A DNA stretch of 64,000 nt from Winogradskyella sp. J14-2 (GTDB lineage Bacteria > Bacteroidota > Bacteroidia > Flavobacteriales > Flavobacteriaceae). Below are positions 1 to 64,000 of the stretch, piece after piece; positions within the stretch are counted from its first letter, which is position 1, and each line of letters opens with the position of its first letter. The position numbers and the translations under genes were made by a program. The notes beneath the pieces are model-generated. The model worked only from the letters and a program-made list of their open reading frames with translations. It was not told where the DNA came from and made no database searches. The stretch covers positions 3,242,501 to 3,306,500 of the forward strand of contig NZ_CP019388.1 in NCBI RefSeq assembly GCF_001971725.1, read 5' to 3'.

Positions 1-659
1 CGGTTTTGAGCAGCAGTTTCACCTCCCTTAAAAGGAAATGCTGAGTGTGCATGCGTTTCAAAATTATTAAAACCTAAGTCTGTAAGTGATGGGATGTTTG
101 TGCTATTTTCAATGTGATTACTTTCTGGTAGTTTAAGTGTTTCAACCTCAGGTCTTATACTGACATATTTTTCTAATTTTTTTCTGAAAACTGTAAAGAC
201 TTGTGGTGTTTTAGAAATCTCAAAATTGATATCTTCAGGATTAAACAAAAATTGATTGTAAATATGATGCCAAGTCACATTGTAAATTTTTGCTTTAACT
301 GCGTTTTCAGTGTCAATTTCTTCTTGCGTCCATTCTTTTTGAAGGTAAATTTCCTCGACATTTAGTGTATTACAAAGCCGTGGAATTATTACTTCAGGAT
401 GCTCATAATAAACTAGCAATTCTATGTTGAGTTGACTAAGTTTCTCCTTTAAGTCTTTAATGGTTTCAATTAAAAATTGTGCTCTAAATTTTTCTGTTTT
501 TCTAAAACCAAAAGCATCAATTTGAAACTGCTTAGGATCGAAACAATACACACCAAAAACAGTATTACCATTTTTAGTGGCTTCACTTAAAACAGCATTG
601 TCAATGGTTCTCAGGTCATTTCTAAACCAAATCAGATTTTTTATGTCTTTCTTCTGCAT
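1..659 (-). CDS. DASH-type cryptochrome/photolyase, N-terminal part (3' end outside window)
   Basis: A flavoprotein of the cryptochrome/DNA photolyase family that absorbs blue light through FAD. DASH members repair cyclobutane dimers mainly in single-stranded DNA. About 219 codons are visible. They begin with the photolyase alpha/beta domain: LIWFRNDLR lies near residues 9-17, then FGVYCFDP and the segment [15 protein letters not shown] typical of DASH proteins. The start ATG (659-657) lies inside the upstream DUF2256 gene, overlapping it by 19 nt, so translation is probably coupled. It is the last visible gene of a six-gene operon that also encodes a flavin reductase. The FAD-binding C-terminal domain is outside the window, so the exact subclass rests on the N-terminal half only. 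Confidence 0.88.
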
Positions 660-778
660 TTTTCGCTACAATATTTTACGTTGTCCCAATTCTTTGCCCA
701 TTTTTTGCGCCAAGTAAAAGGTCGCTCACAAACTGGGCATATCTTTGTGGGCAGATGTTGTTTTTTTACACCTCTCAT
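641..778 (-). CDS. DUF2256 small zinc-ribbon protein (45 aa)
   Basis: A tiny protein beginning [20 protein letters not shown]. It has a CPVC pair near residues 14-17 and a second pair CSEKC near 37-41, so it can form a zinc ribbon, with a WRKKWAKNW stretch between. These are the marks of DUF2256, a family usually found beside cryptochrome/photolyase genes and of unknown function. The start codon overlaps the stop of the upstream SDR gene (ATGA), and the gene overlaps the cryptochrome start by 19 nt. This nesting strongly supports it as a real gene despite its size. A role in cryptochrome function is inferred from context only. Confidence 0.85.
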
Positions 779-2196
779 TCGGGTTTTATTAAGGCATTAA
801 TCATGCCTTTAAACACAAAGGCATGAAATGGTAAAACCATATACCAATATAATCTTCCCCAAAGTCCCTTTGGCCTAAATACGGCACGTTGGTAGAGTTT
901 GTTTTTTACAATTTTAAATTCAAGCCAAGCTTCACCAGGTAAGCGCATTTCTGCAAATAGGAGTAGTCGCTTTTCTCCTCTGTCTGCAAAGAGCACGCGC
1001 CAAAAATCTAAAGGATCTCCAGCTTCAAGATAAGTGTCATGAGTACGTCCTCTTCTAAGACCAACACCACCAAAAAGTTTATCTACATAACCTCTAATTT
1101 TCCAGAGACTATTAAAACTGTACCAGCCATTACGTCCTCCAATACTCCAGATTTTATTTAAAGTATAATCTTCATTTTCTATGGTTCTAGAGCGTATATC
1201 TTTAAAACAGCCATACTGCGGTAATTCTATATGTTTAGATAGTTGATCTTTAAATCGTCCGCTGCTAACGGCGTCTTTCCAACTAGAGATTACACTATTT
1301 TGCTCTATTCTTTGAAATGCGAGATTAACAGCTTCTTTATACGATAATGGCTCAATATCTATATGCTTGTTAATATCGCTAGGCTTGCCGATGACTTCTA
1401 CTTTCATACTATCGACTAAGGCTTGGGCCAATTGAAATGATGTTGAAGTGACAAAATAGAGCCAATAAGATGACAGTTTTGGACTTAAAACAGGTAATGT
1501 GTATATATACCGTTTTAAACCACGCACTTCTGCAAATTGTAAAAGCATTTCCTTGTAGGTTAACACTTCAGGTCCAAAAATGTCATAGGACTTATTGTAA
1601 AGTGCTTCTTTACCTAGGGCTTGAGATAAGTAGGTGAGTACATCTCTAATACCAAGCGGTTGGGTTTTTGTATTCAACCATTTTGGTGTAATCATAACCG
1701 GTAGTTTCTCTACGATATCTCTTATAATTTCGAAGGAAGCACTACCACTACCTACAATAATTCCTGCTCTAAATGTTGTTAAGGCATAGCTGTTAGATTT
1801 TAAGGTTTCTTCAACTTGTAAGCGAGATTTTAGATGTTTAGAAAGTGAATCGTCGTTAACAATACCGCTGAGATAGATGACTTGCTTACATTCAGTAGCT
1901 TCAATAAGATTTTTAAAATTGTGAGCGCACTGACGTTCTAAATCCTCAAAATCGTCAGCATTTGTAGCCATGGAATGTATGAGGTAGTAAGCCGCATCTA
2001 TGGTTTTTGGAATTTTATTTGGTTCTGGACTTAGAAAATCCATTTTTATAAAAGAACACCTTGGATGTTCCTCAATTTCGTCTGGAATACGATTTAGATC
2101 ACGAACACAACACACCAATTCATGACCTTCCTCAAGAAGTTGAAGTGCTAATCTTTTGGCAATGTAGCCTGTTGTTCCTGTAATTAGTATTTGCAT
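775..2196 (-). CDS. SDR family NAD(P)-binding protein with C-terminal DUF2867
   Basis: A two-part protein of 473 residues. The N-terminal half is an atypical short-chain dehydrogenase/NmrA-like Rossmann fold: the nucleotide loop GTTGYIA is near residues 7-13 and a YLIHSM segment follows around residue 72. The C-terminal part (about 315-470) matches DUF2867, ending in a hydrophobic stretch with [12 protein letters not shown]. Its substrate is unknown. The start overlaps the flavin reductase stop (TAATG) and its stop overlaps the DUF2256 start. It belongs to the cryptochrome operon, where NAD(P)H-linked redox chemistry would fit alongside the flavin reductase. That link is inference. Confidence 0.85.
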
Positions 2197-2834
2197 TAGT
2201 CATTGGGTATTGCAAATTCTGGTTTAGGTCTTTGGTAATCTAATCGTTTTTTTAAATCTGGTATAGCATATCCGTCTAGACCATTTATGGTTGCTACTTT
2301 ACCTTTTGATAGATTGATGAAACCATCTTTTTCTAATAGACTGTCTGGCACATGTAGCTTTTCAATTTTACCTATTAATAAAATGGTATTATTGGCTTGT
2401 ATAGAGTATTCTTCTACATAGCTCATTGCTATTTGTATAGGACAACCTTTAACAAAAGGTGCAAAGAAATTGTCTTTATATTCTTCTTCTAATTTAGTGG
2501 TGTCAAATTCTGAAATTTGAGCATCGTATTTTGCTGAAGTATGATGTGCGTCTTCTAAAATGTCTTCATAAATATGATTAATGGTGAATTTTCCTGTAGA
2601 TTTTATGTTCTCGTAAGTATTGCGAATAACAGTTGTAGGTCTAAGAAAAAAACCTAACAAAGCAGGGTTTGAGCCCAAATGCGTAATAGAACTAAAAACC
2701 GCAACATTAGTAACGTCTAAATTGTCTTTAGTACCAATTAAATTCGCAGATTTGTAACCACTACAACTATTAATAAGGTTGATGCGGTACAAATGATGCA
2801 TGTTGTCTATGTCTTGGGTACTAAAGGTCGCCAT
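2196..2834 (-). CDS. flavin reductase-like, FMN-binding split barrel protein
   Basis: A 212-residue cytoplasmic protein resembling the flavin reductase-like domain family (split beta-barrel binding FMN). The N-terminal part contains NLIGTKDNLDVTNVAVFSSI and LGFFLRPTTVIRNTYENIK, which match the flavin-binding region of the family. Members reduce flavins with NAD(P)H or bind FMN for another oxidoreductase. It lies one base after the ABC1 kinase stop and overlaps the SDR start. In this operon it could keep the FAD of the cryptochrome reduced, but nothing in the sequence shows that directly. Confidence 0.85.
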   Translation of the reverse strand: MATFSTQDIDNMHHLYRINLINSCSGYKSANLIGTKDNLDVTNVAVFSSITHLGSNPALLGFFLRPTTVIRNTYENIKSTGKFTINHIYEDILEDAHHTSAKYDAQISEFDTTKLEEEYKDNFFAPFVKGCPIQIAMSYVEEYSIQANNTILLIGKIEKLHVPDSLLEKDGFINLSKGKVATINGLDGYAIPDLKKRLDYQRPKPEFAIPND

Positions 2835-2835
2835 A

Positions 2836-4146
2836 TTACAGATTTATAAAATTGTTAATTTTAATGTTTTTAGCCTTAAGGTCGAACATTAAATTATACA
2901 ACCCAAAAAATGTGCGATTGATATAAATGAAATGTTTAGACCCACGATTGCCATTCATGTTTCTTAACTCTGTACTTTTAGAATATTTCTGCCCCATTTC
3001 TGTAATTCTTCCGAAGAAATTGGCATCTGAAAAATCGAACTCCTCCGAATGAAAAGGCTGCGTGAATAAGCTTAACAGCTCATGAAACATATCCGTAAAG
3101 AAGATAATTTCTTCCTCAGAATCATCAGGTCTAAGAATTTCTAATTCGTAGAGTTTTTCTTTAAATTTTGTTGGGTTATTGATGGTATCTTTTTCTGCAA
3201 GTTCAAAGTAAGGCTTGTAAAATTCCTCAGGTATAGTTTTCATACAGCCAAAATCTAAGGCAATGAGTTTTCCGTCTTTAGAAATTAAAAAATTACCAGG
3301 ATGCGGATCGGCATGTACTTTTTTAAGATTGTGAATTTGAAACATGTAGAAATCCCATAGAGCTTGGCCTAATTGAGATGCTAAGTTTTGGTTTGTATTA
3401 TGACTGGCGAATTCAGAAAGATGCTCACCTTCCATATAATCCATAGTTATAATGCGCTCAGAAGATAAATCTTCGTAATATTCTGGGAACTTTAAATTCG
3501 GCACATGTTTACAAGCGTCTACAACAGCTTTACTCTGGGCAATTTCTAATTTGTAATTGGTCTCTTCTGTGAGTTTATCTTCAACTTCTTTGAAATACTT
3601 ATCCGAGTCTTTTCCTTTTATGTTAAACATCTTAATAGCTACTGGTTTTACCAATGCTAAATCTGATGCGATACTTTCTGCAACTCCAGGATATTGGATT
3701 TTCACAGCAAATTTTTTCCCATTCTTTTCTGCAATATGGACTTGACCAATACTGGCAGCGTTTACTGAAGTTGCATTGAAAGTATCAAATAATTCGTCGG
3801 GATGTTTCCCAAAATATTTTTTAAATGTTCTTATGACCAATGGTGGTGATAAAGGTGGTACCGAAAACTGTGATAACGAAAATTTTTCGACATATGCTTG
3901 TGGCAAAATGCTTTTTTCCATACTTAGCATTTGCGCTACTTTTAGTGCACTGCCTTTAAGTTTTTTTAAGCTATCGTAGATATCTTCGGCATTACTTTGA
4001 TTGAGACGTTCTTTGGCTTCTTCTTTAGAATTTACCATTTTGTCTCCATAGTATTTTAGGTAATTAACACCAACTTTGGCACCTGTGGTCACCAGTTTAG
4101 ATGCGCGAGATATTTTTGATATTGGTATGCTATCTATGGTCTTCAT
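2836..4146 (-). CDS. ABC1/ADCK (UbiB-like) atypical kinase
   Basis: A 436-residue member of the ABC1/ADCK/UbiB family of protein-kinase-like ATPases. Visible landmarks are the Ala-rich loop AASIGQVH near residues 130-137, the lysine in FAVKIQYPG near 149, HADPHPGN near 278-285 (catalytic-loop Asp280 and Asn285) and LDFG near 297-300. The family hallmark KxGQ in the N-terminal extension reads KVAQ (69-72), so the Gly is Ala. The resemblance is closer to ADCK3/COQ8 than to E. coli UbiB, and there are no C-terminal membrane helices. The gene abuts the TetR-like gene upstream. Known relatives support quinone or isoprenoid lipid metabolism; the role here is open. Confidence 0.88.
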   Translation of the reverse strand: MKTIDSIPISKISRASKLVTTGAKVGVNYLKYYGDKMVNSKEEAKERLNQSNAEDIYDSLKKLKGSALKVAQMLSMEKSILPQAYVEKFSLSQFSVPPLSPPLVIRTFKKYFGKHPDELFDTFNATSVNAASIGQVHIAEKNGKKFAVKIQYPGVAESIASDLALVKPVAIKMFNIKGKDSDKYFKEVEDKLTEETNYKLEIAQSKAVVDACKHVPNLKFPEYYEDLSSERIITMDYMEGEHLSEFASHNTNQNLASQLGQALWDFYMFQIHNLKKVHADPHPGNFLISKDGKLIALDFGCMKTIPEEFYKPYFELAEKDTINNPTKFKEKLYELEILRPDDSEEEIIFFTDMFHELLSLFTQPFHSEEFDFSDANFFGRITEMGQKYSKSTELRNMNGNRGSKHFIYINRTFFGLYNLMFDLKAKNIKINNFINL

Positions 4147-4803
4147 TTAATTACTATGTATTTTTTCTTTGTAAATAAACTTACCAAAGTCAATTAAACT
4201 TTTTAGCGGAGTAGTGTCAATGAGGTCAAAGCTTGCTCTAACCGATTTTTCAATAAATACATCTGTTTTTTCAAACGAAGTAGAAGTGTCATCTAACCAA
4301 AACTTCATGGTGAGTAGCAATTGTAACCATGCAGATTCTTTTAAACTACGTTGCTGAAGTTTTGTCAATTGCTCTTGCTTTAAATCAATCGTCTTTATAT
4401 CAAGCAATTCAATATAGTGCATAAATTGTTGCTTTAATGGTGCTAAAGTACGTAGTGTTTTGAGAGAATTTTTTTTATCACCAAGAGCATAGGCTACATA
4501 GCTTCTGTTTGCTGTTAGGATTTCAAAAAAAGTGAAATAAAAACTTAAAAGCTTATTGCGTTCGTCAAAGGAAGCATAATCGTCACTTTTCTCTAAAACC
4601 GTAATCGCATTATCAAAAAACAATTTGAAGATAGACTGTTCTAAAACCTCAAATGAAGAAAAGAATTGATAGAATTGTTGTTCTTCAAAATTATTATCTT
4701 TTGCAAACACATATACCGATTTAGGCTGTTGGTTGTGCGTAAGAACATAATCCATGTAAAAAGAAATGAGGTCTGCTTGCTTTATATTTTTTTTCTTTGC
4801 CAT
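4147..4803 (-). CDS. TetR-like transcriptional regulator, first gene of cryptochrome operon
   Basis: A 218-residue protein whose first 65 residues have the spacing of a TetR helix-turn-helix (IKQADLISFYMDYV ... VYVFAKDNNFEEQQFYQFF ... LEQSIFKLFFDNA), followed by an all-helical ligand-binding-like domain. It is the first gene of the operon that ends in the cryptochrome. A palindromic operator candidate lies 31-64 bp upstream (4834-4867), and a TATCTTTA -7-like box lies at 4829-4822. It may control its own operon and, through identical operators, proteorhodopsin and blh. A regulator encoded outside the window is equally possible. The effector is unknown. Confidence 0.78.
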   Translation of the reverse strand: MAKKKNIKQADLISFYMDYVLTHNQQPKSVYVFAKDNNFEEQQFYQFFSSFEVLEQSIFKLFFDNAITVLEKSDDYASFDERNKLLSFYFTFFEILTANRSYVAYALGDKKNSLKTLRTLAPLKQQFMHYIELLDIKTIDLKQEQLTKLQQRSLKESAWLQLLLTMKFWLDDTSTSFEKTDVFIEKSVRASFDLIDTTPLKSLIDFGKFIYKEKIHSN

Positions 4804-4833
4804 TGTAGTTAATTTACAATGTAAAGATACAAA

Positions 4834-4867
4834 ATGTTTAATGATTTAAATTAAAAGTTAAACAAAA
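4834..4867. promoter_or_regulatory. putative shared light-regulon operator, copy A
   Basis: The sequence ATGTTTAA, 16 AT-rich bases, then TTAAACAAAA. The inner 7-bp arms TGTTTAA/TTAAACA form a perfect inverted repeat with half-sites 23 bp apart, about two helical turns. It lies 31 bp upstream of the TetR-like start, at and just downstream of the expected -33 region. The same two blocks with the same spacing recur twice between proteorhodopsin and blh. The binding protein is unknown. Confidence 0.72.
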
Positions 4868-4902
4868 TTTAACACCAAGTTTTAAGCAAGCAGCACCTAA
4901 AA

Positions 4903-5946
4903 CTAAACGTTTTGTGTTCTGTAGTATTTTTTCCTTAACCAAAACGCGACTCTAACTAATAGAATTAGTGCAGGTACTTCTACTAAAGGCCCAATAACTC
5001 CAGTAAAGGCTTGGCCTGAGTTGAGGCCAAATACAGCAATGGCAACAGCTATGGCTAGTTCAAAATTATTACCAGCAGCAGTAAATGCAATGGCAGTATT
5101 TTTATCGTATGGTGCACCCATAGCTTTACTAGTAAAAAAGCCAATAAGAAACATTAACGTAAAGTATACTATTAAAGGTATTGCAATGATTAAAACATCA
5201 CCAGGAATCTCAACAATCAGTTCTCCTTTTAATGAAAACATTACAATAATTGTAAATAACAATGCAATGAGTGTTAATGGTGAAATTGTTGGAATAAACT
5301 TTTGGGTATACCATGTTTCGCCTTTTAGTTTTACTAAAACAACACGCGATAGTATGCCAAGTACAAAAGGAATACCTAAATAAATAGCAACGCTCTCTGC
5401 AATGGTTGCAATAGATATATCTACAATGGCTCCTTTAAACCCAAAATATGGTGGAAGCACTGTGATAAATACATACGCATAAAAACTGTAAGCAAACACC
5501 TGAAAAATACTATTTAGAGCTACTAAGCCAGCACCATACTCACTGCTACCTTCTGCTAAATCGTTCCATACTAATACCATAGCTATACATCTCGCGAGAC
5601 CAATAAGAATGAGACCTACCATATATTCTGGATAATCTTGTAAGAAGATTATTGCCAAAAAGAACATTAAAACAGGGCCTATAACCCAGTTTAAGATTAA
5701 GGAAATGGACAATATTTTTACATCTTTAAAAACCTTAGGCAACAAACTATAATTAACTTTTGCCAATGGTGGGTACATCATTAAAATAAGTCCGACAGCA
5801 ATAGGAATGTTTGTAGAGCCACTACTGTAAGTGTTAATAACCTCAGGAAATTTTGGAAATATATAACCTATACCAACACCCAAAATCATAGCTAAGAATA
5901 TCCATAAGGTAAGGTAGCTATCTAAAAAACTTAATTTCTTTTTCAT
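4903..5946 (-). CDS. acr3: Acr3-type arsenite efflux transporter
   Basis: A 347-residue inner-membrane protein with about ten predicted helices, of the Acr3 (BASS-related) family, which exports arsenite using the proton motive force. The conserved cysteine occurs in GLARCIAMV near residue 120, and the late segment [14 protein letters not shown] carries the conserved glutamate. This is the last gene of an arsR-DUF6428-arsC-acr3 operon, six bases after the arsC-like stop. The length and both signature segments are intact. It is distinct from ArsB, which has no such cysteine motif. Confidence 0.93.
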
Positions 5947-5952
5947 GATTTA

Positions 5953-6567
5953 TTATTTCTTAATTTGAGAAAAAACATACTTCATTTCAGTTGCAATTTG
6001 AGTACTACGCTCTTCATATTTCTCTGCTTGTTGTGGAGTTCCATCAGCTACTTTTGGATCTTCGTAAGTAATAGGAATACGCTTTTCTGCACCAGCTATA
6101 AAAGGACAACCTTGATCTGCAGAAGAGCAGGTCATTATGGCTGCAAAACCACTTTGAGGATTAAATTGCGACGCAATGGTTTTTGAAAACCCAATGATAG
6201 GATGCGTGTTTTCAGCATATTTTAAACTGTAAACGGGATTATTTCCTTCAGAAAGTTTATCCACTTTAAAACCTGAGTTAGCTAGTGTCTCTGCAGCTAC
6301 CCGAAATAATGATGTAGCTTCTGTACCTGCAGAATAGCAAAACAGATTATTAATGCCATAGTACTTACCCAAGACTTGTGCCCAAGCTTGAGATAAATGA
6401 CTTCTTCTAGAATTGTGCGTACAAATAAAATTGAGGTTTACAGTGGTTTTGGCATCAACTTTAGATTGAATAAAATCTATTAAAGGTTGAAGTGTTTTTT
6501 TTCGTTCTTCAGGGATTGAAGCTGTATCAAAACTTTTAATATTCTCTTTTAATGTTGAATACATCAT
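5953..6567 (-). CDS. arsC: ArsC-like low-molecular-weight phosphatase / arsenate reductase
   Basis: A 204-residue protein of the LMW tyrosine phosphatase fold, the thioredoxin-type arsenate reductase class common in Bacteroidota arsenic operons. The P-loop CTHNSRR gives CX5R with Cys49 and Arg55. A late EDPKVADG supplies the Asp expected as general acid. Further cysteines lie in MTCSSADQGCPF, the region that forms the redox relay in ArsC proteins. It has an N-terminal extension of about 40 residues before the P-loop. It lies 16 bp after the DUF6428 gene and just before acr3. It probably reduces arsenate to arsenite for export. Confidence 0.87.
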   Translation of the reverse strand: MMYSTLKENIKSFDTASIPEERKKTLQPLIDFIQSKVDAKTTVNLNFICTHNSRRSHLSQAWAQVLGKYYGINNLFCYSAGTEATSLFRVAAETLANSGFKVDKLSEGNNPVYSLKYAENTHPIIGFSKTIASQFNPQSGFAAIMTCSSADQGCPFIAGAEKRIPITYEDPKVADGTPQQAEKYEERSTQIATEMKYVFSQIKK

Positions 6568-6583
6568 GATTCAGATTTTGAAT

Positions 6584-7057
6584 TTAACAACAGTTACCAT
6601 CAGGTGAACAACATATTTCATCATCAGTTAAACTGGAAAGTTGACGTTTTGGTTTAGCTTCAGGAATACCACATTTGTCCTTTGCAAGACAATCAGTTTG
6701 CTTTGTGGTTAGTAAAAAAATATTACCATCGAATTCTAATCCAAATTTACCAATTGTTTCTCCTTGGTATTCAACTTCAATAGGTAGGTTTTTATTGATG
6801 TTTAATTTTTCTACAGAAAGGTTAATGATATTCAATAATTTTTCAGGATGTAGCCTATGGTCGTAGTCATCGGCATTCCATAATTGAAAATTAATAACTT
6901 CTTCGTTTCTAATCGTTCCACCACAATCGATAAATAGTTTGTTTATTTTTCCTACTTCCGTAACATGAAAATGCGAAGGAACTAAATCACCATTAGGCAA
7001 TTGAAAAGCAATCTTATCTAGATTACTTAAAGTAGATGTAATCTCTTTTAATGTCAT
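6584..7057 (-). CDS. DUF6428 family protein of the arsenic operon
   Basis: A 157-residue soluble protein matching DUF6428, a family of unknown function that recurs in Bacteroidota ars operons. The body (about 1-125) is a mixed alpha/beta sequence with FHVTEVGKINKLFIDCGGTIR. The C-terminus is cysteine-rich: two cysteines in DCLAKDKCG, then ICC and the terminal CCSPDGNCC region. Such a tail could bind arsenite or another soft metal, but that is inference. It lies between arsR and arsC with short gaps, so it is cotranscribed. Confidence 0.82.
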   Translation of the reverse strand: MTLKEITSTLSNLDKIAFQLPNGDLVPSHFHVTEVGKINKLFIDCGGTIRNEEVINFQLWNADDYDHRLHPEKLLNIINLSVEKLNINKNLPIEVEYQGETIGKFGLEFDGNIFLLTTKQTDCLAKDKCGIPEAKPKRQLSSLTDDEICCSPDGNCC

Positions 7058-7069
7058 AATATTTAAATT

Positions 7070-7402
7070 TTAGCAGCAGTCGTTGCTGTTGTTATTGTTT
7101 TGTTCTATAAAATTTGAAATTATAGATGTCATGTTATTCCAGTTTTGTTCATCTAGGCAATAACAGACGCTAGTACCTTCAATGTTACCTTTAATAAGAC
7201 CAATGTTTTTTAATTCTCTAAGATGCTGAGAAATGGTGGCCTGCGCTAGGCCAATTTCATCAACCAAATCACCACAAATACAGGTGTTTGTTTTAAAGAT
7301 TTGCTGTAAAATAGCTACTCTTGCAGGATGTGCAAAGGCCTTAGCGAGTGTTGCAATTTGGTTTTGAGTATCTGTAAATATTTCAGATTTTGTTAAGCCC
7401 AT
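7070..7402 (-). CDS. arsR: ArsR/SmtB family metalloregulator
   Basis: A 110-residue winged-helix repressor. It has AHPARVAILQQIF at 24-36 and the recognition helix region DEIGLAQATISQHLRELKNIGLIKG (48-72). Cys41 and Cys43 in TCICGDLV occupy the place of the As(III)-binding cysteines of ArsR proteins. An extra CC ends the protein. It is the first gene of the ars operon and is expected to repress it until arsenite binds. A palindrome about 16-35 bp upstream (7418-7437) is the likely operator. Confidence 0.92.
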   Translation of the reverse strand: MGLTKSEIFTDTQNQIATLAKAFAHPARVAILQQIFKTNTCICGDLVDEIGLAQATISQHLRELKNIGLIKGNIEGTSVCYCLDEQNWNNMTSIISNFIEQNNNNSNDCC

Positions 7403-7417
7403 AATTTATTTAATTAT

Positions 7418-7437
7418 TATATTGCAATATTACGATA
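7418..7437. promoter_or_regulatory. probable ArsR operator
   Basis: A 20-nt near-palindrome contains the perfect 12-mer ATATTGCAATAT (7419-7430), followed by TTACGATA. It sits directly upstream of arsR in the arsR/DUF2911 divergent region. Position and symmetry fit autorepression by ArsR. The assignment rests on location, not on a matched published site. Confidence 0.55.
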
Positions 7438-7553
7438 AAAGGATAAGTGAAACGTAAATTCAACGTTAATTTTACAGTTTTAGGTATTCATTAACATTAC
7501 CAAGTAGTCTTTAGTTGTAATTTTAACATAATTTTAAAACAACACTTATCAAC

Positions 7554-8402
7554 ATGAAAAAACTAGTACTATTTGTATTTGCATTGGCTCTAATGTTTAC
7601 AGCAAATGCACAATTAGAAACACCGCAGCCTAGCCCTCTTACAACAATTGAGCAAAAGGTTGGGTTAACAGACGTAACCCTAGAGTACTCTCGCCCGAGT
7701 ATGAAAGGAAGAAAAATATTTGGCGATTTAGTGCCTTACGGTAAATTGTGGCGTGCAGGTGCCAACAAGAACACGATAATAACATTTAGCGATAATGTTT
7801 CTATAGATGGTAATGAACTCAAAGCCGGTTCTTATGCTATATTTATTTCTCCTAATAAAGAATCTTGGGATGTTGTGTTCTACACAGACACAAATAATTG
7901 GGGAACGCCAGCTAAATGGGATGACTCTAAAGTTGCAGCTAAGGTTTCTGCAAAGGTTTATAAAATGCCAATGGATGTAGAAACATGGACCATTGGTTTG
8001 GATGATTTAACAAACGATTCGGCTAATATTGGTTTTATTTGGGAAAAAACGTATGCAGCCGTTACATTTAAAGTTCCAACTGAAGAAAAAGTGGCAACTT
8101 CCATTAAAAATGTAATGTCTGGTCCTACTGAGAATGACTATTATTCTGCAGCGTCATATTACTTATCTGAGAATAAAGACCTAGACTTAGCAATGAAATG
8201 GATTGATAAAGCTGTTGAAATGACTAAAGATGAGCCGCGTTTTTGGTACTTAAGAAAGCAGTCTTTAATCCACGCTGCAAATGGTGACAAAAAAGGCGCT
8301 ATAGCTGCTGCGAAAAAATCCTTAGAAGGTGCTAAGAAAGCAAAAAATGCCGATTACATTAAAATGAATGAAGATTCTCTAAAAGAATGGGGAGCGATGT
8401 AA
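7554..8402 (+). CDS. DUF2911 domain protein, secreted
   Basis: A 282-residue protein with a signal peptide (MKKLVLFVFALALMFTANA, cleavage near residue 19). Residues about 25-170 form the DUF2911 domain (YSRPSMKGRKIFGDLVPYGKLWRAGANK is typical), a beta-sandwich family of unknown function abundant in Bacteroidota. The rest is helical with TPR-like repeats (KDLDLAMKWIDKAVEM, NGDKKGAIAAAKKSLEGA). It is monocistronic, divergent from the ars operon, and followed directly by a strong hairpin terminator. The location is probably periplasmic. Confidence 0.88.
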   Translation: MKKLVLFVFALALMFTANAQLETPQPSPLTTIEQKVGLTDVTLEYSRPSMKGRKIFGDLVPYGKLWRAGANKNTIITFSDNVSIDGNELKAGSYAIFISPNKESWDVVFYTDTNNWGTPAKWDDSKVAAKVSAKVYKMPMDVETWTIGLDDLTNDSANIGFIWEKTYAAVTFKVPTEEKVATSIKNVMSGPTENDYYSAASYYLSENKDLDLAMKWIDKAVEMTKDEPRFWYLRKQSLIHAANGDKKGAIAAAKKSLEGAKKAKNADYIKMNEDSLKEWGAM

Positions 8403-8428
8403 TTAAAGTTACAGACTTATAAATAAAA

Positions 8429-8460
8429 AAAGCGCACTTATTAAGAATGCGCTTTTTTTT
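8429..8460 (+). terminator. terminator after DUF2911 gene
   Basis: The stem AAGCGCA/TGCGCTT with an 11-nt loop is followed by eight T on the plus strand, 26 bp after the stop codon. The A-run before the stem would let it also act on the convergent symporter transcript. Confidence 0.85.
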
Positions 8461-8466
8461 ATATTC

Positions 8467-10278
8467 TTAGATTTGCTCTGTCTTCTTAATTAAGTGTTGA
8501 TGTAGATTAGCAATTATTATGACAACGACACATCCAAAAAGGTTTAGCCATAAATAAGGCATCCAATCAAAAGCCCAACCGATTATTACGATGACTTGAG
8601 TAATTAGTGCTGCGTTAAATACTGCGCCACCTTTAATGTGTTTAAAGAAAAACGCAAGTAAAAAAATACCAAGAACATTACCATAAAATATAGAGCCTAT
8701 AATATTTACTAATTGAATTAGATTTTCTGCCAAATCCGCAAAGCAGGCAATAATTATAGCAACAATTCCCCAGCCTAATGTAAACCATTTGGTCACGGTT
8801 ACCATGTGCGTTTCTCCTTTGTCTTCCTTAAGATTTCTACCATATAAATCGATAGACGTAATCGTGGCCAAAGCGTTAATTTCTGAAGCTGTGGAAGACA
8901 TGGCGGCAGAAAGAATAACAGCTAATAGCAAGCCAATTAGACCAGTTGGTAAATGATTAAGGATAAACCTAATGAACATGTAATCTCGGTCGTTGGTTTG
9001 CGTGTCTTTTGCAGCATCTCTGTAGAGTGCTTCTAGTTCGGCAGACTTAATTTTATAAACTTCACTTTTAGGGTCAGATTTTAAATCATAAACGGTCTTT
9101 TCGAGCGCTATGTAATTTGCTCTGTATTCAGGGTCTATAGCGTTTTTAATTAAAAATTTAGACTCTAGGCGGTATATTTTTTCAATACTATCTATTTGAA
9201 AAAGTTGTTGTTTTAACTCAGGGTTTTCGTTCTTTGCATAAGCTAAACTAAGGCGTTGCTTCATGTCAAATAATTCTGCCTGTTTATCTTGAAGTGCTCT
9301 ATATTCATTTCCGTATTCTGAAGCTAAAACGGTTTCAGTAGATTTATCAATAAAGTTTAATGGTGAAGGGTTAAACTGATAAAATACAAATACCATAACA
9401 CCAACCAGAAGAATAAAGAATTGCATAGGTACTTTTAGTAGTCCGTTAAAGAGTAAGCCCATTTGCATTTCTTTCATGCTTTTACCAGAAAGGTAGCGTT
9501 GCACCTGGCTTTGGTCAGTTCCGAAATACGACAACATTAAGAAAGTACCACCAATGAGTCCTGTCCAAATGGTATAACGATTTTCTAAATCGAAAGAAAA
9601 ATCTAGTACTTGCATCTTTCCTGTAGCACCAGCAATATCTATAGCATCTATAAAAGAAACTTCTTTAGGTATAAGTTTAATAATAATTACCAGTGCAGCT
9701 ACCATACCAGCAAAAATGACAAACATCTGCTGTTTTTGGGTTACTGTTACTGCTTTTGTTCCGCCAGAAACGGTATAAATAATAACTAAAACACCAATGA
9801 TGATGTTAAGGGTAACGATATTCCAACCTAAAACAACAGAAAGAATAATGGCTGGCGCAAATATGGTAATACCAGCGGCTAACCCACGCTGAATTAAGAA
9901 TAAAATAGCGGTAAGTGTTCTGGTTTTTAGATCGAAACGATTTTCGAGAAATTCGTAAGCCGTATACACTTTAAGCCGATGATAAATAGGGATAAATACT
10001 AGGCAGATAATCACCATAGCAATCGGCAAGCCAAAATAGAATTGTACAAATCCCATACCGTCCGAAAATGCCTGACCTGTGGTAGAAAGAAAGGTAATAG
10101 CACTGGCTTGTGTTGCCATTACAGACAAACCGATTGTCCACCATTTTGTAGTATTACCACCTCTTACATAATCCTGAACATTTTTGCTACCTCGCGTTTT
10201 CCATGTGCCATAACCTACAATGATGGCCAAAGTGGTAATTAAAACCGTCCAATCTATCCAGTCTAAAGTCTGTTGCAT
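8467..10278 (-). CDS. sodium:solute symporter (SSS family) with long internal loop
   Basis: A 603-residue inner-membrane protein of the SSS family, which imports small solutes with Na+. The N-terminal part shows TRGSKNVQDYVRGGNTTKWWTIGLSVMATQASAITFLSTTG, the usual first helices, and late helices include ILSAAMSSTASEINALATIT. Between helices lies a charged, helix-rich insert of about 120 residues (roughly 310-435: EYRALQDKQAELFDMKQRLS and following). It is much longer than loops in classical members. A 37-residue membrane protein is encoded 4 bp upstream. The substrate cannot be told from sequence. Confidence 0.9.
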   Translation of the reverse strand: MQQTLDWIDWTVLITTLAIIVGYGTWKTRGSKNVQDYVRGGNTTKWWTIGLSVMATQASAITFLSTTGQAFSDGMGFVQFYFGLPIAMVIICLVFIPIYHRLKVYTAYEFLENRFDLKTRTLTAILFLIQRGLAAGITIFAPAIILSVVLGWNIVTLNIIIGVLVIIYTVSGGTKAVTVTQKQQMFVIFAGMVAALVIIIKLIPKEVSFIDAIDIAGATGKMQVLDFSFDLENRYTIWTGLIGGTFLMLSYFGTDQSQVQRYLSGKSMKEMQMGLLFNGLLKVPMQFFILLVGVMVFVFYQFNPSPLNFIDKSTETVLASEYGNEYRALQDKQAELFDMKQRLSLAYAKNENPELKQQLFQIDSIEKIYRLESKFLIKNAIDPEYRANYIALEKTVYDLKSDPKSEVYKIKSAELEALYRDAAKDTQTNDRDYMFIRFILNHLPTGLIGLLLAVILSAAMSSTASEINALATITSIDLYGRNLKEDKGETHMVTVTKWFTLGWGIVAIIIACFADLAENLIQLVNIIGSIFYGNVLGIFLLAFFFKHIKGGAVFNAALITQVIVIIGWAFDWMPYLWLNLFGCVVVIIIANLHQHLIKKTEQI

Positions 10279-10282
10279 AGGC

Positions 10283-10396
10283 TTAAGCGAATGAAGCAGT
10301 TATAAAATAAAATAATACAATATAAAGTGCATTAGCTATAAGTACAATGGTGTACATTTTATTCCATTTTTGCTTTGGTTGTGGTTGGTTTTGCAT
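10283..10396 (-). CDS. 37-aa single-span membrane protein before the symporter
   Basis: The ORF starts MQNQPQPKQKWNKMYTIVLI, has one hydrophobic helix (about residues 14-36) and stops 4 bp before the symporter ATG. Tiny membrane proteins often precede SSS transporters in other bacteria (for example DUF485 with ActP, DUF997 with PanF), so an accessory role is plausible. I do not recognise the family. Support comes from position, clean topology and coupling to the next gene. Confidence 0.6.
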   Translation of the reverse strand: MQNQPQPKQKWNKMYTIVLIANALYIVLFYFITASFA

Positions 10397-10466
10397 ATTA
10401 ATCAATTATCATTTTTTTATAAACATGTTAATTTATCGAATTGTTTAAAATCATAATATTTTTTCA

Positions 10467-10901
10467 TTATTTAAATATTTTTTGATCATAATCATATTCT
10501 GATTCATTAGGGAAATAACCATTCAAATCAGGGAAGATAAGCTGTAAATATTTAAACTCTGAATTCTCATAAAATCTAAATGAACTCAATGCATATTCAG
10601 TTAATGATTCATTATTAATTTCAATAAAATAAACAGGAAATCTGGTAGTCAAACTTTCTATCTTTATATTAAGAGGTATTTCGTTATATTTAAACTTCTC
10701 AGCATAATTATTAATCAATTCATTTGTGAGACCATTTGGAAGTCCAGATATAATGAGTTCAGGAATATTAAAATTTTCGTACAGCCCAGTTGAGTATCCA
10801 AAAGGAGTAAAGTCAACTTCTTCCATTACATATGTTGTATGAAATCCAAATTTCTCAATATTATCATTGACCAATTTGAAATATTCCTCTCGCTTGTTCA
10901 A
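10467..10901 (-). CDS. DUF4262-like protein
   Basis: A 144-residue acidic soluble protein. The arrangement FGFHTTYVMEE, then FGYSTGLYENFNIPELIISGLP is the signature of DUF4262, a family of unknown function. There is no signal peptide or membrane segment. It starts 2 bp after the stop of the secreted PIG-L deacetylase and may be cotranscribed with it. It is AT-rich, like its neighbours. Confidence 0.75.
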   Translation of the reverse strand: MNKREEYFKLVNDNIEKFGFHTTYVMEEVDFTPFGYSTGLYENFNIPELIISGLPNGLTNELINNYAEKFKYNEIPLNIKIESLTTRFPVYFIEINNESLTEYALSSFRFYENSEFKYLQLIFPDLNGYFPNESEYDYDQKIFK

Positions 10902-10903
10902 TT

Positions 10904-13423
10904 TTAATTTTTTAGTTTGTTAGCTTCTTCTTTACCAGCAGAAAGCAGATTGGCAAAAAGACGATAAGCACCAGAAACACCAGCAGGAAACTCTCTAAAA
11001 AAGCTTAAAGCTGTATATATGTAGTTTCCTTTTCCGTATTTGGCAACCAAGAGACTCCCTTCTTTAGAAGACTCGCCTTTGTCGTTCATAGAAAGAAGTG
11101 GTGTAAAATCTTCTGACCATTCATTAGGAAAATACAAACCGCGTTCTTGTACCCAACCTTCAAAATCTTGTGTTGTAATTTTATTTGGAAAATTTAATAG
11201 CGGATGACTTGGCTCAAGTATTTTAACTTCAGCATTTTCATCAGTAACACGATCTCTTGAGATTTCTAAATCGTAAGGTGATAAATTATCGACTTTAAGG
11301 CGTCTGTTAGTGTTATACTGTACAATGAGGTTTCCACCTTCTTTAACATAATCCAGTAAGAATTTTTGTTTAAACTTAAGTTCGTCTAAAATATTATATG
11401 CTCTAATACCTACAACAACAGCATCAAAATTAATTAGGTTTTCGGCTGAAATTTGATCTGGTTTTATAACGGTAACGTTGTAACCAATTTGTCTTAGACT
11501 TTCTGGCACAACATCTCCAGCACCTTCAATATAGCCTATGTTATTACCACGTTTATCAATGTCTAAACGCACCACTTTACTTACGCTTGGTATTAAAACG
11601 GTTTGGTACGGAATGTGACTGTAGTCTATTTCTACAAGTTCATCAGTGTAATAGTCTCCATTACTATTTACCATTGGTGTAATAAGACCTTCACTCTGAT
11701 TTTTTGGCGGAATCACTGTAAATACCACTTTTTGAACATCACCTTTATTAACAATTTCAATTTTTTGCTTTTGTGGATAGACGTTCCAATCGTTTGGATA
11801 AGCCATTTGCACATAACCTTCAATGGCGTCTCTACCAGCTTTTACAATCACTTCAATCTCTTTTTGTTGATCGTTTTCAAAAATAAAAACCTTATCAGAA
11901 ATGCTTGCAGAGACTTCTGGTATTACTTCAAAAGGTCTGTACAATTCGCCTTTGTCTGGTTGCGAATACCGATATACTACAGGTTTGGTTATGGTGATAG
12001 GTGTCCCTTCAATATTTAAATTAAAATCTACAAATGCAGCTCTTGGTGTTTCTGGTTTGCCTATCCATTGCGGATTATCAACATGATACATACCAAGTGT
12101 ACTCTTTTTATTTAGCCAATACGGAGTCGTGTAGTGGCTGTTTTTTGGTATTGTAATGGCTTCGTTAAAATTTAACTTCTGGTTTTCTACCATATCCATT
12201 TCCTTAGAAATAGCATTAGGCAGTGTCGATAACTTGTAGGATTTTAAATTAATTGATGCAGAGCTTCGGTTTAATGCTTCGATGTTTAAACTTACGGTAG
12301 CGTTAGGTGCTGCATGTGGTGAATTTGCTGATACCTCTAAGTATAAGCCTGCACAAGCTTCTATAATAGTTAGTAATTCTTTAGTTTTAATGGTTTTCCA
12401 ATGCTCGTCTTTTACATTTTGAAGTAATCTATAGGCTTCTAATAATTGTGGTAGGTGAGTGGCTGGGTTTTTAAAATTAAAATTCTCTTCAACGGAGTTT
12501 AAAATGTCTCCAATTGCTTTTCCACCTTCAATTCTATTCCAAGTGGTGTCTATACCTGCAAAAACTGATTTGCTATCATCTAACGGTTCACCTTTTAAAT
12601 ATTCAATGTATTCTTGTTGTGTGCCTCGTTGGGATAAACGACCAAAGCCTTGGCATAAGTGCTGACTGCTTGCTAAGGCAGCAACTTCGTTGTTAGACAT
12701 ACCTTTGCTTGGATAATAAACACCAATATCAAAATTTAGCATATTGCTTTTGTCGGCTTCTTCAAATTTTTCTTGGCTTCCATAAAACCACCAAGATGTG
12801 TTAAAGAAGATACGCTTTGGCTGCCAAGTTTCTGTATATTTTAACTGCGATGGATATTGAGAAGCATCATTGGCCAAATCAAAAGCTTCCATACTTAGCA
12901 TCGCAGAAGCTGTATGATGACCATGAGTTCTGCCAGGTGTTCTGTGGTCAAAACGGTTAATAATCACGTCTGGCTTAAAGGTTCTAATTGCCCAAACCAC
13001 ATCTGCCAAAACCAAATCTTTATTCCAGATCTCTAGGGTTTCGTCAGGATGTTTTGAGTAACCAAAATCGTTGGCTCTAGTGAACCTTTGTTCACCACCA
13101 TCGACACGACGAGCTGCTAGTAATTCTTGGGTTCTAATGACACCAAGAAGTTCTCTAATTTCTGGTCCTATAAGATTTTGTCCACCATCACCTCGTGTTA
13201 ACGAAAGGTAAGCCGTACGTGCCTTAACTTGGTTAGACATATAAGATATTAATCGTGTGTTTTCATCGTCTGGATGCGCTGCGACATATAAGACAGAACC
13301 TAGGACATTAAGCTTTTGGACAGCTTCGTAGATTTCTGAGGAATTAAATTTTTTGGGTTGTTGTGCTGATAATGATATTAAACAGCTAAAAACAAAAAGA
13401 ATACAGAGTCTAATCTGAAACAT
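10904..13423 (-). CDS. secreted PIG-L (LmbE) family deacetylase, large form
   Basis: An 839-residue exported protein (signal peptide to about residue 21). The PIG-L/LmbE catalytic domain occupies about 40-290, with the zinc motif AHPDDE at 49-54 and GRTHGHHTAS near 165 giving the later His ligands. The family removes N-acetyl groups from sugars. The remaining 550 residues are beta-rich (Ig-like segments near 490-600) and end with a ThuA/glutamine-amidotransferase-like region (FDAVVVGIRAYN, GGNLIVQYNTN). It probably acts on glycans in the periplasm or at the surface. The substrate is unknown. Confidence 0.86.
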   Translation of the reverse strand: MFQIRLCILFVFSCLISLSAQQPKKFNSSEIYEAVQKLNVLGSVLYVAAHPDDENTRLISYMSNQVKARTAYLSLTRGDGGQNLIGPEIRELLGVIRTQELLAARRVDGGEQRFTRANDFGYSKHPDETLEIWNKDLVLADVVWAIRTFKPDVIINRFDHRTPGRTHGHHTASAMLSMEAFDLANDASQYPSQLKYTETWQPKRIFFNTSWWFYGSQEKFEEADKSNMLNFDIGVYYPSKGMSNNEVAALASSQHLCQGFGRLSQRGTQQEYIEYLKGEPLDDSKSVFAGIDTTWNRIEGGKAIGDILNSVEENFNFKNPATHLPQLLEAYRLLQNVKDEHWKTIKTKELLTIIEACAGLYLEVSANSPHAAPNATVSLNIEALNRSSASINLKSYKLSTLPNAISKEMDMVENQKLNFNEAITIPKNSHYTTPYWLNKKSTLGMYHVDNPQWIGKPETPRAAFVDFNLNIEGTPITITKPVVYRYSQPDKGELYRPFEVIPEVSASISDKVFIFENDQQKEIEVIVKAGRDAIEGYVQMAYPNDWNVYPQKQKIEIVNKGDVQKVVFTVIPPKNQSEGLITPMVNSNGDYYTDELVEIDYSHIPYQTVLIPSVSKVVRLDIDKRGNNIGYIEGAGDVVPESLRQIGYNVTVIKPDQISAENLINFDAVVVGIRAYNILDELKFKQKFLLDYVKEGGNLIVQYNTNRRLKVDNLSPYDLEISRDRVTDENAEVKILEPSHPLLNFPNKITTQDFEGWVQERGLYFPNEWSEDFTPLLSMNDKGESSKEGSLLVAKYGKGNYIYTALSFFREFPAGVSGAYRLFANLLSAGKEEANKLKN

Positions 13424-13508
13424 GAGGTTATTTAGTTAGTGTGCTGTTCAAATATAAAAAAGTTGCCTACTATAACCTCGTTTTTAGGGTTTGTTTAACG
13501 GTCTCGGC

Positions 13509-13630
13509 TATGATTTCGTTACGTTGAAAATTCCAGCGGAATTTTCGACTCTAGAAACCCAACCGTTTAAAGTTGAACTAATTTTGTAAATAGACGATTA
13601 TTTAGTATAAATTATAGCCATTATTAGCAA
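13509..13630. repeat. intergenic repeat element, copy 1
   Basis: This non-coding stretch downstream of the minus-strand lipoprotein gene shares several blocks with 35208-35301: TATGATTTCGTTRCGT, AACTAATTT-G-AAATA-AGAC and ATTATTAGCAA, in the same order. It fills most of the 206-bp gap between the PIG-L and lipoprotein genes. A third relative is at about 58485-58560. Confidence 0.6.
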
Positions 13631-14212
13631 CTAGCTTTTTTTCATTTCATATCTCCAATATAAATTGCTATAAATTAGATATGTTACTATTAATCTTTGT
13701 GTATCGCTGTCAAATTCTACCTTATCAATTAGTTCAGCCAATATTTCTCTATTCGGATAAGAATTGAGTTGAACCTTATCCTTTGTGTCAAGAATAAACT
13801 GGTAATGTATTTTGTTATTAAAGGAATTTATTGCACAATCGTAAAATAATTCCTCAAAGAACAGAGCCGTCATTAAATTATTCTCAATAAAATAATTGGT
13901 CGAATTAAAATCCTCAAATTCTTTCTTTAGATATTCAGCTTTTTCAATTTCACCAATCAATTTCAAATATCCGTTTTTATTGTTATAAGGTAAATAACCA
14001 GTATTTAGCAAATGATATTCAAACTTTTGAATTGAATCAAAAATACTTACCGAATTCGCAATATCTGATTCGGACGTTTTTAACGGATAAAGAATTGTTC
14101 TATCAAATGTTTTGTCATTAATACATTTCTGGTATTCAGATTCTAATTCATTCCGATTGTCATTGCACGATGAAAAAGTAAGAATCACTAATAATGAGAT
14201 AAATAATTTCAA
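13631..14212 (-). CDS. hypothetical lipoprotein (193 aa)
   Basis: The N-terminus MKLFISLLVILTFSSC is a lipoprotein signal with a lipobox ending in Cys16. The mature part is charged, helical and AT-rich, with no motif I recognise. The gene stands alone between intergenic repeat sequence on its 3' side and a short AT-rich gap on its 5' side. Its lower GC content and lack of operon partners suggest an accessory, possibly acquired gene. Confidence 0.68.
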   Translation of the reverse strand: MKLFISLLVILTFSSCNDNRNELESEYQKCINDKTFDRTILYPLKTSESDIANSVSIFDSIQKFEYHLLNTGYLPYNNKNGYLKLIGEIEKAEYLKKEFEDFNSTNYFIENNLMTALFFEELFYDCAINSFNNKIHYQFILDTKDKVQLNSYPNREILAELIDKVEFDSDTQRLIVTYLIYSNLYWRYEMKKS

Positions 14213-14268
14213 ATTCCAGAGTTAATTTTTGGGTTTGTTGCTAACGTTTGGTTTTTAGTAAACAGTAT

Positions 14269-15351
14269 CTACAACCACTTCTTTCTTTTAAAGTAAATGA
14301 GCAGCCCAACAAAAATAGTAAACATGACACCAAGAAGCACAAAATAACCATTGCGGTATTCGAGTTCTGGTATGTATTTAAAGTTCATACCATAGAGGCC
14401 AGCTAAAAACGATAATGGAATGAATATAGAAGACATAATGGTAAGCACTTTCATTACTTCGTTCATTCGGTTACTTATTGTGGTCATGTACATATCCATT
14501 AAACTCCATATCATTTCACGGTAAATATCTATGTTTTCTGATACTTGAATTAAATGGTCGTAAACATCTCTGTAAAAAGTGATTGTGCGTTTGTAGATAA
14601 ATGGGTGATCCCCTTTTTCAATACGGTTTATAATTTCGCGAAGTGGAAAAATTGCCCTGCGTACTTTTAGAATTTCGCGTTTGAGTTGTTGTATGTCTAT
14701 ATTAACATTTTCTCTTGCGTTCCCTGAAAAGAGTTCGGTTTCTAAGTCTTCGATTTTATTGCCAAGGGTTTCAATGAGACTAAAGTAATTATCTACGATA
14801 GCATCAATTAATGCATACATTAGATAATCGGATTTTAATCCTCGTATTCTACCATTAGATAATCGCAAACGTTCTCTAATGGAACCAAAAACATCTCCTT
14901 CAGATTCTTGAAATGTTAACACATGATTTTTACCTAATACAATACTAACTTGCTCTATAACAATATTTTCGTCGTCATCGTAATACAGCATTTTTAGCAC
15001 AACAAACAAATAATCTTCATACTCATCAATTTTAGGGCGTTGCGAAGTATTTACAATATCTTCTAAAACCAGCGGATGCAGATCGTATTGTTTACCAATA
15101 TCTTCAATTTTGTCTGTATGTTTAAGTCCGTCGACATTTATCCAGGTTACCGAGTCTGTTTCTTTATAGTTAATAGCATCTTCAATATTGAGTAATATAG
15201 ACTCTTCAATATAGTCTTTTGTATAATCGAAGCATTCTACATGAAAATCTTTATCAGACTTTTTTCCTGTATAGATTAGCGTACCAGGAACCTGACCAAT
15301 ATGTTTTTTAGATTCTTGGGTGCGCTTTTTTTTAGTTCGTCTTTTAATCAT
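14269..15351 (-). CDS. corA: CorA family magnesium/cobalt transporter
   Basis: A 360-residue protein with the CorA plan: a long cytoplasmic alpha/beta plus helical region (about 1-295) and two C-terminal transmembrane helices. The signature YGMNF lies in the loop after the first helix (LAGLYGMNFKYIPE). The C-terminus is basic (YFKRKKWL). CorA pentamers carry Mg2+ down its gradient. It starts 4 bp after the small mechanosensitive channel gene, so the two form a transport pair possibly expressed together. Confidence 0.93.
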   Translation of the reverse strand: MIKRRTKKKRTQESKKHIGQVPGTLIYTGKKSDKDFHVECFDYTKDYIEESILLNIEDAINYKETDSVTWINVDGLKHTDKIEDIGKQYDLHPLVLEDIVNTSQRPKIDEYEDYLFVVLKMLYYDDDENIVIEQVSIVLGKNHVLTFQESEGDVFGSIRERLRLSNGRIRGLKSDYLMYALIDAIVDNYFSLIETLGNKIEDLETELFSGNARENVNIDIQQLKREILKVRRAIFPLREIINRIEKGDHPFIYKRTITFYRDVYDHLIQVSENIDIYREMIWSLMDMYMTTISNRMNEVMKVLTIMSSIFIPLSFLAGLYGMNFKYIPELEYRNGYFVLLGVMFTIFVGLLIYFKRKKWL

Positions 15352-15354
15352 AAT

Positions 15355-15888
15355 TTAAAGAATACTGCTATCGTCTAAAGCATCTTTCTTCATTAAAGTT
15401 ACAGCTTTTTGAAGAATTAAGTTGTTAGGGTAAGTGACCAAATCGCCATTGTCTTCTCTAAGTATAAGTTGAAATGCTCTAATGTCTTCTATAATGGCTT
15501 CTACAGGGTAATCTTTATCGTGTATTTTTATTTTGTCACCAACTTTATATGGAAATGAAAAGAACATAATGACGCCTGAAGTAATATTGCTTAAAATGGA
15601 CCAGATAGCAAATAATGCAATACCAATAACAGCAAAAACAGAAGAAAATACTAAGGTAATATCACTGGTTTTGGCACCGAGTATAAAAGCTTCTATCAAC
15701 AATGCCAAAAGTACCAGGGTTACAGTAGCATAACGACCAATTAGTGCAGCTCTCGCTTCTGTTGTTCCACTTTTTTTGCCAATTTTGTTTACCGTGACAA
15801 CAATTATTGCTCTTATAATGAGCAAAACTATGAGTACAATCGCAGAGTATATAATTTCGGATCGGTAAGTTTCAAAGAAATTAGACAT
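15355..15888 (-). CDS. small MscS-like mechanosensitive channel
   Basis: A 177-residue inner-membrane protein with three N-terminal helices (about 10-105), then the MscS pore and beta-domain segment SGVIMFFSFPYKVGDKIKIHDKDYPVEAIIEDIRAFQLILREDNGD. It lacks the larger cytoplasmic vestibule of full MscS (about 286 residues), so it is a minimal form. It is probably the first gene of a pair with corA. Confidence 0.85.
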   Translation of the reverse strand: MSNFFETYRSEIIYSAIVLIVLLIIRAIIVVTVNKIGKKSGTTEARAALIGRYATVTLVLLALLIEAFILGAKTSDITLVFSSVFAVIGIALFAIWSILSNITSGVIMFFSFPYKVGDKIKIHDKDYPVEAIIEDIRAFQLILREDNGDLVTYPNNLILQKAVTLMKKDALDDSSIL

Positions 15889-15928
15889 AGCGTTTAATGG
15901 TTAATTACAAACAAAGGTAGCTAATAAT

Positions 15929-16852
15929 CTATTGTAACTTTAATGTAGTTCTTAAACTTTCGTCTGCATTACTGTTTTTGTTCCAATAGGCTGATTTAAT
16001 CGTTTCTAGTTTAGTAGCTTTGGTTGTTAAAGTCTTTGCTGATGCACCAAAACCGTTTGTTGATGTTTCTTCCCAACTTAAAATTTCGAAAGGGAATACT
16101 GTGTTAAAATTAATTTTCAAGCTTCGGTTTAACTTAGGGTAATTTAAGGTGTATGTGCCATCGTTTAAATTTGCAAAAGCTTTATAGGAAGTAATAGTTT
16201 TATGTTTTAATCTAGTAAACTCTAATGAAGGAATAATACTGATTTCACCAACTGGTAATGAATTTGGATTTATTCTCAGTTTGGTCCAAATCTCATTTTC
16301 TGTCCAGGTTTTTTCTAGTTTGAAATTTTGATCGGCTTCACCTTGAAAATAGGAATGTGAAGAAACTTCAAACTCATTACGATTATTAAGTTGTGTATAT
16401 ACATGTCCACACCATTCTTGTATAGAAGCTGAAACTTTTAATGCGTGTTGATTATTAGCTACAGGAAAAAATGTGCTCTGCATGATACTGTATGGATAAA
16501 TACCTGTATTGAATTTTTTAGAGGCGTTAAGCTTTAATACTGGGATGTTGCTCTCGTTATAATTATCTGCTTTTACTTGTGTGTCTGGTAAAAAATCTTC
16601 AGTAACAAAAACTAAAACGGCTTTACCGTCTCTTATTTCTCCATAACGTACTTGTTCTAGTTTGTAAGATGTAATTTCGGCTTCGCCTGAATACCAATAG
16701 TCTTTAAATACTTGTGATAATTCTTCTTTAGGTTGTTTTTCTTCAATCTCTGGACGTAAATTTTCTGAGATTTCCGAAGTAGTTTCAACTGTTTCTTTAC
16801 AACTTTGAAATGCAACTACTAAAACTGTGAGTATAAAAAGTAACTTTTTCAT
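15929..16852 (-). CDS. hypothetical lipoprotein (307 aa)
   Basis: The N-terminus MKKLLFILTVLVVAFQSC is a lipoprotein signal with lipobox Cys18. The mature part is beta-rich with many aromatic residues (IQEWCGHVYTQLNNRNEF, PYSIMQSTFFPV). The family recurs near maf in flavobacteria, and its function is unknown to me. It is minus strand, separated from maf by 115 bp containing degenerate heptamer-like repeats. Confidence 0.72.
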   Translation of the reverse strand: MKKLLFILTVLVVAFQSCKETVETTSEISENLRPEIEEKQPKEELSQVFKDYWYSGEAEITSYKLEQVRYGEIRDGKAVLVFVTEDFLPDTQVKADNYNESNIPVLKLNASKKFNTGIYPYSIMQSTFFPVANNQHALKVSASIQEWCGHVYTQLNNRNEFEVSSHSYFQGEADQNFKLEKTWTENEIWTKLRINPNSLPVGEISIIPSLEFTRLKHKTITSYKAFANLNDGTYTLNYPKLNRSLKINFNTVFPFEILSWEETSTNGFGASAKTLTTKATKLETIKSAYWNKNSNADESLRTTLKLQ

Positions 16853-16967
16853 GTGCTAATATTTATTATTTTCAATAACCTGATAGTCAATAATAAGGAT
16901 AGGGAAGGAAACTGTCTACTGACTGCCTAGTGCCTATTTTGGGCTTTCTTACAAAGTTACAATCTGC

Positions 16968-17558
16968 TTAAGTGTTGGCAATGGTATTTAACGTTTCATA
17001 AAGTAAATGTGTGGGTAAGCCAACGACGTTGTTATAAGACCCTTCAATTTTAGTTATTGCAATGGCACCAATCCATTCTTGTATGCCATAAGCACCAGCT
17101 TTGTCTAATGGTTCGTAGGTGTTTACATAGTACCAGATTTCGTCATCTGTTAATGCCTTAAACGTAACTTTGGTTATTGTGTTTACCAGCTTTTGTTGGT
17201 TGGTTTGTGTAAAGCAAATTGAGGTCATTACCTCATGGGATTTATTACTAAGCGATGTAATCATCCTAAAGGCATCGTCCTTATCTTTTGGTTTTTCAAT
17301 AGGTTTGTTATTTAACCAAACAATAGTATCGCTGGTAATTAAAATATCGTTTTCTTTGAGTTCCGTTTTAAAGGCTTCAGCTTTTAATTTTGCCAAATAA
17401 TCAGTGATTTCAATGCCTTTTAAAGTGTCAGGATATACTTCATCTACAGGATGAAGACGCACTTCAAAATCTATATTCATAGACTTCAAAAAGGCATGGC
17501 GTCTTGGTGATGCCGAAGCTAAGATGATATTATAATCCTTTAGATTGTCGTTTAGCAT
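16968..17558 (-). CDS. maf: Maf-like nucleotide pyrophosphatase
   Basis: A 196-residue protein of the Maf/HAM1 superfamily, which hydrolyses dTTP, UTP and modified nucleoside triphosphates and is linked to septum control. The N-terminal ASASPRRHAFLKSM (about 15-28) is the hallmark. LITSDTIVWLNNKPIEKPKD and DKAGAYGIQEWIGA complete the conserved core. The length is normal. It starts one base after the UbiA-family gene stop. Confidence 0.92.
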   Translation of the reverse strand: MLNDNLKDYNIILASASPRRHAFLKSMNIDFEVRLHPVDEVYPDTLKGIEITDYLAKLKAEAFKTELKENDILITSDTIVWLNNKPIEKPKDKDDAFRMITSLSNKSHEVMTSICFTQTNQQKLVNTITKVTFKALTDDEIWYYVNTYEPLDKAGAYGIQEWIGAIAITKIEGSYNNVVGLPTHLLYETLNTIANT

Positions 17559-17559
17559 A

Positions 17560-18486
17560 TTACTTCAAAATAAAAGGGTAAAGACTCATAGAAAGCATGC
17601 CTGTGAGCATAACTAGTTTTAACATAAAACTAATATGTTTGTAATGCGATTGCTGTTCTGCACTAAAAATCTTTATGGCAACATAAATTAATGGAGCAAC
17701 AACAAATATTAAAAAGTAACCGACTAAAATTTGTTGTGTGTATAAACTTGTGATAATGTAATAAACTACAGCGAAAATAGGAATTAAAGATAGCGCAAAT
17801 GCAATTTTAGTAGCTCTATCTCTTCCTAAAACTATGGGCATGGTTTGCATACCGACCTTATGATCTCCGTTAATATCTTCAATATCTTTTATAACTTCTC
17901 TAACAAGATTTATTAAAAAGGCGAAAATAGCATAGTCTCTTATAATTTCTAAAAAAGGCATATTGGCCACATTGTTGAAAGACATCATGGAAGGGATTAA
18001 TTCAAAAATACCAACCACCAAAATACTTAGTGCCACAACAATAGAAACCACAATATTCCCTATTAAAAACATCTGTTTTAAGGCAGTAGAATAGATGTAT
18101 AACAATGCAGAACTAATAAAAAAGACTACGAAAAGAGACGAATAATTAATGAGGTGCGAAAGGTAAAAACCCAATCCAACACCAATGACATTTAGAAGCA
18201 TAAAGTAGGTGTAGCCATCCTTTTCTGAAATGTTTTTATTGATAATGACTTTGCTTGGTTTATTAACCGTATCTGTGTCAATATCATAAATATCGTTAAT
18301 TATATAACCTCCAGCCGCTATACACAGAGTGGCTACTACCAAAATAGCAAAGGCAAAAGTACTGAGCGTCGTTGTAACACCTTGACTTTCATTAAAAGGA
18401 AGCAACAAAGCATATTTAATTAATATTTGCACAACAGCAATCATAATTAGGTTTTTCCAACGGATTAGATTAAGAAAATGAATCAT
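17560..18486 (-). CDS. UbiA family prenyltransferase (geranylgeranylglycerol-phosphate type)
   Basis: A 308-residue membrane protein with about eight helices. The first Asp-rich motif is NDIYDIDTD (about 65-73) and the second is in DIEDINGDHKVG. Family annotation in flavobacteria is usually geranylgeranylglycerol-phosphate geranylgeranyltransferase, which joins a polyprenyl chain to a lipid head. The substrate is not proven here. It is cotranscribed with maf and a small tail-anchored protein gene. Confidence 0.85.
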   Translation of the reverse strand: MIHFLNLIRWKNLIMIAVVQILIKYALLLPFNESQGVTTTLSTFAFAILVVATLCIAAGGYIINDIYDIDTDTVNKPSKVIINKNISEKDGYTYFMLLNVIGVGLGFYLSHLINYSSLFVVFFISSALLYIYSTALKQMFLIGNIVVSIVVALSILVVGIFELIPSMMSFNNVANMPFLEIIRDYAIFAFLINLVREVIKDIEDINGDHKVGMQTMPIVLGRDRATKIAFALSLIPIFAVVYYIITSLYTQQILVGYFLIFVVAPLIYVAIKIFSAEQQSHYKHISFMLKLVMLTGMLSMSLYPFILK

Positions 18487-18495
18487 TATTAGAGA

Positions 18496-18810
18496 TTAAT
18501 GAGAAAGAATTTGATTGATTAAATAATAGATAAGATATATCATAAAACAAAAAATAATGAGGCTTATAATTACAGTTCTCCAGAATAGTTTACGTTCTTG
18601 TTTGCGGATTTTATTTTTAATTTTTTCTTTATCAGCTTTACTAAGATCTTTATGCATAAACTCCATTTTGTAATGAAGATGTGCCTCTAAATCTAGTTTT
18701 TCTTTGTAAACAGAAAAGGGAGTACTTGTTTTTTGGTTAAACGTAGATTGGTTGTTACCAAATCCTATATAACCAAAGCCAGTACAATGTCTTCTGCTTC
18801 TACGAGCCAT
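18496..18810 (-). CDS. hypothetical small membrane protein (104 aa)
   Basis: The basic N-terminus MARRSRRHCTGFGYIGFG leads into a charged helical region (about 35-75, likely coiled coil, LSKADKEKIKNKIRKQERK) and one transmembrane helix at about 77-100. I recognise no family. It starts 2 bp after the stop of the next membrane-anchored gene upstream, so the two probably act together. Confidence 0.65.
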   Translation of the reverse strand: MARRSRRHCTGFGYIGFGNNQSTFNQKTSTPFSVYKEKLDLEAHLHYKMEFMHKDLSKADKEKIKNKIRKQERKLFWRTVIISLIIFCFMIYLIYYLINQILSH

Positions 18811-18811
18811 G

Positions 18812-19324
18812 TTATTTGTTAAATAAAAATTGAATGAGTAAAAATATCAAATATACAGTTACCCAAATTAATATGTGTTTTAAAGAAATAGATTTCTCAT
18901 TCTTTTTTGTGACAGTTGTAAATTCAAAAGCATCATCAAAAAAAGTTTTTCCTTCAATTGCATCAGAATAGTTTTGTTTCAATTTTTCAGCAGTTTGTTC
19001 TAAATAATTTTGATTAACATTTTGGTTTATCAAAATGATATTAAACAGCAATTTTTCGCTCATCACACTATTTTGAATTTGACTAGTATCAAAAATAGTT
19101 AATTGAAATCCATAATCTTTTGGATGAAAAGAATTAGAAATTTTAATGATTCTATTTCTTTTTTCATTTGTGTAAATTAAAGTATCAACGATAATTGAGC
19201 CAGATTTAGTCCTATCACTTTCATGTTTTAATTTATAATTAAATTCTTCTATTAGATAATTAAAATAGGCTCTGGCTTTATCTCTAAAATTTTTACTTAT
19301 TAATCGATATTCATTATCATCCAT
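18812..19324 (-). CDS. hypothetical tail-anchored protein (170 aa)
   Basis: A soluble N-terminal domain of about 145 residues with no signal peptide, then one C-terminal hydrophobic helix (ILIWVTVYLIFLLIQFLF), implying tail anchoring in the inner membrane. No family recognised. Its start lies just 8 bp from an array of four ACTGAAT heptamers (19333-19360) that separates it from the KdsC-like gene. Confidence 0.65.
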   Translation of the reverse strand: MDDNEYRLISKNFRDKARAYFNYLIEEFNYKLKHESDRTKSGSIIVDTLIYTNEKRNRIIKISNSFHPKDYGFQLTIFDTSQIQNSVMSEKLLFNIILINQNVNQNYLEQTAEKLKQNYSDAIEGKTFFDDAFEFTTVTKKNEKSISLKHILIWVTVYLIFLLIQFLFNK

Positions 19325-19332
19325 TATAATTT

Positions 19333-19360
19333 ACTGAATACTGAATACTGAATACTGAAT
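19333..19360. repeat. tandem heptamer array, 4 x ACTGAAT
   Basis: Four perfect copies of ACTGAAT in a row, followed by a degenerate ACTCATA. The array lies between the KdsC-like stop and the start of the 170-aa gene. Short heptamer arrays of this kind vary in copy number in many bacteria. Confidence 0.9.
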
Positions 19361-19374
19361 ACTCATAACTATAA

Positions 19375-19908
19375 TCAGTCGTATTTAGCATCAAAATTAC
19401 CATTCCATTTGTTATGCACTTTAAGCACTTGTTCAATAACGTCTCTGGCAGCACCTTTTCCGCCATTTTTATGCGAAATATATTTTGAAATGACTTTAAT
19501 TTCTGGCGCAGCATCTTGCGGACAACATGGTAAACCTACGAGCTTCATAACAGGGAAATCTGGAATGTCATCTCCCATATATAAAACTTCAGAGGCTTTT
19601 ACATTTCGCTTTTCTAAATAATCGTTGAGTTGCTCAATTTTATTGTGTGCGCCTAGATAAATGTCTTTTACACCTAAGCCTTGTAAACGTTTACGAACAC
19701 CTTCGTTAGAACCACCAGAAATTATACAAACATTAAAACCAGCATCAACAGCAGTTTTTAAGGCAAATCCATCCTTAATACTCATTCTGCGCAGCATTTC
19801 GCCAGATGTGGTAATGGTAACAGTACCATCGGTAAGTACACCATCTACGTCAAAAATAAAGGTGTTTATATTTATAAGGTATTCTTTATAGCTTTTATCG
19901 TTGTCCAT
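19375..19908 (-). CDS. KdsC-like HAD phosphatase
   Basis: A 177-residue HAD-superfamily protein of the C0 type. It has FDVDGVLTDGTV (about 18-29, nucleophile and acid Asp), IISGG for the Ser/Thr motif, and MGDDIPDFPVM for the acidic motif. The sequence matches 3-deoxy-D-manno-octulosonate 8-phosphate phosphatase, an enzyme of the Kdo branch of lipopolysaccharide synthesis. Related sugar phosphates are possible substrates. Its start overlaps the end of the DUF2520 gene by 14 bp, so translation is probably coupled. Confidence 0.87.
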   Translation of the reverse strand: MDNDKSYKEYLININTFIFDVDGVLTDGTVTITTSGEMLRRMSIKDGFALKTAVDAGFNVCIISGGSNEGVRKRLQGLGVKDIYLGAHNKIEQLNDYLEKRNVKASEVLYMGDDIPDFPVMKLVGLPCCPQDAAPEIKVISKYISHKNGGKGAARDVIEQVLKVHNKWNGNFDAKYD

Positions 19909-20656
19909 GTGTTTTTTTTATTGAAGCCGTTAATAATTCATAAATGGCTTTATGCTCTTCGTTTTCTAACTGTTTTAAATGACGCTTTATGGTTTTTTTA
20001 TCGTTGCGTTTTGCTGGTCCTGTTTGTGCCATGTAAGGAGACATATCCTGAACCTTTCTGGCTGTTTCCAAAATTAATGGCTTAAGAATATCAAAGTTAA
20101 TGCTTTTGGCATCACTGATTTCGTGTGCTATTCTGTATAATTGATTGGTGAAATTATTAATAAAAACAGCAGATAAATGTAAAGTCTGTCTTTGTTCTGT
20201 ATTGATTTTATAAGATTTACAACCCAAGGCTTCAGCCAAATCTTTCATAAACTGAAGATTTGTTTTTTCAGTCACTTCAATACAAATAGGAATTTCATTA
20301 AAATCTAATTCCGCATCCTTAGAAAAAGTTTGTAGAGGGTAAAATACAGCACGCTGATTTTTTTTATCTAAATCGTGGATAGAAACACTACCAGACGTAT
20401 GTGCTACCAATCTGTTTTCAAAAGGTAGCGCTCTAGAAAGGGATGCAATACTATCATCGCTAACAGCCATAATGTAAATGTCAGCAACTTTAAGTTTAGA
20501 CAAATCATCTGTAGTGTCAACTTCATTCGCGTAAGACGATATCTCGCTGTATGTACGGTTATACCATTGTTTAACAGTAATATCTTCAGCACTTATAAAA
20601 GCTTTATATAAATGAGATGCCACATTTCCTGCACCTAAAATTGTAACAGTTATCAT
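19895..20656 (-). CDS. Rossmann-like / DUF2520 domain protein
   Basis: A 253-residue protein starting MITVTILGAGNVASHLYKAF, an NAD(P)-binding glycine motif (residues 8-13), followed by a dehydrogenase-type core with VADIYIMAVSDDSIASL. The C-terminal half (about 120-250) is the helical DUF2520 domain. Overall it resembles 6-phosphogluconate dehydrogenase-like or ProC-like enzymes. No substrate is known. It is the first gene before the KdsC-like phosphatase and divergent from the truncated hemoglobin gene. Confidence 0.85.
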   Translation of the reverse strand: MITVTILGAGNVASHLYKAFISAEDITVKQWYNRTYSEISSYANEVDTTDDLSKLKVADIYIMAVSDDSIASLSRALPFENRLVAHTSGSVSIHDLDKKNQRAVFYPLQTFSKDAELDFNEIPICIEVTEKTNLQFMKDLAEALGCKSYKINTEQRQTLHLSAVFINNFTNQLYRIAHEISDAKSINFDILKPLILETARKVQDMSPYMAQTGPAKRNDKKTIKRHLKQLENEEHKAIYELLTASIKKTHGQR

Positions 20657-20690
20657 GCTGTAAAAATAGTAAGATTTAGATTATAAAGCA

Positions 20691-20698
20691 TAACTTTG
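20691..20698 (+). promoter_or_regulatory. -7 promoter box TAACTTTG before truncated hemoglobin
   Basis: It matches the Bacteroidota -7 consensus TAnnTTTG exactly but ends only four bases before the ATG at 20703. The transcript would begin at or very near the start codon. No clear TTTG lies 19 bp upstream. Confidence 0.5.
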
Positions 20699-20702
20699 AA
20701 GT

Positions 20703-21092
20703 ATGAGTAAACCTGACATCAAAACCAGAGAGGATATATACCGCTTAGTCTCAAAATTTTATGCAAAAGTAAGAGAGGATAAAGATTTGGGCCCATTCTT
20801 TAACGAAACTATTAAAGATTGGGATGCGCATCTGGAACATCTTACCACGTTTTGGGAGTCGAGTTTGTTTTTAAAAACTAGATATTACGGTAATCCCTTA
20901 GAGGCTCATGTTAAGGTAGATGAAGCGCACAATAATAGCATTACAGATCTACATTTTGGACTTTGGTTAAATCTATGGTTTCAAACTATAGATGAATTAT
21001 TTGAAGGCGACTTTGCGGAAAATGCTAAACGACGCGCTCGTAAAATGGGAACTTTTCTATACTTAAAAATTTTTGAAGCCAGAAATAAATAA
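20703..21092 (+). CDS. group III truncated hemoglobin
   Basis: A 129-residue globin of the truncated 2-on-2 fold. FYAKVREDKDLGPFF and HLTTFWESSLFLKTRYYGNPLEAH are typical of group III, and the His in DEAHNNSITDLHFGLWLNLW lies where the proximal ligand is expected. Such proteins bind O2 or NO and are linked to nitrosative stress and microaerobic life. The gene is short, monocistronic or followed by mscL, with a near-leaderless promoter. Confidence 0.9.
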   Translation: MSKPDIKTREDIYRLVSKFYAKVREDKDLGPFFNETIKDWDAHLEHLTTFWESSLFLKTRYYGNPLEAHVKVDEAHNNSITDLHFGLWLNLWFQTIDELFEGDFAENAKRRARKMGTFLYLKIFEARNK

Positions 21093-21147
21093 CCTTTTCT
21101 TCTTATTAAATTTGTGGGTTATAATTACAATAAAAATTTAATAAAGA

Positions 21148-21597
21148 ATGAAATTAATAAAAGAGTTTAAAGAATTTGCCGTAAAAGGTAATATGATAGA
21201 TATGGCCATAGGTATTATAATTGGTGCGGCTTTTAATAAAGTAATAGACGTCCTTGCAAAACAAGTGCTATTACCACCATTATCGTTATTATCGGATGGT
21301 ACAAATTTTGAAGACAAGAGATTAGTCTTAAGAGATGCCATAAAAGACAACACTGGTGTAATAACAACAAGCGAAGTAGCTGTAGAATACGGCAAACTCT
21401 TCGAAGTCTTTTTAGATTTTTTAATTATTGGTTTTACAGTATTTATTGTTGTAAAAGCCATGAATAAATTAAGAAATAGGGCTCAAGACACAAAAGATAA
21501 AACCGTGGCAACACCAAAAGATATTGAGTTGTTGTCAGATCTAAAAGTTCTGATGGAAGAACAAAATAGACTTTTAAAAGCCAATGTTTCAAAATAA
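21148..21597 (+). CDS. mscL: large-conductance mechanosensitive channel MscL
   Basis: A 149-residue channel. The N-terminal amphipathic helix and first pore helix read KEFAVKGNMIDMAIGIIIGAAFNKVIDVLA (about 7-36). The second helix is FLDFLIIGFTVFIVVKAMN, and the C-terminal helix follows. MscL opens under high membrane tension to release solutes during osmotic downshock. The length fits the family. Confidence 0.95.
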   Translation: MKLIKEFKEFAVKGNMIDMAIGIIIGAAFNKVIDVLAKQVLLPPLSLLSDGTNFEDKRLVLRDAIKDNTGVITTSEVAVEYGKLFEVFLDFLIIGFTVFIVVKAMNKLRNRAQDTKDKTVATPKDIELLSDLKVLMEEQNRLLKANVSK

Positions 21598-21667
21598 TTG
21601 AAACTAAATTAGCTAAATTTAACGCTTTTTGCGTATCTAAAATCAAACCCAAAACAGTAAAAAGCAC

Positions 21668-21675
21668 TATCTTTG
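21668..21675 (+). promoter_or_regulatory. -7 promoter box TATCTTTG before ccsBA
   Basis: An exact match to TAnnTTTG, 27 bp before the ATG of the cytochrome c biogenesis gene at 21702. No convincing -33 box was seen at the usual spacing. Confidence 0.55.
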
Positions 21676-21701
21676 CACGAGCTTAAAAAGCCCTTAAGAT
21701 T

Positions 21702-24700
21702 ATGCAAAAGAAAATCGCAAACTTCCTTTTTTCAACCAAACTTACTGCTGTTTTATTTATTGTATTTGCCGTAGCTATGGCTGTTGGTACCATTTTAGAC
21801 CGTAACATGGATACTTCACCAACGCCCTACACCAGAACTTTGATTTATAATGCGTGGTGGTTTGAGACGATTATGGTCTTTTTTGTCATCAATTTTGTTG
21901 GTAATATTTCGCGCTACAAACTCCTTAGAAAAGAAAAATGGTCCATACTTGTTTTGCACATATCATGGATACTAATTATTGTTGGTGCTGCAGTAACGAG
22001 ATATATTGGTTATGAAGGTATGATGGCAATTAGAGAGGGTGAGACAGAAAGCCAATTTAGATCTCAAAAAACATACATTAGCGGAAGAGTTGTTGGTGAT
22101 TACAAAATTAACGGACAGTTACAACAGCGCAACATTATGGAGGAGGTAGATTTTTCGCCTCGTTTAGATAATGACTTTGAGAAAACTTACAAATATGGAA
22201 ACCACGAGATTACTTTTAAACTCCAAAAATTCATTAAAGGTGCTGAAAAGGACATTATACCTAACGACACTGGCGAAAGCTACTTAAAAGTTGTTGAAGC
22301 TGGTGATGGTAGCCCTCACAATCACTTTTTGCAAGATGGGAAGGTGTCTAATTTGCACAATGTTCTAATATCTTTAAACAAAGAACAAGAAGGTGCCATT
22401 AATATTTACAACACAGATAAGGGCTTATTTATTAAATCACCTTACGAAGGTGAATATATGACTATGGCCACAGGGCAAACAGGTCAATTGGTAAAAGATA
22501 GCTTGCAACCATTAGCATTACGGTCGCGATATATTATTGGAAATATGCAATTGGTATTTCCAAAACCAGTGGTAAAAGGTGTTTTTGGGATTGTAAAAAA
22601 ACCTACGATTTTAAAGGGTGATGATGATGGAGTAGTACTAGATGTTACAGCCAACGGAGAGACTAAAAGTATTAATCTATTGGGTGGCCAAGGAATTTAT
22701 AATAGACTTGAAGAAATTAACGTTGGTGGCTTAGATATTGCCTTGCGTTATGGCTCGCGTTTAGAACAGCTGCCTTTTGAAGTAAAGTTAAATGATTTCA
22801 TAGCTGAAAAATATCCTGGCACGGAGAAAGCGTACTCATCTTACGAAAGTAAAGTAACTATATTAGATAAAGAGAAAGGAGATTTTGATTATCATATTTA
22901 CATGAATCATATTTTAGACCACAGAGGCTATCGTTTTTTTCAGGCAAGTTTCGATCCTGATGAAAAAGGTACCATACTTTCTGTAAACCACGATCGCTGG
23001 GGGACCTACATAACCTATGCTGGTTACATGTTATTATACTTTGGGCTGATGGCCATTTTGTTTGCAAAAAACACAAGGTTTGATGATATAAGAAAACGTC
23101 TCGATAAATTGAGTAAAAAGAAAGCAAAACTAATGACAATGATAGCTTTGCTATTGAGTTTGTGCGGTTTTGCCCAAGGACATGCTGAAGGTGACAACCA
23201 TAATCATTCAAAAGATATACCCACTAAAGCAAGTTTAGATTCTATTTTAAAGGCTAATGTTGCACCTATAAAACATACTGACAAGTTTTCTGAAATGGTG
23301 ATTCAAGATTATGACGGACGTATGAAGCCAATTCATACTTATGCTTCAGAAATGCTCAGAAAGTTAAGTAAACATGATACTTATGAAGGGCTAAACGCAA
23401 CACAAGTGTTTTTATCCATACAAGAAAGTCCTGTATTGTGGTACAACATTCCAGTAATTTATTTAACACCAAGAAAGGCTGATTCTATTAGAACTATAAT
23501 AGGCGTAGATAAAGATCAGAAATACGTAAGTCTATTAGATTTTTTTACTGAAGATGGACGAAATAAATTAGGCCCATACATAGAAGAGGCTTTTAAGGCT
23601 CAGGTTCCAAACGGATTTCAGAAAGAGGTAAAAAATACATACGGAAGATTAACGCTTCTATCTGATGCTATTGAGGGCAGGAACATAAGAATATTCCCCT
23701 TGCCAGAAGATGAAAATAACAAATGGATATCTTCATTTGACTTTAAGCAAGGTGGTTACGATGAGGTTATAGAAGATGAATCATACAAAGCATTTATAAA
23801 AAATGGCTTTAGCTATTATTTAATGACGCTCAATAATGCCAAGCAGTCAGGTAATTTTGAAAATGCAGACAAGCTATTAGGAGATTTTAAAAAGACACAG
23901 CAAAAATTTGGAAGTGAAGTCATGTTGTCTGATGATAAAATTAAAGCCGAAATATTATACAATAAATATGATATTTTTAAGAAACTATTTAGTTGGTATC
24001 TCTATGCAGCTACATTGCTTTTTATTTTTATTATTGTTCATATTTTCGATTATAAGAGTACGTGGTTAAAAACAGTGATAAAGCTACTTATAGCTAGTAT
24101 TATATTGCTTTTTGTACTACATACTGGCGGTTTGATTTGGCGATGGTATCTCTCTGGTCATGCACCTTGGAGCGATGCCTATGAGTCTCTTATTTATGTA
24201 GCCTGGTCGGTATCACTTTTTGGATTACTTTTAGGTAGAAAAAGCAATCTTACTATAGCTGCCTCTGCCTTTGTAAGTGCTATAATTTTAATGGTAGCAC
24301 ATTGGGCTTGGATGGATCCGGCAATAGCAAATCTTCAGCCTGTATTACAAGGATATTGGTTAATGATTCATGTATCGGTTATTGTAGCAAGTTATGGTCC
24401 TTTTGCCATTGGGATGATACTGGGTGCTATAGCACTATTACTTATGATATTAACAAATAAAGAAAACAAAGATCGTATTGACATTAATATTAAAGAGATT
24501 ACTATAATAAACGAAATGGCCCTAACAGTTGGTCTAATAATGCTAACTATAGGTAATTTCTTAGGAGGTATGTGGGCAAACGAAAGTTGGGGACGATATT
24601 GGGGCTGGGATCCAAAAGAAACATGGGCTTTAATTAGTATTATGATTTACGCCTTTGTTATTCATATGCGTTTAGTGCCAGGCTTACGTGGTCGTTGGAT

Positions 24701-24896
24701 TTACAATTTGATGTCTATTTTAGCTTTTGGAAGTATTCTAATGACCTATTTCGGTGTTAACTTTTATTTGTCTGGTCTTCATGCCTATGCTAGTGGTGAT
24801 CAGATATTAAGCTTTAAGTTTATTGCCATTACCTTAGTAATTATTGCAGTTTTAGCTTATTTGGCACATAGAAAAAATAAGATTTACTATAAGTAA
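21702..24896 (+). CDS. cytochrome c biogenesis fusion protein CcsBA
   Basis: A 1064-residue System II cytochrome c synthetase. The N-terminal ResB/CcsB part (about 1-480) has transmembrane helices around a large periplasmic domain. The C-terminal CcsA part (about 750-1064) has eight or so helices. The heme-handling WWD signature reads WANESWGRYWGWDPKETWAL near residue 965-984. Histidines expected to ligate heme occur in HTGGLIWRW, HVSVIVASYG and LHAYASG. It carries heme to the periplasm and attaches it to CXXCH apocytochromes. Fusion of both parts is common in Bacteroidota. Confidence 0.93.
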   Translation: MQKKIANFLFSTKLTAVLFIVFAVAMAVGTILDRNMDTSPTPYTRTLIYNAWWFETIMVFFVINFVGNISRYKLLRKEKWSILVLHISWILIIVGAAVTRYIGYEGMMAIREGETESQFRSQKTYISGRVVGDYKINGQLQQRNIMEEVDFSPRLDNDFEKTYKYGNHEITFKLQKFIKGAEKDIIPNDTGESYLKVVEAGDGSPHNHFLQDGKVSNLHNVLISLNKEQEGAINIYNTDKGLFIKSPYEGEYMTMATGQTGQLVKDSLQPLALRSRYIIGNMQLVFPKPVVKGVFGIVKKPTILKGDDDGVVLDVTANGETKSINLLGGQGIYNRLEEINVGGLDIALRYGSRLEQLPFEVKLNDFIAEKYPGTEKAYSSYESKVTILDKEKGDFDYHIYMNHILDHRGYRFFQASFDPDEKGTILSVNHDRWGTYITYAGYMLLYFGLMAILFAKNTRFDDIRKRLDKLSKKKAKLMTMIALLLSLCGFAQGHAEGDNHNHSKDIPTKASLDSILKANVAPIKHTDKFSEMVIQDYDGRMKPIHTYASEMLRKLSKHDTYEGLNATQVFLSIQESPVLWYNIPVIYLTPRKADSIRTIIGVDKDQKYVSLLDFFTEDGRNKLGPYIEEAFKAQVPNGFQKEVKNTYGRLTLLSDAIEGRNIRIFPLPEDENNKWISSFDFKQGGYDEVIEDESYKAFIKNGFSYYLMTLNNAKQSGNFENADKLLGDFKKTQQKFGSEVMLSDDKIKAEILYNKYDIFKKLFSWYLYAATLLFIFIIVHIFDYKSTWLKTVIKLLIASIILLFVLHTGGLIWRWYLSGHAPWSDAYESLIYVAWSVSLFGLLLGRKSNLTIAASAFVSAIILMVAHWAWMDPAIANLQPVLQGYWLMIHVSVIVASYGPFAIGMILGAIALLLMILTNKENKDRIDINIKEITIINEMALTVGLIMLTIGNFLGGMWANESWGRYWGWDPKETWALISIMIYAFVIHMRLVPGLRGRWIYNLMSILAFGSILMTYFGVNFYLSGLHAYASGDQILSFKFIAITLVIIAVLAYLAHRKNKIYYK

Positions 24897-24973
24897 GTTA
24901 AATTTTATTTTTCATTAAAAATCTTTTCATAGTTATTTTTCTTAAATTGAGGTATTAAAACTAACCCTCAAAA

Positions 24974-25162
24974 ATGGACTACTTCAAAAAATTGGGAACA
25001 GCAAATGTACTAATGTTAATTCTGTGCGCTGTTATAATCCTTGTTGCCGAATATTTGTTTTTAACTGGAGATCAGATGCATGGCTTATTTATAGGCCTTT
25101 GGGCACCTACCTTGTTAGGTGTTATGATTTATTTAAAACTTGTTGATAATGGTAGCAAATGA
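24974..25162 (+). CDS. small membrane protein (62 aa) after ccsBA
   Basis: Two hydrophobic helices (about 10-32 and 36-55) with a short hydrophilic N-terminus (MDYFKKLGTANV). It lies 78 bp after ccsBA. Its stop overlaps the start of another tiny membrane ORF at 25149. Function unknown. A role in respiratory assembly is possible by position only. Confidence 0.65.
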   Translation: MDYFKKLGTANVLMLILCAVIILVAEYLFLTGDQMHGLFIGLWAPTLLGVMIYLKLVDNGSK

Positions 25163-25259
25163 TATCGTTTTATGGTTTTCAGTTGTAGTTATTGCTTTGG
25201 TAGCCTTATGGGCTATTCTTATGATTAGGGCTTATAATAGAGCAAGTAAAAACGATTGA
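25149..25259 (+). CDS. putative 36-aa single-span membrane protein
   Basis: The ORF starts with ATG inside the end of the 62-aa gene (14-bp overlap). It has MVANDIVLWFSVVVIALVAL, one helix, then a basic tail (MIRAYNRASKND). Size and topology recall small accessory subunits of respiratory complexes, but I cannot assign it. Support is overlap coupling and clean topology. Confidence 0.5.
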   Translation: MVANDIVLWFSVVVIALVALWAILMIRAYNRASKND

Positions 25260-25420
25260 TTTTATTCATCCTTAGTTGTTTTTTAAAAATTAACATGACT
25301 ATTTGTACCATTATGATTGCTTAATTTACCCAATAGGAAAAAATCGTTACTATTTCTTGTAATGTAAAATGTTAAACATCTCAGTATGTTTAGCCATTAC
25401 TAATCGAATATTTTTTAGAT

Positions 25421-26827
25421 ATGCAATCAAGTAAGTTCTCTATACGTCAATTTCTTAAGTATTTAAAAATTGCAATTTCTGGAAAGGAACAAGAGTTTAC
25501 TTCAGGTAGTATTCGTAAAGCTGTTTTTATGCTATCGGTTCCCATGATTTTAGAAATGCTAATGGAATCTATCTTCGCAATTGTCGATATTTTTTATGTT
25601 TCTCAAGTCAGTGTAAATGCCGTTGCAACAATAGGCCTAACCGAGTCTGTTATTACATTAGTATATGCTGTTGCTATAGGTTTAAGTATGGCCGCAACCG
25701 CAGTTGTTGCCAGACGAATTGGAGAAAAGGATAGGGAAGGAGCTTCACAGGCAGCTGTGCAAGTCATAGGCTTAGGTATTATAGTAGCTGCTGTAATAAG
25801 TGTTATAGGTATACTTTTTCCAAAGGAAATTTTGCAATTAATGGGAGGCGAACCCGATTTAATTGCTGAGGGTTATGGATACACGCAAGTGCTATTGGGA
25901 GGAAATATTACCATAATGCTTTTGTTTTTAATCAATGCTATTTTTAGAGGAGCAGGCGATGCATCTATTGCTATGTGGGCATTAGTGCTATCTAATGGTT
26001 TAAATATTATTCTAGACCCAATTTTTATTTTCGGTTTCGGTGCAATACCAGCATTTGGTGTTGAAGGGGCTGCAATTGCTACAACAATTGGTAGAGGTAC
26101 AGCGGTCATTTTTCAACTCTTAGTATTGTTTTATGGCTGGAGTAAAATCAAAGTTGGTTTTAAAGACTTAGTGCTCAGAGTAGCAGTTATGCTTAACTTA
26201 ATTAAAGTGTCGCTAGGTGGTATAGGTCAGTTTTTAATAGGTACATCTTCGTGGGTATTTTTAATGCGCATTATGAGTGAGTTTGGTAGCGAGGTATTAG
26301 CCGGATATACAATAGCTATACGCGTTATGATGTTTACGCTTATGCCTGCTTGGGGAATGAGTAATGCTGCTGCAACACTAGTTGGTCAGAATTTAGGTGC
26401 TCAAAAACCTAATAGAGCAGAGGCTTCTGTTTGGAAAACAGGAAAGTATAGTGCAATTTTTATGGGATTTGTTTCTATTGTTTATCTCATTTTTGCACCA
26501 CAAATTATATCTTGGTTTACTCAAGAACCAGAGGTAATTAAAAATGGTGCACTTTGCCTAAGGATTATAGCCGCTGGTTATGTATTCTATGGCTATGGTA
26601 TGGTAATCATAAATGCATTTAATGGTGCTGGAGATACCAAGACACCAACTTGGATTAATTTCATTTGTTTTTGGTTGTTTCAATTACCCTTCGCGTATCT
26701 TATGGCATTAACATTTAATTTTGGGCCTATTGGTGTATTTGCTGCAATAACTTCAGCAGAAGTGTTAATAACAATTATAGGGATTGTCTGGTTTAAAAAA
26801 GGTTATTGGAAATCTGTGAATATTTAA
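25421..26827 (+). CDS. MATE family efflux transporter
   Basis: A 468-residue inner-membrane exporter with 12 predicted helices in two homologous halves. The first begins MLSVPMILEMLMESIFAIVDIFYVSQV (about 33-59) and the second is marked by MMFTLMPAWGMSNAAATLVGQNLGAQ. MATE proteins expel cationic drugs or metabolites with Na+ or H+. It is convergent with the proteorhodopsin gene and shares a terminator hairpin with it. An extra 30-residue hydrophilic N-terminus precedes helix 1. Confidence 0.93.
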   Translation: MQSSKFSIRQFLKYLKIAISGKEQEFTSGSIRKAVFMLSVPMILEMLMESIFAIVDIFYVSQVSVNAVATIGLTESVITLVYAVAIGLSMAATAVVARRIGEKDREGASQAAVQVIGLGIIVAAVISVIGILFPKEILQLMGGEPDLIAEGYGYTQVLLGGNITIMLLFLINAIFRGAGDASIAMWALVLSNGLNIILDPIFIFGFGAIPAFGVEGAAIATTIGRGTAVIFQLLVLFYGWSKIKVGFKDLVLRVAVMLNLIKVSLGGIGQFLIGTSSWVFLMRIMSEFGSEVLAGYTIAIRVMMFTLMPAWGMSNAAATLVGQNLGAQKPNRAEASVWKTGKYSAIFMGFVSIVYLIFAPQIISWFTQEPEVIKNGALCLRIIAAGYVFYGYGMVIINAFNGAGDTKTPTWINFICFWLFQLPFAYLMALTFNFGPIGVFAAITSAEVLITIIGIVWFKKGYWKSVNI

Positions 26828-26841
26828 AAAATTGAAATAAA

Positions 26842-26875
26842 AAACGTCCTTAGCAGTTTGTAGCTAAGGACGTTT
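26842..26875 (-). terminator. terminator between MATE and proteorhodopsin
   Basis: A perfect 13-bp stem (AAACGTCCTTAGC / GCTAAGGACGTTT) with an 8-nt loop. The T-run follows on the minus strand, so it ends the proteorhodopsin transcript. It may also slow the convergent MATE transcript. Confidence 0.88.
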
Positions 26876-26903
26876 AACCTAACTAATAAATATATTTAGA
26901 GTA

Positions 26904-27653
26904 TTAAGAATTTTCAGGTGCAGTTTTTAATGCTGATGAAGCTACCGCTAAACTGTATATAACAAGACCGAATCCTATTTTATTAACGGCATCACCGATG
27001 TTATAAATTACATCCATATTAAGACCTAATCCTGCTAATCCATCATACCATCCTGGTGTACCTGCCATGTATCCTAGAGGGTAAATAGCCCAGCCAACAA
27101 GCACAAACCAACATAAAGCTTTATGAGCGCTTAATACTGCTCCACCTGCTTGTTCTGCCAGCTTTTTTGCCTCGCCAAGCCAAATCATATAAACAATTAC
27201 AAAATAAGCAACACCAGATACTAAGCCCCAAAACCATGCTTGGTCTCTGTAAACAGCCTCACCAAAATAACCTGTGACAAGCATTATTACAGAAAGCCCA
27301 ATTAATTTCCACATCAATGCTTTTTTGGCACCAGCAACTTTAAGGATAAGATAAAATTCAACGCACATTAATGGTACTGTTAATACCCAATCTACATACC
27401 TGAAAAAGGTTGGTGATTCTGCGTAAGTTCCCCAATAATCTCGCATATACCAATAATGCACAGCAGCAATAAAGGTAATAAGACCAGAAACGAGGATAGA
27501 AGTTCGCCATTTTTTATCAAAACTATTCATTGATAAAAAGAAAAAGGCCGAAGCGGCCATCATTGCCATACATCCTACAAAGAATGTAAAGCCTACGTAG
27601 TCATCTGTTGCAATTTTTTGCACTCCATCGATGAGAATGGTTAGTAATGTCAT
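26904..27653 (-). CDS. proteorhodopsin, green-tuned, proton-pump type
   Basis: A 249-residue seven-helix light-driven pump. Helix C reads RYVDWVLTVPLMCVEFYL: Asp88, Thr92 and Glu99 match the DTE set of H+ pumps (D97, T101, E108 in the reference protein). Met96 sits at the spectral tuning position 105, where Met or Leu means green absorption and Gln blue. His66 matches the Asp-partner H75. The retinal Schiff-base lysine is Lys225 in DAVNKIGFG. Retinal would come from the divergent blh product. The gene is monocistronic, with two palindromic operators upstream and a strong terminator downstream. Confidence 0.97.
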   Translation of the reverse strand: MTLLTILIDGVQKIATDDYVGFTFFVGCMAMMAASAFFFLSMNSFDKKWRTSILVSGLITFIAAVHYWYMRDYWGTYAESPTFFRYVDWVLTVPLMCVEFYLILKVAGAKKALMWKLIGLSVIMLVTGYFGEAVYRDQAWFWGLVSGVAYFVIVYMIWLGEAKKLAEQAGGAVLSAHKALCWFVLVGWAIYPLGYMAGTPGWYDGLAGLGLNMDVIYNIGDAVNKIGFGLVIYSLAVASSALKTAPENS

Positions 27654-27666
27654 AACAATTTATTTT

Positions 27667-27700
27667 ATGTTTAATCAAATTTAAATAATGTTAAACAAAA
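27667..27700. promoter_or_regulatory. putative shared light-regulon operator, copy B
   Basis: ATGTTTAA-N16-TTAAACAAAA, 14 bp from the proteorhodopsin start codon. Its 16-nt spacer contains, on the minus strand, TAAATTTG (27683-27676), an exact -7 match, so a bound protein would flank the promoter of the proteorhodopsin gene. Identical in both blocks and in spacing to copy A at 4834. Confidence 0.74.
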
Positions 27701-27701
27701 A

Positions 27702-27735
27702 ATGTTTAAAATTTTCATAAAAAAATTAAACAAAA
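27702..27735. promoter_or_regulatory. putative shared light-regulon operator, copy C
   Basis: A second ATGTTTAA-N16-TTAAACAAAA placed exactly 35 bp after copy B, with one base between them. The spacer sequence differs from copies A and B, so only the two outer blocks are conserved. It lies 24 bp before the preferred blh start and 49 bp upstream of the proteorhodopsin start. Confidence 0.74.
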
Positions 27736-27758
27736 TAAAATATTACTACCTTTATGTT

Positions 27759-28628
27759 ATGAAATTTCCAGTATTTAACTTAATTATTACGGTTTTTTTA
27801 TTTTGGTTAACTATACAGGTAGATAGTCAATTTGAGAAGTATCTATCGTATATTTTGGTCTGTTCTGTTGGTATTTTACATGGTGCAAACGACATTTCTA
27901 TATTGAGCATTCTTGTAAAAGGCTATAAAGGAAATAAGTTTTTTTTAGCGTTGTATATAATTCTTATACTCTCAAATATCTTTATTTTCTTTACTTCGCC
28001 TTTATTCGCATTAATCGTATTTATTGCAATTAGTTGTTATCATTTTGGCGAACAGCATTACAGTCATTTTATTAAACAACGTGGTTTAAAGTCATCACTT
28101 TTCTTTTTTAGTTATGGGTTTCTAATTTTTGGACTACTGTTTTATACTAATTTAAATGAAACCAATAAAATTGTTTTTGAATTAGCAGGTGTGTCAATTC
28201 GTAAAGATATATTTCTATATTTTTTATGGTTTGGCATTATTTCAACTATACTGTCAACTATCATAAATTCTAAGAACTTTACCGCTGAGTTTAATTATTT
28301 GCAAGAATTGTTTCTAATCCTATTATTTGCACTTTTATTTAATCTAGCAACTTTACTGTGGGCTTTTGCCATATATTTTGTCGTATGGCATTCTGTACCA
28401 AGTCTCATAGATCAAATAAAAGTTTTGTATGGCGATACAAATAAAATCCATTGGATTAATTATATAAAAACATCATTCATATATTGGTTAATATCTATTG
28501 TTGGTTTAGTTCTGCTTTACTTTGGAAGTATTTATTTACAATTTAATTTCATCACTTCATTTTTCGCTTTTTTAGCAGCTATTACTGTTCCTCACGTTAT
28601 TGTTATGTACTTTTTTAATAAGAATTAA
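27759..28628 (+). CDS. blh: Brp/Blh family beta-carotene 15,15'-dioxygenase
   Basis: A 289-residue membrane enzyme that cleaves beta-carotene into two retinal molecules for proteorhodopsin. Conserved histidines occur in LHGANDISIL, CYHFGEQHY, WHSVPSL and VPHVIVMY, which supply the iron ligands of the family. It is divergent from the proteorhodopsin gene, the classic arrangement. An in-frame ATG 57 bp upstream (27702) would place operator copy C inside the coding region and add a Lys-rich leader, so I prefer the ATG at 27759. A TACCTTTA -7-like box precedes it at 27747. No carotenoid crt genes are in the window. Confidence 0.93.
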   Translation: MKFPVFNLIITVFLFWLTIQVDSQFEKYLSYILVCSVGILHGANDISILSILVKGYKGNKFFLALYIILILSNIFIFFTSPLFALIVFIAISCYHFGEQHYSHFIKQRGLKSSLFFFSYGFLIFGLLFYTNLNETNKIVFELAGVSIRKDIFLYFLWFGIISTILSTIINSKNFTAEFNYLQELFLILLFALLFNLATLLWAFAIYFVVWHSVPSLIDQIKVLYGDTNKIHWINYIKTSFIYWLISIVGLVLLYFGSIYLQFNFITSFFAFLAAITVPHVIVMYFFNKN

Positions 28629-28672
28629 AAATTTATTAGTCTTAAAAAATTGCTTTTCTTTATTTTTAGTGA

Positions 28673-29818
28673 ATGAAAACATTAGGACTAAATACCATTT
28701 GCACGCACGTTGGCGAGGTTGAAGACAAACAGTTTAAAGGTGCTGTATCTCCCATATATTTAAGCTCATCATACGAATTTTTAGATGTTGATGTAAAGCG
28801 CTATCCACGCTATTTTAACACTCCAAACCAAGAATATTTAGCGAAGAAGATTGCTGCTTTAGAGCATACCGAAGCAGCTCTGATTTTTGGATCTGGTATG
28901 GCAGCAATTAGCCATATGTTTTTAGCCTTCTTACAGAAAGGCGATCATTTGGTGGTGCAAAATACATTGTATGGTGGAACGGTTAATTTTATAAAAGAAG
29001 AATTTCCAAAATATGGTATTGAATATACCTTCACTAAAGGTTATAAAGTTGAAGATTTTGAAGCGGCTATTCAACCTAATACTAAGTTGATTCATATTGA
29101 AACTCCTTCAAATCCATTATTAACTATTACAGATATTAAGGCTATCGCCAAACTTGGTAAAGCCAAAAATATAATAACATCTATTGATAACACGTTTGCT
29201 TCACCAGTAAATCAAAATCCGATTGATTTTGGCATTGATATGGTGATGCATTCCGCTACAAAATATTTTGGTGGTCATAGTGATATTTGTGCAGGTGCAG
29301 TAGCAAGTTCTCAAGATTATATTGATAGAATTTGGAATGTAAGCAAGAATTTAGGTGGAAGCCTTAGCGACATGACGGTTTGGATGTTAGAGCGCAGTAT
29401 GAAAACTTTGGGCTTACGCGTAAAAGCACAAACCAAGAATGCTATGAAAATGGCGAAATGGCTAAGCAAACACCCAAAAATTGCCAAAGTCTATTATCCT
29501 GGTTTAAAATCGCATCCTGAGCACAAATTAGCAAAATCTCAAATGAAAGGATTTGGTGCTATGCTATCTTTTGAATTAATAGATGGTCTAGATGCCTATC
29601 ACTTTCAGAAATCATTAAAACTCATTAAATCTTCTATGAGTTTAGCAGGTGTAGAAAGTACAGTAATTTCTCCACACCTAACATCACATGCACTTCTAAC
29701 ACAAGACGAGCGAGATAAAGTTGGGATAAGCGACCAACTAATTAGATTTTCAGTAGGTATTGAAGATGTAAAAGATTTAAAACGTGATATCGAAAAGGCT
29801 ATAGCTGCACTAAAGTAG
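28673..29818 (+). CDS. Cys/Met metabolism PLP-dependent lyase/synthase
   Basis: A 381-residue fold-type I PLP enzyme of the cystathionine gamma-synthase/methionine gamma-lyase family. The PLP lysine is in MHSATKYFGGHSDI (about 206), and NTLYGGTVNFI and SLAGVESTVISPH are typical. Members make or split thioethers of Cys, Met and homoserine. The exact reaction cannot be fixed from sequence. Its 3' end overlaps the convergent DUF2490 gene by 20 bp. Confidence 0.88.
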   Translation: MKTLGLNTICTHVGEVEDKQFKGAVSPIYLSSSYEFLDVDVKRYPRYFNTPNQEYLAKKIAALEHTEAALIFGSGMAAISHMFLAFLQKGDHLVVQNTLYGGTVNFIKEEFPKYGIEYTFTKGYKVEDFEAAIQPNTKLIHIETPSNPLLTITDIKAIAKLGKAKNIITSIDNTFASPVNQNPIDFGIDMVMHSATKYFGGHSDICAGAVASSQDYIDRIWNVSKNLGGSLSDMTVWMLERSMKTLGLRVKAQTKNAMKMAKWLSKHPKIAKVYYPGLKSHPEHKLAKSQMKGFGAMLSFELIDGLDAYHFQKSLKLIKSSMSLAGVESTVISPHLTSHALLTQDERDKVGISDQLIRFSVGIEDVKDLKRDIEKAIAALK

Positions 29819-30491
29819 TGCTAGGTTTGCGTCTGTCAGTTTTAAAGCTAATACCAATTTGTATTCTGTTGAGATTGTGTTTTCGAATATGCTGTTTTAA
29901 ATAGCCTATTTGTAATTGCGAATGTTTGGTGACTTTAAAACCAAAACCTGTGTAAAAACGGTTTTCATGAAATGCCTGATCTTGAAAGTTTACAAAAGGT
30001 TCTTCTAAAACGTTTATGAAAATAGTATTACTTAAATTATATTTTAAACTTAATCGATATCTAAATCGATTTTGAAGTTCATTTCTGTTTGAAAAGTCTA
30101 AAAAGCGTTGTTCAAATCTAGCTCTGTGTTGAATGTTTAATTTTGATATATTATGATTGATGGCATATTGTTCGTATACGCGATGCTCATGTACGTTTGG
30201 TTGATGGTCAAACTCAAAAACAGTATCGATATCTAAGTAAGCATAACCCAAACCAATGGTTTCATTATTACTTATGTGATAGTTGCCACGTATAGAAACA
30301 AATGCTAGGTTATAATTTGAAGATGTTTCATAAAATCGTAACTCAGCGCAGGGATTTATGCTAAAACGCTCACTTAATCTATGATGACTACCATAAGTAT
30401 ACCAAGTACCTAAATGACTTTCTGATGGATTTTGGGCTATGAGATTGGTTGTAACTAAAACTAAAAATACAACGGTTAGTAGAATTCTCAT
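29799..30491 (-). CDS. DUF2490 outer-membrane beta-barrel-like protein
   Basis: A 230-residue secreted protein (signal peptide to about residue 19, ending in TNLIAQ). The rest alternates beta strands with aromatic residues (LGTWYTYGSHHRLSERFSIN, HRARFEQRFLDFSNRNELQNRFRYRLSLKYN), typical of DUF2490 barrels in the outer membrane. Function unknown. Its 3' end overlaps the PLP enzyme gene on the other strand. Confidence 0.82.
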   Translation of the reverse strand: MRILLTVVFLVLVTTNLIAQNPSESHLGTWYTYGSHHRLSERFSINPCAELRFYETSSNYNLAFVSIRGNYHISNNETIGLGYAYLDIDTVFEFDHQPNVHEHRVYEQYAINHNISKLNIQHRARFEQRFLDFSNRNELQNRFRYRLSLKYNLSNTIFINVLEEPFVNFQDQAFHENRFYTGFGFKVTKHSQLQIGYLKQHIRKHNLNRIQIGISFKTDRRKPSTTLVQL

Positions 30492-30536
30492 ATAATTTAC
30501 AATCTATGAGCTTTAGAATTAATATTCAGTTAAAAT

Positions 30537-30568
30537 AAAGAAAAAGAGGAGCTCCATGAGAGCTCCTC
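30537..30568 (-). terminator. terminator after pckA
   Basis: A 9-bp perfect stem (GAGGAGCTC / GAGCTCCTC) with loop CATGA at 30546-30568, followed on the minus strand by TTTTTC and further T. It lies 16 bp after the pckA stop. Confidence 0.85.
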
Positions 30569-30583
30569 CTTGTCATGGAATTA

Positions 30584-32221
30584 TTAAACATGGTCTGTTA
30601 AATGATGGTGTTCATCAATTAATGGACCTCCTTCTATAATTTGATCAGAAGCTTCACTTGCAAATTTTTCAAAGTTTAAGTGGAAAGAGTGCGCTAACTG
30701 AATAGCTTTACTAATGTAAGCTCCTTTTTGTAACCACGTATTCATTGGGTCTAACATTTCTGTAGGAACGTTAGGAATATATTTTGGCATATTTAATCCA
30801 AAAATTGGATGTTGTTCATAGTCAACATTATCTAACTCTCCATTGAGAATTGCAGTAATCATAGCTCTTGTATATTTTAATTTAATACGCGAACCAACTC
30901 CGTAAGGTCCGCCACTCCAGCCAGTATTAAGTAACCAAACATTAACACCAGCTTCTTGCATTTTGCTACTTAGCATTTCGGCATACTTAGTTGGGTGTAA
31001 TGGCATAAATGGCTCACCAAAACAGGCAGAGAATGAAGGTACAGGCTCTGTAATACCAGCTTCTGTACCAGCTACTTTTGCTGTATAACCAGAGATAAAG
31101 TGGTATGCGGCTTGTCCTGGAGTTAACTTAGATACAGGAGGTAGTACACCAAATGCATCACAAGTTAAAAAGAATATATTCTTAGGATTATCTGCGTATG
31201 AAGGTTGCTGAATATTATCTATATGGTCAATAGGGTAACTCACGCGTGTATTTTGTGTAATACTGCTATCCATATAATCTACTTCGCCATTATCTTTAAA
31301 GATTACATTTTCTAAAATAGCACCAGGCTTAATAGCTCTATAGATGTCTGGTTCTTTTTCTTCCGTTAAATCAATCACTTTAGCGTAGCAGCCACCTTCA
31401 AAATTAAATATTCTGTTGTCAGCTGTCCAGCCATGCTCATCATCACCAATTAATTTTCTGTTAGGATCAGCAGATAGTGTGGTTTTACCAGTACCAGATA
31501 AACCAAAAAAGATAGCGGTTTCTCCATCTTCGCCAACATTGGCAGAGCAGTGCATTGGTAACACGTTTTTGTCTACAGGTAGTATCATGTTTAGAGCAGA
31601 GAAAATTCCTTTTTTCATTTCACCTGTATAGGCAGAACCACCTACTAATGCTATTTTTTTAGTGAAATTAAGAATTGAGAAGTTGCCTTGTCTTAAACCA
31701 TGTTTTTTAGGTTCTGTACATTCGTAGCCAGGTGCACAAAGCACTAACCAGTCTTCTTCAAAATTTTCTAATTCTTCTGCAGTTGGTCTTAAAAACATAT
31801 TGTATATAAACATGTTAGACCATGGATATTCTGTTACAGTTCTAACTCCCATTCTATATTTTGGGTCTGAGCATACAAAACCATCACGAACATAAATTTC
31901 TTTTCCACTTAAATACTTTTCTATTTCACCTTGTAGATAATCGAAATTTTCTGGTGATATGGCTTTGTTTGTTTTTCCCCACCAAACTCTATCTTTAGTA
32001 TAATCGTCTTTAACTAAAAATCTATCTTGAGGTGAGCGTCCTGTAAATTTTCCGGTATTAATGGCTAAGGTGCCATTAGTAGTTTCTTTGCCCATTCCTT
32101 TTTTAATGGTAATGGCCTGTAGTTTTTCTGGCGCAAGATTCCAGTGTGCTTTGGTGTCTTTTAGTCCATACTTTGTAAGGTCTCTAGTTTTCATAATCGG
32201 ATCTTTTAATACTATTTCCAT
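30584..32221 (-). CDS. pckA: phosphoenolpyruvate carboxykinase (ATP)
   Basis: A 545-residue cytoplasmic enzyme that converts oxaloacetate plus ATP into phosphoenolpyruvate, the first step of gluconeogenesis. The kinase P-loop GLSGTGKTTLSADPNR and the metal-binding LIGDDEHGW follow in order. NTGKFTGRSPQDRF and the substrate-site region YPIDHIDNIQQP are also conserved. The length is normal. An alternative start at MKTRDLTKYG lies 9 codons downstream. It sits 12 bp after the SLC13 permease gene and is likely cotranscribed with it. Confidence 0.96.
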   Translation of the reverse strand: MEIVLKDPIMKTRDLTKYGLKDTKAHWNLAPEKLQAITIKKGMGKETTNGTLAINTGKFTGRSPQDRFLVKDDYTKDRVWWGKTNKAISPENFDYLQGEIEKYLSGKEIYVRDGFVCSDPKYRMGVRTVTEYPWSNMFIYNMFLRPTAEELENFEEDWLVLCAPGYECTEPKKHGLRQGNFSILNFTKKIALVGGSAYTGEMKKGIFSALNMILPVDKNVLPMHCSANVGEDGETAIFFGLSGTGKTTLSADPNRKLIGDDEHGWTADNRIFNFEGGCYAKVIDLTEEKEPDIYRAIKPGAILENVIFKDNGEVDYMDSSITQNTRVSYPIDHIDNIQQPSYADNPKNIFFLTCDAFGVLPPVSKLTPGQAAYHFISGYTAKVAGTEAGITEPVPSFSACFGEPFMPLHPTKYAEMLSSKMQEAGVNVWLLNTGWSGGPYGVGSRIKLKYTRAMITAILNGELDNVDYEQHPIFGLNMPKYIPNVPTEMLDPMNTWLQKGAYISKAIQLAHSFHLNFEKFASEASDQIIEGGPLIDEHHHLTDHV

Positions 32222-32233
32222 GAGTTAAAAATT

Positions 32234-34123
32234 TTAAAATGGCCAAATCAATGGCACTAAGGTTAATGTTGTTATTAAGAAGAGTAGAAGCAGTGGTGCA
32301 CCTACTTTTATATAATCAATAAATTTATATCCACCTGCCGTCATTACCATGGCATTTGTGGTGGTGCCTACAGGAGTTAAAAATGCTGTTGATGCACTTA
32401 TGGCAACTGCAATCATAAATGGCGCAGCAGAGAGATTTAGAGTATTAGCAGCAATAATTACAATAGGTGCCATTAAAACTGCTGTTGCAGAGTTGTTAAT
32501 TACCTGACTAAACATTGTGGTTAGTAAAAATACCCCTGCTAGTAACACTACAGGATGCATATTGCCCAATGTATTTACTAAACCATCGGCAATAAGTTTA
32601 GCGGTACCTGTCTTTTGAAGTGCTAATCCCATAGGAATCATGGCGGCAATCATAACGACACTTACCCAACTTATTCCTTTGTATGCTTTTGGGATTGGCA
32701 CACATCCTGTTAGTAATATAATACCTGCAGATATCAGTGCGGCAATTGCTCCTGGTACAATGTTAAATACCAATAATCCAATCATTAACACTAATGCAAA
32801 AAGTGCTATATAAGATTTGTAGGTAATATTAGTAACCGTTTTTGCTATACCTTCTGGACTACCAATAATGACTAAGTTTTCGTGATATGTTTTAAGTTGT
32901 TCTATATCGTTCCAAATACCTCTAATTAAGAAGGCATCACCAGCTTTAACCACAATTTCTCTATCTGTAAAAGGGGTATTGTTTCTAGAAGCAGCCATAA
33001 GTTGAATACCAAACCGTTTAAAGTAGCTGCCAATTTTTAAGCGTTTGCCAACCAATGTTGAATTGGGAGTTACAATAATTTCGGTCATACCTACCTCTTG
33101 GTTAATTAAATTATTGCGGAGCTCCTCTGCTATGGGTTCCAACGGAAGTAAGCCTAATCTAAATTTTATCATTAAAGCATTTATCGCTTCGGTAGTACCC
33201 TTAACAGTTATAATGTCATGATATTTAAATTCAGTTTCATTTGAAGGAAATTCAATAAAAGCCTCATTTCCCTTAAGAAGATTTGGGTGACGACGCTTAA
33301 TTCTTAGTACTGAAACTTGGTGATTATTTTCAAAATTCCATTCACCAATATGAGTGCCAAGCAGAGGCGATACAGATCGAACTCTTAAACGGTAATAATC
33401 GCCTTCAACTTTATAAGCTTCAATCCACTTATGCAGTGTGGTACTAATATTAACAGGTTTGTTGTTAGTTTTATTACTAGGTAATAATTTGTAGCCAATA
33501 TATCTAAAGTATAGCAGTGCAATCAATAAAAGCGGAAGACCAATTAATCCGAATTCAAAAAAAGAAAATCCTTCTAGACCACTTTCTAACATGGTATTAT
33601 TTACAATAATGTTTGGTGGTGTACCAGTTAAGGTTAACAAACCACCAGTGTTAGACCCAAAAGCTACTGGCATTAATAATTTAGATGGTAAAGTGCCAAT
33701 GCTCCAAGCAGAAGAAATAGTTACTGGTAATAAGGTTGCAACAGTACCTGTATTACTTACAACACCAGATAGTAGACCAGAACCAAGGGTTGTAATTAAT
33801 AAGAGTTTTGTAATGCTCTTGCCAGCCATTTTAATAAACTTTTGCCCAGCCAAAGCCGTCCAACCAGTTTGAGATAAGCCTTCGCCTATGATAAATAGCG
33901 CAGCAATCATAATCACTGTTGGGTTGCTAAAGCCGCTCAGAGTTTCTTTAAGATCTAAAATTCCAAAAACAAATAGGCTAAGCATAGAAAGTAGCGCAAT
34001 AATATCTGGTGTAAATTTTCCCCAAATGAAAAGCACAATTGTTATAATTAAGATTACCAGCATTAAATTCATATTAATATGTGCTTTAAAAACTACCGTA
34101 AAGTTAAAGGCAATGCAAGCCAA
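32234..34123 (-). CDS. SLC13/DASS family permease with TrkA-C domains
   Basis: A 629-residue inner-membrane protein. Two membrane halves (about 20-215 and 440-629) flank a soluble region with two TrkA-C/RCK-C-like modules (about 245-425: LRVRSVSPLLGTHIGEW ... EIIVTPNSTLVGKRLKIGSYF). The halves carry family motifs such as SNTGTVATLLPV and INNSATAVLMAPI. Relatives move dicarboxylates or sulfate with Na+, and the TrkA-C form is often of unknown substrate. The gene precedes pckA closely; a C4-dicarboxylate role would fit but is not shown. Confidence 0.88.
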   Translation of the reverse strand: MACIAFNFTVVFKAHINMNLMLVILIITIVLFIWGKFTPDIIALLSMLSLFVFGILDLKETLSGFSNPTVIMIAALFIIGEGLSQTGWTALAGQKFIKMAGKSITKLLLITTLGSGLLSGVVSNTGTVATLLPVTISSAWSIGTLPSKLLMPVAFGSNTGGLLTLTGTPPNIIVNNTMLESGLEGFSFFEFGLIGLPLLLIALLYFRYIGYKLLPSNKTNNKPVNISTTLHKWIEAYKVEGDYYRLRVRSVSPLLGTHIGEWNFENNHQVSVLRIKRRHPNLLKGNEAFIEFPSNETEFKYHDIITVKGTTEAINALMIKFRLGLLPLEPIAEELRNNLINQEVGMTEIIVTPNSTLVGKRLKIGSYFKRFGIQLMAASRNNTPFTDREIVVKAGDAFLIRGIWNDIEQLKTYHENLVIIGSPEGIAKTVTNITYKSYIALFALVLMIGLLVFNIVPGAIAALISAGIILLTGCVPIPKAYKGISWVSVVMIAAMIPMGLALQKTGTAKLIADGLVNTLGNMHPVVLLAGVFLLTTMFSQVINNSATAVLMAPIVIIAANTLNLSAAPFMIAVAISASTAFLTPVGTTTNAMVMTAGGYKFIDYIKVGAPLLLLFLITTLTLVPLIWPF

Positions 34124-34293
34124 TATTTATGATTAAAGTCATGCTTTAAAGGATTTATGAATTATTCAATTATCGGTAGAATATATAGTGACAAATGAAA
34201 GAAAGCTTAAGCGAAACCGTTTGCGAAATAGAAATAAGATGAATTTCTATATCCTTTTTAATATTTTTGACATTAAAGAAAAAAAAAAAACAC

Positions 34294-35016
34294 ATGAAAT
34301 TAGATATTTTAGCTATTGGCGCTCATCCCGACGATGTAGAATTAGGTTGCGGTGCTACAATTGCCAAAGAGGTAGCAAATGGCAAAAAAGTAGGTATTAT
34401 AGATTTAACAAGAGGAGAACTTGGAACTAGAGGGACTGCAGACACTAGAGACGTAGAAGCTTTTAACGCAGCAAAAATTCTAAATGTAGCCATGCGAACC
34501 AATATGGAATTTGCCGATGGCTTTTTTGTTAATGATAAGGCGCACCAAATAGAACTTATAAAAGAAATACGAAAGTACAGGCCAGAAATAATTTTGTGTA
34601 ACGCTATTGAAGACAGGCATATAGACCATGCTAAAGGTAGCAAGCTTGTTAGTGATGCTTGTTTTTTGAGCGGACTAAGAAAAATTAACACAAAACATGT
34701 AGATGAAGATGATTGGCAAGCCCCTTGGAGACCTAAAGCTGTATATCATTACATGCAATGGAAAGACTTAGAACCAGATATTGTGGTTGATATTACAGGT
34801 TTTATTGAAAAAAAGATGGAAGCCGTTTTAGCCTACAAAACGCAGTTTTATGATCCTGATAGTAAGGAGCCCGAAACTCCTATTTCTAGTAAAAACTTTA
34901 CTGATAGTATTATTTATAGGGCAAGAAACGCTGGGAGACTCGTTGGTATTGAATACGGTGAAGGGTTTAATGTAGAACGCTATCCTGCGGTTGATTCTTT
35001 ATTTGATTTAAAATAA
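34294..35016 (+). CDS. bshB1: bacillithiol biosynthesis deacetylase BshB1
   Basis: A 240-residue LmbE/PIG-L enzyme that removes the acetyl group from GlcNAc-malate in bacillithiol synthesis. The zinc motif AHPDDVELGCG starts at residue 10. IEDRHIDHAKG and GEGFNVERYPAV are characteristic of BshB1. I chose ATG 34294 because MKLDILAIG is the family N-terminus; an upstream in-frame ATG at 34267 would translate a run of 12 A (34279-34290) into a Lys tail. bshA and bshC are not in the window. Confidence 0.92.
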   Translation: MKLDILAIGAHPDDVELGCGATIAKEVANGKKVGIIDLTRGELGTRGTADTRDVEAFNAAKILNVAMRTNMEFADGFFVNDKAHQIELIKEIRKYRPEIILCNAIEDRHIDHAKGSKLVSDACFLSGLRKINTKHVDEDDWQAPWRPKAVYHYMQWKDLEPDIVVDITGFIEKKMEAVLAYKTQFYDPDSKEPETPISSKNFTDSIIYRARNAGRLVGIEYGEGFNVERYPAVDSLFDLK

Positions 35017-35029
35017 GTAAAGAAAACGT

Positions 35030-35060
35030 TTTGTAGAAATAGGTAAATAATTTACATTTG
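35030..35060 (+). promoter_or_regulatory. tRNA-His promoter
   Basis: TTTG (35030-35033), a 19-bp spacer and TACATTTG (35053-35060). This is a full match to the Bacteroidota housekeeping promoter TTTG-N19-TAnnTTTG, 16 bp before the tRNA. Confidence 0.85.
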
Positions 35061-35076
35061 CAATCCAATTTTAAAT

Positions 35077-35151
35077 GGTGGTTGTAGCTCAGTTGGTTAG
35101 AGCGCCTGATTGTGGTTCAGGAGGTCGTCGGTTCGAGACCGATCTTCCACC
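35077..35151 (+). tRNA. tRNA-His (GTG)
   Basis: A cloverleaf with D-arm GCTCAGTTGGTTAGAGC, anticodon loop TTGTGGT (anticodon GTG) on stem CCTGA/TCAGG, and T-loop TTCGAGA. The extra G at -1 (35077), specific for tRNA-His, faces C73. Positions 5:68 and 6:67 of the acceptor stem appear as T-T pairs. The CCA end is not encoded. Confidence 0.95.
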
Positions 35152-35158
35152 CAAAAAG

Positions 35159-35190
35159 ACAAAGCCTTTCAGTAATGAAAGGCTTTTTTT
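35159..35190 (+). terminator. terminator after tRNA-His
   Basis: Stem AAAGCCTTTC / GAAAGGCTTT with a 6-nt loop and a T-run, 10 bp downstream of the tRNA. Confidence 0.88.
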
Positions 35191-35207
35191 GTATATCGGG
35201 TAAAGTT

Positions 35208-35301
35208 TATGATTTCGTTGCGTGTTTCAGCAACTAATTTAGCAAATACAGACCAAATATAAAATCCGCGAGGACTTTCGTGATTAGGCTATTATTAGCA
35301 A
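35208..35301. repeat. intergenic repeat element, copy 2
   Basis: It shares ordered blocks with 13509-13630 (TATGATTTCGTTRCGT, AACTAATTT, TATTATTAGCAA). With 58485-58560 it shares GATTAGG followed by TAGCAATGA-TTATA. It lies at the 3' end of the minus-strand S41 peptidase gene. Confidence 0.6.
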
Positions 35302-35331
35302 TGAATTATACACAGTGTTTACAACAGTATT

Positions 35332-36963
35332 TTATTGATTCCCAATCTCAATTGCTTTTTCCAAAATTTCATCACGTCCTTGCCTCAATCCGTTTATTGT
35401 TGGTTTTATTTCAACGTCGATTTTAACTCCTTTTCTTTGGGATTCAGTTCCGTCAGGATACATTATCCCATAACCTGAGAATCTCGTTGTATAACCGCCT
35501 AAATATTCAATAGCAATATTCCTACCATCAGCACCAGCAGTTTGATTTCCAATTGTGATGATATTGTCTGCTGTCTGAAAAGCCATAGCCGTAAATTCTG
35601 ATAAGCTTAAAGAATTGTTATCCACAAGAAGAATGAATTTTCCTTTGAAAGCTTTCCGGCTGCTGCCTGTTTTTATGCTTTTATCAAAGACAAATCTTCC
35701 AGGATAAGAAATATCAGGATTGTATTTCAAAGCAAAAACCTTATCTTTTGTATTAAAATATCGAGTAAACATTTTATACTTTAACTCTGGATATGCTCGA
35801 AGGTCAATAATAATTGACTTTTTTGTACTAAACATTTCAAATATTTCTTCAAACTCTTTTAGTGTAAACTTAGAGGCCATATTAATATAGCCTATAGATT
35901 TAGTAATAGATTTTGATTTTAAACTGCTTTTACTTTTTAAATATCCAAAATCATTAAAGTTGTACAGTTTCGTAGAAATATTTCGGATTTCACCATCTCG
36001 CATTATAGTTAGAAGCATAGTATCTGATGTATCTCTAAAAATTGTTTGATAAGACCTGTTAATTTTGAAGTTCAGATTTGAACCTGAAACATATTTCAAT
36101 GTATTTTTCAATTCCGATTCAATGTTGCTATCGTTAATTTTTACAACAATATCACCTCTTTTTAAGTCATTAATTTTTGCAAGAGAATCATTAAAGATTT
36201 CAGAGACTACAGCTTGGTTTTCTACATTAGATATATTTACTGGAAGAAATCTATATTTTGTTGTATCGTTAAAACTTATCCAAGCGTGGGAATCGTCTAA
36301 CTTTGCAACAAGTTCTCTAATAGAATTTTGATATTCATATTTAGTTGATACATCCCGAACTTTTGAAATCATTTCTATTAAAACATCATCCCAATCTTGG
36401 TCGGTAAGATATTTATATGGATAAAAATATTCTATTATGTTCCAATATTTAAAAAGTCCCAATAATCGATATTTTTCATTTGGGAATTCTAAATCTTTGT
36501 AAGCAGGTTCGTTTGTTATTTTTATATTTCCTATTTGTTCGGTTGTGACATAAAAATTTTCTTTTTGATTTCTGTTTTTCTCAATAAATTTAAGTTTTAA
36601 TGAAAGTTCATTGCTAAAAAGCGTTGTGTTTTGTGTCCAAGACAAATCAAAATTTTTATCAAAATATTCTTCATCAGAATCACATTTTTTACATTTTTCA
36701 ATTTTTCCCAGACTCTCAATCCAATTGATATAAACTTGTGATAGCGATTCTTTATCTGTTGCCTTTAAAACTGCTGGAAGTATCTTAATAAACTCATTAT
36801 CCCAATCAAATTTTCCTTTTCCAACTTCCGGATGATAATATTTTAAAAAACCATAGATTTTCCCAAGTGAAGTTAATTTTTCAGTTTCAGAAATAACTTG
36901 TTGAGCAGTCAGAAAATTAAAACTGAAGAAGATTAAAATTATAATTAGGAATGTTTTTTTCAT
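35332..36963 (-). CDS. S41 family peptidase (CTP/tricorn-like), secreted
   Basis: A 543-residue exported protease. I start it at MKKTFLIIILIFFSFNFLTAQ, a signal peptide; 24 more in-frame codons upstream lack one. An N-terminal helical region is followed by a PDZ-like segment (about 255-335, LKRGDIVVKINDSNIE). The S41 core has the nucleophile region DNNSLSLSEFTAMAFQ and TIGNQTAGADG. It probably cleaves periplasmic or surface proteins. The gene overlaps no other and is flanked by repeat sequence on its 3' side. Its low GC suggests an accessory gene. Confidence 0.84.
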   Translation of the reverse strand: MKKTFLIIILIFFSFNFLTAQQVISETEKLTSLGKIYGFLKYYHPEVGKGKFDWDNEFIKILPAVLKATDKESLSQVYINWIESLGKIEKCKKCDSDEEYFDKNFDLSWTQNTTLFSNELSLKLKFIEKNRNQKENFYVTTEQIGNIKITNEPAYKDLEFPNEKYRLLGLFKYWNIIEYFYPYKYLTDQDWDDVLIEMISKVRDVSTKYEYQNSIRELVAKLDDSHAWISFNDTTKYRFLPVNISNVENQAVVSEIFNDSLAKINDLKRGDIVVKINDSNIESELKNTLKYVSGSNLNFKINRSYQTIFRDTSDTMLLTIMRDGEIRNISTKLYNFNDFGYLKSKSSLKSKSITKSIGYINMASKFTLKEFEEIFEMFSTKKSIIIDLRAYPELKYKMFTRYFNTKDKVFALKYNPDISYPGRFVFDKSIKTGSSRKAFKGKFILLVDNNSLSLSEFTAMAFQTADNIITIGNQTAGADGRNIAIEYLGGYTTRFSGYGIMYPDGTESQRKGVKIDVEIKPTINGLRQGRDEILEKAIEIGNQ

Positions 36964-36988
36964 ATTGTTGCCAACTATTTTAAAGTTG

Positions 36989-38566
36989 TTATTCTGTAGC
37001 TTTATCAACAACTGGTTTGTTCGCTCTGTTTGCAATTTCCCATGCAGTGTAAAACACCAATCGAGCTCTGTTTTCTAATAAATCGTATTCAATCTTATCT
37101 GGTGTATCAGTCGGTTGATGATAATCATCATGTGTACCATTAAAATAAAAGATTACTGGAATATTGTTTTTAGCAAAGTTATAATGATCAGATCTGTAAT
37201 AAAAACGATTTGGGTCATTATCATCATTAAAGGTATAATCTAATTCTATGTTACAGTATTTTTTATTTACCGCTTCTGAAATGTTATGTAGATCTGTACT
37301 TAATTTATCACTACCTATAAGGTAGATATAGTTTCTATCGCCTTCTTTACGGTTAGGGTCTGTTCTACCAATCATATCTATGTTTAGATTTGCAACCGTA
37401 TTTTCTAGCGGAAAAATAGGGTCGTTGTCAGTGTAGTGCCTAGAGCCTAGAAGTCCCTTTTCTTCACCTGTAACATGAAGAAACAAAATAGAACGCTTTG
37501 GTCCATGTCCTGCTATTTCTGCATTTTTAAAGGCTTCTGCTATTTCTAATATTGCTACGGTACCAGAGCCATCGTCATCAGCGCCATTATAAATTTTACC
37601 GTTTTTAATACCTTCGTGATCTAAGTGTGCAGAAATTACGAGAATTTCATCTGGTTTTGTAGAGCCTTTAATGTAGGCAACAACATTCTCAGAAGATATC
37701 TCTTCAGATTTATTTTCTATTGTTAAGGTTAAATTTGTTTTAATAACTTTTGGTTTTTCGTCTTCTAAAATTGTTGGGTGTATTGCCTTGGCAAGAGTTT
37801 CATTTATCATTAACATCAACTCAGATTCATTACTCTTTAGAGATAGACGACCAGAGGATCCGTTTTCTGCCTGTCTTTTATAATAAGGTGCATATCTGGT
37901 AAACATATACGAATCTAACAGAATTAAACCTTTAGCACCATTTATTAAAGCAGCCTCTCTTTTACTAGATAAAGATTGGCGGCCATTGGTCCATTTAGTG
38001 TCTTCTACATTTCCTGTAGTTATGTAATTACCGTTGGCATCCTTTGGCTCTCCGGCTTTAGCCAAAACAATTTTGTCTTTAACATCTATGTCTTTATAAT
38101 CGGAGTAGTTTTCAGAATGAATTCCGTAACCAACATAAACAATATCTTGTGTGGTAATCGCAGTATTGCCAGAAGCTCTTAGTACAATGTGGTCTTCAAA
38201 ACTCTTAAATTCCTTACCATTTACTGATATTTTTGCTTCTGATACACTTTGTTTTTCTAAAGGTACTTTTTGAAAGTAATTATCACCTCCTAATGGTGAA
38301 GGGATTTCTAAAGATTGGTATTGCGTTTTTAGGTATTCAACAGCTAATTTTTGCCCTTTTTCACCTGTTTCTCTACCTTCAAATGCATCTGATGCATATT
38401 TGTATAGCATGTCTTTAAGTTCTTCTTTAGTGATTGTAGAAGCATATTGCGAAGGATCTACAACTTTGGCTTCATTTATTTGTATGGAAGAAATATTATC
38501 TTTTGAGGTTGTTGCACAATTAGTTGTTAAAAGTACTCCAATAAGCGGTAATATTATTTTTTTCAT
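36989..38566 (-). CDS. M28 family aminopeptidase lipoprotein with PA domain
   Basis: A 525-residue zinc peptidase. The N-terminus MKKIILPLIGVLLTTNC is a lipoprotein signal (Cys17). A PA (protease-associated) insert occupies about 125-290. The catalytic M28 domain follows, with SAHLDHEG, GADDDGSG, TGEEKGLLGS, NIDMIGR and SDHYNFA giving the two-zinc site. It removes N-terminal residues from peptides in the periplasm or outside. A shorter paralogue without the PA insert is the next gene upstream (38661). Confidence 0.9.
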   Translation of the reverse strand: MKKIILPLIGVLLTTNCATTSKDNISSIQINEAKVVDPSQYASTITKEELKDMLYKYASDAFEGRETGEKGQKLAVEYLKTQYQSLEIPSPLGGDNYFQKVPLEKQSVSEAKISVNGKEFKSFEDHIVLRASGNTAITTQDIVYVGYGIHSENYSDYKDIDVKDKIVLAKAGEPKDANGNYITTGNVEDTKWTNGRQSLSSKREAALINGAKGLILLDSYMFTRYAPYYKRQAENGSSGRLSLKSNESELMLMINETLAKAIHPTILEDEKPKVIKTNLTLTIENKSEEISSENVVAYIKGSTKPDEILVISAHLDHEGIKNGKIYNGADDDGSGTVAILEIAEAFKNAEIAGHGPKRSILFLHVTGEEKGLLGSRHYTDNDPIFPLENTVANLNIDMIGRTDPNRKEGDRNYIYLIGSDKLSTDLHNISEAVNKKYCNIELDYTFNDDNDPNRFYYRSDHYNFAKNNIPVIFYFNGTHDDYHQPTDTPDKIEYDLLENRARLVFYTAWEIANRANKPVVDKATE

Positions 38567-38660
38567 TTTTATTGTTTATTTGAAATAATCGCTACTAAAA
38601 GTACAAAAAATGATAGCGTCTATTTATTTTCGCCGTTTTTCTTTAGGTAAAAAAACAGCA

Positions 38661-39692
38661 TTAGATAATTTCTGGTTTTAAGCGCCTAGGTGAGTTAGCT
38701 AAATACCATGCGGTGGCAAAGATAAGTTTTGTGCGTTTTGCGAGTAAAGGGTAATTTATTTTATCTGCTGTATCTGTCGGTTTTGTATAGTCTTCATGTT
38801 CGCCATTAAAGAAGAAAACTACAGGAATACCCTTTAGTGCAAAGTTGTAATGGTCTGATCTAAAGTAGTAGCGGTTATGGTCGTTTTTTTTGTTATATTC
38901 ATAATCTAAATCTAGGTTTACAAAACTGTAATTAGCTTCTTGTATAATAAAATTAAGCTCTGTACTCACACGGTCTGCACCAATAACATATATGTAATCT
39001 TGGTTATTTTTATGTTTATTGTCTACACGCCCTATCATGTCTATATTTAGCGTGCTAATGGTGTTTTCTATCGGAAATATAGGGTTGTTAGTGTAGTACC
39101 TAGAGCCATATAGGCCTATTTCTTCACCAGTAACATGTAAAAACACAATGCTCCGTTTAGGGCGGTAGCCATCTTGTGCAGCTTTTTTAAAAGCTTCGGC
39201 CATTTCAAATACAGCAGCTGTGCCAGAACCATTATCATCTGCGCCAGGATATATTTCACCTTCTATAATACCTTCGTGGTCAGAATGTGCAGTTATGTAT
39301 ATGTACTCGTCCGGAAATTCTGATCCTTCGATATATGCAATAACGTTTTGTGATTCGTTTATATTTTCGGGTAAGACTTCTTTAGGAACTTTTTGATAAT
39401 AGTCTGGGTGGGTTATAGGTGGTTTTATACCTAACGAATCGTAATAATTTCTTATATAGTTGCAGACTTTATTGTGACCTTCTTCCCCAGTAAGACGTCC
39501 ATTATATTTTTTAGAAGATACTTCTGTTACATAAGTTTTTAGTTCATCAGTAGTAATTGTATTTAAGTATTTTTCTACAACAGTTTTATCGTCATAAGAG
39601 ATGCTGTCTTTGAGTTGTTTAATTTTTTCACTGTGTCTCAATGTAGCGCAAGAACCCACAAGAATGAGTGCTGAGGCAACTAATACTTTCAT
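38661..39692 (-). CDS. M28 family aminopeptidase lipoprotein lacking PA domain
   Basis: A 343-residue paralogue of the gene at 36989-38566. The lipobox Cys lies in ALILVGSCATL. All metal ligand motifs are present: TAHSDHEG, GADDNGSG, TGEEIGLYGS, NIDMIGR, SDHYNFA. The N-terminal region aligns with the longer protein up to YYQKVP, then jumps to NVIAYIEGS, skipping the PA insert. It is intact, not a pseudogene. A tandem duplication followed by clean loss or gain of the PA domain is likely. Confidence 0.88.
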   Translation of the reverse strand: MKVLVASALILVGSCATLRHSEKIKQLKDSISYDDKTVVEKYLNTITTDELKTYVTEVSSKKYNGRLTGEEGHNKVCNYIRNYYDSLGIKPPITHPDYYQKVPKEVLPENINESQNVIAYIEGSEFPDEYIYITAHSDHEGIIEGEIYPGADDNGSGTAAVFEMAEAFKKAAQDGYRPKRSIVFLHVTGEEIGLYGSRYYTNNPIFPIENTISTLNIDMIGRVDNKHKNNQDYIYVIGADRVSTELNFIIQEANYSFVNLDLDYEYNKKNDHNRYYFRSDHYNFALKGIPVVFFFNGEHEDYTKPTDTADKINYPLLAKRTKLIFATAWYLANSPRRLKPEII

Positions 39693-39848
39693 TTAATTAA
39701 TGCTTGATATGAAACTTAAATTTTAGTTCTCGATCTTTTCTATTCTTTTTTTTTAAGAAAGGATGAAAATTAATTAATTTGTAACTAATTGATCTTGTCA
39801 AAAATAAGTTAAAAGTCTGAAATAATTTCCTACATAGAGCACGAAATT

Positions 39849-40187
39849 TTACAAATCTTCATCAATATCAATGTCTTCTAATAATTCTTTTGAATCTTCA
39901 AGATTTTCTTCATCGCGCTGTTCTAATTGCTCAATGTCACCGACTTCTGATGTATAATAAACACTTTTGTAAATAGTTAGGGCTAAAGCAATGATAACCA
40001 TTAAAAAAATATATTGGATGGATTTTGTTTTGGTTTTATCTTTCTTAGACATAAAAACAATTAATAAACCGCACACAAAGGCTACTATAATTGGTATTAC
40101 AGCAAGATTTGAGAGTGGTGTAACGGCTAAAACGACTGCCAAAACAGCAGCTGTAAATCCTAAAATTATAAAAAGTTTCTTTCCCAT
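39849..40187 (-). CDS. hypothetical membrane protein (112 aa)
   Basis: Three hydrophobic helices (about 5-22, 28-46, 58-76) and a strongly acidic C-terminal tail (EQLEQRDEENLEDSKELLEDIDIDEDL in essence, residues 84-112). No family recognised. It starts 5 bp after the DUF3108 gene stop, so it is probably cotranscribed. Confidence 0.68.
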   Translation of the reverse strand: MGKKLFIILGFTAAVLAVVLAVTPLSNLAVIPIIVAFVCGLLIVFMSKKDKTKTKSIQYIFLMVIIALALTIYKSVYYTSEVGDIEQLEQRDEENLEDSKELLEDIDIDEDL

Positions 40188-40192
40188 AAGAT

Positions 40193-40972
40193 TTAGTGTT
40201 TAAGTCCTGTTGCAGATTGTATTTTTAATTCTCCGTTGCCCACAGGAATTTTAAATTTTGCATAGACAGGTATTTTATTTTTATCAGCTGTTAGCCATAG
40301 CAAGTTAGAATTTGTTCCTTTAAGAACATCGCTACCTTTTACCGATATTGCTAATTTGTAACATTCTTTATTTCCAATATTGGTTGAAATAGTTTCTTTA
40401 CTAACATACTTTAGGGTAATTGTAGTTTCTTTATTATCAAATAATACTTTAAAATCTTGTTGGTCACCAGGATTGGCTTTGTTAATATCTAAACTTCTTA
40501 TATAATATAATGTGCTTACAATATCTTTTGTAGAAGGGTTAATTTTTACATTTTTATTTTCATCCCAAGTAGAGCCGTCCTTTCTCTTCTTACGCTTAAG
40601 GCTTTTTACTAATTTGGTCTTATGATTGTATTTATACTGCATAAATTTGTAATAACCACCTTCACTAATATCTCTCTTATACAAATAAGGTGTTAATGTT
40701 TTTGGATTTACATAGCTTTCATATAAGTCTCTTATTTTAAAGAAGTTGTCCCATTTTTTGTAAGTTGCGGCAGTACACTTTAAACGCATAAGTGTACTTT
40801 TTGATGTTGTTACTTCACTGGTTTCCATTTTAACTTCGGCAATATCTGTTAATATACCAGACATATTATATGATGCTGAAAAGACCAATTTTTCACCGAA
40901 AGCAATTGAATTGTTTTGGGCTGTTATAGACAATACACATAAAAGCGTAAGAACAAAAAAGTATTTTTTCAT
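40193..40972 (-). CDS. DUF3108 domain protein, secreted
   Basis: A 259-residue exported protein. I start it at MKKYFFVLTLLCVLSITAQ (signal peptide), not at the ATG 23 codons upstream. The mature part matches DUF3108: beta-rich, with FGEKLVFSASYNMSGILTDIAEV near the N-terminus and LLWLTADKNKIPVYAKFKI near the end. The fold resembles lipoprotein-carrier-like barrels; its role is unknown. Confidence 0.82.
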   Translation of the reverse strand: MKKYFFVLTLLCVLSITAQNNSIAFGEKLVFSASYNMSGILTDIAEVKMETSEVTTSKSTLMRLKCTAATYKKWDNFFKIRDLYESYVNPKTLTPYLYKRDISEGGYYKFMQYKYNHKTKLVKSLKRKKRKDGSTWDENKNVKINPSTKDIVSTLYYIRSLDINKANPGDQQDFKVLFDNKETTITLKYVSKETISTNIGNKECYKLAISVKGSDVLKGTNSNLLWLTADKNKIPVYAKFKIPVGNGELKIQSATGLKH

Positions 40973-41101
40973 AAAGATTGATTTGTGATAATAACGATAT
41001 ATGTAGCATATATTGTGCCGAAAATACAATGCATTATTCAATGTTGCTAATTTTATTTAAATATCACTGACAAACATTTTTAAAAAAACTAGATAAAAAT
41101 C

Positions 41102-41132
41102 TTTGGCTACATCAAAAAGGGTTTTATATTTG
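41102..41132 (+). promoter_or_regulatory. tRNA-Ser promoter
   Basis: TTTG (41102-41105), a 19-bp spacer and TATATTTG (41125-41132). A full match to the Bacteroidota consensus, 11 bp before the tRNA. Confidence 0.85.
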
Positions 41133-41143
41133 CATCCGCAATT

Positions 41144-41228
41144 GGAGAAATGGCAGAGTGGTCGAATGCACTGGTCTTGAAAACCAGCGAGGGTCACACC
41201 TCCGGGGGTTCGAATCCCTCTTTCTCCG
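41144..41228 (+). tRNA. tRNA-Ser (TGA)
   Basis: Acceptor GGAGAAA/TTTCTCC, anticodon stem ACTGG/CCAGC region with TGA in loop CTTGAAA, and a long variable arm (GAGGGTCACACCTC) typical of class II tRNA-Ser. T-loop TTCGAAT. The discriminator is G, and CCA is not encoded. Confidence 0.96.
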
Positions 41229-41230
41229 CT

Positions 41231-41263
41231 AAAGAGTTCCTAGAAATAGGAGCTCTTTTTTTT
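41231..41263 (+). terminator. terminator after tRNA-Ser
   Basis: Stem AGAGTTCCTA / TAGGAGCTCT with loop GAAA and a run of eight T. One G-T wobble in the stem. Confidence 0.85.
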
Positions 41264-41273
41264 GTTTATAGCG

Positions 41274-41281
41274 TATCTTTG
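41274..41281 (+). promoter_or_regulatory. -7 promoter box TATCTTTG before nitroreductase
   Basis: An exact TAnnTTTG match, 15 bp before the ATG at 41296. No TTTG at the 19-bp spacing. Confidence 0.5.
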
Positions 41282-41295
41282 CAATAAAAAAGAAT

Positions 41296-41925
41296 ATGTC
41301 TATACTCAAAAAATTGCAATGGCGTTACGCAACAAAAAAGTTTAATACTACAAAAACACTATCTAAAAATCAGATTAATACTTTAAAAGAAGCATTTAAT
41401 CTTACCGCATTATCTTATGGTTTACAAACTCTAAAATTGGTCATTGTTGAGGATAAAATTTTGAGGGAGCAGCTGGTGAAACATTCTTATGGTCAACGTC
41501 AAGTAGTTGATGCATCACATTTGTTAGTGATTTGTATTCAAAATGAAATTAACGAAGATGACGTTGATACTCATTTTGATACTATAAAAAATATTAGACA
41601 AACACCAGAGGAAATTTTAAATCCATTTAAAGATAGTCTTAAATCTACTATACAAAATATGACTGTTGACAAAAAAAACGATTGGGCTACTAGACAAGCT
41701 TATATTACATTGGGTAATTTAATGACAGTTTGTGCGGTAGAGCAAATAGATAGCTGTCCTATGGAAGGTTTTATTCCAGAGAAGATTGATAATATTTTAG
41801 GGCTAGATAAATATGGACTTACTTCAGTGCTTTTATTTCCGGTTGGATACAGAGCAGATGATGATATGTTTGCTAGTCTCAAAAAAGTGCGATTACCATT
41901 GTCAAAAACCATTATTGAGTTATAA
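41296..41925 (+). CDS. nitroreductase family NAD(P)H-dependent oxidoreductase
   Basis: A 209-residue FMN enzyme of the NfsB-like class. LQWRYATKKFNTTKTLS at the N-terminus, SYGLQTLKLVIVED for the FMN phosphate region and TLGNLMTVCAVEQIDSCPMEGF for the central helix are typical. Such enzymes reduce quinones or nitro compounds. It is followed by a DegT aminotransferase gene with its own -7 box, so cotranscription is uncertain. Confidence 0.88.
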   Translation: MSILKKLQWRYATKKFNTTKTLSKNQINTLKEAFNLTALSYGLQTLKLVIVEDKILREQLVKHSYGQRQVVDASHLLVICIQNEINEDDVDTHFDTIKNIRQTPEEILNPFKDSLKSTIQNMTVDKKNDWATRQAYITLGNLMTVCAVEQIDSCPMEGFIPEKIDNILGLDKYGLTSVLLFPVGYRADDDMFASLKKVRLPLSKTIIEL

Positions 41926-41953
41926 TTACGCTTTTTAAAGTGCTTCAAAAGTT

Positions 41954-41961
41954 TATATTTG
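41954..41961 (+). promoter_or_regulatory. -7 promoter box TATATTTG before DegT gene
   Basis: An exact TAnnTTTG match, 21 bp before ATG 41983. It covers an upstream in-frame TTG (41959), which argues against that codon as a start. Confidence 0.55.
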
Positions 41962-41982
41962 TTTAAATTAAAATCAAAATTT

Positions 41983-43173
41983 ATGCCTGGATTTGAGTTA
42001 TTTGGTAACTTAGAACGTAAAGAAGTTAATGATGTTTTAGATAATGGAGTCTTAATGCGCTATGGATTTGACGGTATGCGAAATGGTCATTGGAAAGCCA
42101 AAGAACTTGAGCAAGAGCTTGCCAAAACCTTTGATTCTAATTATGTTCAGTTGGTATCGAGTGGAACAGCAGCTGTTTCGGTAGCCTTGGCTTCTGCTGG
42201 AGTAGGTGCTGGTGATGAAGTGATTATGCCAACGTTTACCTTTGTGGCAAGTTTTGAAGCGATAATGATGCTCGGTGCAATTCCTGTATTAGTAGATATT
42301 GACGATACCTTAACTCTTGACCCAAAAGCAGTAGAAGATGCTATTACTCCTAAAACAAAAGCAGTTATGCTGGTGCAAATGTGTGGAAGTATGGGTAATA
42401 TGGATGCACTGAAAGTAATTTGTAACAAGCATAATCTAATATTTGTAGAAGATGCGTGTCAAGCCATTGGCGGAAGTTATAAAGGTAAGCCACTTGGAAG
42501 TGTAGCTGATTTAGGCTGTTTCTCGTTCGATTTTGTAAAAACTATTACATGTGGTGAAGGTGGAGCTGTAGTAACTAATAATAAAGACTATTACACTAAT
42601 GCAGATCATTATTCAGATCATGGTCATGACCATGTAGGAAATGATAGAGGTGCAGAAACACATCCTTTTTTAGGCTATAATTTTAGAATATCAGAACTAA
42701 ATGCAGCTGTTGGCCTAGCACAAGTAAGACGATTACCAGAGTTTATTGCTATTCAAAAACGAAACTATTCGATAATAAGAGAAGTATTATCTCATATTCC
42801 AGAAGTTACCTTTAGAACAGTCCCTGAAGGAGGTGAGGAGAGCTATGCCTTTTTAAATTTCTTTTTACCAGATTTAGAATCTGCACGAAAAGTGTCTCAA
42901 GGTTTCAAAGAGAATGGTATAGATGCTTGTTTTCATTATTACGATAACAATTGGCATTATATTAGAAAATGGGATCATCTTAAGGAACTTAAATCATTAT
43001 ATCCAATTTCAAAGGAAGTTAAAGACGGACTTCAGTATTTAAAAACTAAGACTTTTGAGCAGTCTGATGCTTACATTGCAAGAAACATCTCTTGTTTAAT
43101 AAAACTGTCTTGGACAGCGGAAGAGGTTAGACAACGCGCCGAAAAGATGATGCAAATTATTAAAACCATTTAA
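41983..43173 (+). CDS. DegT/DnrJ/EryC1/StrS family aminotransferase
   Basis: A 396-residue PLP enzyme starting MPGFELFGNLERKEV. The PLP lysine sits in GCFSFDFVKTITCGEGGAVVTN; SSGTAAVSVALASAG and EDACQAIGGSYKGKPLG are conserved. The family transaminates nucleotide-linked keto sugars or acts in antibiotic and glycan pathways. No sugar-nucleotide genes are adjacent, so the substrate is unknown. The start was set by a promoter box that overlaps the longer frame. Confidence 0.87.
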   Translation: MPGFELFGNLERKEVNDVLDNGVLMRYGFDGMRNGHWKAKELEQELAKTFDSNYVQLVSSGTAAVSVALASAGVGAGDEVIMPTFTFVASFEAIMMLGAIPVLVDIDDTLTLDPKAVEDAITPKTKAVMLVQMCGSMGNMDALKVICNKHNLIFVEDACQAIGGSYKGKPLGSVADLGCFSFDFVKTITCGEGGAVVTNNKDYYTNADHYSDHGHDHVGNDRGAETHPFLGYNFRISELNAAVGLAQVRRLPEFIAIQKRNYSIIREVLSHIPEVTFRTVPEGGEESYAFLNFFLPDLESARKVSQGFKENGIDACFHYYDNNWHYIRKWDHLKELKSLYPISKEVKDGLQYLKTKTFEQSDAYIARNISCLIKLSWTAEEVRQRAEKMMQIIKTI

Positions 43174-43254
43174 TTTATTGCTTGTATAGTTAGTGTATAG
43201 GTAGATTTTAAAGTTAGCTGTAAACTGTTTCATATTTTTAGAAAAATTAAAAGT

Positions 43255-44811
43255 ATGAAGAAGTTTTATATTATAACACTATTTATATTAATTGGTTCTA
43301 AGCAATCGTTTTCTCAACAAACACCTATTGATTTTTCTCAACAGGTTCATCAGTTTACTGCTTTTGCAAATAGTGGCTTTGCATTTAATGTAGACCCAAC
43401 AAATCCTAGCAATGATGTTGGTCAATTTTTTAATGATGGCTCACAGGATTGGCAAGGTTTTTATTTGGACTTGTCGAATCCAATGGACTTGGCTTCAGAA
43501 CAGGTCATAACCTTGTCCTTTTATCAGTTCGATCCTAATATGCATACCATTATGGTGAAATTAGAGAATGGTACAGAGCCAGATGTAGAAGTGGTTCAAA
43601 CTAATTCAGGATCTGGTTGGTCTTACGATTTATCTTTCGATTTTTCAAATGCTATCTTAAGCGGCAATGGATCTTCTATAAATGCTATGGGAACATACTC
43701 TAGACTTGTAATTTTTATTGATGGTGGAACTATGACACCAGGCACATATCTTATAGATGATATAAATAATGGTTCAGAGGCTACAGATCCTCATGAGTTA
43801 GATGTCATTTATGAAGATTTAGTATGGGCTGATGAGTTTGACAACAATGGAGCAGTAGACACTAGCAAATGGTTTCATCAAACACAGTTACCAGCTGGTG
43901 GTAGTTGGTTTAATGGTGAGCAACAACATTACACCAACCGTATTGAGAATTCGTATGTAGAAAATGGATTTTTAAATATTGTGGCTATAAAAGAAAACTT
44001 TACAGACCAAGGTGAAACTAAGCAATATACATCAGCACGTTTAAATTCTAAATTCGCATTTACTTATGGTAGAGTAGATGTAAGGGCTAAGTTGCCAGAG
44101 GGTAATGGTACATGGCCAGCAATTTGGACTTTGGGCAAAAATATTAATGAAGCAGGTGCATATTGGCAAACCCAAGGTTTTGGTACGACAGCCTGGCCAG
44201 CTTGTGGCGAAATAGACATTATGGAACATGGATTAGGACCAGTAAACCATGTAAGTAGTGCCATACATACACCATCTAGCTTTGGAAGTACTATTAATTA
44301 CCAGTCCTTTATTTTAAATGATGTTGCCAACGATTTTCATGTATATTCCATGAACTGGTCACCAAATCAGATTACGTTTTTAATTGATGGAGTAGGTTTT
44401 TATACGTACAATCCTGCTCTTAAAGATGCAAGCACATGGCCTTTTGATGAAGATCAGTATCTACTTCTTAATATAGCAATGGGTGGAGCAGCAGGTAGTA
44501 TAGATCCATCATTTTTACAAAGCGAAATGGTAATAGATTATGTAAGGGTCTATCAGAATACATCTCTTGGTCTAGAAGAAATTGCTCAAGAGGAATTTTC
44601 TGTTTATCCAAACCCTGTTTCGAGTACAGTTAACATTGGTAGCAATGTTGAAATAAGTAGTATAGCACTTTATAATACCTATGGTCAATGCATTGTTGAG
44701 AAAAAATCAAATACTGATGTATTAGATGTAAGTCAATTAAACCATGGAATTTACATTCTTAAGATAACATCTGGCAATCGTATAGTTACAAAGCGAATAA
44801 TGGTTAATTAG
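43255..44811 (+). CDS. GH16 glucanase (laminarinase-like) with T9SS sorting domain
   Basis: A 518-residue secreted glycoside hydrolase. A signal peptide (to about residue 20) is followed by a beta-sandwich region (about 30-175, carbohydrate-binding-like), then the GH16 domain (about 185-435). Its active site reads GEIDIMEH, the ExDxxE motif with nucleophile and acid Glu; WPAIWTLG and MNWSPNQITFLIDG are typical. The C-terminal 75 residues (EFSVYPNPVSSTVNI ... MVN) are a type A type IX secretion sorting signal. It probably cuts beta-1,3-glucan of algae. No SusC/SusD pair is nearby. The stop codon overlaps the convergent ribB stop. Confidence 0.93.
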   Translation: MKKFYIITLFILIGSKQSFSQQTPIDFSQQVHQFTAFANSGFAFNVDPTNPSNDVGQFFNDGSQDWQGFYLDLSNPMDLASEQVITLSFYQFDPNMHTIMVKLENGTEPDVEVVQTNSGSGWSYDLSFDFSNAILSGNGSSINAMGTYSRLVIFIDGGTMTPGTYLIDDINNGSEATDPHELDVIYEDLVWADEFDNNGAVDTSKWFHQTQLPAGGSWFNGEQQHYTNRIENSYVENGFLNIVAIKENFTDQGETKQYTSARLNSKFAFTYGRVDVRAKLPEGNGTWPAIWTLGKNINEAGAYWQTQGFGTTAWPACGEIDIMEHGLGPVNHVSSAIHTPSSFGSTINYQSFILNDVANDFHVYSMNWSPNQITFLIDGVGFYTYNPALKDASTWPFDEDQYLLLNIAMGGAAGSIDPSFLQSEMVIDYVRVYQNTSLGLEEIAQEEFSVYPNPVSSTVNIGSNVEISSIALYNTYGQCIVEKKSNTDVLDVSQLNHGIYILKITSGNRIVTKRIMVN

Positions 44812-45953
44812 TAGTTAACGTAGTCTACTATCTCCAGTCCATAACCAATCATACCAACACGCTTGGTCTGTAAGCTGTTAGATAAAAGATTTATTTTGCT
44901 AATTTTTAAATCGTGAAGAATTTGAGCTCCAATACCAAAGTCTTTGGAGTCCATAGAAATTCTAGGTGCTTTTACCAATTGACCTTCTTGTTGATTCTCT
45001 TTTAATATTGATAATCGAGATAATAAATTCATAGATTCGGCTTGCTGATTAATAAATATTATAGCACCCTTTCCTTCTTTATTGATGGCGTTAAACATAT
45101 CATCTAACTTTTGGTCTGCATTATTTGTTAGCGTACCAAGAATGTCATTATTAACAAGAGTAGAGTTAACACGCGTTAATACTGTTTCGTCAGATTTCCA
45201 AGTGCCTTTAGTTAATGCAATATGAACCTGATTGTTGGTTGTTTGTAGATATGCTCTCAGCCTAAATTTACCAAAACGTGTCTCTATATTAAAGTCTTCT
45301 CTCTTTTCTATTAAAGAATCATACTCCATGCGGTAAGCAACTAAATCTTCAATAGATACAATTTTTAGGTCAAATTTTTTAGCGACTTCCATGAGCTGAG
45401 GTAATCTTGCCATGGTGCCATCTTCATTCATTATTTCTACAATAACACCAGCAGGATTAAAACCAGCTAAACGTGCAAAATCTATGGCAGCTTCAGTATG
45501 TCCTGTACGTCTTAAAACACCACCTTCTTTAGCAACTAAAGGGAATATATGACCAGGTCTAGCTAGCTCAAAAGGCTTTGTGTCCTTGTTTACCAAGGCC
45601 TTAATGGTCTTTGCTCTATCACTTGCAGAGATGCCAGTGCTAACACCATTGCCTCTTAGATCTACAGAAACTGTAAAAGCCGTTTCCATTGGATCTGTGT
45701 TGTTTCTCACCATCATGTTAAGCTCTAGTTCTTCACAACGATGTTCTGTAAGAGGTGCACAAATTAAACCTCTACCATGAGTAGCCATAAAATTGATCAT
45801 TTCTGGAGTTACCATTTCAGCAGCAGCTAAAAAATCTCCTTCATTCTCACGATTTTCATCATCCACAACAATTATTACTTTGCCCTGACGAATATCTTCA
45901 ATGGCTTCTTCTATGGTGTTTAACTTGGTTTTTGTATTCATGGCAGTCTTCAT
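44808..45953 (-). CDS. ribB: RibB with degenerate GTP cyclohydrolase II domain (RibBX-like)
   Basis: A 381-residue protein of RibBA layout. Residues about 10-210 form 3,4-dihydroxy-2-butanone 4-phosphate synthase with intact DDENRENEGDF, THGRGLICAPL and RTGHTEAAID, making a riboflavin precursor from ribulose 5-phosphate. The second half resembles GTP cyclohydrolase II but has lost its catalytic residues: the zinc cysteines of GDxLGSLRCDCG are replaced in NNDILGTLTNNAD, and RQEGRGIGL reads NQQAESMNL. It therefore should not open GTP. Similar proteins have been called RibBX. A separate RibA must exist elsewhere. Confidence 0.9.
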   Translation of the reverse strand: MKTAMNTKTKLNTIEEAIEDIRQGKVIIVVDDENRENEGDFLAAAEMVTPEMINFMATHGRGLICAPLTEHRCEELELNMMVRNNTDPMETAFTVSVDLRGNGVSTGISASDRAKTIKALVNKDTKPFELARPGHIFPLVAKEGGVLRRTGHTEAAIDFARLAGFNPAGVIVEIMNEDGTMARLPQLMEVAKKFDLKIVSIEDLVAYRMEYDSLIEKREDFNIETRFGKFRLRAYLQTTNNQVHIALTKGTWKSDETVLTRVNSTLVNNDILGTLTNNADQKLDDMFNAINKEGKGAIIFINQQAESMNLLSRLSILKENQQEGQLVKAPRISMDSKDFGIGAQILHDLKISKINLLSNSLQTKRVGMIGYGLEIVDYVNY

Positions 45954-45983
45954 AACTAAGCATTTAGATGTGCAAAGATACGG

Positions 45984-47963
45984 TTATTTAATGTTAAGGA
46001 TGCAACTTTGATAGAAGTCGTATGTAATCTTATTTCTGAGGATTAAATATTTTAAGGGATAGAGCGGAAGAGAAAGCACAAGAACAAAAGGGTTAATTCT
46101 TTTGTTTTTTTGTCCAATAGTTTTATAAAATTTTGAATACACGTAGGCATCGACGACAACATAAATCGCAAAAAATATAAATGCAATAATACTTAAGCTC
46201 AGTGCAGCATCAGCTATCTCTGGTAATTTATTGTTTTTACAAATAAAGTGTAGTCCAAGCAAGGATCCACCTATGAGAAAACTGACCAAGCTTGTTTTTG
46301 AATAGTCTTTGTAGTCTTTAAGCAGTTCTCTTCCTTTAATAAGTTTATCATCTACTTTTAGCCCTTCTTTTTTTAGATGTTCTAAAGGTATATTTCTATT
46401 AAGAAGGTTGTGGAGAGCAATTTCCTTTGGTTTTTTATTAAAATCGAATTCACCTTGTTCTCTAATTACGTTGACGAGTTCTTCTAGAGAGTACTTCTTG
46501 TAATAATTGTAAGATTTGGTTTCACTCTCCGAAAGTTGTAGCTTGTTTTTTGGGGTAAATAATCGTTTGAGTGGTACTATGATAGCATCAAATTGAAAAA
46601 CACCTTTGTCATTAGTAGCTCTAGATGTTAAATAAATACTTAAAGGAAGCATTACGGCAGTAGATAGCCATGAACCAATTATTGGGCTGAAACTTCCTTT
46701 TTCTGCACTGTTTTTAGCAAATATGCCAAAGAAATGATAGGTTAAGAATAGGACAACAGCAATGACTATTGGCAAACCTAAACCACCTTTTCTAATGAGA
46801 GCTCCAAGAGGTGCACCTACAAAAAATAAGATGATACAGGCAATTGCCAAAACAAATTTCTCGTGAAAAGCAATAACATGCTTATTTAAGTGAATAGATT
46901 TACCTTCAAAATTCTTTTTGTTAGAATCTATAATTTGGTTAGTGCTATTTGCAGAGTTTAGTGCAAGGTTTATGATTTGAGCTTTTTTACTTAACGGAAA
47001 AAGCTCTAAGACATTACCAGTAAAAGACGAGTCTTTCTCAGTATTAATGTTTAGGTTAAGAGCTGCATAGGTGGTACGATTATATAATGTACGCGATAAG
47101 TTTTTGTAATCTTCTTGCCGTTGGTCTATTAGACTATCTATGGTATATTCTAGTTGGTCTATGCTAAGCATGTTGTGACGACCCTTGTAGTTCTTTTCAT
47201 CAAGATCTTCGTCATTAAGAATTTCTAAATCTACATTAATGGTGTAGCTATCAAAATAACTTTTTGCATGAGGTCTATTAATATTTTTACGAATGTCTTT
47301 ATCTATAATCTCTTCGTAATAGTTGCCGTTAATGAGTTCTAGTTGTAGAATATTAGAGTCCTCGCTGCTTTTTAATTCGCCTTTTTCAGAAATAATGACA
47401 ATATAATTTCCTAATCTTGAAGATCCCTTTTTGTGAATAACCACATCCTCTAGAAACTGACCGCGATCACCAGTTTTTTTATCGACTTTAATATTAATAT
47501 TACCAATTTCGTTGAACTGACCCTCAGCAATGGCAAGGGCAGGTTTTACCTTGGCTATATTTCTTCTTAGGTTGTAAAAGTTGTATTCTCCCCAAGGGAT
47601 AACATTGTTGGCAAAAAAGAAGCAGGCAATACCTAAGGTTACAATAAAGACGCTAAGACTGCGCATGGCGCGTTGTAGTGAGATGCCTGTAGATTTCATA
47701 GCAGCAAACTCATAGTTTTCAGCAAAGTTTCCAAAAACCATAATTGACGACAACAAAATGGTTAATGGCACAACCAAAGGAATTAGCTTTGGCATGTAGT
47801 AGAGTATAAACTTTGCAGTTACCGAGATATCTAAATCTTTACCTGCAAGCTCTGATATATAAAGCCAAACACCTTGGAGCACAAAGATGAACATGAATAT
47901 AATAAAGACGCTAAAAAACGTCCTTAGGAATGTGATAAGTATGTACCTATCTAGTATTTTCAC
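45984..47963 (-). CDS. LptF/LptG family permease with C-terminal extension
   Basis: A 659-residue inner-membrane protein of the YjgP/YjgQ family, which forms the transmembrane part of the LptB2FG lipopolysaccharide exporter. Helices at about 10-120, a periplasmic jellyroll-type region (about 130-370) and helices at about 370-450 make the usual core. An extra 200 residues follow, with soluble segments and two more helices (near 560-620), not part of classical LptF/G. The gene follows lolA closely and continues an envelope operon with ftsK. Confidence 0.87.
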   Translation of the reverse strand: MKILDRYILITFLRTFFSVFIIFMFIFVLQGVWLYISELAGKDLDISVTAKFILYYMPKLIPLVVPLTILLSSIMVFGNFAENYEFAAMKSTGISLQRAMRSLSVFIVTLGIACFFFANNVIPWGEYNFYNLRRNIAKVKPALAIAEGQFNEIGNINIKVDKKTGDRGQFLEDVVIHKKGSSRLGNYIVIISEKGELKSSEDSNILQLELINGNYYEEIIDKDIRKNINRPHAKSYFDSYTINVDLEILNDEDLDEKNYKGRHNMLSIDQLEYTIDSLIDQRQEDYKNLSRTLYNRTTYAALNLNINTEKDSSFTGNVLELFPLSKKAQIINLALNSANSTNQIIDSNKKNFEGKSIHLNKHVIAFHEKFVLAIACIILFFVGAPLGALIRKGGLGLPIVIAVVLFLTYHFFGIFAKNSAEKGSFSPIIGSWLSTAVMLPLSIYLTSRATNDKGVFQFDAIIVPLKRLFTPKNKLQLSESETKSYNYYKKYSLEELVNVIREQGEFDFNKKPKEIALHNLLNRNIPLEHLKKEGLKVDDKLIKGRELLKDYKDYSKTSLVSFLIGGSLLGLHFICKNNKLPEIADAALSLSIIAFIFFAIYVVVDAYVYSKFYKTIGQKNKRINPFVLVLSLPLYPLKYLILRNKITYDFYQSCILNIK

Positions 47964-47983
47964 ACATTAAGTATTATATAATC

Positions 47984-48628
47984 TTAGTCTATTCTGTTGA
48001 TGTAATAATCAGCATATTTACTCTCGTCAAATGTAAACAAGGTTTTTGAGATAGGTTGGTCGGTTTGAAAAGAATTAACAGTTAATGCTGTTTTTGTTCC
48101 GTTTTTACCAACCTCTATTAGATTATATATGTGTTTTGTAGTAGCGTCTATGCCCAATAAAACATGCTTTATTTCAGAATTGGTGTCCATAGGAGTTAAT
48201 TTTACATACTGAATTTTTCTGCCTTTTACATTTTGCACAATATCCATTTTATAGGTATAGCCATCTTCGTAAAACGATAGCATATCACTAGGTGCAATTG
48301 TGCCTTCTTCTTCCGAATTTTCTGATGATATGGTTACTTCTTCATCTTCTGGGCTAATGGTATAAAGTGTTTTGCCATCAAATATTCTTGTTACTCCCAA
48401 TATATTAAGTTTATATTTTTCGCCTTCAATAACAACATCTCCACGGGTTTCTTGGCTCATATTCTCCTCATTAACATTGTTCAGTTCGTATTTAAAGTCT
48501 ATAGATATATTTTTATAGCTTTTTATTTTATTACTTACTTCTGTTAATAGTGTTTCTGCTTTTGCATCATGTTGAGCAAAACCTGTAAAACCTAAACTTA
48601 CAAATGCTAAAAATAATATTCGTTTCAT
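47984..48628 (-). CDS. lolA: outer membrane lipoprotein carrier LolA
   Basis: A 214-residue periplasmic protein (signal peptide to about residue 18, GFAQ). The mature half-barrel includes YKNISIDFKYELNNVNEENMSQETRGDVVIEGEKYKL in segments, then FDGKTLYTISPEDEEVTI, matching LolA. It carries lipoproteins from the inner to the outer membrane. It is located 17 bp after ftsK and 20 bp before the LptF/G gene, so three envelope-related genes share an operon. Confidence 0.88.
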   Translation of the reverse strand: MKRILFLAFVSLGFTGFAQHDAKAETLLTEVSNKIKSYKNISIDFKYELNNVNEENMSQETRGDVVIEGEKYKLNILGVTRIFDGKTLYTISPEDEEVTISSENSEEEGTIAPSDMLSFYEDGYTYKMDIVQNVKGRKIQYVKLTPMDTNSEIKHVLLGIDATTKHIYNLIEVGKNGTKTALTVNSFQTDQPISKTLFTFDESKYADYYINRID

Positions 48629-48645
48629 TTTATCTATATGTAATT

Positions 48646-51063
48646 TTATTGTTGTTCACTTTCTAATAATTGATCTAGAGCTACTAAATCTGGGACTAAA
48701 ACCTGCCTTGCTTTGCTGCCTTCAAAAGGACCTACAATACCTGCAGCTTCTAACTGGTCTATAATTCTACCAGCTCTGTTATAACCTAACTTTAGTTTTC
48801 GTTGTAATAGTGAAGCTGATCCTTGCTGTGCGGTTACAATAATTTCGGCAGCTTCTCTAAACAATTTATCTCTGTCCGAAATATCTATATCAAGATTTGT
48901 GCCACCTTCTTCACCAACATATTCTGGTAGCATATGCGCGTCTGGATATGCTTTTTGCGAGCCAATAAATTCTGTGATTTTTTCAACTTCTGGAGTGTCA
49001 ACAAAAGCACATTGCAAACGAATAAGATCGTTACCTTGTGTATAAAGCATATCTCCTCGACCAATAAGCTGGTCTGCGCCAGAACCGTCTAAAATAGTAC
49101 GCGAATCTATTTTACTCGTTACTCTAAATGCAATACGAGCTGGGAAGTTGGCCTTAATAATACCAGTAATAACATTTACAGATGGTCGCTGCGTTGCTAT
49201 TATAAGATGGATACCAATAGCACGTGCCAACTGTGCTAACCTAGCAATAGGTGTTTCTACTTCTTTTCCAGCTGTCATAATTAAATCTGCAAACTCATCA
49301 ACTACTAATACAATGTATGGTAAGAATTGGTGACCGTCATTAGGATTTAATTTTCTAGCTTTAAATTTAGCGTTATATTCAGCAATGTTTCTACAAAATG
49401 CATTTTTAAGCATTTCGTAACGGTTATCCATTTCTATACAGAGTGAGTTTAAGGTATTAATCACTTTGGTATTATCGGTTATTATGGCATCTTCACTATC
49501 TGGAAGTTTTGCTAAATAATGACGCTCTATTTTATTAAAAAGCGTTAATTCTACTTTTTTAGGATCGACCAAGACAAACTTTACTTCCGCTGGGTGTTTT
49601 TTGTACAATAACGATGTTAATACCGCATTTAACCCAACCGATTTACCTTGTCCTGTGGCACCTGCCATGAGTAAGTGTGGCATTTTGGCTAAATCTACCA
49701 CAAAGGTTTCGTTGCTAATGGTTTTTCCGAACGCAATTGGTAATTGCATTTTGGACTGCTGAAATTTTTGAGACGCAATTACCGAACGCATAGAAACGAT
49801 TGTCGAATTTTTGTTTGGTACCTCAATACCAATAGTTCCTTTACCTGGAATTGGAGCAATAATTCTAATGCCTAAAGCTGCAAGTGACAACGCGATGTCA
49901 TCTTCGAGATTTTTAATTTTTGAAATTCTGATACCTGCATCTGGCACAATTTCGTAAAGTGTTACTGTTGGGCCAATGGTTGCTTTTATGCTCGTAATAC
50001 CAATTTTGTAGTTACTTAATGTTTCTACAATTCGGTTTTTGTTTTCTTCGAGTTCTTCTTGGTCTATAGAAATACCTTCGTTTTCATATTTCTTTAGCAG
50101 ATCTAAATGTGGAAATTGATAATTGCTCAATTCTAAAGTTGGGTCAAATTGCCCAAAATCCTCAACAAGCTTGTCAGCCAGATTATCTGTTTCAGATTGT
50201 TCTTCTTCTACAGCTTCGACCTCAACCTTTAATTCTGATTCTAGTTCTAGTTCTGGTATTTTTTTAGAAGTAACTTCATTATGTGCGTGCGCTATGTTCT
50301 CTTTGGGCTTAGAATGATTACTTATAGTAGGCTCTGGTTTATCAAGAGAAATTTCAAAAGCAGATTTAATGGCTTCGGCTTCTTCGGTAAGGCTATTGTC
50401 TACAATGGCTGTTTTAGAATCCTCTTGTGTATCTGGATTTATATCGTTTTTAAAGCTTTTCTTGGCGCTGCTAAAAAGTTTTACAAACGTATCACCAGTA
50501 ACTTTAAATCTTAGGGCTAGGTAGGCGATAAGCCCAAAAAGTAATAATAGGATAGTGCCTATTTTTCCTATGTAATCTTGAAAGAAATGATTCATTTCAA
50601 AACCTATGGTACCACCAAGAATATCATATTTGTGTGTAAAGAAACCGAAGAAAATAGATAACCAAATGACGATTAATGTTCCCCAAATCCAATGCTTTCT
50701 AAGTTTTGTTTTTTTGAGGTTTAAAGTCACATATATGCCAGACAGAAAAATTAAGCCAGAAAAAATAAAGGATGAAATTCCAAACCCCTTATTAATGAAA
50801 AATTCACTTACCCAGGCACCTAATTGACTTGCCCAATTTTTATAGGCTTCAGAACGCTCAGGAAAATTGCTTAACACACTTTGGTCTTCTTTACCCGTAA
50901 ATATGAAAGACAAAAAGGAAATAAACAAAAGCACTCCCAAAATAATCAGTAAGCTTCCAAAAATGAGCTTTTGCTGATTAGATAATGTTAATGATGGCTT
51001 TTTAAAAGTCGTTTTAGACTTTGCTTTGGTTGTATTTTTCTTTTTAGTTGTTTTTTTTGCCAT
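48646..51063 (-). CDS. ftsK: DNA translocase FtsK
   Basis: An 805-residue cell-division motor. The N-terminus has four membrane helices (about 35-190). A charged linker follows to about 320. The motor domain contains Walker A GATGQGKSVGLN (about 475) and Walker B LVVDEFADLI (about 585). The C-terminal gamma winged helix recognises KOPS-like DNA (LLQRKLKLGYNRAGRIIDQLEAAGIVGP in part). It pumps chromosome ends through the septum and activates XerCD. A Lys-rich N-terminus precedes helix 1. Confidence 0.96.
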   Translation of the reverse strand: MAKKTTKKKNTTKAKSKTTFKKPSLTLSNQQKLIFGSLLIILGVLLFISFLSFIFTGKEDQSVLSNFPERSEAYKNWASQLGAWVSEFFINKGFGISSFIFSGLIFLSGIYVTLNLKKTKLRKHWIWGTLIVIWLSIFFGFFTHKYDILGGTIGFEMNHFFQDYIGKIGTILLLLFGLIAYLALRFKVTGDTFVKLFSSAKKSFKNDINPDTQEDSKTAIVDNSLTEEAEAIKSAFEISLDKPEPTISNHSKPKENIAHAHNEVTSKKIPELELESELKVEVEAVEEEQSETDNLADKLVEDFGQFDPTLELSNYQFPHLDLLKKYENEGISIDQEELEENKNRIVETLSNYKIGITSIKATIGPTVTLYEIVPDAGIRISKIKNLEDDIALSLAALGIRIIAPIPGKGTIGIEVPNKNSTIVSMRSVIASQKFQQSKMQLPIAFGKTISNETFVVDLAKMPHLLMAGATGQGKSVGLNAVLTSLLYKKHPAEVKFVLVDPKKVELTLFNKIERHYLAKLPDSEDAIITDNTKVINTLNSLCIEMDNRYEMLKNAFCRNIAEYNAKFKARKLNPNDGHQFLPYIVLVVDEFADLIMTAGKEVETPIARLAQLARAIGIHLIIATQRPSVNVITGIIKANFPARIAFRVTSKIDSRTILDGSGADQLIGRGDMLYTQGNDLIRLQCAFVDTPEVEKITEFIGSQKAYPDAHMLPEYVGEEGGTNLDIDISDRDKLFREAAEIIVTAQQGSASLLQRKLKLGYNRAGRIIDQLEAAGIVGPFEGSKARQVLVPDLVALDQLLESEQQ

Positions 51064-51101
51064 GTTGTGCCGAATACTGTTTTCGGTATAGACCTCGATA
51101 C

Positions 51102-51902
51102 TTAAGGTGTATGTTGTTTATATTCTTTTGCCTTATTAGCAATCCCATTGACATAATCTTCAATAACATGAAGATTTTTAGCCAGTTGCGATCCTTCAAA
51201 CTCAGAAATATCTTCTATTTTAATATGAGCATTGTAAAATTCTAAATAATTACTCGCCAAAGGTACAAAAGACCAATGCCATTTTTCTTCATTATAACCT
51301 GTTCTTCCATTATTTTTATTGGTATAAACCTGGTAGAATCCAAAACTATGGGCATGCTCTAATAACCATTGGTAGGTTTTTAATCCTTTTCCGCTGTTAA
51401 AATACGAATTATTTAAACTATTTAAATCCATGTCTGTTCCCCAATGATGCCGAGATGTAGAAGGCATAGAACTATATTCTAAAATTCTCTTGGCACGCTC
51501 TAAAGGTTCGAGGTCTTTAAAGGTGTTCCATTTACGTTGCCAAATGGCTTTTTGTTCATAAAAGTTTCGCGTGCCAGATAGGATCTTTAGATCAATACTA
51601 TCTTTTTTAGCAGCTTTAGCCATTTTTAAAAAAGCTTGATACACTAAGTGGTTAAGATAAATTTCTTTTGTTGCATACTTGGGCTCTACTTTGACAAAGG
51701 TAGAATCTGTTTTGTAATTAAACTTACCCAGCACAAACTCTTTTGTAATGTTAAGCGTGTCTTTTGAGGATTTATTTTTTTGTAGCTTAGGTAGAGTTTC
51801 AATATCTGTTTTAGTTTTAAGTGCCGTTGAAGTTTTTTCAGGCTTATCTATACAACTTGTTACTAGTGCAATAAAAGAAAGTAAAATAGCAAGCTGTTTC
51901 AT
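51102..51902 (-). CDS. M15 family D-Ala-D-Ala carboxypeptidase (VanY-like) lipoprotein
   Basis: A 266-residue lipoprotein; I start at MKQLAILLSFIALVTSC (lipobox Cys17), 15 codons after the first in-frame ATG. The M15B zinc site is visible as SRHHWGTDMDL and, later, EKWHWSF. Members trim peptidoglycan stem peptides. It is near ftsK and lol/lpt genes, fitting an envelope role, but about 40 bp separates it from ftsK. Confidence 0.87.
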   Translation of the reverse strand: MKQLAILLSFIALVTSCIDKPEKTSTALKTKTDIETLPKLQKNKSSKDTLNITKEFVLGKFNYKTDSTFVKVEPKYATKEIYLNHLVYQAFLKMAKAAKKDSIDLKILSGTRNFYEQKAIWQRKWNTFKDLEPLERAKRILEYSSMPSTSRHHWGTDMDLNSLNNSYFNSGKGLKTYQWLLEHAHSFGFYQVYTNKNNGRTGYNEEKWHWSFVPLASNYLEFYNAHIKIEDISEFEGSQLAKNLHVIEDYVNGIANKAKEYKQHTP

Positions 51903-51975
51903 TTGATTGTGCAGAATAGGTTTAAGATTGATAAAGTATTCAATCATGTAACGTAATTAAACCTTAATTTGGTAT

Positions 51976-52347
51976 TTAAAAAATCTTAGGTAGATAGATG
52001 ATGCCTGCAACAATAACCGCAACGATAGCAGCGATAAAAACAGCTCCTGCAGAAATGTCCTTTATGAGACCGATTTTAGGATGATGATCTGGATGAATAA
52101 AATCTGCAATATATTCTACGGCAGTATTCACACCTTCAATACTCATAACCAAGCCAATCATGGCAATTTGAACCATCCATTCCGTTGCAGAAATACCGAA
52201 ATAAAAACCAGCAATAGTGACGACTAAAGCAATGAAAATCTGAATTTTAATGCTGGCTTCGGTTTTAATAAGAATGAGCATTCCTTTAAAAGCAAAGCCA
52301 ACACTTTTTAGTCTATTGATAATAAACGGCTCTTTATTTTGTTGCAT
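51976..52347 (-). CDS. dgkA: diacylglycerol kinase family (DgkA/UdpK) protein
   Basis: A 123-residue inner-membrane enzyme with three helices. The catalytic signature SIEGVNTAVEYIADFI (about 76-91) and GLIKDISAGAVFIAA are conserved. Relatives phosphorylate diacylglycerol or undecaprenol. In bacteria outside proteobacteria undecaprenol kinase activity is likely, but the sequence does not settle it. It is 8 bp after the tpx stop, so cotranscribed. Confidence 0.88.
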   Translation of the reverse strand: MQQNKEPFIINRLKSVGFAFKGMLILIKTEASIKIQIFIALVVTIAGFYFGISATEWMVQIAMIGLVMSIEGVNTAVEYIADFIHPDHHPKIGLIKDISAGAVFIAAIVAVIVAGIIYLPKIF

Positions 52348-52355
52348 TGCAATAG

Positions 52356-52856
52356 TTAAGATAAGCTGCTTAAAGCACTTGCATAATCTGGCTCGTCCGC
52401 AATTTCAGAAACTTGCTCGGTATGCAAAATAGTGCCGTCAGTATCTATAACAACAACACATCGAGACAGTAAGGTTTCAAATGCTCCATTTGCAAAAGCT
52501 AGACCATAATCCTTACCAAACCCACCTGTTTTATAATCCGATAAGCTTACAACGTTATCCAAACCTTCAGCACCACAAAAGCGAGCCATGGCAAAGGGTA
52601 AGTCTTTAGAGATACAAAGTACCTTGGTGTTTTCTAGTTGACTGGCTTTTTCGTTAAAGGTTCTTACAGATTGCGCACAAGTGCCAGTATCTACACTTGG
52701 AAAAATGTTCAATACCAACCTGTGGCCATTAAAATCTGATAAGCTTTTATCTTTTAACTCTGTGTCAGTGAGTTTAAAATCTGGTGCTTTGCTACCAACT
52801 TTTGGTAAATTTCCTAAAGTTTCTACTGGAGTGCCTCCTAGTGTTATGTTTGCCAT
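52356..52856 (-). CDS. tpx: thiol peroxidase Tpx
   Basis: A 166-residue atypical 2-Cys peroxiredoxin. The peroxidatic cysteine is in PSVDTGTCAQSVRTFNE (about residue 60) and the resolving cysteine in ARFCGAEG (about 94). The N-terminus VTLGGTPV-like (ITLGGTPVETLGNLP) is typical of Tpx. It reduces hydroperoxides with thioredoxin. It is followed by dgkA. Confidence 0.95.
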   Translation of the reverse strand: MANITLGGTPVETLGNLPKVGSKAPDFKLTDTELKDKSLSDFNGHRLVLNIFPSVDTGTCAQSVRTFNEKASQLENTKVLCISKDLPFAMARFCGAEGLDNVVSLSDYKTGGFGKDYGLAFANGAFETLLSRCVVVIDTDGTILHTEQVSEIADEPDYASALSSLS

Positions 52857-52936
52857 GATTTTAGTGTTTTAAATTTTGATAAAAATAAAAAAAGCAATAC
52901 TGAAAAGTGTAAATAAAATGATAATGTTTTAAAGAA

Positions 52937-52970
52937 AAAGCCATATTAATTCAAAGATTAATATGGCTTT
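52937..52970 (-). terminator. terminator after pheT
   Basis: A perfect 14-bp stem (AAAGCCATATTAAT / ATTAATATGGCTTT) with a 6-nt loop. On the minus strand it is followed by TTTTTCTTT. It lies 23 bp after the pheT stop. Confidence 0.88.
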
Positions 52971-52992
52971 CATTTTTATTATATTTTAATGT

Positions 52993-55419
52993 CTATCTCA
53001 ACTCAGCACCAAGTTTAGATTCAAAGTTAGATTGAAGCTTGGACATAATTTTATCGATTTGTTTATCAGTAAGTGTTTTGTTTTCGTCTTGCAACGTAAA
53101 GCTTACTGCATAACTCTTTTTGCCAGCTGGTAGATTCTTTCCTTCATAGACATCAAAAAGATTTATATCTTTAAGCAATTGCTTTTCGGTTTGTTTGGCA
53201 ATGGTGTAGATTTCTTCAAAGGTGACTTTGTTGTCCAACAATAAAGCAAAATCTCTTCGTACTTCTGGGTATTTTGGTATGGCTTTAAATGTTATGGAGT
53301 TGTGTTTGGCCATATCCAGAACATTATCCCAGTTAAAGTCAGCATATAAAACATGCTGTGAAATGCCAAAATGTTTCAATACCGATTTCTTAACCAACCC
53401 GAATTCAACCAAAGTTTTCTTGCCAATAGAAAGGCTCATACCTTCACTAAGAATATCGGTTTTATGAGGTGAAGATTTAAATCTATTTAATCCTAAGCGC
53501 TCTAAAACAGCTTCAGTGGTTCCTTTTAAGTAAAAGAAGTCGCTAGGTGTGGTTTTAGTATTCCAACGTTCTAGGGTCTTATTACCTGTTATAAAAATTG
53601 ATAAGTGTTTATGTTCTTCGCGATTGTCTGAATACTGGTGGTAGGTTTTACCAAATTCAAACAATTTTAAATCGTAACGCTTTCTATTGATATTATGAGA
53701 TACAGCTTCCAAACCAGAAAACAGTAAAGACTGACGCATAACCTCTAAGTCTGCACTTAATGGATTTAGCATTTTTACGTTATGGTCTGCATTAAGTTGC
53801 TCACTTAATTCAACATATTTAGTTGAGGTTAATGAGTTAGCCATAATCTCGAAGAATCCTTGAGATGCTAATTGATTACCAATAATGTTTTGTAATTTAT
53901 AATCTTCAAAACGTGAAGAATTAGAGATGGAAGCGTTTAACTTCTCGGTTGTGCCAATGGTATTGTAGCCATAGACTCTAAGTATTTCTTCAATGACATC
54001 CGCTTCACGTTGCACGTCATTTCTATAAGCTGGTATTGTTAACCCTAAACCAGCTTCAGTGACATTATTAACCTTAATTTCTAAAGAGGTTAAAATACTT
54101 TTAATGGTTTCTCTAGGAATTTCTTCACCAATTAGTTTCTTTGTGTTTTCAAAACTCAATCGTACTTCGTAATCCTTGATTTTGTTGGGATAGGCGTCAG
54201 AAATATCACTTGTAATTTCACCTCCAGCAACTTCAGTAATTAATAAAGCTGCACGTTTTAAAGCATATTCTGTAATATTTGGGTCAATACCTCTTTCAAA
54301 TCTAAAGGAGGCATCTGTATTGAGTCCGTGACGTTTTGCTGTTTTTCTAATGCTAACAGGGTCAAAGTATGCACTTTCTAAGAAAATGTTAGTAGTAGCT
54401 TCTGTTACACCAGAATCCATTCCGCCAAAAACGCCTGCAATACAAATTGGTTTTTCGGCATCACAAATCATCAGATCTTCTTCGTGCAATTCTCTTACGA
54501 TCTCGTCTAATGTTGTAAATTTTGTTCCGGCTTTACAAGTTTTAACCTCAATCTTATTTCCTGAAATTTTACCAGCATCAAAAGCGTGCAATGGTTGGCC
54601 TAACTCGTGCAAAACGTAATTAGTGATATCTACAATATTATTTATGGGTGATAAACCAATTGCCTTTAAACGGTTTTGTAACCAGCTAGGCGAAGTTTTA
54701 ACCTTAACACCAGAAATGGTAACTCCACAATATCTAGGACATTTCTCCTTATCCTTAACATCAACATCGATCTTCAGCGATCTGGTATCTACATGATAAG
54801 ACATTACCGAAGGAGTAATTAACTCTAAGGGTACATCGTTTTGAAGTAAACCGGCTTTTAAGTCTCTGGCAACTCCATAATGACTCATAGCATCGGCACG
54901 ATTTGGTGTTAGGCCAATTTCAAAAACCTCGTCATTTTCAACCTCAAAAATCTCTGCGACTGGTGTACCAACCTTTAGATCGGCATCGAGTACCATAATG
55001 CCATCGTGAGATTCGCCAAGACCAAGTTCGTCCTCAGCACAAATCATTCCGTGGCTTTCTTCGCCTCTAATTTTCCCTTTTTTTATTTTCCAGGCTTCGC
55101 CTTCTGCCGTGTAAAGCGTTGTGCCGATTGTAGCCACAGGTACTTTTTGGCCTGCAGCAACATTTGGTGCACCACATACAATTTGTACAGGTTCTGCTTC
55201 ACCGATATTTACGGTTGTTACTTTTAGTCGGTCTGCATTTGGGTGTTGTACACAAGTCAATACTTCGCCAACAACAATACCTTTTAGTCCGCCTTTAATA
55301 GATTCGTATGTTTCTATACCTTCTATTTCAAGTCCAAGATCTGTAAGTAATTCGCCTGTTTTCTCGGCATTCCAATCTATATTGATAAACTGTTTTAACC
55401 AGTTATAAGATATCTTCAT
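52993..55419 (-). CDS. pheT: phenylalanine-tRNA ligase beta subunit
   Basis: An 808-residue subunit of the (alpha-beta)2 synthetase that charges tRNA-Phe. Domains in order: the EMAP/OB tRNA-binding fold (about 40-150, VVGEVLTCVQHPNADRLKV), B3/B4 editing region (about 215-390), B5 (about 405-475), core (480-700) and the C-terminal anticodon-binding domain (715-808, KYPEVRRDFALLLDN). Length and order are normal. pheS is not adjacent. Confidence 0.97.
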   Translation of the reverse strand: MKISYNWLKQFINIDWNAEKTGELLTDLGLEIEGIETYESIKGGLKGIVVGEVLTCVQHPNADRLKVTTVNIGEAEPVQIVCGAPNVAAGQKVPVATIGTTLYTAEGEAWKIKKGKIRGEESHGMICAEDELGLGESHDGIMVLDADLKVGTPVAEIFEVENDEVFEIGLTPNRADAMSHYGVARDLKAGLLQNDVPLELITPSVMSYHVDTRSLKIDVDVKDKEKCPRYCGVTISGVKVKTSPSWLQNRLKAIGLSPINNIVDITNYVLHELGQPLHAFDAGKISGNKIEVKTCKAGTKFTTLDEIVRELHEEDLMICDAEKPICIAGVFGGMDSGVTEATTNIFLESAYFDPVSIRKTAKRHGLNTDASFRFERGIDPNITEYALKRAALLITEVAGGEITSDISDAYPNKIKDYEVRLSFENTKKLIGEEIPRETIKSILTSLEIKVNNVTEAGLGLTIPAYRNDVQREADVIEEILRVYGYNTIGTTEKLNASISNSSRFEDYKLQNIIGNQLASQGFFEIMANSLTSTKYVELSEQLNADHNVKMLNPLSADLEVMRQSLLFSGLEAVSHNINRKRYDLKLFEFGKTYHQYSDNREEHKHLSIFITGNKTLERWNTKTTPSDFFYLKGTTEAVLERLGLNRFKSSPHKTDILSEGMSLSIGKKTLVEFGLVKKSVLKHFGISQHVLYADFNWDNVLDMAKHNSITFKAIPKYPEVRRDFALLLDNKVTFEEIYTIAKQTEKQLLKDINLFDVYEGKNLPAGKKSYAVSFTLQDENKTLTDKQIDKIMSKLQSNFESKLGAELR

Positions 55420-55534
55420 GAGCTGTTTTATTCAAGCTACAAAGATAATAATACTTGTATGTTAATGAAATGAATATGCTTTTTTATGTAAGGGATTTGT
55501 TGTTATTTCGAACTCTAAATAAACTCAATTTGTA

Positions 55535-56767
55535 ATGCGATATATTTTTGGACTTTTAGTATTCACATCTTTATTTTCATGTAAAAACGAAACTAAATCT
55601 AATACTAATGCAGTTATTCCATTAGACGAAGGAATGTACAGAGCTTGGTTACCAATTCAAGATAACCAAGAAATTCCTTTCGTCTTTAAAGTCGAATCAA
55701 AAAACAAATTGAAGATATTTAATGCTGAGGAAACGATATTGGTAGATGAAATTGAATACAAAAACGACTCGGTTTACATTAATTTACCAGTTTTTAAGGA
55801 TTATTTGGTGGCTAAAATTAGCAATGATGAAAGTCTGAATGGTTTTTATGTGAGCCCAGATAGAGATCGTAAAGTTTCTTTTAGAGCAGAAGGCCATGAA
55901 AATATAAGATTTCCGGTAAAGGAAAAACCAAGTGCTAATATTGGAGGTGTTTGGGAAACCGTATTTAGTAAAGGTATTGAAGGAGATGAATACATAGCAA
56001 AAGGCATTTTTAAGCAAAAAGGACAGAAGGTTACAGGTACTTTTAGAACTACCACAGGCGATTACCGTTATTTGGAAGGTGTTATGGATGGCGATACTAT
56101 GAAGCTGTCAACTTTTGATGGTGCGCACGCCTTTTTGTTTACAGCTACAGTAAAAGATTCAACCATGAATGGTTATTTTTATTCGGGAAACCACTGGAAG
56201 GAACCTTTTGAAGCCAAGCGCAACGAGGACTATGAACTGCCAAACGCTAATGAATTGACCTATCTAAAAGAAGGTTACGAAAGTTTAGATTTTGTGTTTC
56301 CCAATACTTCTGATGAGTTGGTAGGTCTTAAGGATGACCGATATAAAGATAAAGTTGTGGTGGTACAAATTATGGGAACCTGGTGCCCTAACTGTTTGGA
56401 TGAAAGCAAATACTATGCAGACTTTTATAAAGCAAATAAGGATAAGGATATAGAATTTATTGCCTTAGCTTTTGAGTATGCAAAAGACAAAGAAACTGCC
56501 TTTAGTCGTATTGATAGATTGCAAAGTAAAATAGGTGTAGACTATCCTGTTCTTTTAGCACAATATGATGGTGCAGACAAAGCTAAAGCGCAAGAAAAAT
56601 TACCAATGCTAAACCATGTATTATCCTATCCAACCTCTATTTTTATTGATAAAAAAGGAAAAGTTAGAAAGATACATACAGGTTTTAATGGACCTGCAAC
56701 CGGTGAGAAGTATACTGAGTTTAAAGCTGAATTTGAAGCGTTTATAACAACATTACTAGAAGAGTAA
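55535..56767 (+). CDS. TlpA-like thioredoxin-fold lipoprotein
   Basis: A 410-residue lipoprotein (MRYIFGLLVFTSLFSC, lipobox Cys16). The first 240 residues are beta-rich, with WETVFSKGIEGDEYIAKG and GTFRTTTGDYRYLEG. The C-terminal thioredoxin domain has the active site MGTWCPNCLDE (CPNC, near residue 288) and the cis-Pro region SYPTSIFIDKKGK. It probably reduces or rearranges disulfides in the periplasm. It is single, divergent from pheT. Confidence 0.88.
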   Translation: MRYIFGLLVFTSLFSCKNETKSNTNAVIPLDEGMYRAWLPIQDNQEIPFVFKVESKNKLKIFNAEETILVDEIEYKNDSVYINLPVFKDYLVAKISNDESLNGFYVSPDRDRKVSFRAEGHENIRFPVKEKPSANIGGVWETVFSKGIEGDEYIAKGIFKQKGQKVTGTFRTTTGDYRYLEGVMDGDTMKLSTFDGAHAFLFTATVKDSTMNGYFYSGNHWKEPFEAKRNEDYELPNANELTYLKEGYESLDFVFPNTSDELVGLKDDRYKDKVVVVQIMGTWCPNCLDESKYYADFYKANKDKDIEFIALAFEYAKDKETAFSRIDRLQSKIGVDYPVLLAQYDGADKAKAQEKLPMLNHVLSYPTSIFIDKKGKVRKIHTGFNGPATGEKYTEFKAEFEAFITTLLEE

Positions 56768-56850
56768 GTAAGAAAACGTTATCGTAGATTTTTAAAGCGC
56801 TCTGCACTTAAAAGTTGATAAATAAATATCTTCGCAATGTGATTGAATTC

Positions 56851-56990
56851 GTCACTTCGAGTGGCTTTTTCGACTGAAATGAGAAAAATTTGTATCGAGA
56901 AGTTGGTCTTTGAAAATGAATCTGTTCTCGATACAATTTTTGGTTTTGCCTCACCAAACTGAGTACGCACCAAAAACCACTCGAACTGAC
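56851..56990. repeat. large imperfect inverted repeat (flavobacterial intergenic element)
   Basis: One arm starts GTCACTTCGAGTGGCTTTTT and ends TTGTATCGAGAA; the other, on the opposite strand, starts GTCAGTTCGAGTGGTTTTT (from 56990) and ends TTGTATCGAGAA. The arms diverge in the middle. The 274-bp gap between the TlpA-like and DUF481 genes is largely this element. A single-arm relative is at 62440-62486. Confidence 0.72.
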
Positions 56991-57041
56991 GAGCAAATCA
57001 AATTGAGATTGACATGTAAACTTAAATAAGCGTATAAACTT

Positions 57042-57812
57042 ATGCAGCTACTATTTAATAAGACATTATACCTTTTATTTCTGTTTCCAATACTGCTTTT
57101 TGGGCAAATTAACGAGAGCGATTCGTTAAAAATTAAAGCTAACCTATCGCTCACAGGCTTCTGGCAAGGTGGTAATGTAGAAACACTAATCTTTAGAGCA
57201 AAATCTGGTATTACTTACAAACCATGGAAAAAATGGGTGGTTAAAACCCAGAATTCTTATGTATATCAAGAATTCGGAAAAGAAAAAGCAGATGCCGATT
57301 TTTTAAGTCTTAACTTCCTTTACTTTAATCCAGAAAAAAAGATTTATCCTCAGTTATTAGGCTTTTTGAGCACCAATTACAGACGCGAAATAAGTTCGCG
57401 TTCCTTATTGGGAGGTGGTGTAACCTTTCAGGTGTATAAAAAGGATAAGAATTGGTTGAAGTTTTCAGTAACAAGCGAGTATGAGCAAACCAATTTTAAC
57501 AACACCAATTTTAATCTTAATGCGTACGATGGTAGTGATGACATTGACACATGGCGCGGAACAATTTGGGTTAATGGCAAGTACTACCTTTTTAAAGGCA
57601 AAATAATTGTAAGCCATGAAAGCTATATACAACCTTCTTTAGAGGAAAGTGATAATTACCGTTGGCAAGCCGATTTTGGGCTGGAATTCCCAATATGGAA
57701 ATTCCTCAGCTTTAAGATTAACTACTTACGCACCTTTGAAAGTATTGTTATAGAAGGCCAAAAACGCGAAGACAAGTTTTTAACCTTTGGGTTTACGTTG
57801 AAAAGTTATTGA
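57042..57812 (+). CDS. DUF481 outer-membrane protein
   Basis: A 256-residue secreted protein (signal peptide to about residue 23, ending LLFGQ). The rest is a beta-barrel pattern: LSLTGFWQGGNVETLIFRAKSG, VVKTQNSYVYQEFGKEKADADFLSLNFLYF in part, ending with FGFTLKSY, an aromatic C-terminus. This matches DUF481, presumed outer-membrane barrels of unknown function. It stands alone. Confidence 0.84.
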   Translation: MQLLFNKTLYLLFLFPILLFGQINESDSLKIKANLSLTGFWQGGNVETLIFRAKSGITYKPWKKWVVKTQNSYVYQEFGKEKADADFLSLNFLYFNPEKKIYPQLLGFLSTNYRREISSRSLLGGGVTFQVYKKDKNWLKFSVTSEYEQTNFNNTNFNLNAYDGSDDIDTWRGTIWVNGKYYLFKGKIIVSHESYIQPSLEESDNYRWQADFGLEFPIWKFLSFKINYLRTFESIVIEGQKREDKFLTFGFTLKSY

Positions 57813-58012
57813 GAATAGAAATTTTAGAAGTAGGAGAGAACGAGCAGTAACTTATAGCCAGTGTTAGTAAAAGTTTTTATTGCATTCAACAATTCTTTCC
57901 AATAGGTATATTCTCCTTTTTCGTTGTAAATAGTGGACTTGCTTTGTAGGGTTTTCCGTTTTCTTAACCAGAGATGCCTTAATTGCGTTTATGTATTGTT
58001 ATAAGTAGTCCT

Positions 58013-58432
58013 TTATTTTTCATTCAGTTTGTCGAAATATTTTTCTCTGTAAAATTTATTTACATCTCTTATTATAGTGTCCATTTTTAATTTTTGAATA
58101 TAATATTCAAAGTCAGAGTCAGTTTTCTTAAATAAAGAGTCACCAACATTCAGTTTTTCATGTATGAAAAAAGGAATTTCTTTTTCCCATTTATTGTCAA
58201 TTAAAATCGATCTTGTTCGTCCGTTATCTTTTTCAGATAATAAGCTTGTAATTTTTCCAGAGTAAGAGTTGTTTCGGATGTTTTTATATTTTCTTTCAAT
58301 ATAGCTTTCTGAATTGTTTTGAATTAATGAGATAGATATTATTACAATAAAAATTGGAATAAATACGAATGCAAGACTTTTTAGGATTGTTTTTTCTTGC
58401 TTCTTTAATTTATTTTTATTTTCAGTACTCAC
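58013..58432 (-). CDS. hypothetical membrane-anchored protein (139 aa)
   Basis: A Lys-rich N-terminus (MSTENKNKLKKQEKTILK), one transmembrane helix at about 19-39, then a charged extracytoplasmic domain of about 100 residues. No family recognised. It is very AT-rich and flanked by about 200 bp (5.8% of a gene-free gap on either side) of non-coding sequence, one side holding repeat-like DNA, so it may be an acquired accessory gene. Confidence 0.65.
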   Translation of the reverse strand: MSTENKNKLKKQEKTILKSLAFVFIPIFIVIISISLIQNNSESYIERKYKNIRNNSYSGKITSLLSEKDNGRTRSILIDNKWEKEIPFFIHEKLNVGDSLFKKTDSDFEYYIQKLKMDTIIRDVNKFYREKYFDKLNEK

Positions 58433-58757
58433 TTGGTTAAATTAGATACAAGAGTTTTGGCCATGGTTTCATTTTCTGTTTAAGCACTAAAGTTAGTAAA
58501 TTGCGATAAATTCGATTAGGAATTTAATAGCAATGAGTTATAGATGTTGCCGTGCACCATATTTAAATTAGCTATAGCTTTCAATTTCAATTTCAATTTC
58601 TCGTTTGTTAATTTGTGTAGAACGGTTACGTGTAAGCGTAGTGGGAGATGAGAGTCACTTCACTTTCGATTTACCAATGTCTCTAAAAATATTAATTTTG
58701 TTTAATTTGAGCTATTTCACCTCCTATTACGTTTATAAAATGTTGTAGCCAGCTATT
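58433..58757. other. 325-bp intergenic region with repeat copy
   Basis: No coding region is supported here. The part 58485-58560 resembles the repeat at 35208-35301. The remainder holds AT-rich sequence with a short run of the 6-mer-like CAATTT triplet (58581-58602) and no hairpin terminator that I can see. Confidence 0.6.
58485..58560. repeat. intergenic repeat element, copy 3 (partial)
   Basis: It shares GATTAGG, then TAGCAATGA-TTATA with copy 2, in the same order and spacing within one or two bases. Weaker than the match between copies 1 and 2. Confidence 0.5.
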
Positions 58758-59600
58758 TTATGATTGTTCGAGTTCAAAAATGGTTATTTCGGGTCTTACG
58801 TTAAATCTCATTTGCCATAAATGACCAATGGCTCGATTAATATATAAAGTTCTACCGTCATTCAAGTCAATTTCGCCTTGTGAATACTTTTTGTTTTTGA
58901 CCGGTAACATAGGTGCATTTAAAAAAGGTGGCTTGCATTGTCCACCATGTGTATGACCAGATAAAATCCAACCTTTATATCCGTTCCAAACATCTAAATC
59001 GCATACGTCTGGGTTATGGCATAACAACAAATTGGCTTTATTTTGGTCGTAGTTATTCATCACTTTTTCAGGTTCAAAATTTAAAGCCCAAAAATCATCA
59101 AACCCGATTATATTCAAACCCGAAATATCTGCTTGGTCGTTTTTTAGCATTTGGATTCCTGCATTTGTCAATTGTTCTGAAATTTTATCGGCTACATTTT
59201 GTTCAGCCCAGTTTTTCCCATAATCGTGATTTCCTAGTATTCCAACGGTTCCTATTTTTCCCTTAACAGTATGTTTTAATACTTCATCTAATTGTTCAAA
59301 TTGCTTTTCGTTCTCGTAACTTACATAGTCACCTGTGTAAACAACAAAATCAGGATTAAAATTTTGTGCTTTTTTAAACGAGTCAATTATATAACTATAG
59401 TCAAATCTATCTCCTATATGAATATCACTAATTTGCATTAAAGTTTTTCCAACGAGCTTATCAGGAAGATTAGAAATTGGCATTTTACGTTTCACAAATT
59501 CTAACCAAAAAGGCTCAATTTGCCAAGTGTAAAGTCCAGTTAAAAAACCAACTCCAATTGTTCCCAAAAATGTTCGTTTTATAAATTTTCGTCTGTTCAT
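58758..59600 (-). CDS. metallophosphoesterase (YkuE/YaeI-like)
   Basis: A 280-residue calcineurin-like phosphoesterase. The N-terminus MNRRKFIKRTFLGTIGVGFL has a twin-Arg-like signal or anchor. All metal motifs are present: QISDIHIGD, YTGDYVS, GNHDYG, LCHNPDV and SGHTHGGQ. Relatives cleave phosphodiesters such as UDP-lipid intermediates. The active domain probably faces the periplasm. The substrate is unknown. Confidence 0.88.
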   Translation of the reverse strand: MNRRKFIKRTFLGTIGVGFLTGLYTWQIEPFWLEFVKRKMPISNLPDKLVGKTLMQISDIHIGDRFDYSYIIDSFKKAQNFNPDFVVYTGDYVSYENEKQFEQLDEVLKHTVKGKIGTVGILGNHDYGKNWAEQNVADKISEQLTNAGIQMLKNDQADISGLNIIGFDDFWALNFEPEKVMNNYDQNKANLLLCHNPDVCDLDVWNGYKGWILSGHTHGGQCKPPFLNAPMLPVKNKKYSQGEIDLNDGRTLYINRAIGHLWQMRFNVRPEITIFELEQS

Positions 59601-59787
59601 TTTAATTTACTACAAACCTGTAACTAAAGCCATCTTAAGCTTATCCTCTACTAATATAAAAATAATTACAAAAGGCTTGCATATGCTAGTATTATTAGTC
59701 TTTTTTCATAGACCTTTTTATGCTTTTAAGTAATGTCATACAAAACAAGTGTATATGGTTACAAGTAATTATGGTGTGTAAAATAGT

Positions 59788-61182
59788 TTAATAAGGCATA
59801 TAAGTTACCAAAAGCGCCTGTATCACAAATAACACCACAAAAGGAATAAATAAATACCCAACCACATCTCTCGCTTGTATTTTAATGCCTTTACCCATTA
59901 CAGGGAAAACGACGAGCAAAAAGAAGGGTTGTAGTAAATTGCTTAAGCTTTCTCCATAAGCTACAGACATAGAAGCCCTGGCTGTCATAGCTGTAACTTC
60001 AGTCGGTGAGAGGTTGGTGCCAAGTTCTTGCACCATATTTAAAATACTTGGGCCAATAACCGCAAACTCACCACCTGCAGATGGTATTGCAAAATTGATA
60101 ATACCACCTGATAAATAGGCTATAAAAGCATAATTTTCGGTAGTGGCAATGGTTATTAGAGTGTTTGTGATTTTTTCACCCAAACCAGAAGCCATCATTA
60201 TACCCATAATACCTGCATAAAACGGATATTGAAACAATATGCCAGAAATATTACTGCTGGCACGTTTCATCGCAATGCTAAAACGCATTGGTGTAATGTG
60301 TAAGAGCATCCCAACAATAAGAAAAATGAAAATCATAATGTTAAAGTTGAGATCAAAGCTTTTGGTTGCAAAGTGGTAAATAATATAGGCTAATCCAAGT
60401 ACAGCAACAGTAAGCTGCAACCAACCAGCATTGTTTAACGCATCAGATAATGCTTTATATGGTAGTTTGTAAGAGAGGGCTTCGTCTTTAACCGAATTAG
60501 TTTCATCATCTAACGACGTTTGTAAATCCTTGAGTTCTTTGCCTTCGTGAGATTTAGGAATAAGTAACCAAATCAATAATGGAGAAACGACCACAAACAA
60601 AACAATCATCGCAATATTTAGCGTCGCGCCTAAACTATAACTTGTAGAAATAGTATTGTTTAAAATACCTTCTTGTATCAAAAAGTTATTTTCGGTATTA
60701 AGCAACAATGCAATGGAGCTCGATAAACCGCAAACCCAGCCATTAAAAGAAAAATACACGCAAGCTACCAAAAAAGGATAGTGAATGCCTTTAATGCGTA
60801 GCGCCAATTCGCGTCCTAAAATGGCTGTAACCACAACCATTCCAAAACTTATTAAGGATAATAAAGCACCAAGCGCAATAATAACCAGATAAACCTGTGT
60901 TGGTGTTTTAATATATTTGGTAATATAATCAATCCCTTTTTTTACAGGTGAGGATTGCGCAATACAGTAAGCTGTGATGATAATAAGCACAATCTGCATA
61001 CCAAATGATAAAAGACTCCAAAAGCCATTATACCAGCCTTGTAAAATATTAATGGGTTGGTGGTCTGTAAATACCAAGGCCAAAACAAAAGTGAGTAGTG
61101 TAAGCAACAGCGCAAACACATAAGCACTTGGCATGTATTTGGTAAAACCATCTGTAAATTTCTGACCGAGTTTGGTAATCAT
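59788..61182 (-). CDS. short-chain fatty acid transporter (AtoE family)
   Basis: A 464-residue inner-membrane permease with about eleven helices. SFGMVVVTAILGRELALRIKGIHYP and the later INFAIPSAGGEFAVIGPSI are signatures of the TIGR00366/AtoE family, which takes up butyrate-type acids. The length is normal. It is a single gene. A cytoplasmic loop (about 205-235) is charged. Confidence 0.88.
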   Translation of the reverse strand: MITKLGQKFTDGFTKYMPSAYVFALLLTLLTFVLALVFTDHQPINILQGWYNGFWSLLSFGMQIVLIIITAYCIAQSSPVKKGIDYITKYIKTPTQVYLVIIALGALLSLISFGMVVVTAILGRELALRIKGIHYPFLVACVYFSFNGWVCGLSSSIALLLNTENNFLIQEGILNNTISTSYSLGATLNIAMIVLFVVVSPLLIWLLIPKSHEGKELKDLQTSLDDETNSVKDEALSYKLPYKALSDALNNAGWLQLTVAVLGLAYIIYHFATKSFDLNFNIMIFIFLIVGMLLHITPMRFSIAMKRASSNISGILFQYPFYAGIMGIMMASGLGEKITNTLITIATTENYAFIAYLSGGIINFAIPSAGGEFAVIGPSILNMVQELGTNLSPTEVTAMTARASMSVAYGESLSNLLQPFFLLVVFPVMGKGIKIQARDVVGYLFIPFVVLFVIQALLVTYMPY

Positions 61183-61442
61183 GGTTGGTGATGTTTTGCT
61201 AAAAATCGGGATTTACATTGAATTTTAAAAACCTACAGAACAAAGTTTTCTGTGATTTATACTCTGATTTAAGACTGTTTTAGCGTTTTCTAGATATTAA
61301 TTAGGGCAACCTTAACACAATTTGTAATTAGATATGTTATTTTAATTAAATGAAACTGAATAGTAACTACGTACAAATCGTAGTTATACTTAAAGCTGAA
61401 AAATGGAGCTTTAAGAAACATGATAAAAGAACAAAATAATTT
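61183..61442. other. 260-bp intergenic region with two leader hairpins
   Basis: Between divergent genes. Two perfect stem-loops lie in the last 80 bp before the SDR gene: AACTACG/CGTAGTT (61365-61385) and CTTAAAGCT/AGCTTTAAG (61389-61415). Neither is followed by a T-run, so they are not terminators. The rest is AT-rich promoter-type sequence. Confidence 0.6.
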
Positions 61443-62078
61443 ATGGAAAATGTATTAGTAGCTGGTGCTAATGGTACCACAGGAAAACAAGTTGTTAACC
61501 TTTTAAAGAATTCGCAATATTTTAATCCGATTGCTATGGTGCGAAAAGAATCACAGTTAGAGCCATTTAAAAATGAAAATATAGATACCGTTTTAGGTGA
61601 TTTAACCAAAGATTTAGCGCACGTTGTAAAAGACGTGGATAAAGTGGTGTTTGCGGCAGGATCTGGTGGGAAGAATGTTGTAGAGGTCGATCAGGAAGGT
61701 GCAAAACGCCTAATAGATGTGTCCAAGATGGCTAATGTCAATAAATTTGTAATGTTAAGTTCAATGGGTGCTAATAATCCTGAAATGATGCCAGATCTTA
61801 AAGATTATTTACAGGCTAAGCAAAATGCAGATGAACACTTAAGAGAAAGTAACTTGAAATATGCAATTATAAGGCCTGGAACATTAAAAAATGAAGAAGG
61901 AAAAGGTAAAATTGAAATTGCCGAAAACGAATTAAACAAACAAGGAGAAATCAGTAGGGCAGATGTTGCACAAACGTTGGTACGAGCTTTACATGATGAT
62001 GCTCCTAAAAACAAAACTTTTGAAATATTAGAAGGTGAAACCTTGATAGGTGAAGCCTTTGAAGTTGCTATGAATTAA
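61443..62078 (+). CDS. SDR-like NAD(P)H-binding protein (YwnB type)
   Basis: A 211-residue Rossmann protein of the NmrA-like atypical SDR group. The nucleotide loop AGANGTTGKQV is near residues 7-17; VFAAGSGGKN and MLSSMGANNP are conserved in YwnB/BVR-B-like proteins, and YAIIRPGTLKNEEGKG follows. These lack a clear catalytic Tyr-Lys pair and may sense redox state. It has a 5' leader with two hairpins and a terminator downstream. Confidence 0.88.
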   Translation: MENVLVAGANGTTGKQVVNLLKNSQYFNPIAMVRKESQLEPFKNENIDTVLGDLTKDLAHVVKDVDKVVFAAGSGGKNVVEVDQEGAKRLIDVSKMANVNKFVMLSSMGANNPEMMPDLKDYLQAKQNADEHLRESNLKYAIIRPGTLKNEEGKGKIEIAENELNKQGEISRADVAQTLVRALHDDAPKNKTFEILEGETLIGEAFEVAMN

Positions 62079-62117
62079 TAAAAAAGTTTAAGACTTAACA
62101 TTAAAGTTTAAATTTTT

Positions 62118-62152
62118 AAGAGGTGTCATTTGGTCATGCCTCTTTTCTTTTG
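62118..62152 (+). terminator. terminator after SDR gene
   Basis: Stem AAGAGG / CCTCTT with a 15-nt loop that may pair further, followed by TTCTTTT, 39 bp after the stop codon. Confidence 0.65.
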
Positions 62153-62275
62153 TCTTAATAATACGTTAATTAACAATTGGTTACTGTTCTTTAACAAGTC
62201 GCTAACAGCCTTGCTTTCAAAATCGGTCTACATTGAAAACATATTCATCAGCAAAACACGTTTGGTTATGTTTTG

Positions 62276-62312
62276 AAGGTCTGGTTGTTGTTGGTGCCAG
62301 GCCTTTTTTTTT
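62276..62312 (+). terminator. terminator-like hairpin
   Basis: Stem AAGGTCTGG / CCAGGCCTT with one G-T pair and a 12-nt loop, then a T-run of nine. It lies 200 bp after the nearest plus-strand gene, so it may end a short non-coding transcript or back up the first terminator. Confidence 0.6.
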
Positions 62313-62439
62313 ATTCCTGCAAAAGCAGGAATCTCATTACAATAGGTTTTATATCTATATAAACCACATATGGTCATCCTAAACTTGCTTGTGCTGAATT
62401 TATTTCAGTATTTCTGAGTCCCTTATTAATGAGTAAGTC

Positions 62440-62486
62440 GTCAGTTCGAGTGATTTTGAGTTACGCGAAATCGTATCGAGAATTTT
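62440..62486. repeat. single-arm copy of TTCGAGT/TATCGAGAA repeat
   Basis: Starts GTCAGTTCGAGTGATTTTGA and ends ATCGTATCGAGAATTTTTT, matching each arm of the inverted repeat at 56851-56990. Confidence 0.65.
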
Positions 62487-62509
62487 TTGCTGTGAGCAAT
62501 TTCAAAATC

Positions 62510-64000
62510 TTAACTAATATAATTCCAGATATTACGGTACTTACTCATTTGTCTGTAAGTATTCAAAATCATTTTATGTTCAGGTAAAGCTAAGCTAGGA
62601 TCAAGCTTTAAAACCGACTTCGCATGATATCTCGCGCGCTCTAGGATGTCTTTGTCCTTTACAATATCTGCAATTCTAAGATTTAAAACACCACTTTGTT
62701 GTGTACCCATAATATCGCCAGGACCTCTAAGTTTCAGATCTACTTCAGCAATTTCAAAGCCATCTGTGGAGCGTACCATAGTTTCTAAGCGCGTTTTACT
62801 GTCATTACTCAGTTTATGCCCAGTCATTAAAATACAATAACTCTGTTCGGCACCACGACCAACACGTCCACGAAGCTGGTGTAATTGCGATAAACCAAAA
62901 CGTTCAGCACTTTCAATAATCATAACCGAAGCATTTGGTACGTTAACACCAACTTCAATAACAGTGGTGGCAACCATAATGTTGGTTTTGCCTTCAGCGA
63001 AGCGTTGCATCTCGTAATCTTTGTCTTCGGCTTTCATTTTTCCATGAACAATAGAAATTTGATAGTCTGGTGTTGGAAACTCTCTTGAGATGCTTTCGTA
63101 GCCGTCCATCAAGTCTTTATAATCCATTTTTTCACTTTCTTGAATGAGAGGATACACAACATAGATTTGTCTGCCTTTGGCAATTTCGTCTTTCATAAAT
63201 CGAAAAACTTTCAGTCGATTATTATCGTATCGATGCACTGTTTTTATCGGTTTTCTGCCAGCTGGTAATTCGTCAATAATTGAAATATCCAAGTCGCCAT
63301 AAACAGACATTGCTAAAGTTCTCGGAATTGGAGTAGCGGTCATCACTAAAATATGTGGTGGAATAACTGCCCCACCAACCTCCCCAGAAGGGAGGCTTTT
63401 TAAGTGTTGCTCAATAGTTTTGATTACGGAGTCGATATCTCCAATGATTTGCTCATTTGAAAATCGAACAACTTTAAATCCGAGATCATTTAAAATTAAA
63501 GTTCGTATTTCGTCTATTTCCTGTTGCTCAATTTTATTATGATAACCACCATCAACTTCAATAACTAAATTCTTCTCTAGATTTACAAAGTCGACAATAA
63601 ATTCGTCTATGATATGTTGACGTCTGAATTTGAATCCTATGTTTTTGCCTCGTAAACTTTCCCATAAAATCCGCTCAGCTTCGGTGCTGTTTTTTTTGTT
63701 TTCTTGCTGTAATTCTTTCATCAATTTGTAGGTCGAAGGTCGAGCAGTTTGGTATCTGTTTAGAACCGCTTTTGCGTCTTCCCTCTGGGAAGATTGAGAT
63801 GGGCCTTTTTCCCACAATTTTGATCTTTGTTTTACGCCAAAACGATGTTGCTCGTCGATAATAGCAAGTCCTAAATTTTTAAATCTCACCTTATCTTCGA
63901 GCAGTGCGTGAGTGCCAATTAAGATCTGTAAATTGCCGTTTTCGAGATTTTCATGAATAATTCGTCTATCTGAAGTTTTAGTTGACCCAGTTAATAATGA
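62510..64000 (-). CDS. recG: RecG helicase with inserted DUF559 nuclease domain (5' end outside window)
   Basis: The C-terminal 497 or so codons of the branch-migration helicase RecG, which remodels stalled forks. Order as read: GTHALLEDKVRFKNLGLAIIDEQH (motif II), FGVKQRSKLWEKG, then an insert of about 145 residues, then PPHILVMTATPIPRTLAM (motif III), then motifs V-VI with ATTVIEVGVNVPNAS and QLRGRVGRG. In ordinary RecG only a few residues separate KLW from PPH. The insert is a DUF559 domain: MKELQQENKKNSTEAERILWESLRGKNIG in part, FKFRRQHIIDEFIVDF and VIEVDGGYH, which keep the acidic residues of the PD-(D/E)xK-like fold. The frame stays open throughout, so a fusion protein should be made. 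Confidence 0.93.
   Translation of the reverse strand, partial: SLLTGSTKTSDRRIIHENLENGNLQILIGTHALLEDKVRFKNLGLAIIDEQHRFGVKQRSKLWEKGPSQSSQREDAKAVLNRYQTARPSTYKLMKELQQENKKNSTEAERILWESLRGKNIGFKFRRQHIIDEFIVDFVNLEKNLVIEVDGGYHNKIEQQEIDEIRTLILNDLGFKVVRFSNEQIIGDIDSVIKTIEQHLKSLPSGEVGGAVIPPHILVMTATPIPRTLAMSVYGDLDISIIDELPAGRKPIKTVHRYDNNRLKVFRFMKDEIAKGRQIYVVYPLIQESEKMDYKDLMDGYESISREFPTPDYQISIVHGKMKAEDKDYEMQRFAEGKTNIMVATTVIEVGVNVPNASVMIIESAERFGLSQLHQLRGRVGRGAEQSYCILMTGHKLSNDSKTRLETMVRSTDGFEIAEVDLKLRGPGDIMGTQQSGVLNLRIADIVKDKDILERARYHAKSVLKLDPSLALPEHKMILNTYRQMSKYRNIWNYIS
63369..63804. mobile_element. 436-bp DUF559-encoding insertion with terminal inverted repeats, inside recG
   Basis: The ends are imperfect inverted repeats of about 27 bp. 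The low end reads GCCCCACCAACC then TCCCCAGAAGGGAGG; the high end, on the opposite strand, reads GCCCATCTCAATC then TTCCCAGAGGGAAG. Each end also folds on itself (CCTCCC/GGGAGG; CTTCCC/GGGAAG). The ends are GC-rich compared with their surroundings. The only coding content is DUF559, in frame with recG. From memory, DUF559 ORFs in Bacteroidota often sit between such GC-rich palindromes. No transposase is present, and exact target duplication is unclear (AG on both sides is possible). Confidence 0.7.

Follow-up and report, generated by a model that had tools for sequence, protein, structure and literature searches.

An in-frame DUF559 domain within recG

The window (the whole stretch of 64,000 nucleotides of Winogradskyella sp. 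J14-2 that was analysed) ends in a recG gene read from the minus strand. Between the codons for two of its motifs, DEQH (which we take to be RecG motif II, as the earlier note on this DNA also named it) and TATPIPRT (motif III), lies an additional element of 437 bp. We set its limits by its palindromic ends, from GGCCC at position 63805 (the minus-strand 5' end) to GGGGC at position 63369, in agreement with the limits of 63369 to 63804 proposed earlier. The features of the locus are as follows:

62510 to 64000, minus strand: open frame of recG, including the in-frame insert; the 5' portion of the gene lies beyond the window edge
63845 to 63856, minus strand: codons for DEQH, presumably RecG motif II, upstream of the insert
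63369 to 63805, minus strand: inserted element, 437 bp, GGCCC to GGGGC, with inverted palindromic ends
63777 to 63793, minus strand: hairpin of the left (5') end, TCTTCCCAGAGGGAAGA; in relatives, three of its stem pairs vary on both sides
63401 to 63715, minus strand: DUF559 (PF04480) nuclease domain, RecG amino acids 445 to 549, EDxHD/Vsr-like fold
63379 to 63395, minus strand: right (3') end hairpin, CCTCCCTTCTGGGGAGG, then TTGGTGGGGC
63316 to 63339, minus strand: codons for TATPIPRT, RecG motif III

Both junctions of the insert are read through in frame. The full recG product of the source genome (G000; L001) is 845 amino acids long, and the RecG proteins of four congeners with an empty site, measured in full (L138, L125, L130 and L103), are 700 amino acids long. 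Pfam models for the RecG wedge, OB, DEAD, Helicase_C and RecG domain 3 flank the DUF559 match, confirming the claim of the earlier note that a complete DUF559 domain is set between motifs II and III with the frame open across both junctions. That note had also stated that RecG normally has only a short linker at this place, and two solved RecG structures bear this out: the alignment with 1gm5 stops at residue 515 and restarts at 519, leaving three residues unaligned, and that with 9wm0 stops at residue 417 and restarts at 420, leaving two, indicating that the insert occupies a very short loop. An AlphaFold model of the whole fused RecG, made from 28 sequences, was too poor to judge (mean pLDDT 54, pTM 0.29), and we therefore make no statement on how the insert packs against the helicase. 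An assembly error is unlikely, because the same insert recurs at the same place in 16 other genomes of the genus.

The inserted domain is related to a homing endonuclease

The insert encodes about 145 amino acids, which the nuclease domain and the ends of the element take up. The match to PF04480 scored 99.1 bits against a cut-off of 20.6 and spanned model positions 5 to 108 of 109, and ten residues (T24, E27, W31, D55, E66, D68, G69, H72, D81 and R84) were invariant across 104 domain sequences. In a profile search of solved structures it matched 3hrl (2e-32) and 3r3p, entitled 'Mobile intron protein' (2.5e-7). The structure predicted for the domain alone had a mean pLDDT of 91, and Foldseek searches with it returned 3hrl first and then 3r3p, the catalytic domain of I-Bth0305I (2.8e-5), with Escherichia coli Vsr as a weak fold match (0.02). 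The Vsr-like fold anticipated for the insert was thus recovered. By profile and predicted fold, the catalytic domain of the insert matches that of the EDxHD homing endonuclease I-Bth0305I and is homologous to it, with the acidic and histidine residues conserved. Median dN/dS came to 0.068 in the insert, where 75 of 136 pairs were usable, and to 0.047 in the host gene, where 127 were; the low insert value is also expected for any domain retained within a conserved protein.

The Pfam listing for the insert contained no further DNA-binding domain (only DUF559 and, weakly, MTES_1575) and no transposase, including the Y1 type (RAYT). No Hint or intein model was among the 9 Pfam families, nor among the 25 of 39 NCBIfam matches listed, and Rfam gave no match in positions 62400 to 64000.

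The insert is patchily distributed in Winogradskyella recG

We searched the whole RecG against 68 genomes of the genus and obtained 64 matches. Motifs allowed the insertion site to be read in 62 of these recG genes, and inspection by eye added G041; the match in G051 was interrupted by stops. Counting the source genome, 17 of the 63 readable genes contained the insert, 40 had a clean empty site, with 35 residues from DEQH to PRT, and six had a longer linker (51 to 59 residues in five of them, and also long in G041). Aligning the relatives, as the earlier note had proposed, therefore showed the insert to be polymorphic, some close relatives having it, some lacking it and some having a reduced form, rather than carried by all of them, the outcome that the note had held to speak against recent mobility. 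The linker of G004 reads SSQSSQNETDPNEVGGA and retains both ends of the element, and those of G048 and G025 retain the ends in part; the linkers of G052, G040 and G041 have no clear likeness to it. We rejected the reading of all six long linkers as scars, as both ends are clearly kept in G004 only.

To follow the insert on its host gene, a tree was built from 62 recG genes (17 carriers, 40 empty and 5 with long linkers) after dropping the inter-motif segment together with 50 flanking codons per side; this is the tree of one gene and not a species tree. The carrier state needed 11 changes on it, at least 10 of which were forced by strongly supported branches. The source gene was sister to the empty gene of G002 (support 99/83), and the carrier G026 paired, with weaker support (93/72), with the empty G023. 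Allele replacement causing loss could account for part of this patchiness. One draft genome, G050 (75% completeness, 4% contamination), had two distinct recG copies, on C105 and C88, possibly through contamination.

Insert and host gene share much, though not all, of their history

We compared differences at 4-fold sites between insert and host gene, in close pairs that were chosen after inspecting the distances of all pairs. In three such pairs with no genome in common, the insert differed at 7 of 87 sites and the host gene at 168 of 642 (pooled p = 8e-5; p = 0.053, 0.029 and 0.029 for the single pairs). The pair G009/G057 leaned the same way without reaching significance (4/28 versus 60/202, p = 0.12), and two pairs were reversed, the insert being more distant than the host gene in G010/G019 (14/20 versus 64/204, p = 0.001) and in G010/G057 (p = 0.011). 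Over all 136 carrier pairs the mean 4-fold difference was 0.613 for the insert and 0.555 for the host gene, and insert and host DNA distances were correlated at 0.79. As the insert is on average no closer than its host gene, and given this correlation, it has descended together with recG for much of its history; taken with the discordant pairs, the sequences suggest that this descent is mixed with occasional movement apart from the host gene.

The flanks were also informative. Compared with its empty sister G002, the source gene differed at 20% of the first 51 nucleotides to the right of the insert and at 0 to 5% thereafter; the stretch between the insert and motif III diverged sharply from the empty sister gene over about 20 to 30 nucleotides, and no long co-conversion tract extended beyond about 50 nucleotides in this comparison. 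The residues PPH occurred within a few residues after the insert in 17 of 17 carriers, versus 16 of 40 empty genes, with a p value of 1e-5 that is overstated because the sequences are related. Flank conversion of this extent is very short for double-strand-break repair, which counts against a homing reading of the insert.

Related domains are inserted in other host proteins

Elsewhere in the genus, DUF559 domains lie in frame within proteins that we take, from their motifs, to be MetH (4 genomes), LeuRS (3), IleRS (1) and HsdR (1), and at the N terminus of what is presumably a threonine/serine dehydratase-like protein in 13 genomes (L050, L052 to L060, L062, L064 and L065). Nine further loci carry N-terminal DUF559 fusions to proteins that by motif are HemD-like (L148, L158, L160, L166, L177 to L179, L181 and L185), six of them with no clear left hairpin; the dehydratase-like and HemD-like fusions form separate branches of the domain tree described below. 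In L073, which we assume to be the HsdR stretch, short in-frame repeats (NLPAGKAG and ACLPDRQG) lie just downstream, apparently in the rest of the HsdR carrying the insert.

Across the family, 143 of 299 genomes had a DUF559 match of any kind, and the loci read included LeuRS, MetH and RecG inserts in further genera as well as one more IleRS insert (L186). A profile built from 13 inserts was then run against the named genome collection, giving at least 592 stretches and at least 580 relatives. The best 80 of these relatives, all from Bacteroidota or from groups that we presume to lie within it, comprised 54 internal in-frame inserts (defined by more than 70 open codons on either side), 20 stand-alone genes and 6 that ran past the edge of the stretch. 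HMM scans of 18 proteins from these 80 loci supported the following hosts: urocanase, MazG, Ham1/RdgB, an ABC-F type ATPase, GH31, a DegT aminotransferase, the CCA-adding enzyme, PurL, MetH, WecB, UvrA, ValRS, LeuRS and an aldehyde dehydrogenase-MaoC protein with the insert between its domains; the remaining hosts, IleRS, HsdR and HisD among them, were named from motifs by eye. In a phylum-wide sample, 150 of 395 genomes had a match at 1e-20 or better, stand-alone or inserted.

RecG is therefore one host among many, since the same domain type lies inside aminoacyl-tRNA synthetases, methionine synthase, urocanase and other proteins. For the same reason the suggestion of the earlier note that the fusion might have a new joint activity with the helicase found no support, and we set aside a fusion private to RecG with a new helicase function.

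A tree of 187 such domains, made by a quick method from few columns and with 87 of its 182 inner branches below 80% support, placed inserts together mostly according to host site, the changes required numbering 2 for 38 RecG rows, 5 for 28 LeuRS rows, 4 for 16 MetH rows (a number inflated by L214, which was labelled MetH and is MazG by HMM scan) and 5 for 11 IleRS rows. The hosts of L245, L223, L238, L275, L178 and L055 were relabelled by hand for this tree. Apparent jumps between hosts were seen for a urocanase insert amid those of RecG, and for ValRS and LeuRS inserts amid those of IleRS.

The ends of the element are palindromic, with compensatory changes in the left stem

A GC-rich hairpin lies at either border of the element. 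In the insert clade of the domain tree (134 rows, of which 4 with flanks too short were dropped, leaving 130), 113 had a left hairpin, 110 a right one and 97 both, compared with 4 and 5 of 130 in control windows about 260 to 405 nucleotides away and a mean of about 12 of 130 per side in dinucleotide shuffles. The hairpins are not confined to this clade, as among the 52 other DUF559 rows 32 had one on the left, 38 on the right and 25 on both sides. The left and right hairpins were exact reverse complements of each other in 14 of the 97 elements with both (permuted mean 0.4, maximum 3).

We aligned the left ends of 22 of 23 RecG inserts (L188, with a different spacing, was omitted) and the right ends of 18 of 23 (omitting L021 and L034, which are atypical, and L033, L035 and L047, which are repeats), and counted stem pair changes on the left ends alone. 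Three of the seven left stem pairs were altered on both sides, in a compensatory manner. None of 500 shuffles reached the observed covariation score, number of cells paired or number of cells with a double change; the other two of the five measures failed against the shuffles (pairs with a double change, reached in 45 of 500; pair types, in 500 of 500). Taken over the different host proteins, translation of the left hairpin runs in each of the three frames. Together, the stem compensation and the use of three frames indicate that the palindrome is preserved as DNA, whatever peptide results.

The borders of the element could be verified in one MetH gene (L146/L174; G281 C1:745500-751500) with two DUF559 inserts at two sites. 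The two match along their full length of 418 bp, starting at AGCCCC and stopping at GGGGCT, so these sequences mark the borders, and the alignment suggests that one insert is a copy of the other made inside a single gene. No target duplication was seen by eye at the two MetH sites, or in the flanks of carrier and empty recG genes. In relatives, the second MetH site carries either what seems to be a right end on its own (L150) or palindromic repeats of other kinds. The loop at this site, after NDDDIE or NEDDIE, carries other in-frame repeats, of the CNAELDSAS and CHRKRSHEVSN type, in L004, L005, L006 and L184, and is perhaps a hot spot for palindromic elements.

Copies with like ends lack the nuclease

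Of 10 genomes tested, 9 contained the hairpin pattern, with between 1 and 74 occurrences, and the reversed control occurred in none; Winogradskyella G372 lacked the pattern, and G369 and G374 had one or two occurrences. We read nuclease-less copies in a single genome outside Winogradskyella, that of an uncultured Bacteroidales bacterium (G367), which also holds the stand-alone coding element L253. Ten short hairpin pairs were read there in full, the distance from one hairpin to the other being 71 to 143 bp. In five of them (L277, L278, L281, L283 and L286) both sides carry the L253 end, GACTCTCCCCCC-GCCCTCCCTNNNAGGGAGGG; in the five others, variant forms of this end stand on one side or on both. 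From their ends, these pairs and L253 look like one family with one coding and several non-coding members. The pair in L277 is apparently in frame within an open reading frame. In two of the twelve G367 stretches (L287 and L288) the hairpins lie about 900 to 950 bp apart with no DUF559 seen between them; in L287 a frame that is presumably PurM-like has hairpins at both ends.

In the source genome, a looser end pattern allowing up to 3 mismatches gave 3 matches versus 1 in the reversed control, a weak excess. These candidate solo ends (C1:674355, 2081363 and 3083287; L194 to L196) lie between genes; one is an exact left end, and two are alike with 3 mismatches.

Discussion

We propose that the recG insert is probably a selfish, splicing-free, homing-like element, consisting of a DUF559 endonuclease between inverted palindromic ends and lodged in a short loop of a protein. 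As read from the sequences, the elements display this anatomy, open frames, conserved nuclease residues and a patchy presence beside empty sites, together with some distances discordant with the host gene, domains from one host falling among those from another on the domain tree, an ectopic copy and nuclease-less copies with the same ends. From these features we infer cleavage by the nuclease and its target, a route of copying, movement, and a fused RecG that retains its activity. Under this model, translation of the host gene would yield RecG with the nuclease domain as an unspliced bulge, and the nuclease would cut an empty recG allele at or near the loop when gene transfer brings the two alleles together. 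Repair off the carrier allele would then copy the element with about 10 to 30 bp of flank. Rarely, the palindromic ends might let a copy enter a new gene or an intergenic site, and at new sites only tolerated, in-frame insertions would survive. Finally, copies would decay in frame into linkers or into nuclease-less palindromes, the latter perhaps mobile in trans. Because the open frame and the loop position would leave the host protein working, no intron or intein would be needed. The earlier note had likened the logic of the insert to an intein-free homing insertion, a comparison that the analysis supports.

An alternative that we consider unlikely is a palindrome-ended transposon (REP- or MITE-like) that moved via its ends, either by DUF559 acting on the hairpins in a transposase-like manner or by another enzyme, and whose persistence at fixed sites would reflect descent and ordinary recombination instead of homing. 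Hairpin inverted repeats at both ends, within and outside genes, the exact borders of the double MetH insert and the nuclease-less copies of G367 with like ends are all in keeping with it, as, weakly, are the solo ends of the source genome (3 versus 1 in the control, one exact). However, the domain lineages follow host site for the most part (2 changes over 38 RecG rows), as site-specific copying predicts, carriers in different recG backgrounds have a short right flank in common, and the recG and MetH flanks compared show no target duplication by eye.

It is considerably less probable that the nuclease is a domesticated accessory domain that adds a useful activity to RecG and is kept by selection. 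On the recG tree 40 of the 62 genes are cleanly empty and 5 have a longer linker; the same domain type occurs in tRNA synthetases, MetH, urocanase, GH31 and other proteins with no common function; and the palindrome is retained though the encoded peptide varies and all three frames are used. These facts speak against domestication, although the strong purifying selection on the insert, its presence at the same RecG site in several genera and the frame that is open throughout would be expected under it. Finally, it is very improbable that the insert is an intein or intron and that its product is lost before RecG becomes active. I-Bth0305I is named a mobile intron protein (3r3p), and the available part of one source places a DUF559 gene in the EDxHD family within a section on inteins (PMC9403480). 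Against this reading, the nuclease domain and the ends of the element take up the whole insert of about 145 amino acids, its continuous open frame is under purifying selection, neither the Pfam families nor the 25 NCBIfam matches listed (of 39) included a Hint or intein model, and Rfam gave no match in positions 62400 to 64000.

Homing endonucleases occur in introns, in inteins and in genes of their own, and so spare host proteins any burden. The element proposed here, a selfish endonuclease between palindromic ends, seems to dispense with the shelter of an intron or intein, sitting instead in the protein's own frame. If true, this would account for the nuclease domain in many RecG, tRNA synthetase and MetH sequences of Bacteroidota and would supply a candidate enzyme for palindromic repeats of the phylum, a catalogue, drawn from nature, of the places where a loop of an essential enzyme tolerates a domain of about 150 residues, and a testable system for the entry of new domains into old proteins. 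Beyond recG, the evidence is about evenly balanced for a broader claim, namely that such elements form an autonomous, protein-invading class widespread in Bacteroidota: hairpin-flanked elements whose EDxHD/Vsr-type nuclease would home into particular, fixed loops of proteins that are essential (RecG, LeuRS, IleRS, ValRS, MetH, UvrA and others), would be translated unspliced with the host enzyme and act from inside it, and would mobilise nuclease-less palindromes in trans. In the open-licence literature we found no description joining in-frame palindromic elements with EDxHD/DUF559 nucleases.

Parts of this arrangement are nevertheless known from other systems. To our knowledge, the Rickettsia palindromic elements encode no enzyme. 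In the part of the source available, they are in-frame palindromes of about 150 bp in unrelated genes (PMC10969869), and the present element resembles them in being palindromic and in frame in unrelated protein genes; it differs in its length (437 bp in recG, 418 bp in MetH), its conserved endonuclease domain and its occurrence in Bacteroidota. As in MITE and REP/RAYT systems, there are many short palindromic or inverted-repeat copies and a coding member with shared ends, and in G367 terminal inverted repeats are common to coding and non-coding copies, as in an insertion sequence/MITE pair. Unlike those systems, the element has no transposase by Pfam, its coding member being a Vsr/EDxHD-type nuclease, and many of its coding copies lie in frame inside proteins.

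EDxHD homing endonucleases are, in the available part of the article, a family of intron-type homing endonucleases, of which I-Bth0305I is a long multi-domain enzyme with an extended DNA-binding region and a target of nearly 60 bp (PMC3943268). The insert belongs by profile and fold to the same catalytic domain family as I-Bth0305I (PDB 3r3p), and it shares with EDxHD homing endonucleases site-specific lineages and a patchy presence. In contrast to I-Bth0305I as described there, a multi-domain mobile intron protein, the RecG nuclease lies inside the frame of its host protein, with no intron, intein or extra binding domain detected.

Caulobacter VsrA, according to the portion of the paper at hand, is a DUF559 Vsr-like protein with a PD-(D/E)XK-type fold and a proposed role in mismatch repair (PMC12907096). 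The insert shares that Pfam domain and fold type; VsrA, unlike it, is described as a free protein and not as part of another one. Stand-alone DUF559 genes were also seen as near-identical copies in pairs about 1 kb apart (L045 and L046). The source genome itself has two more weak DUF559 relatives (L002 and L003), one being the C-terminal part of a 233-amino-acid protein and the other what we take to be a Vsr-like gene near an apparent piece of a cytosine methyltransferase.
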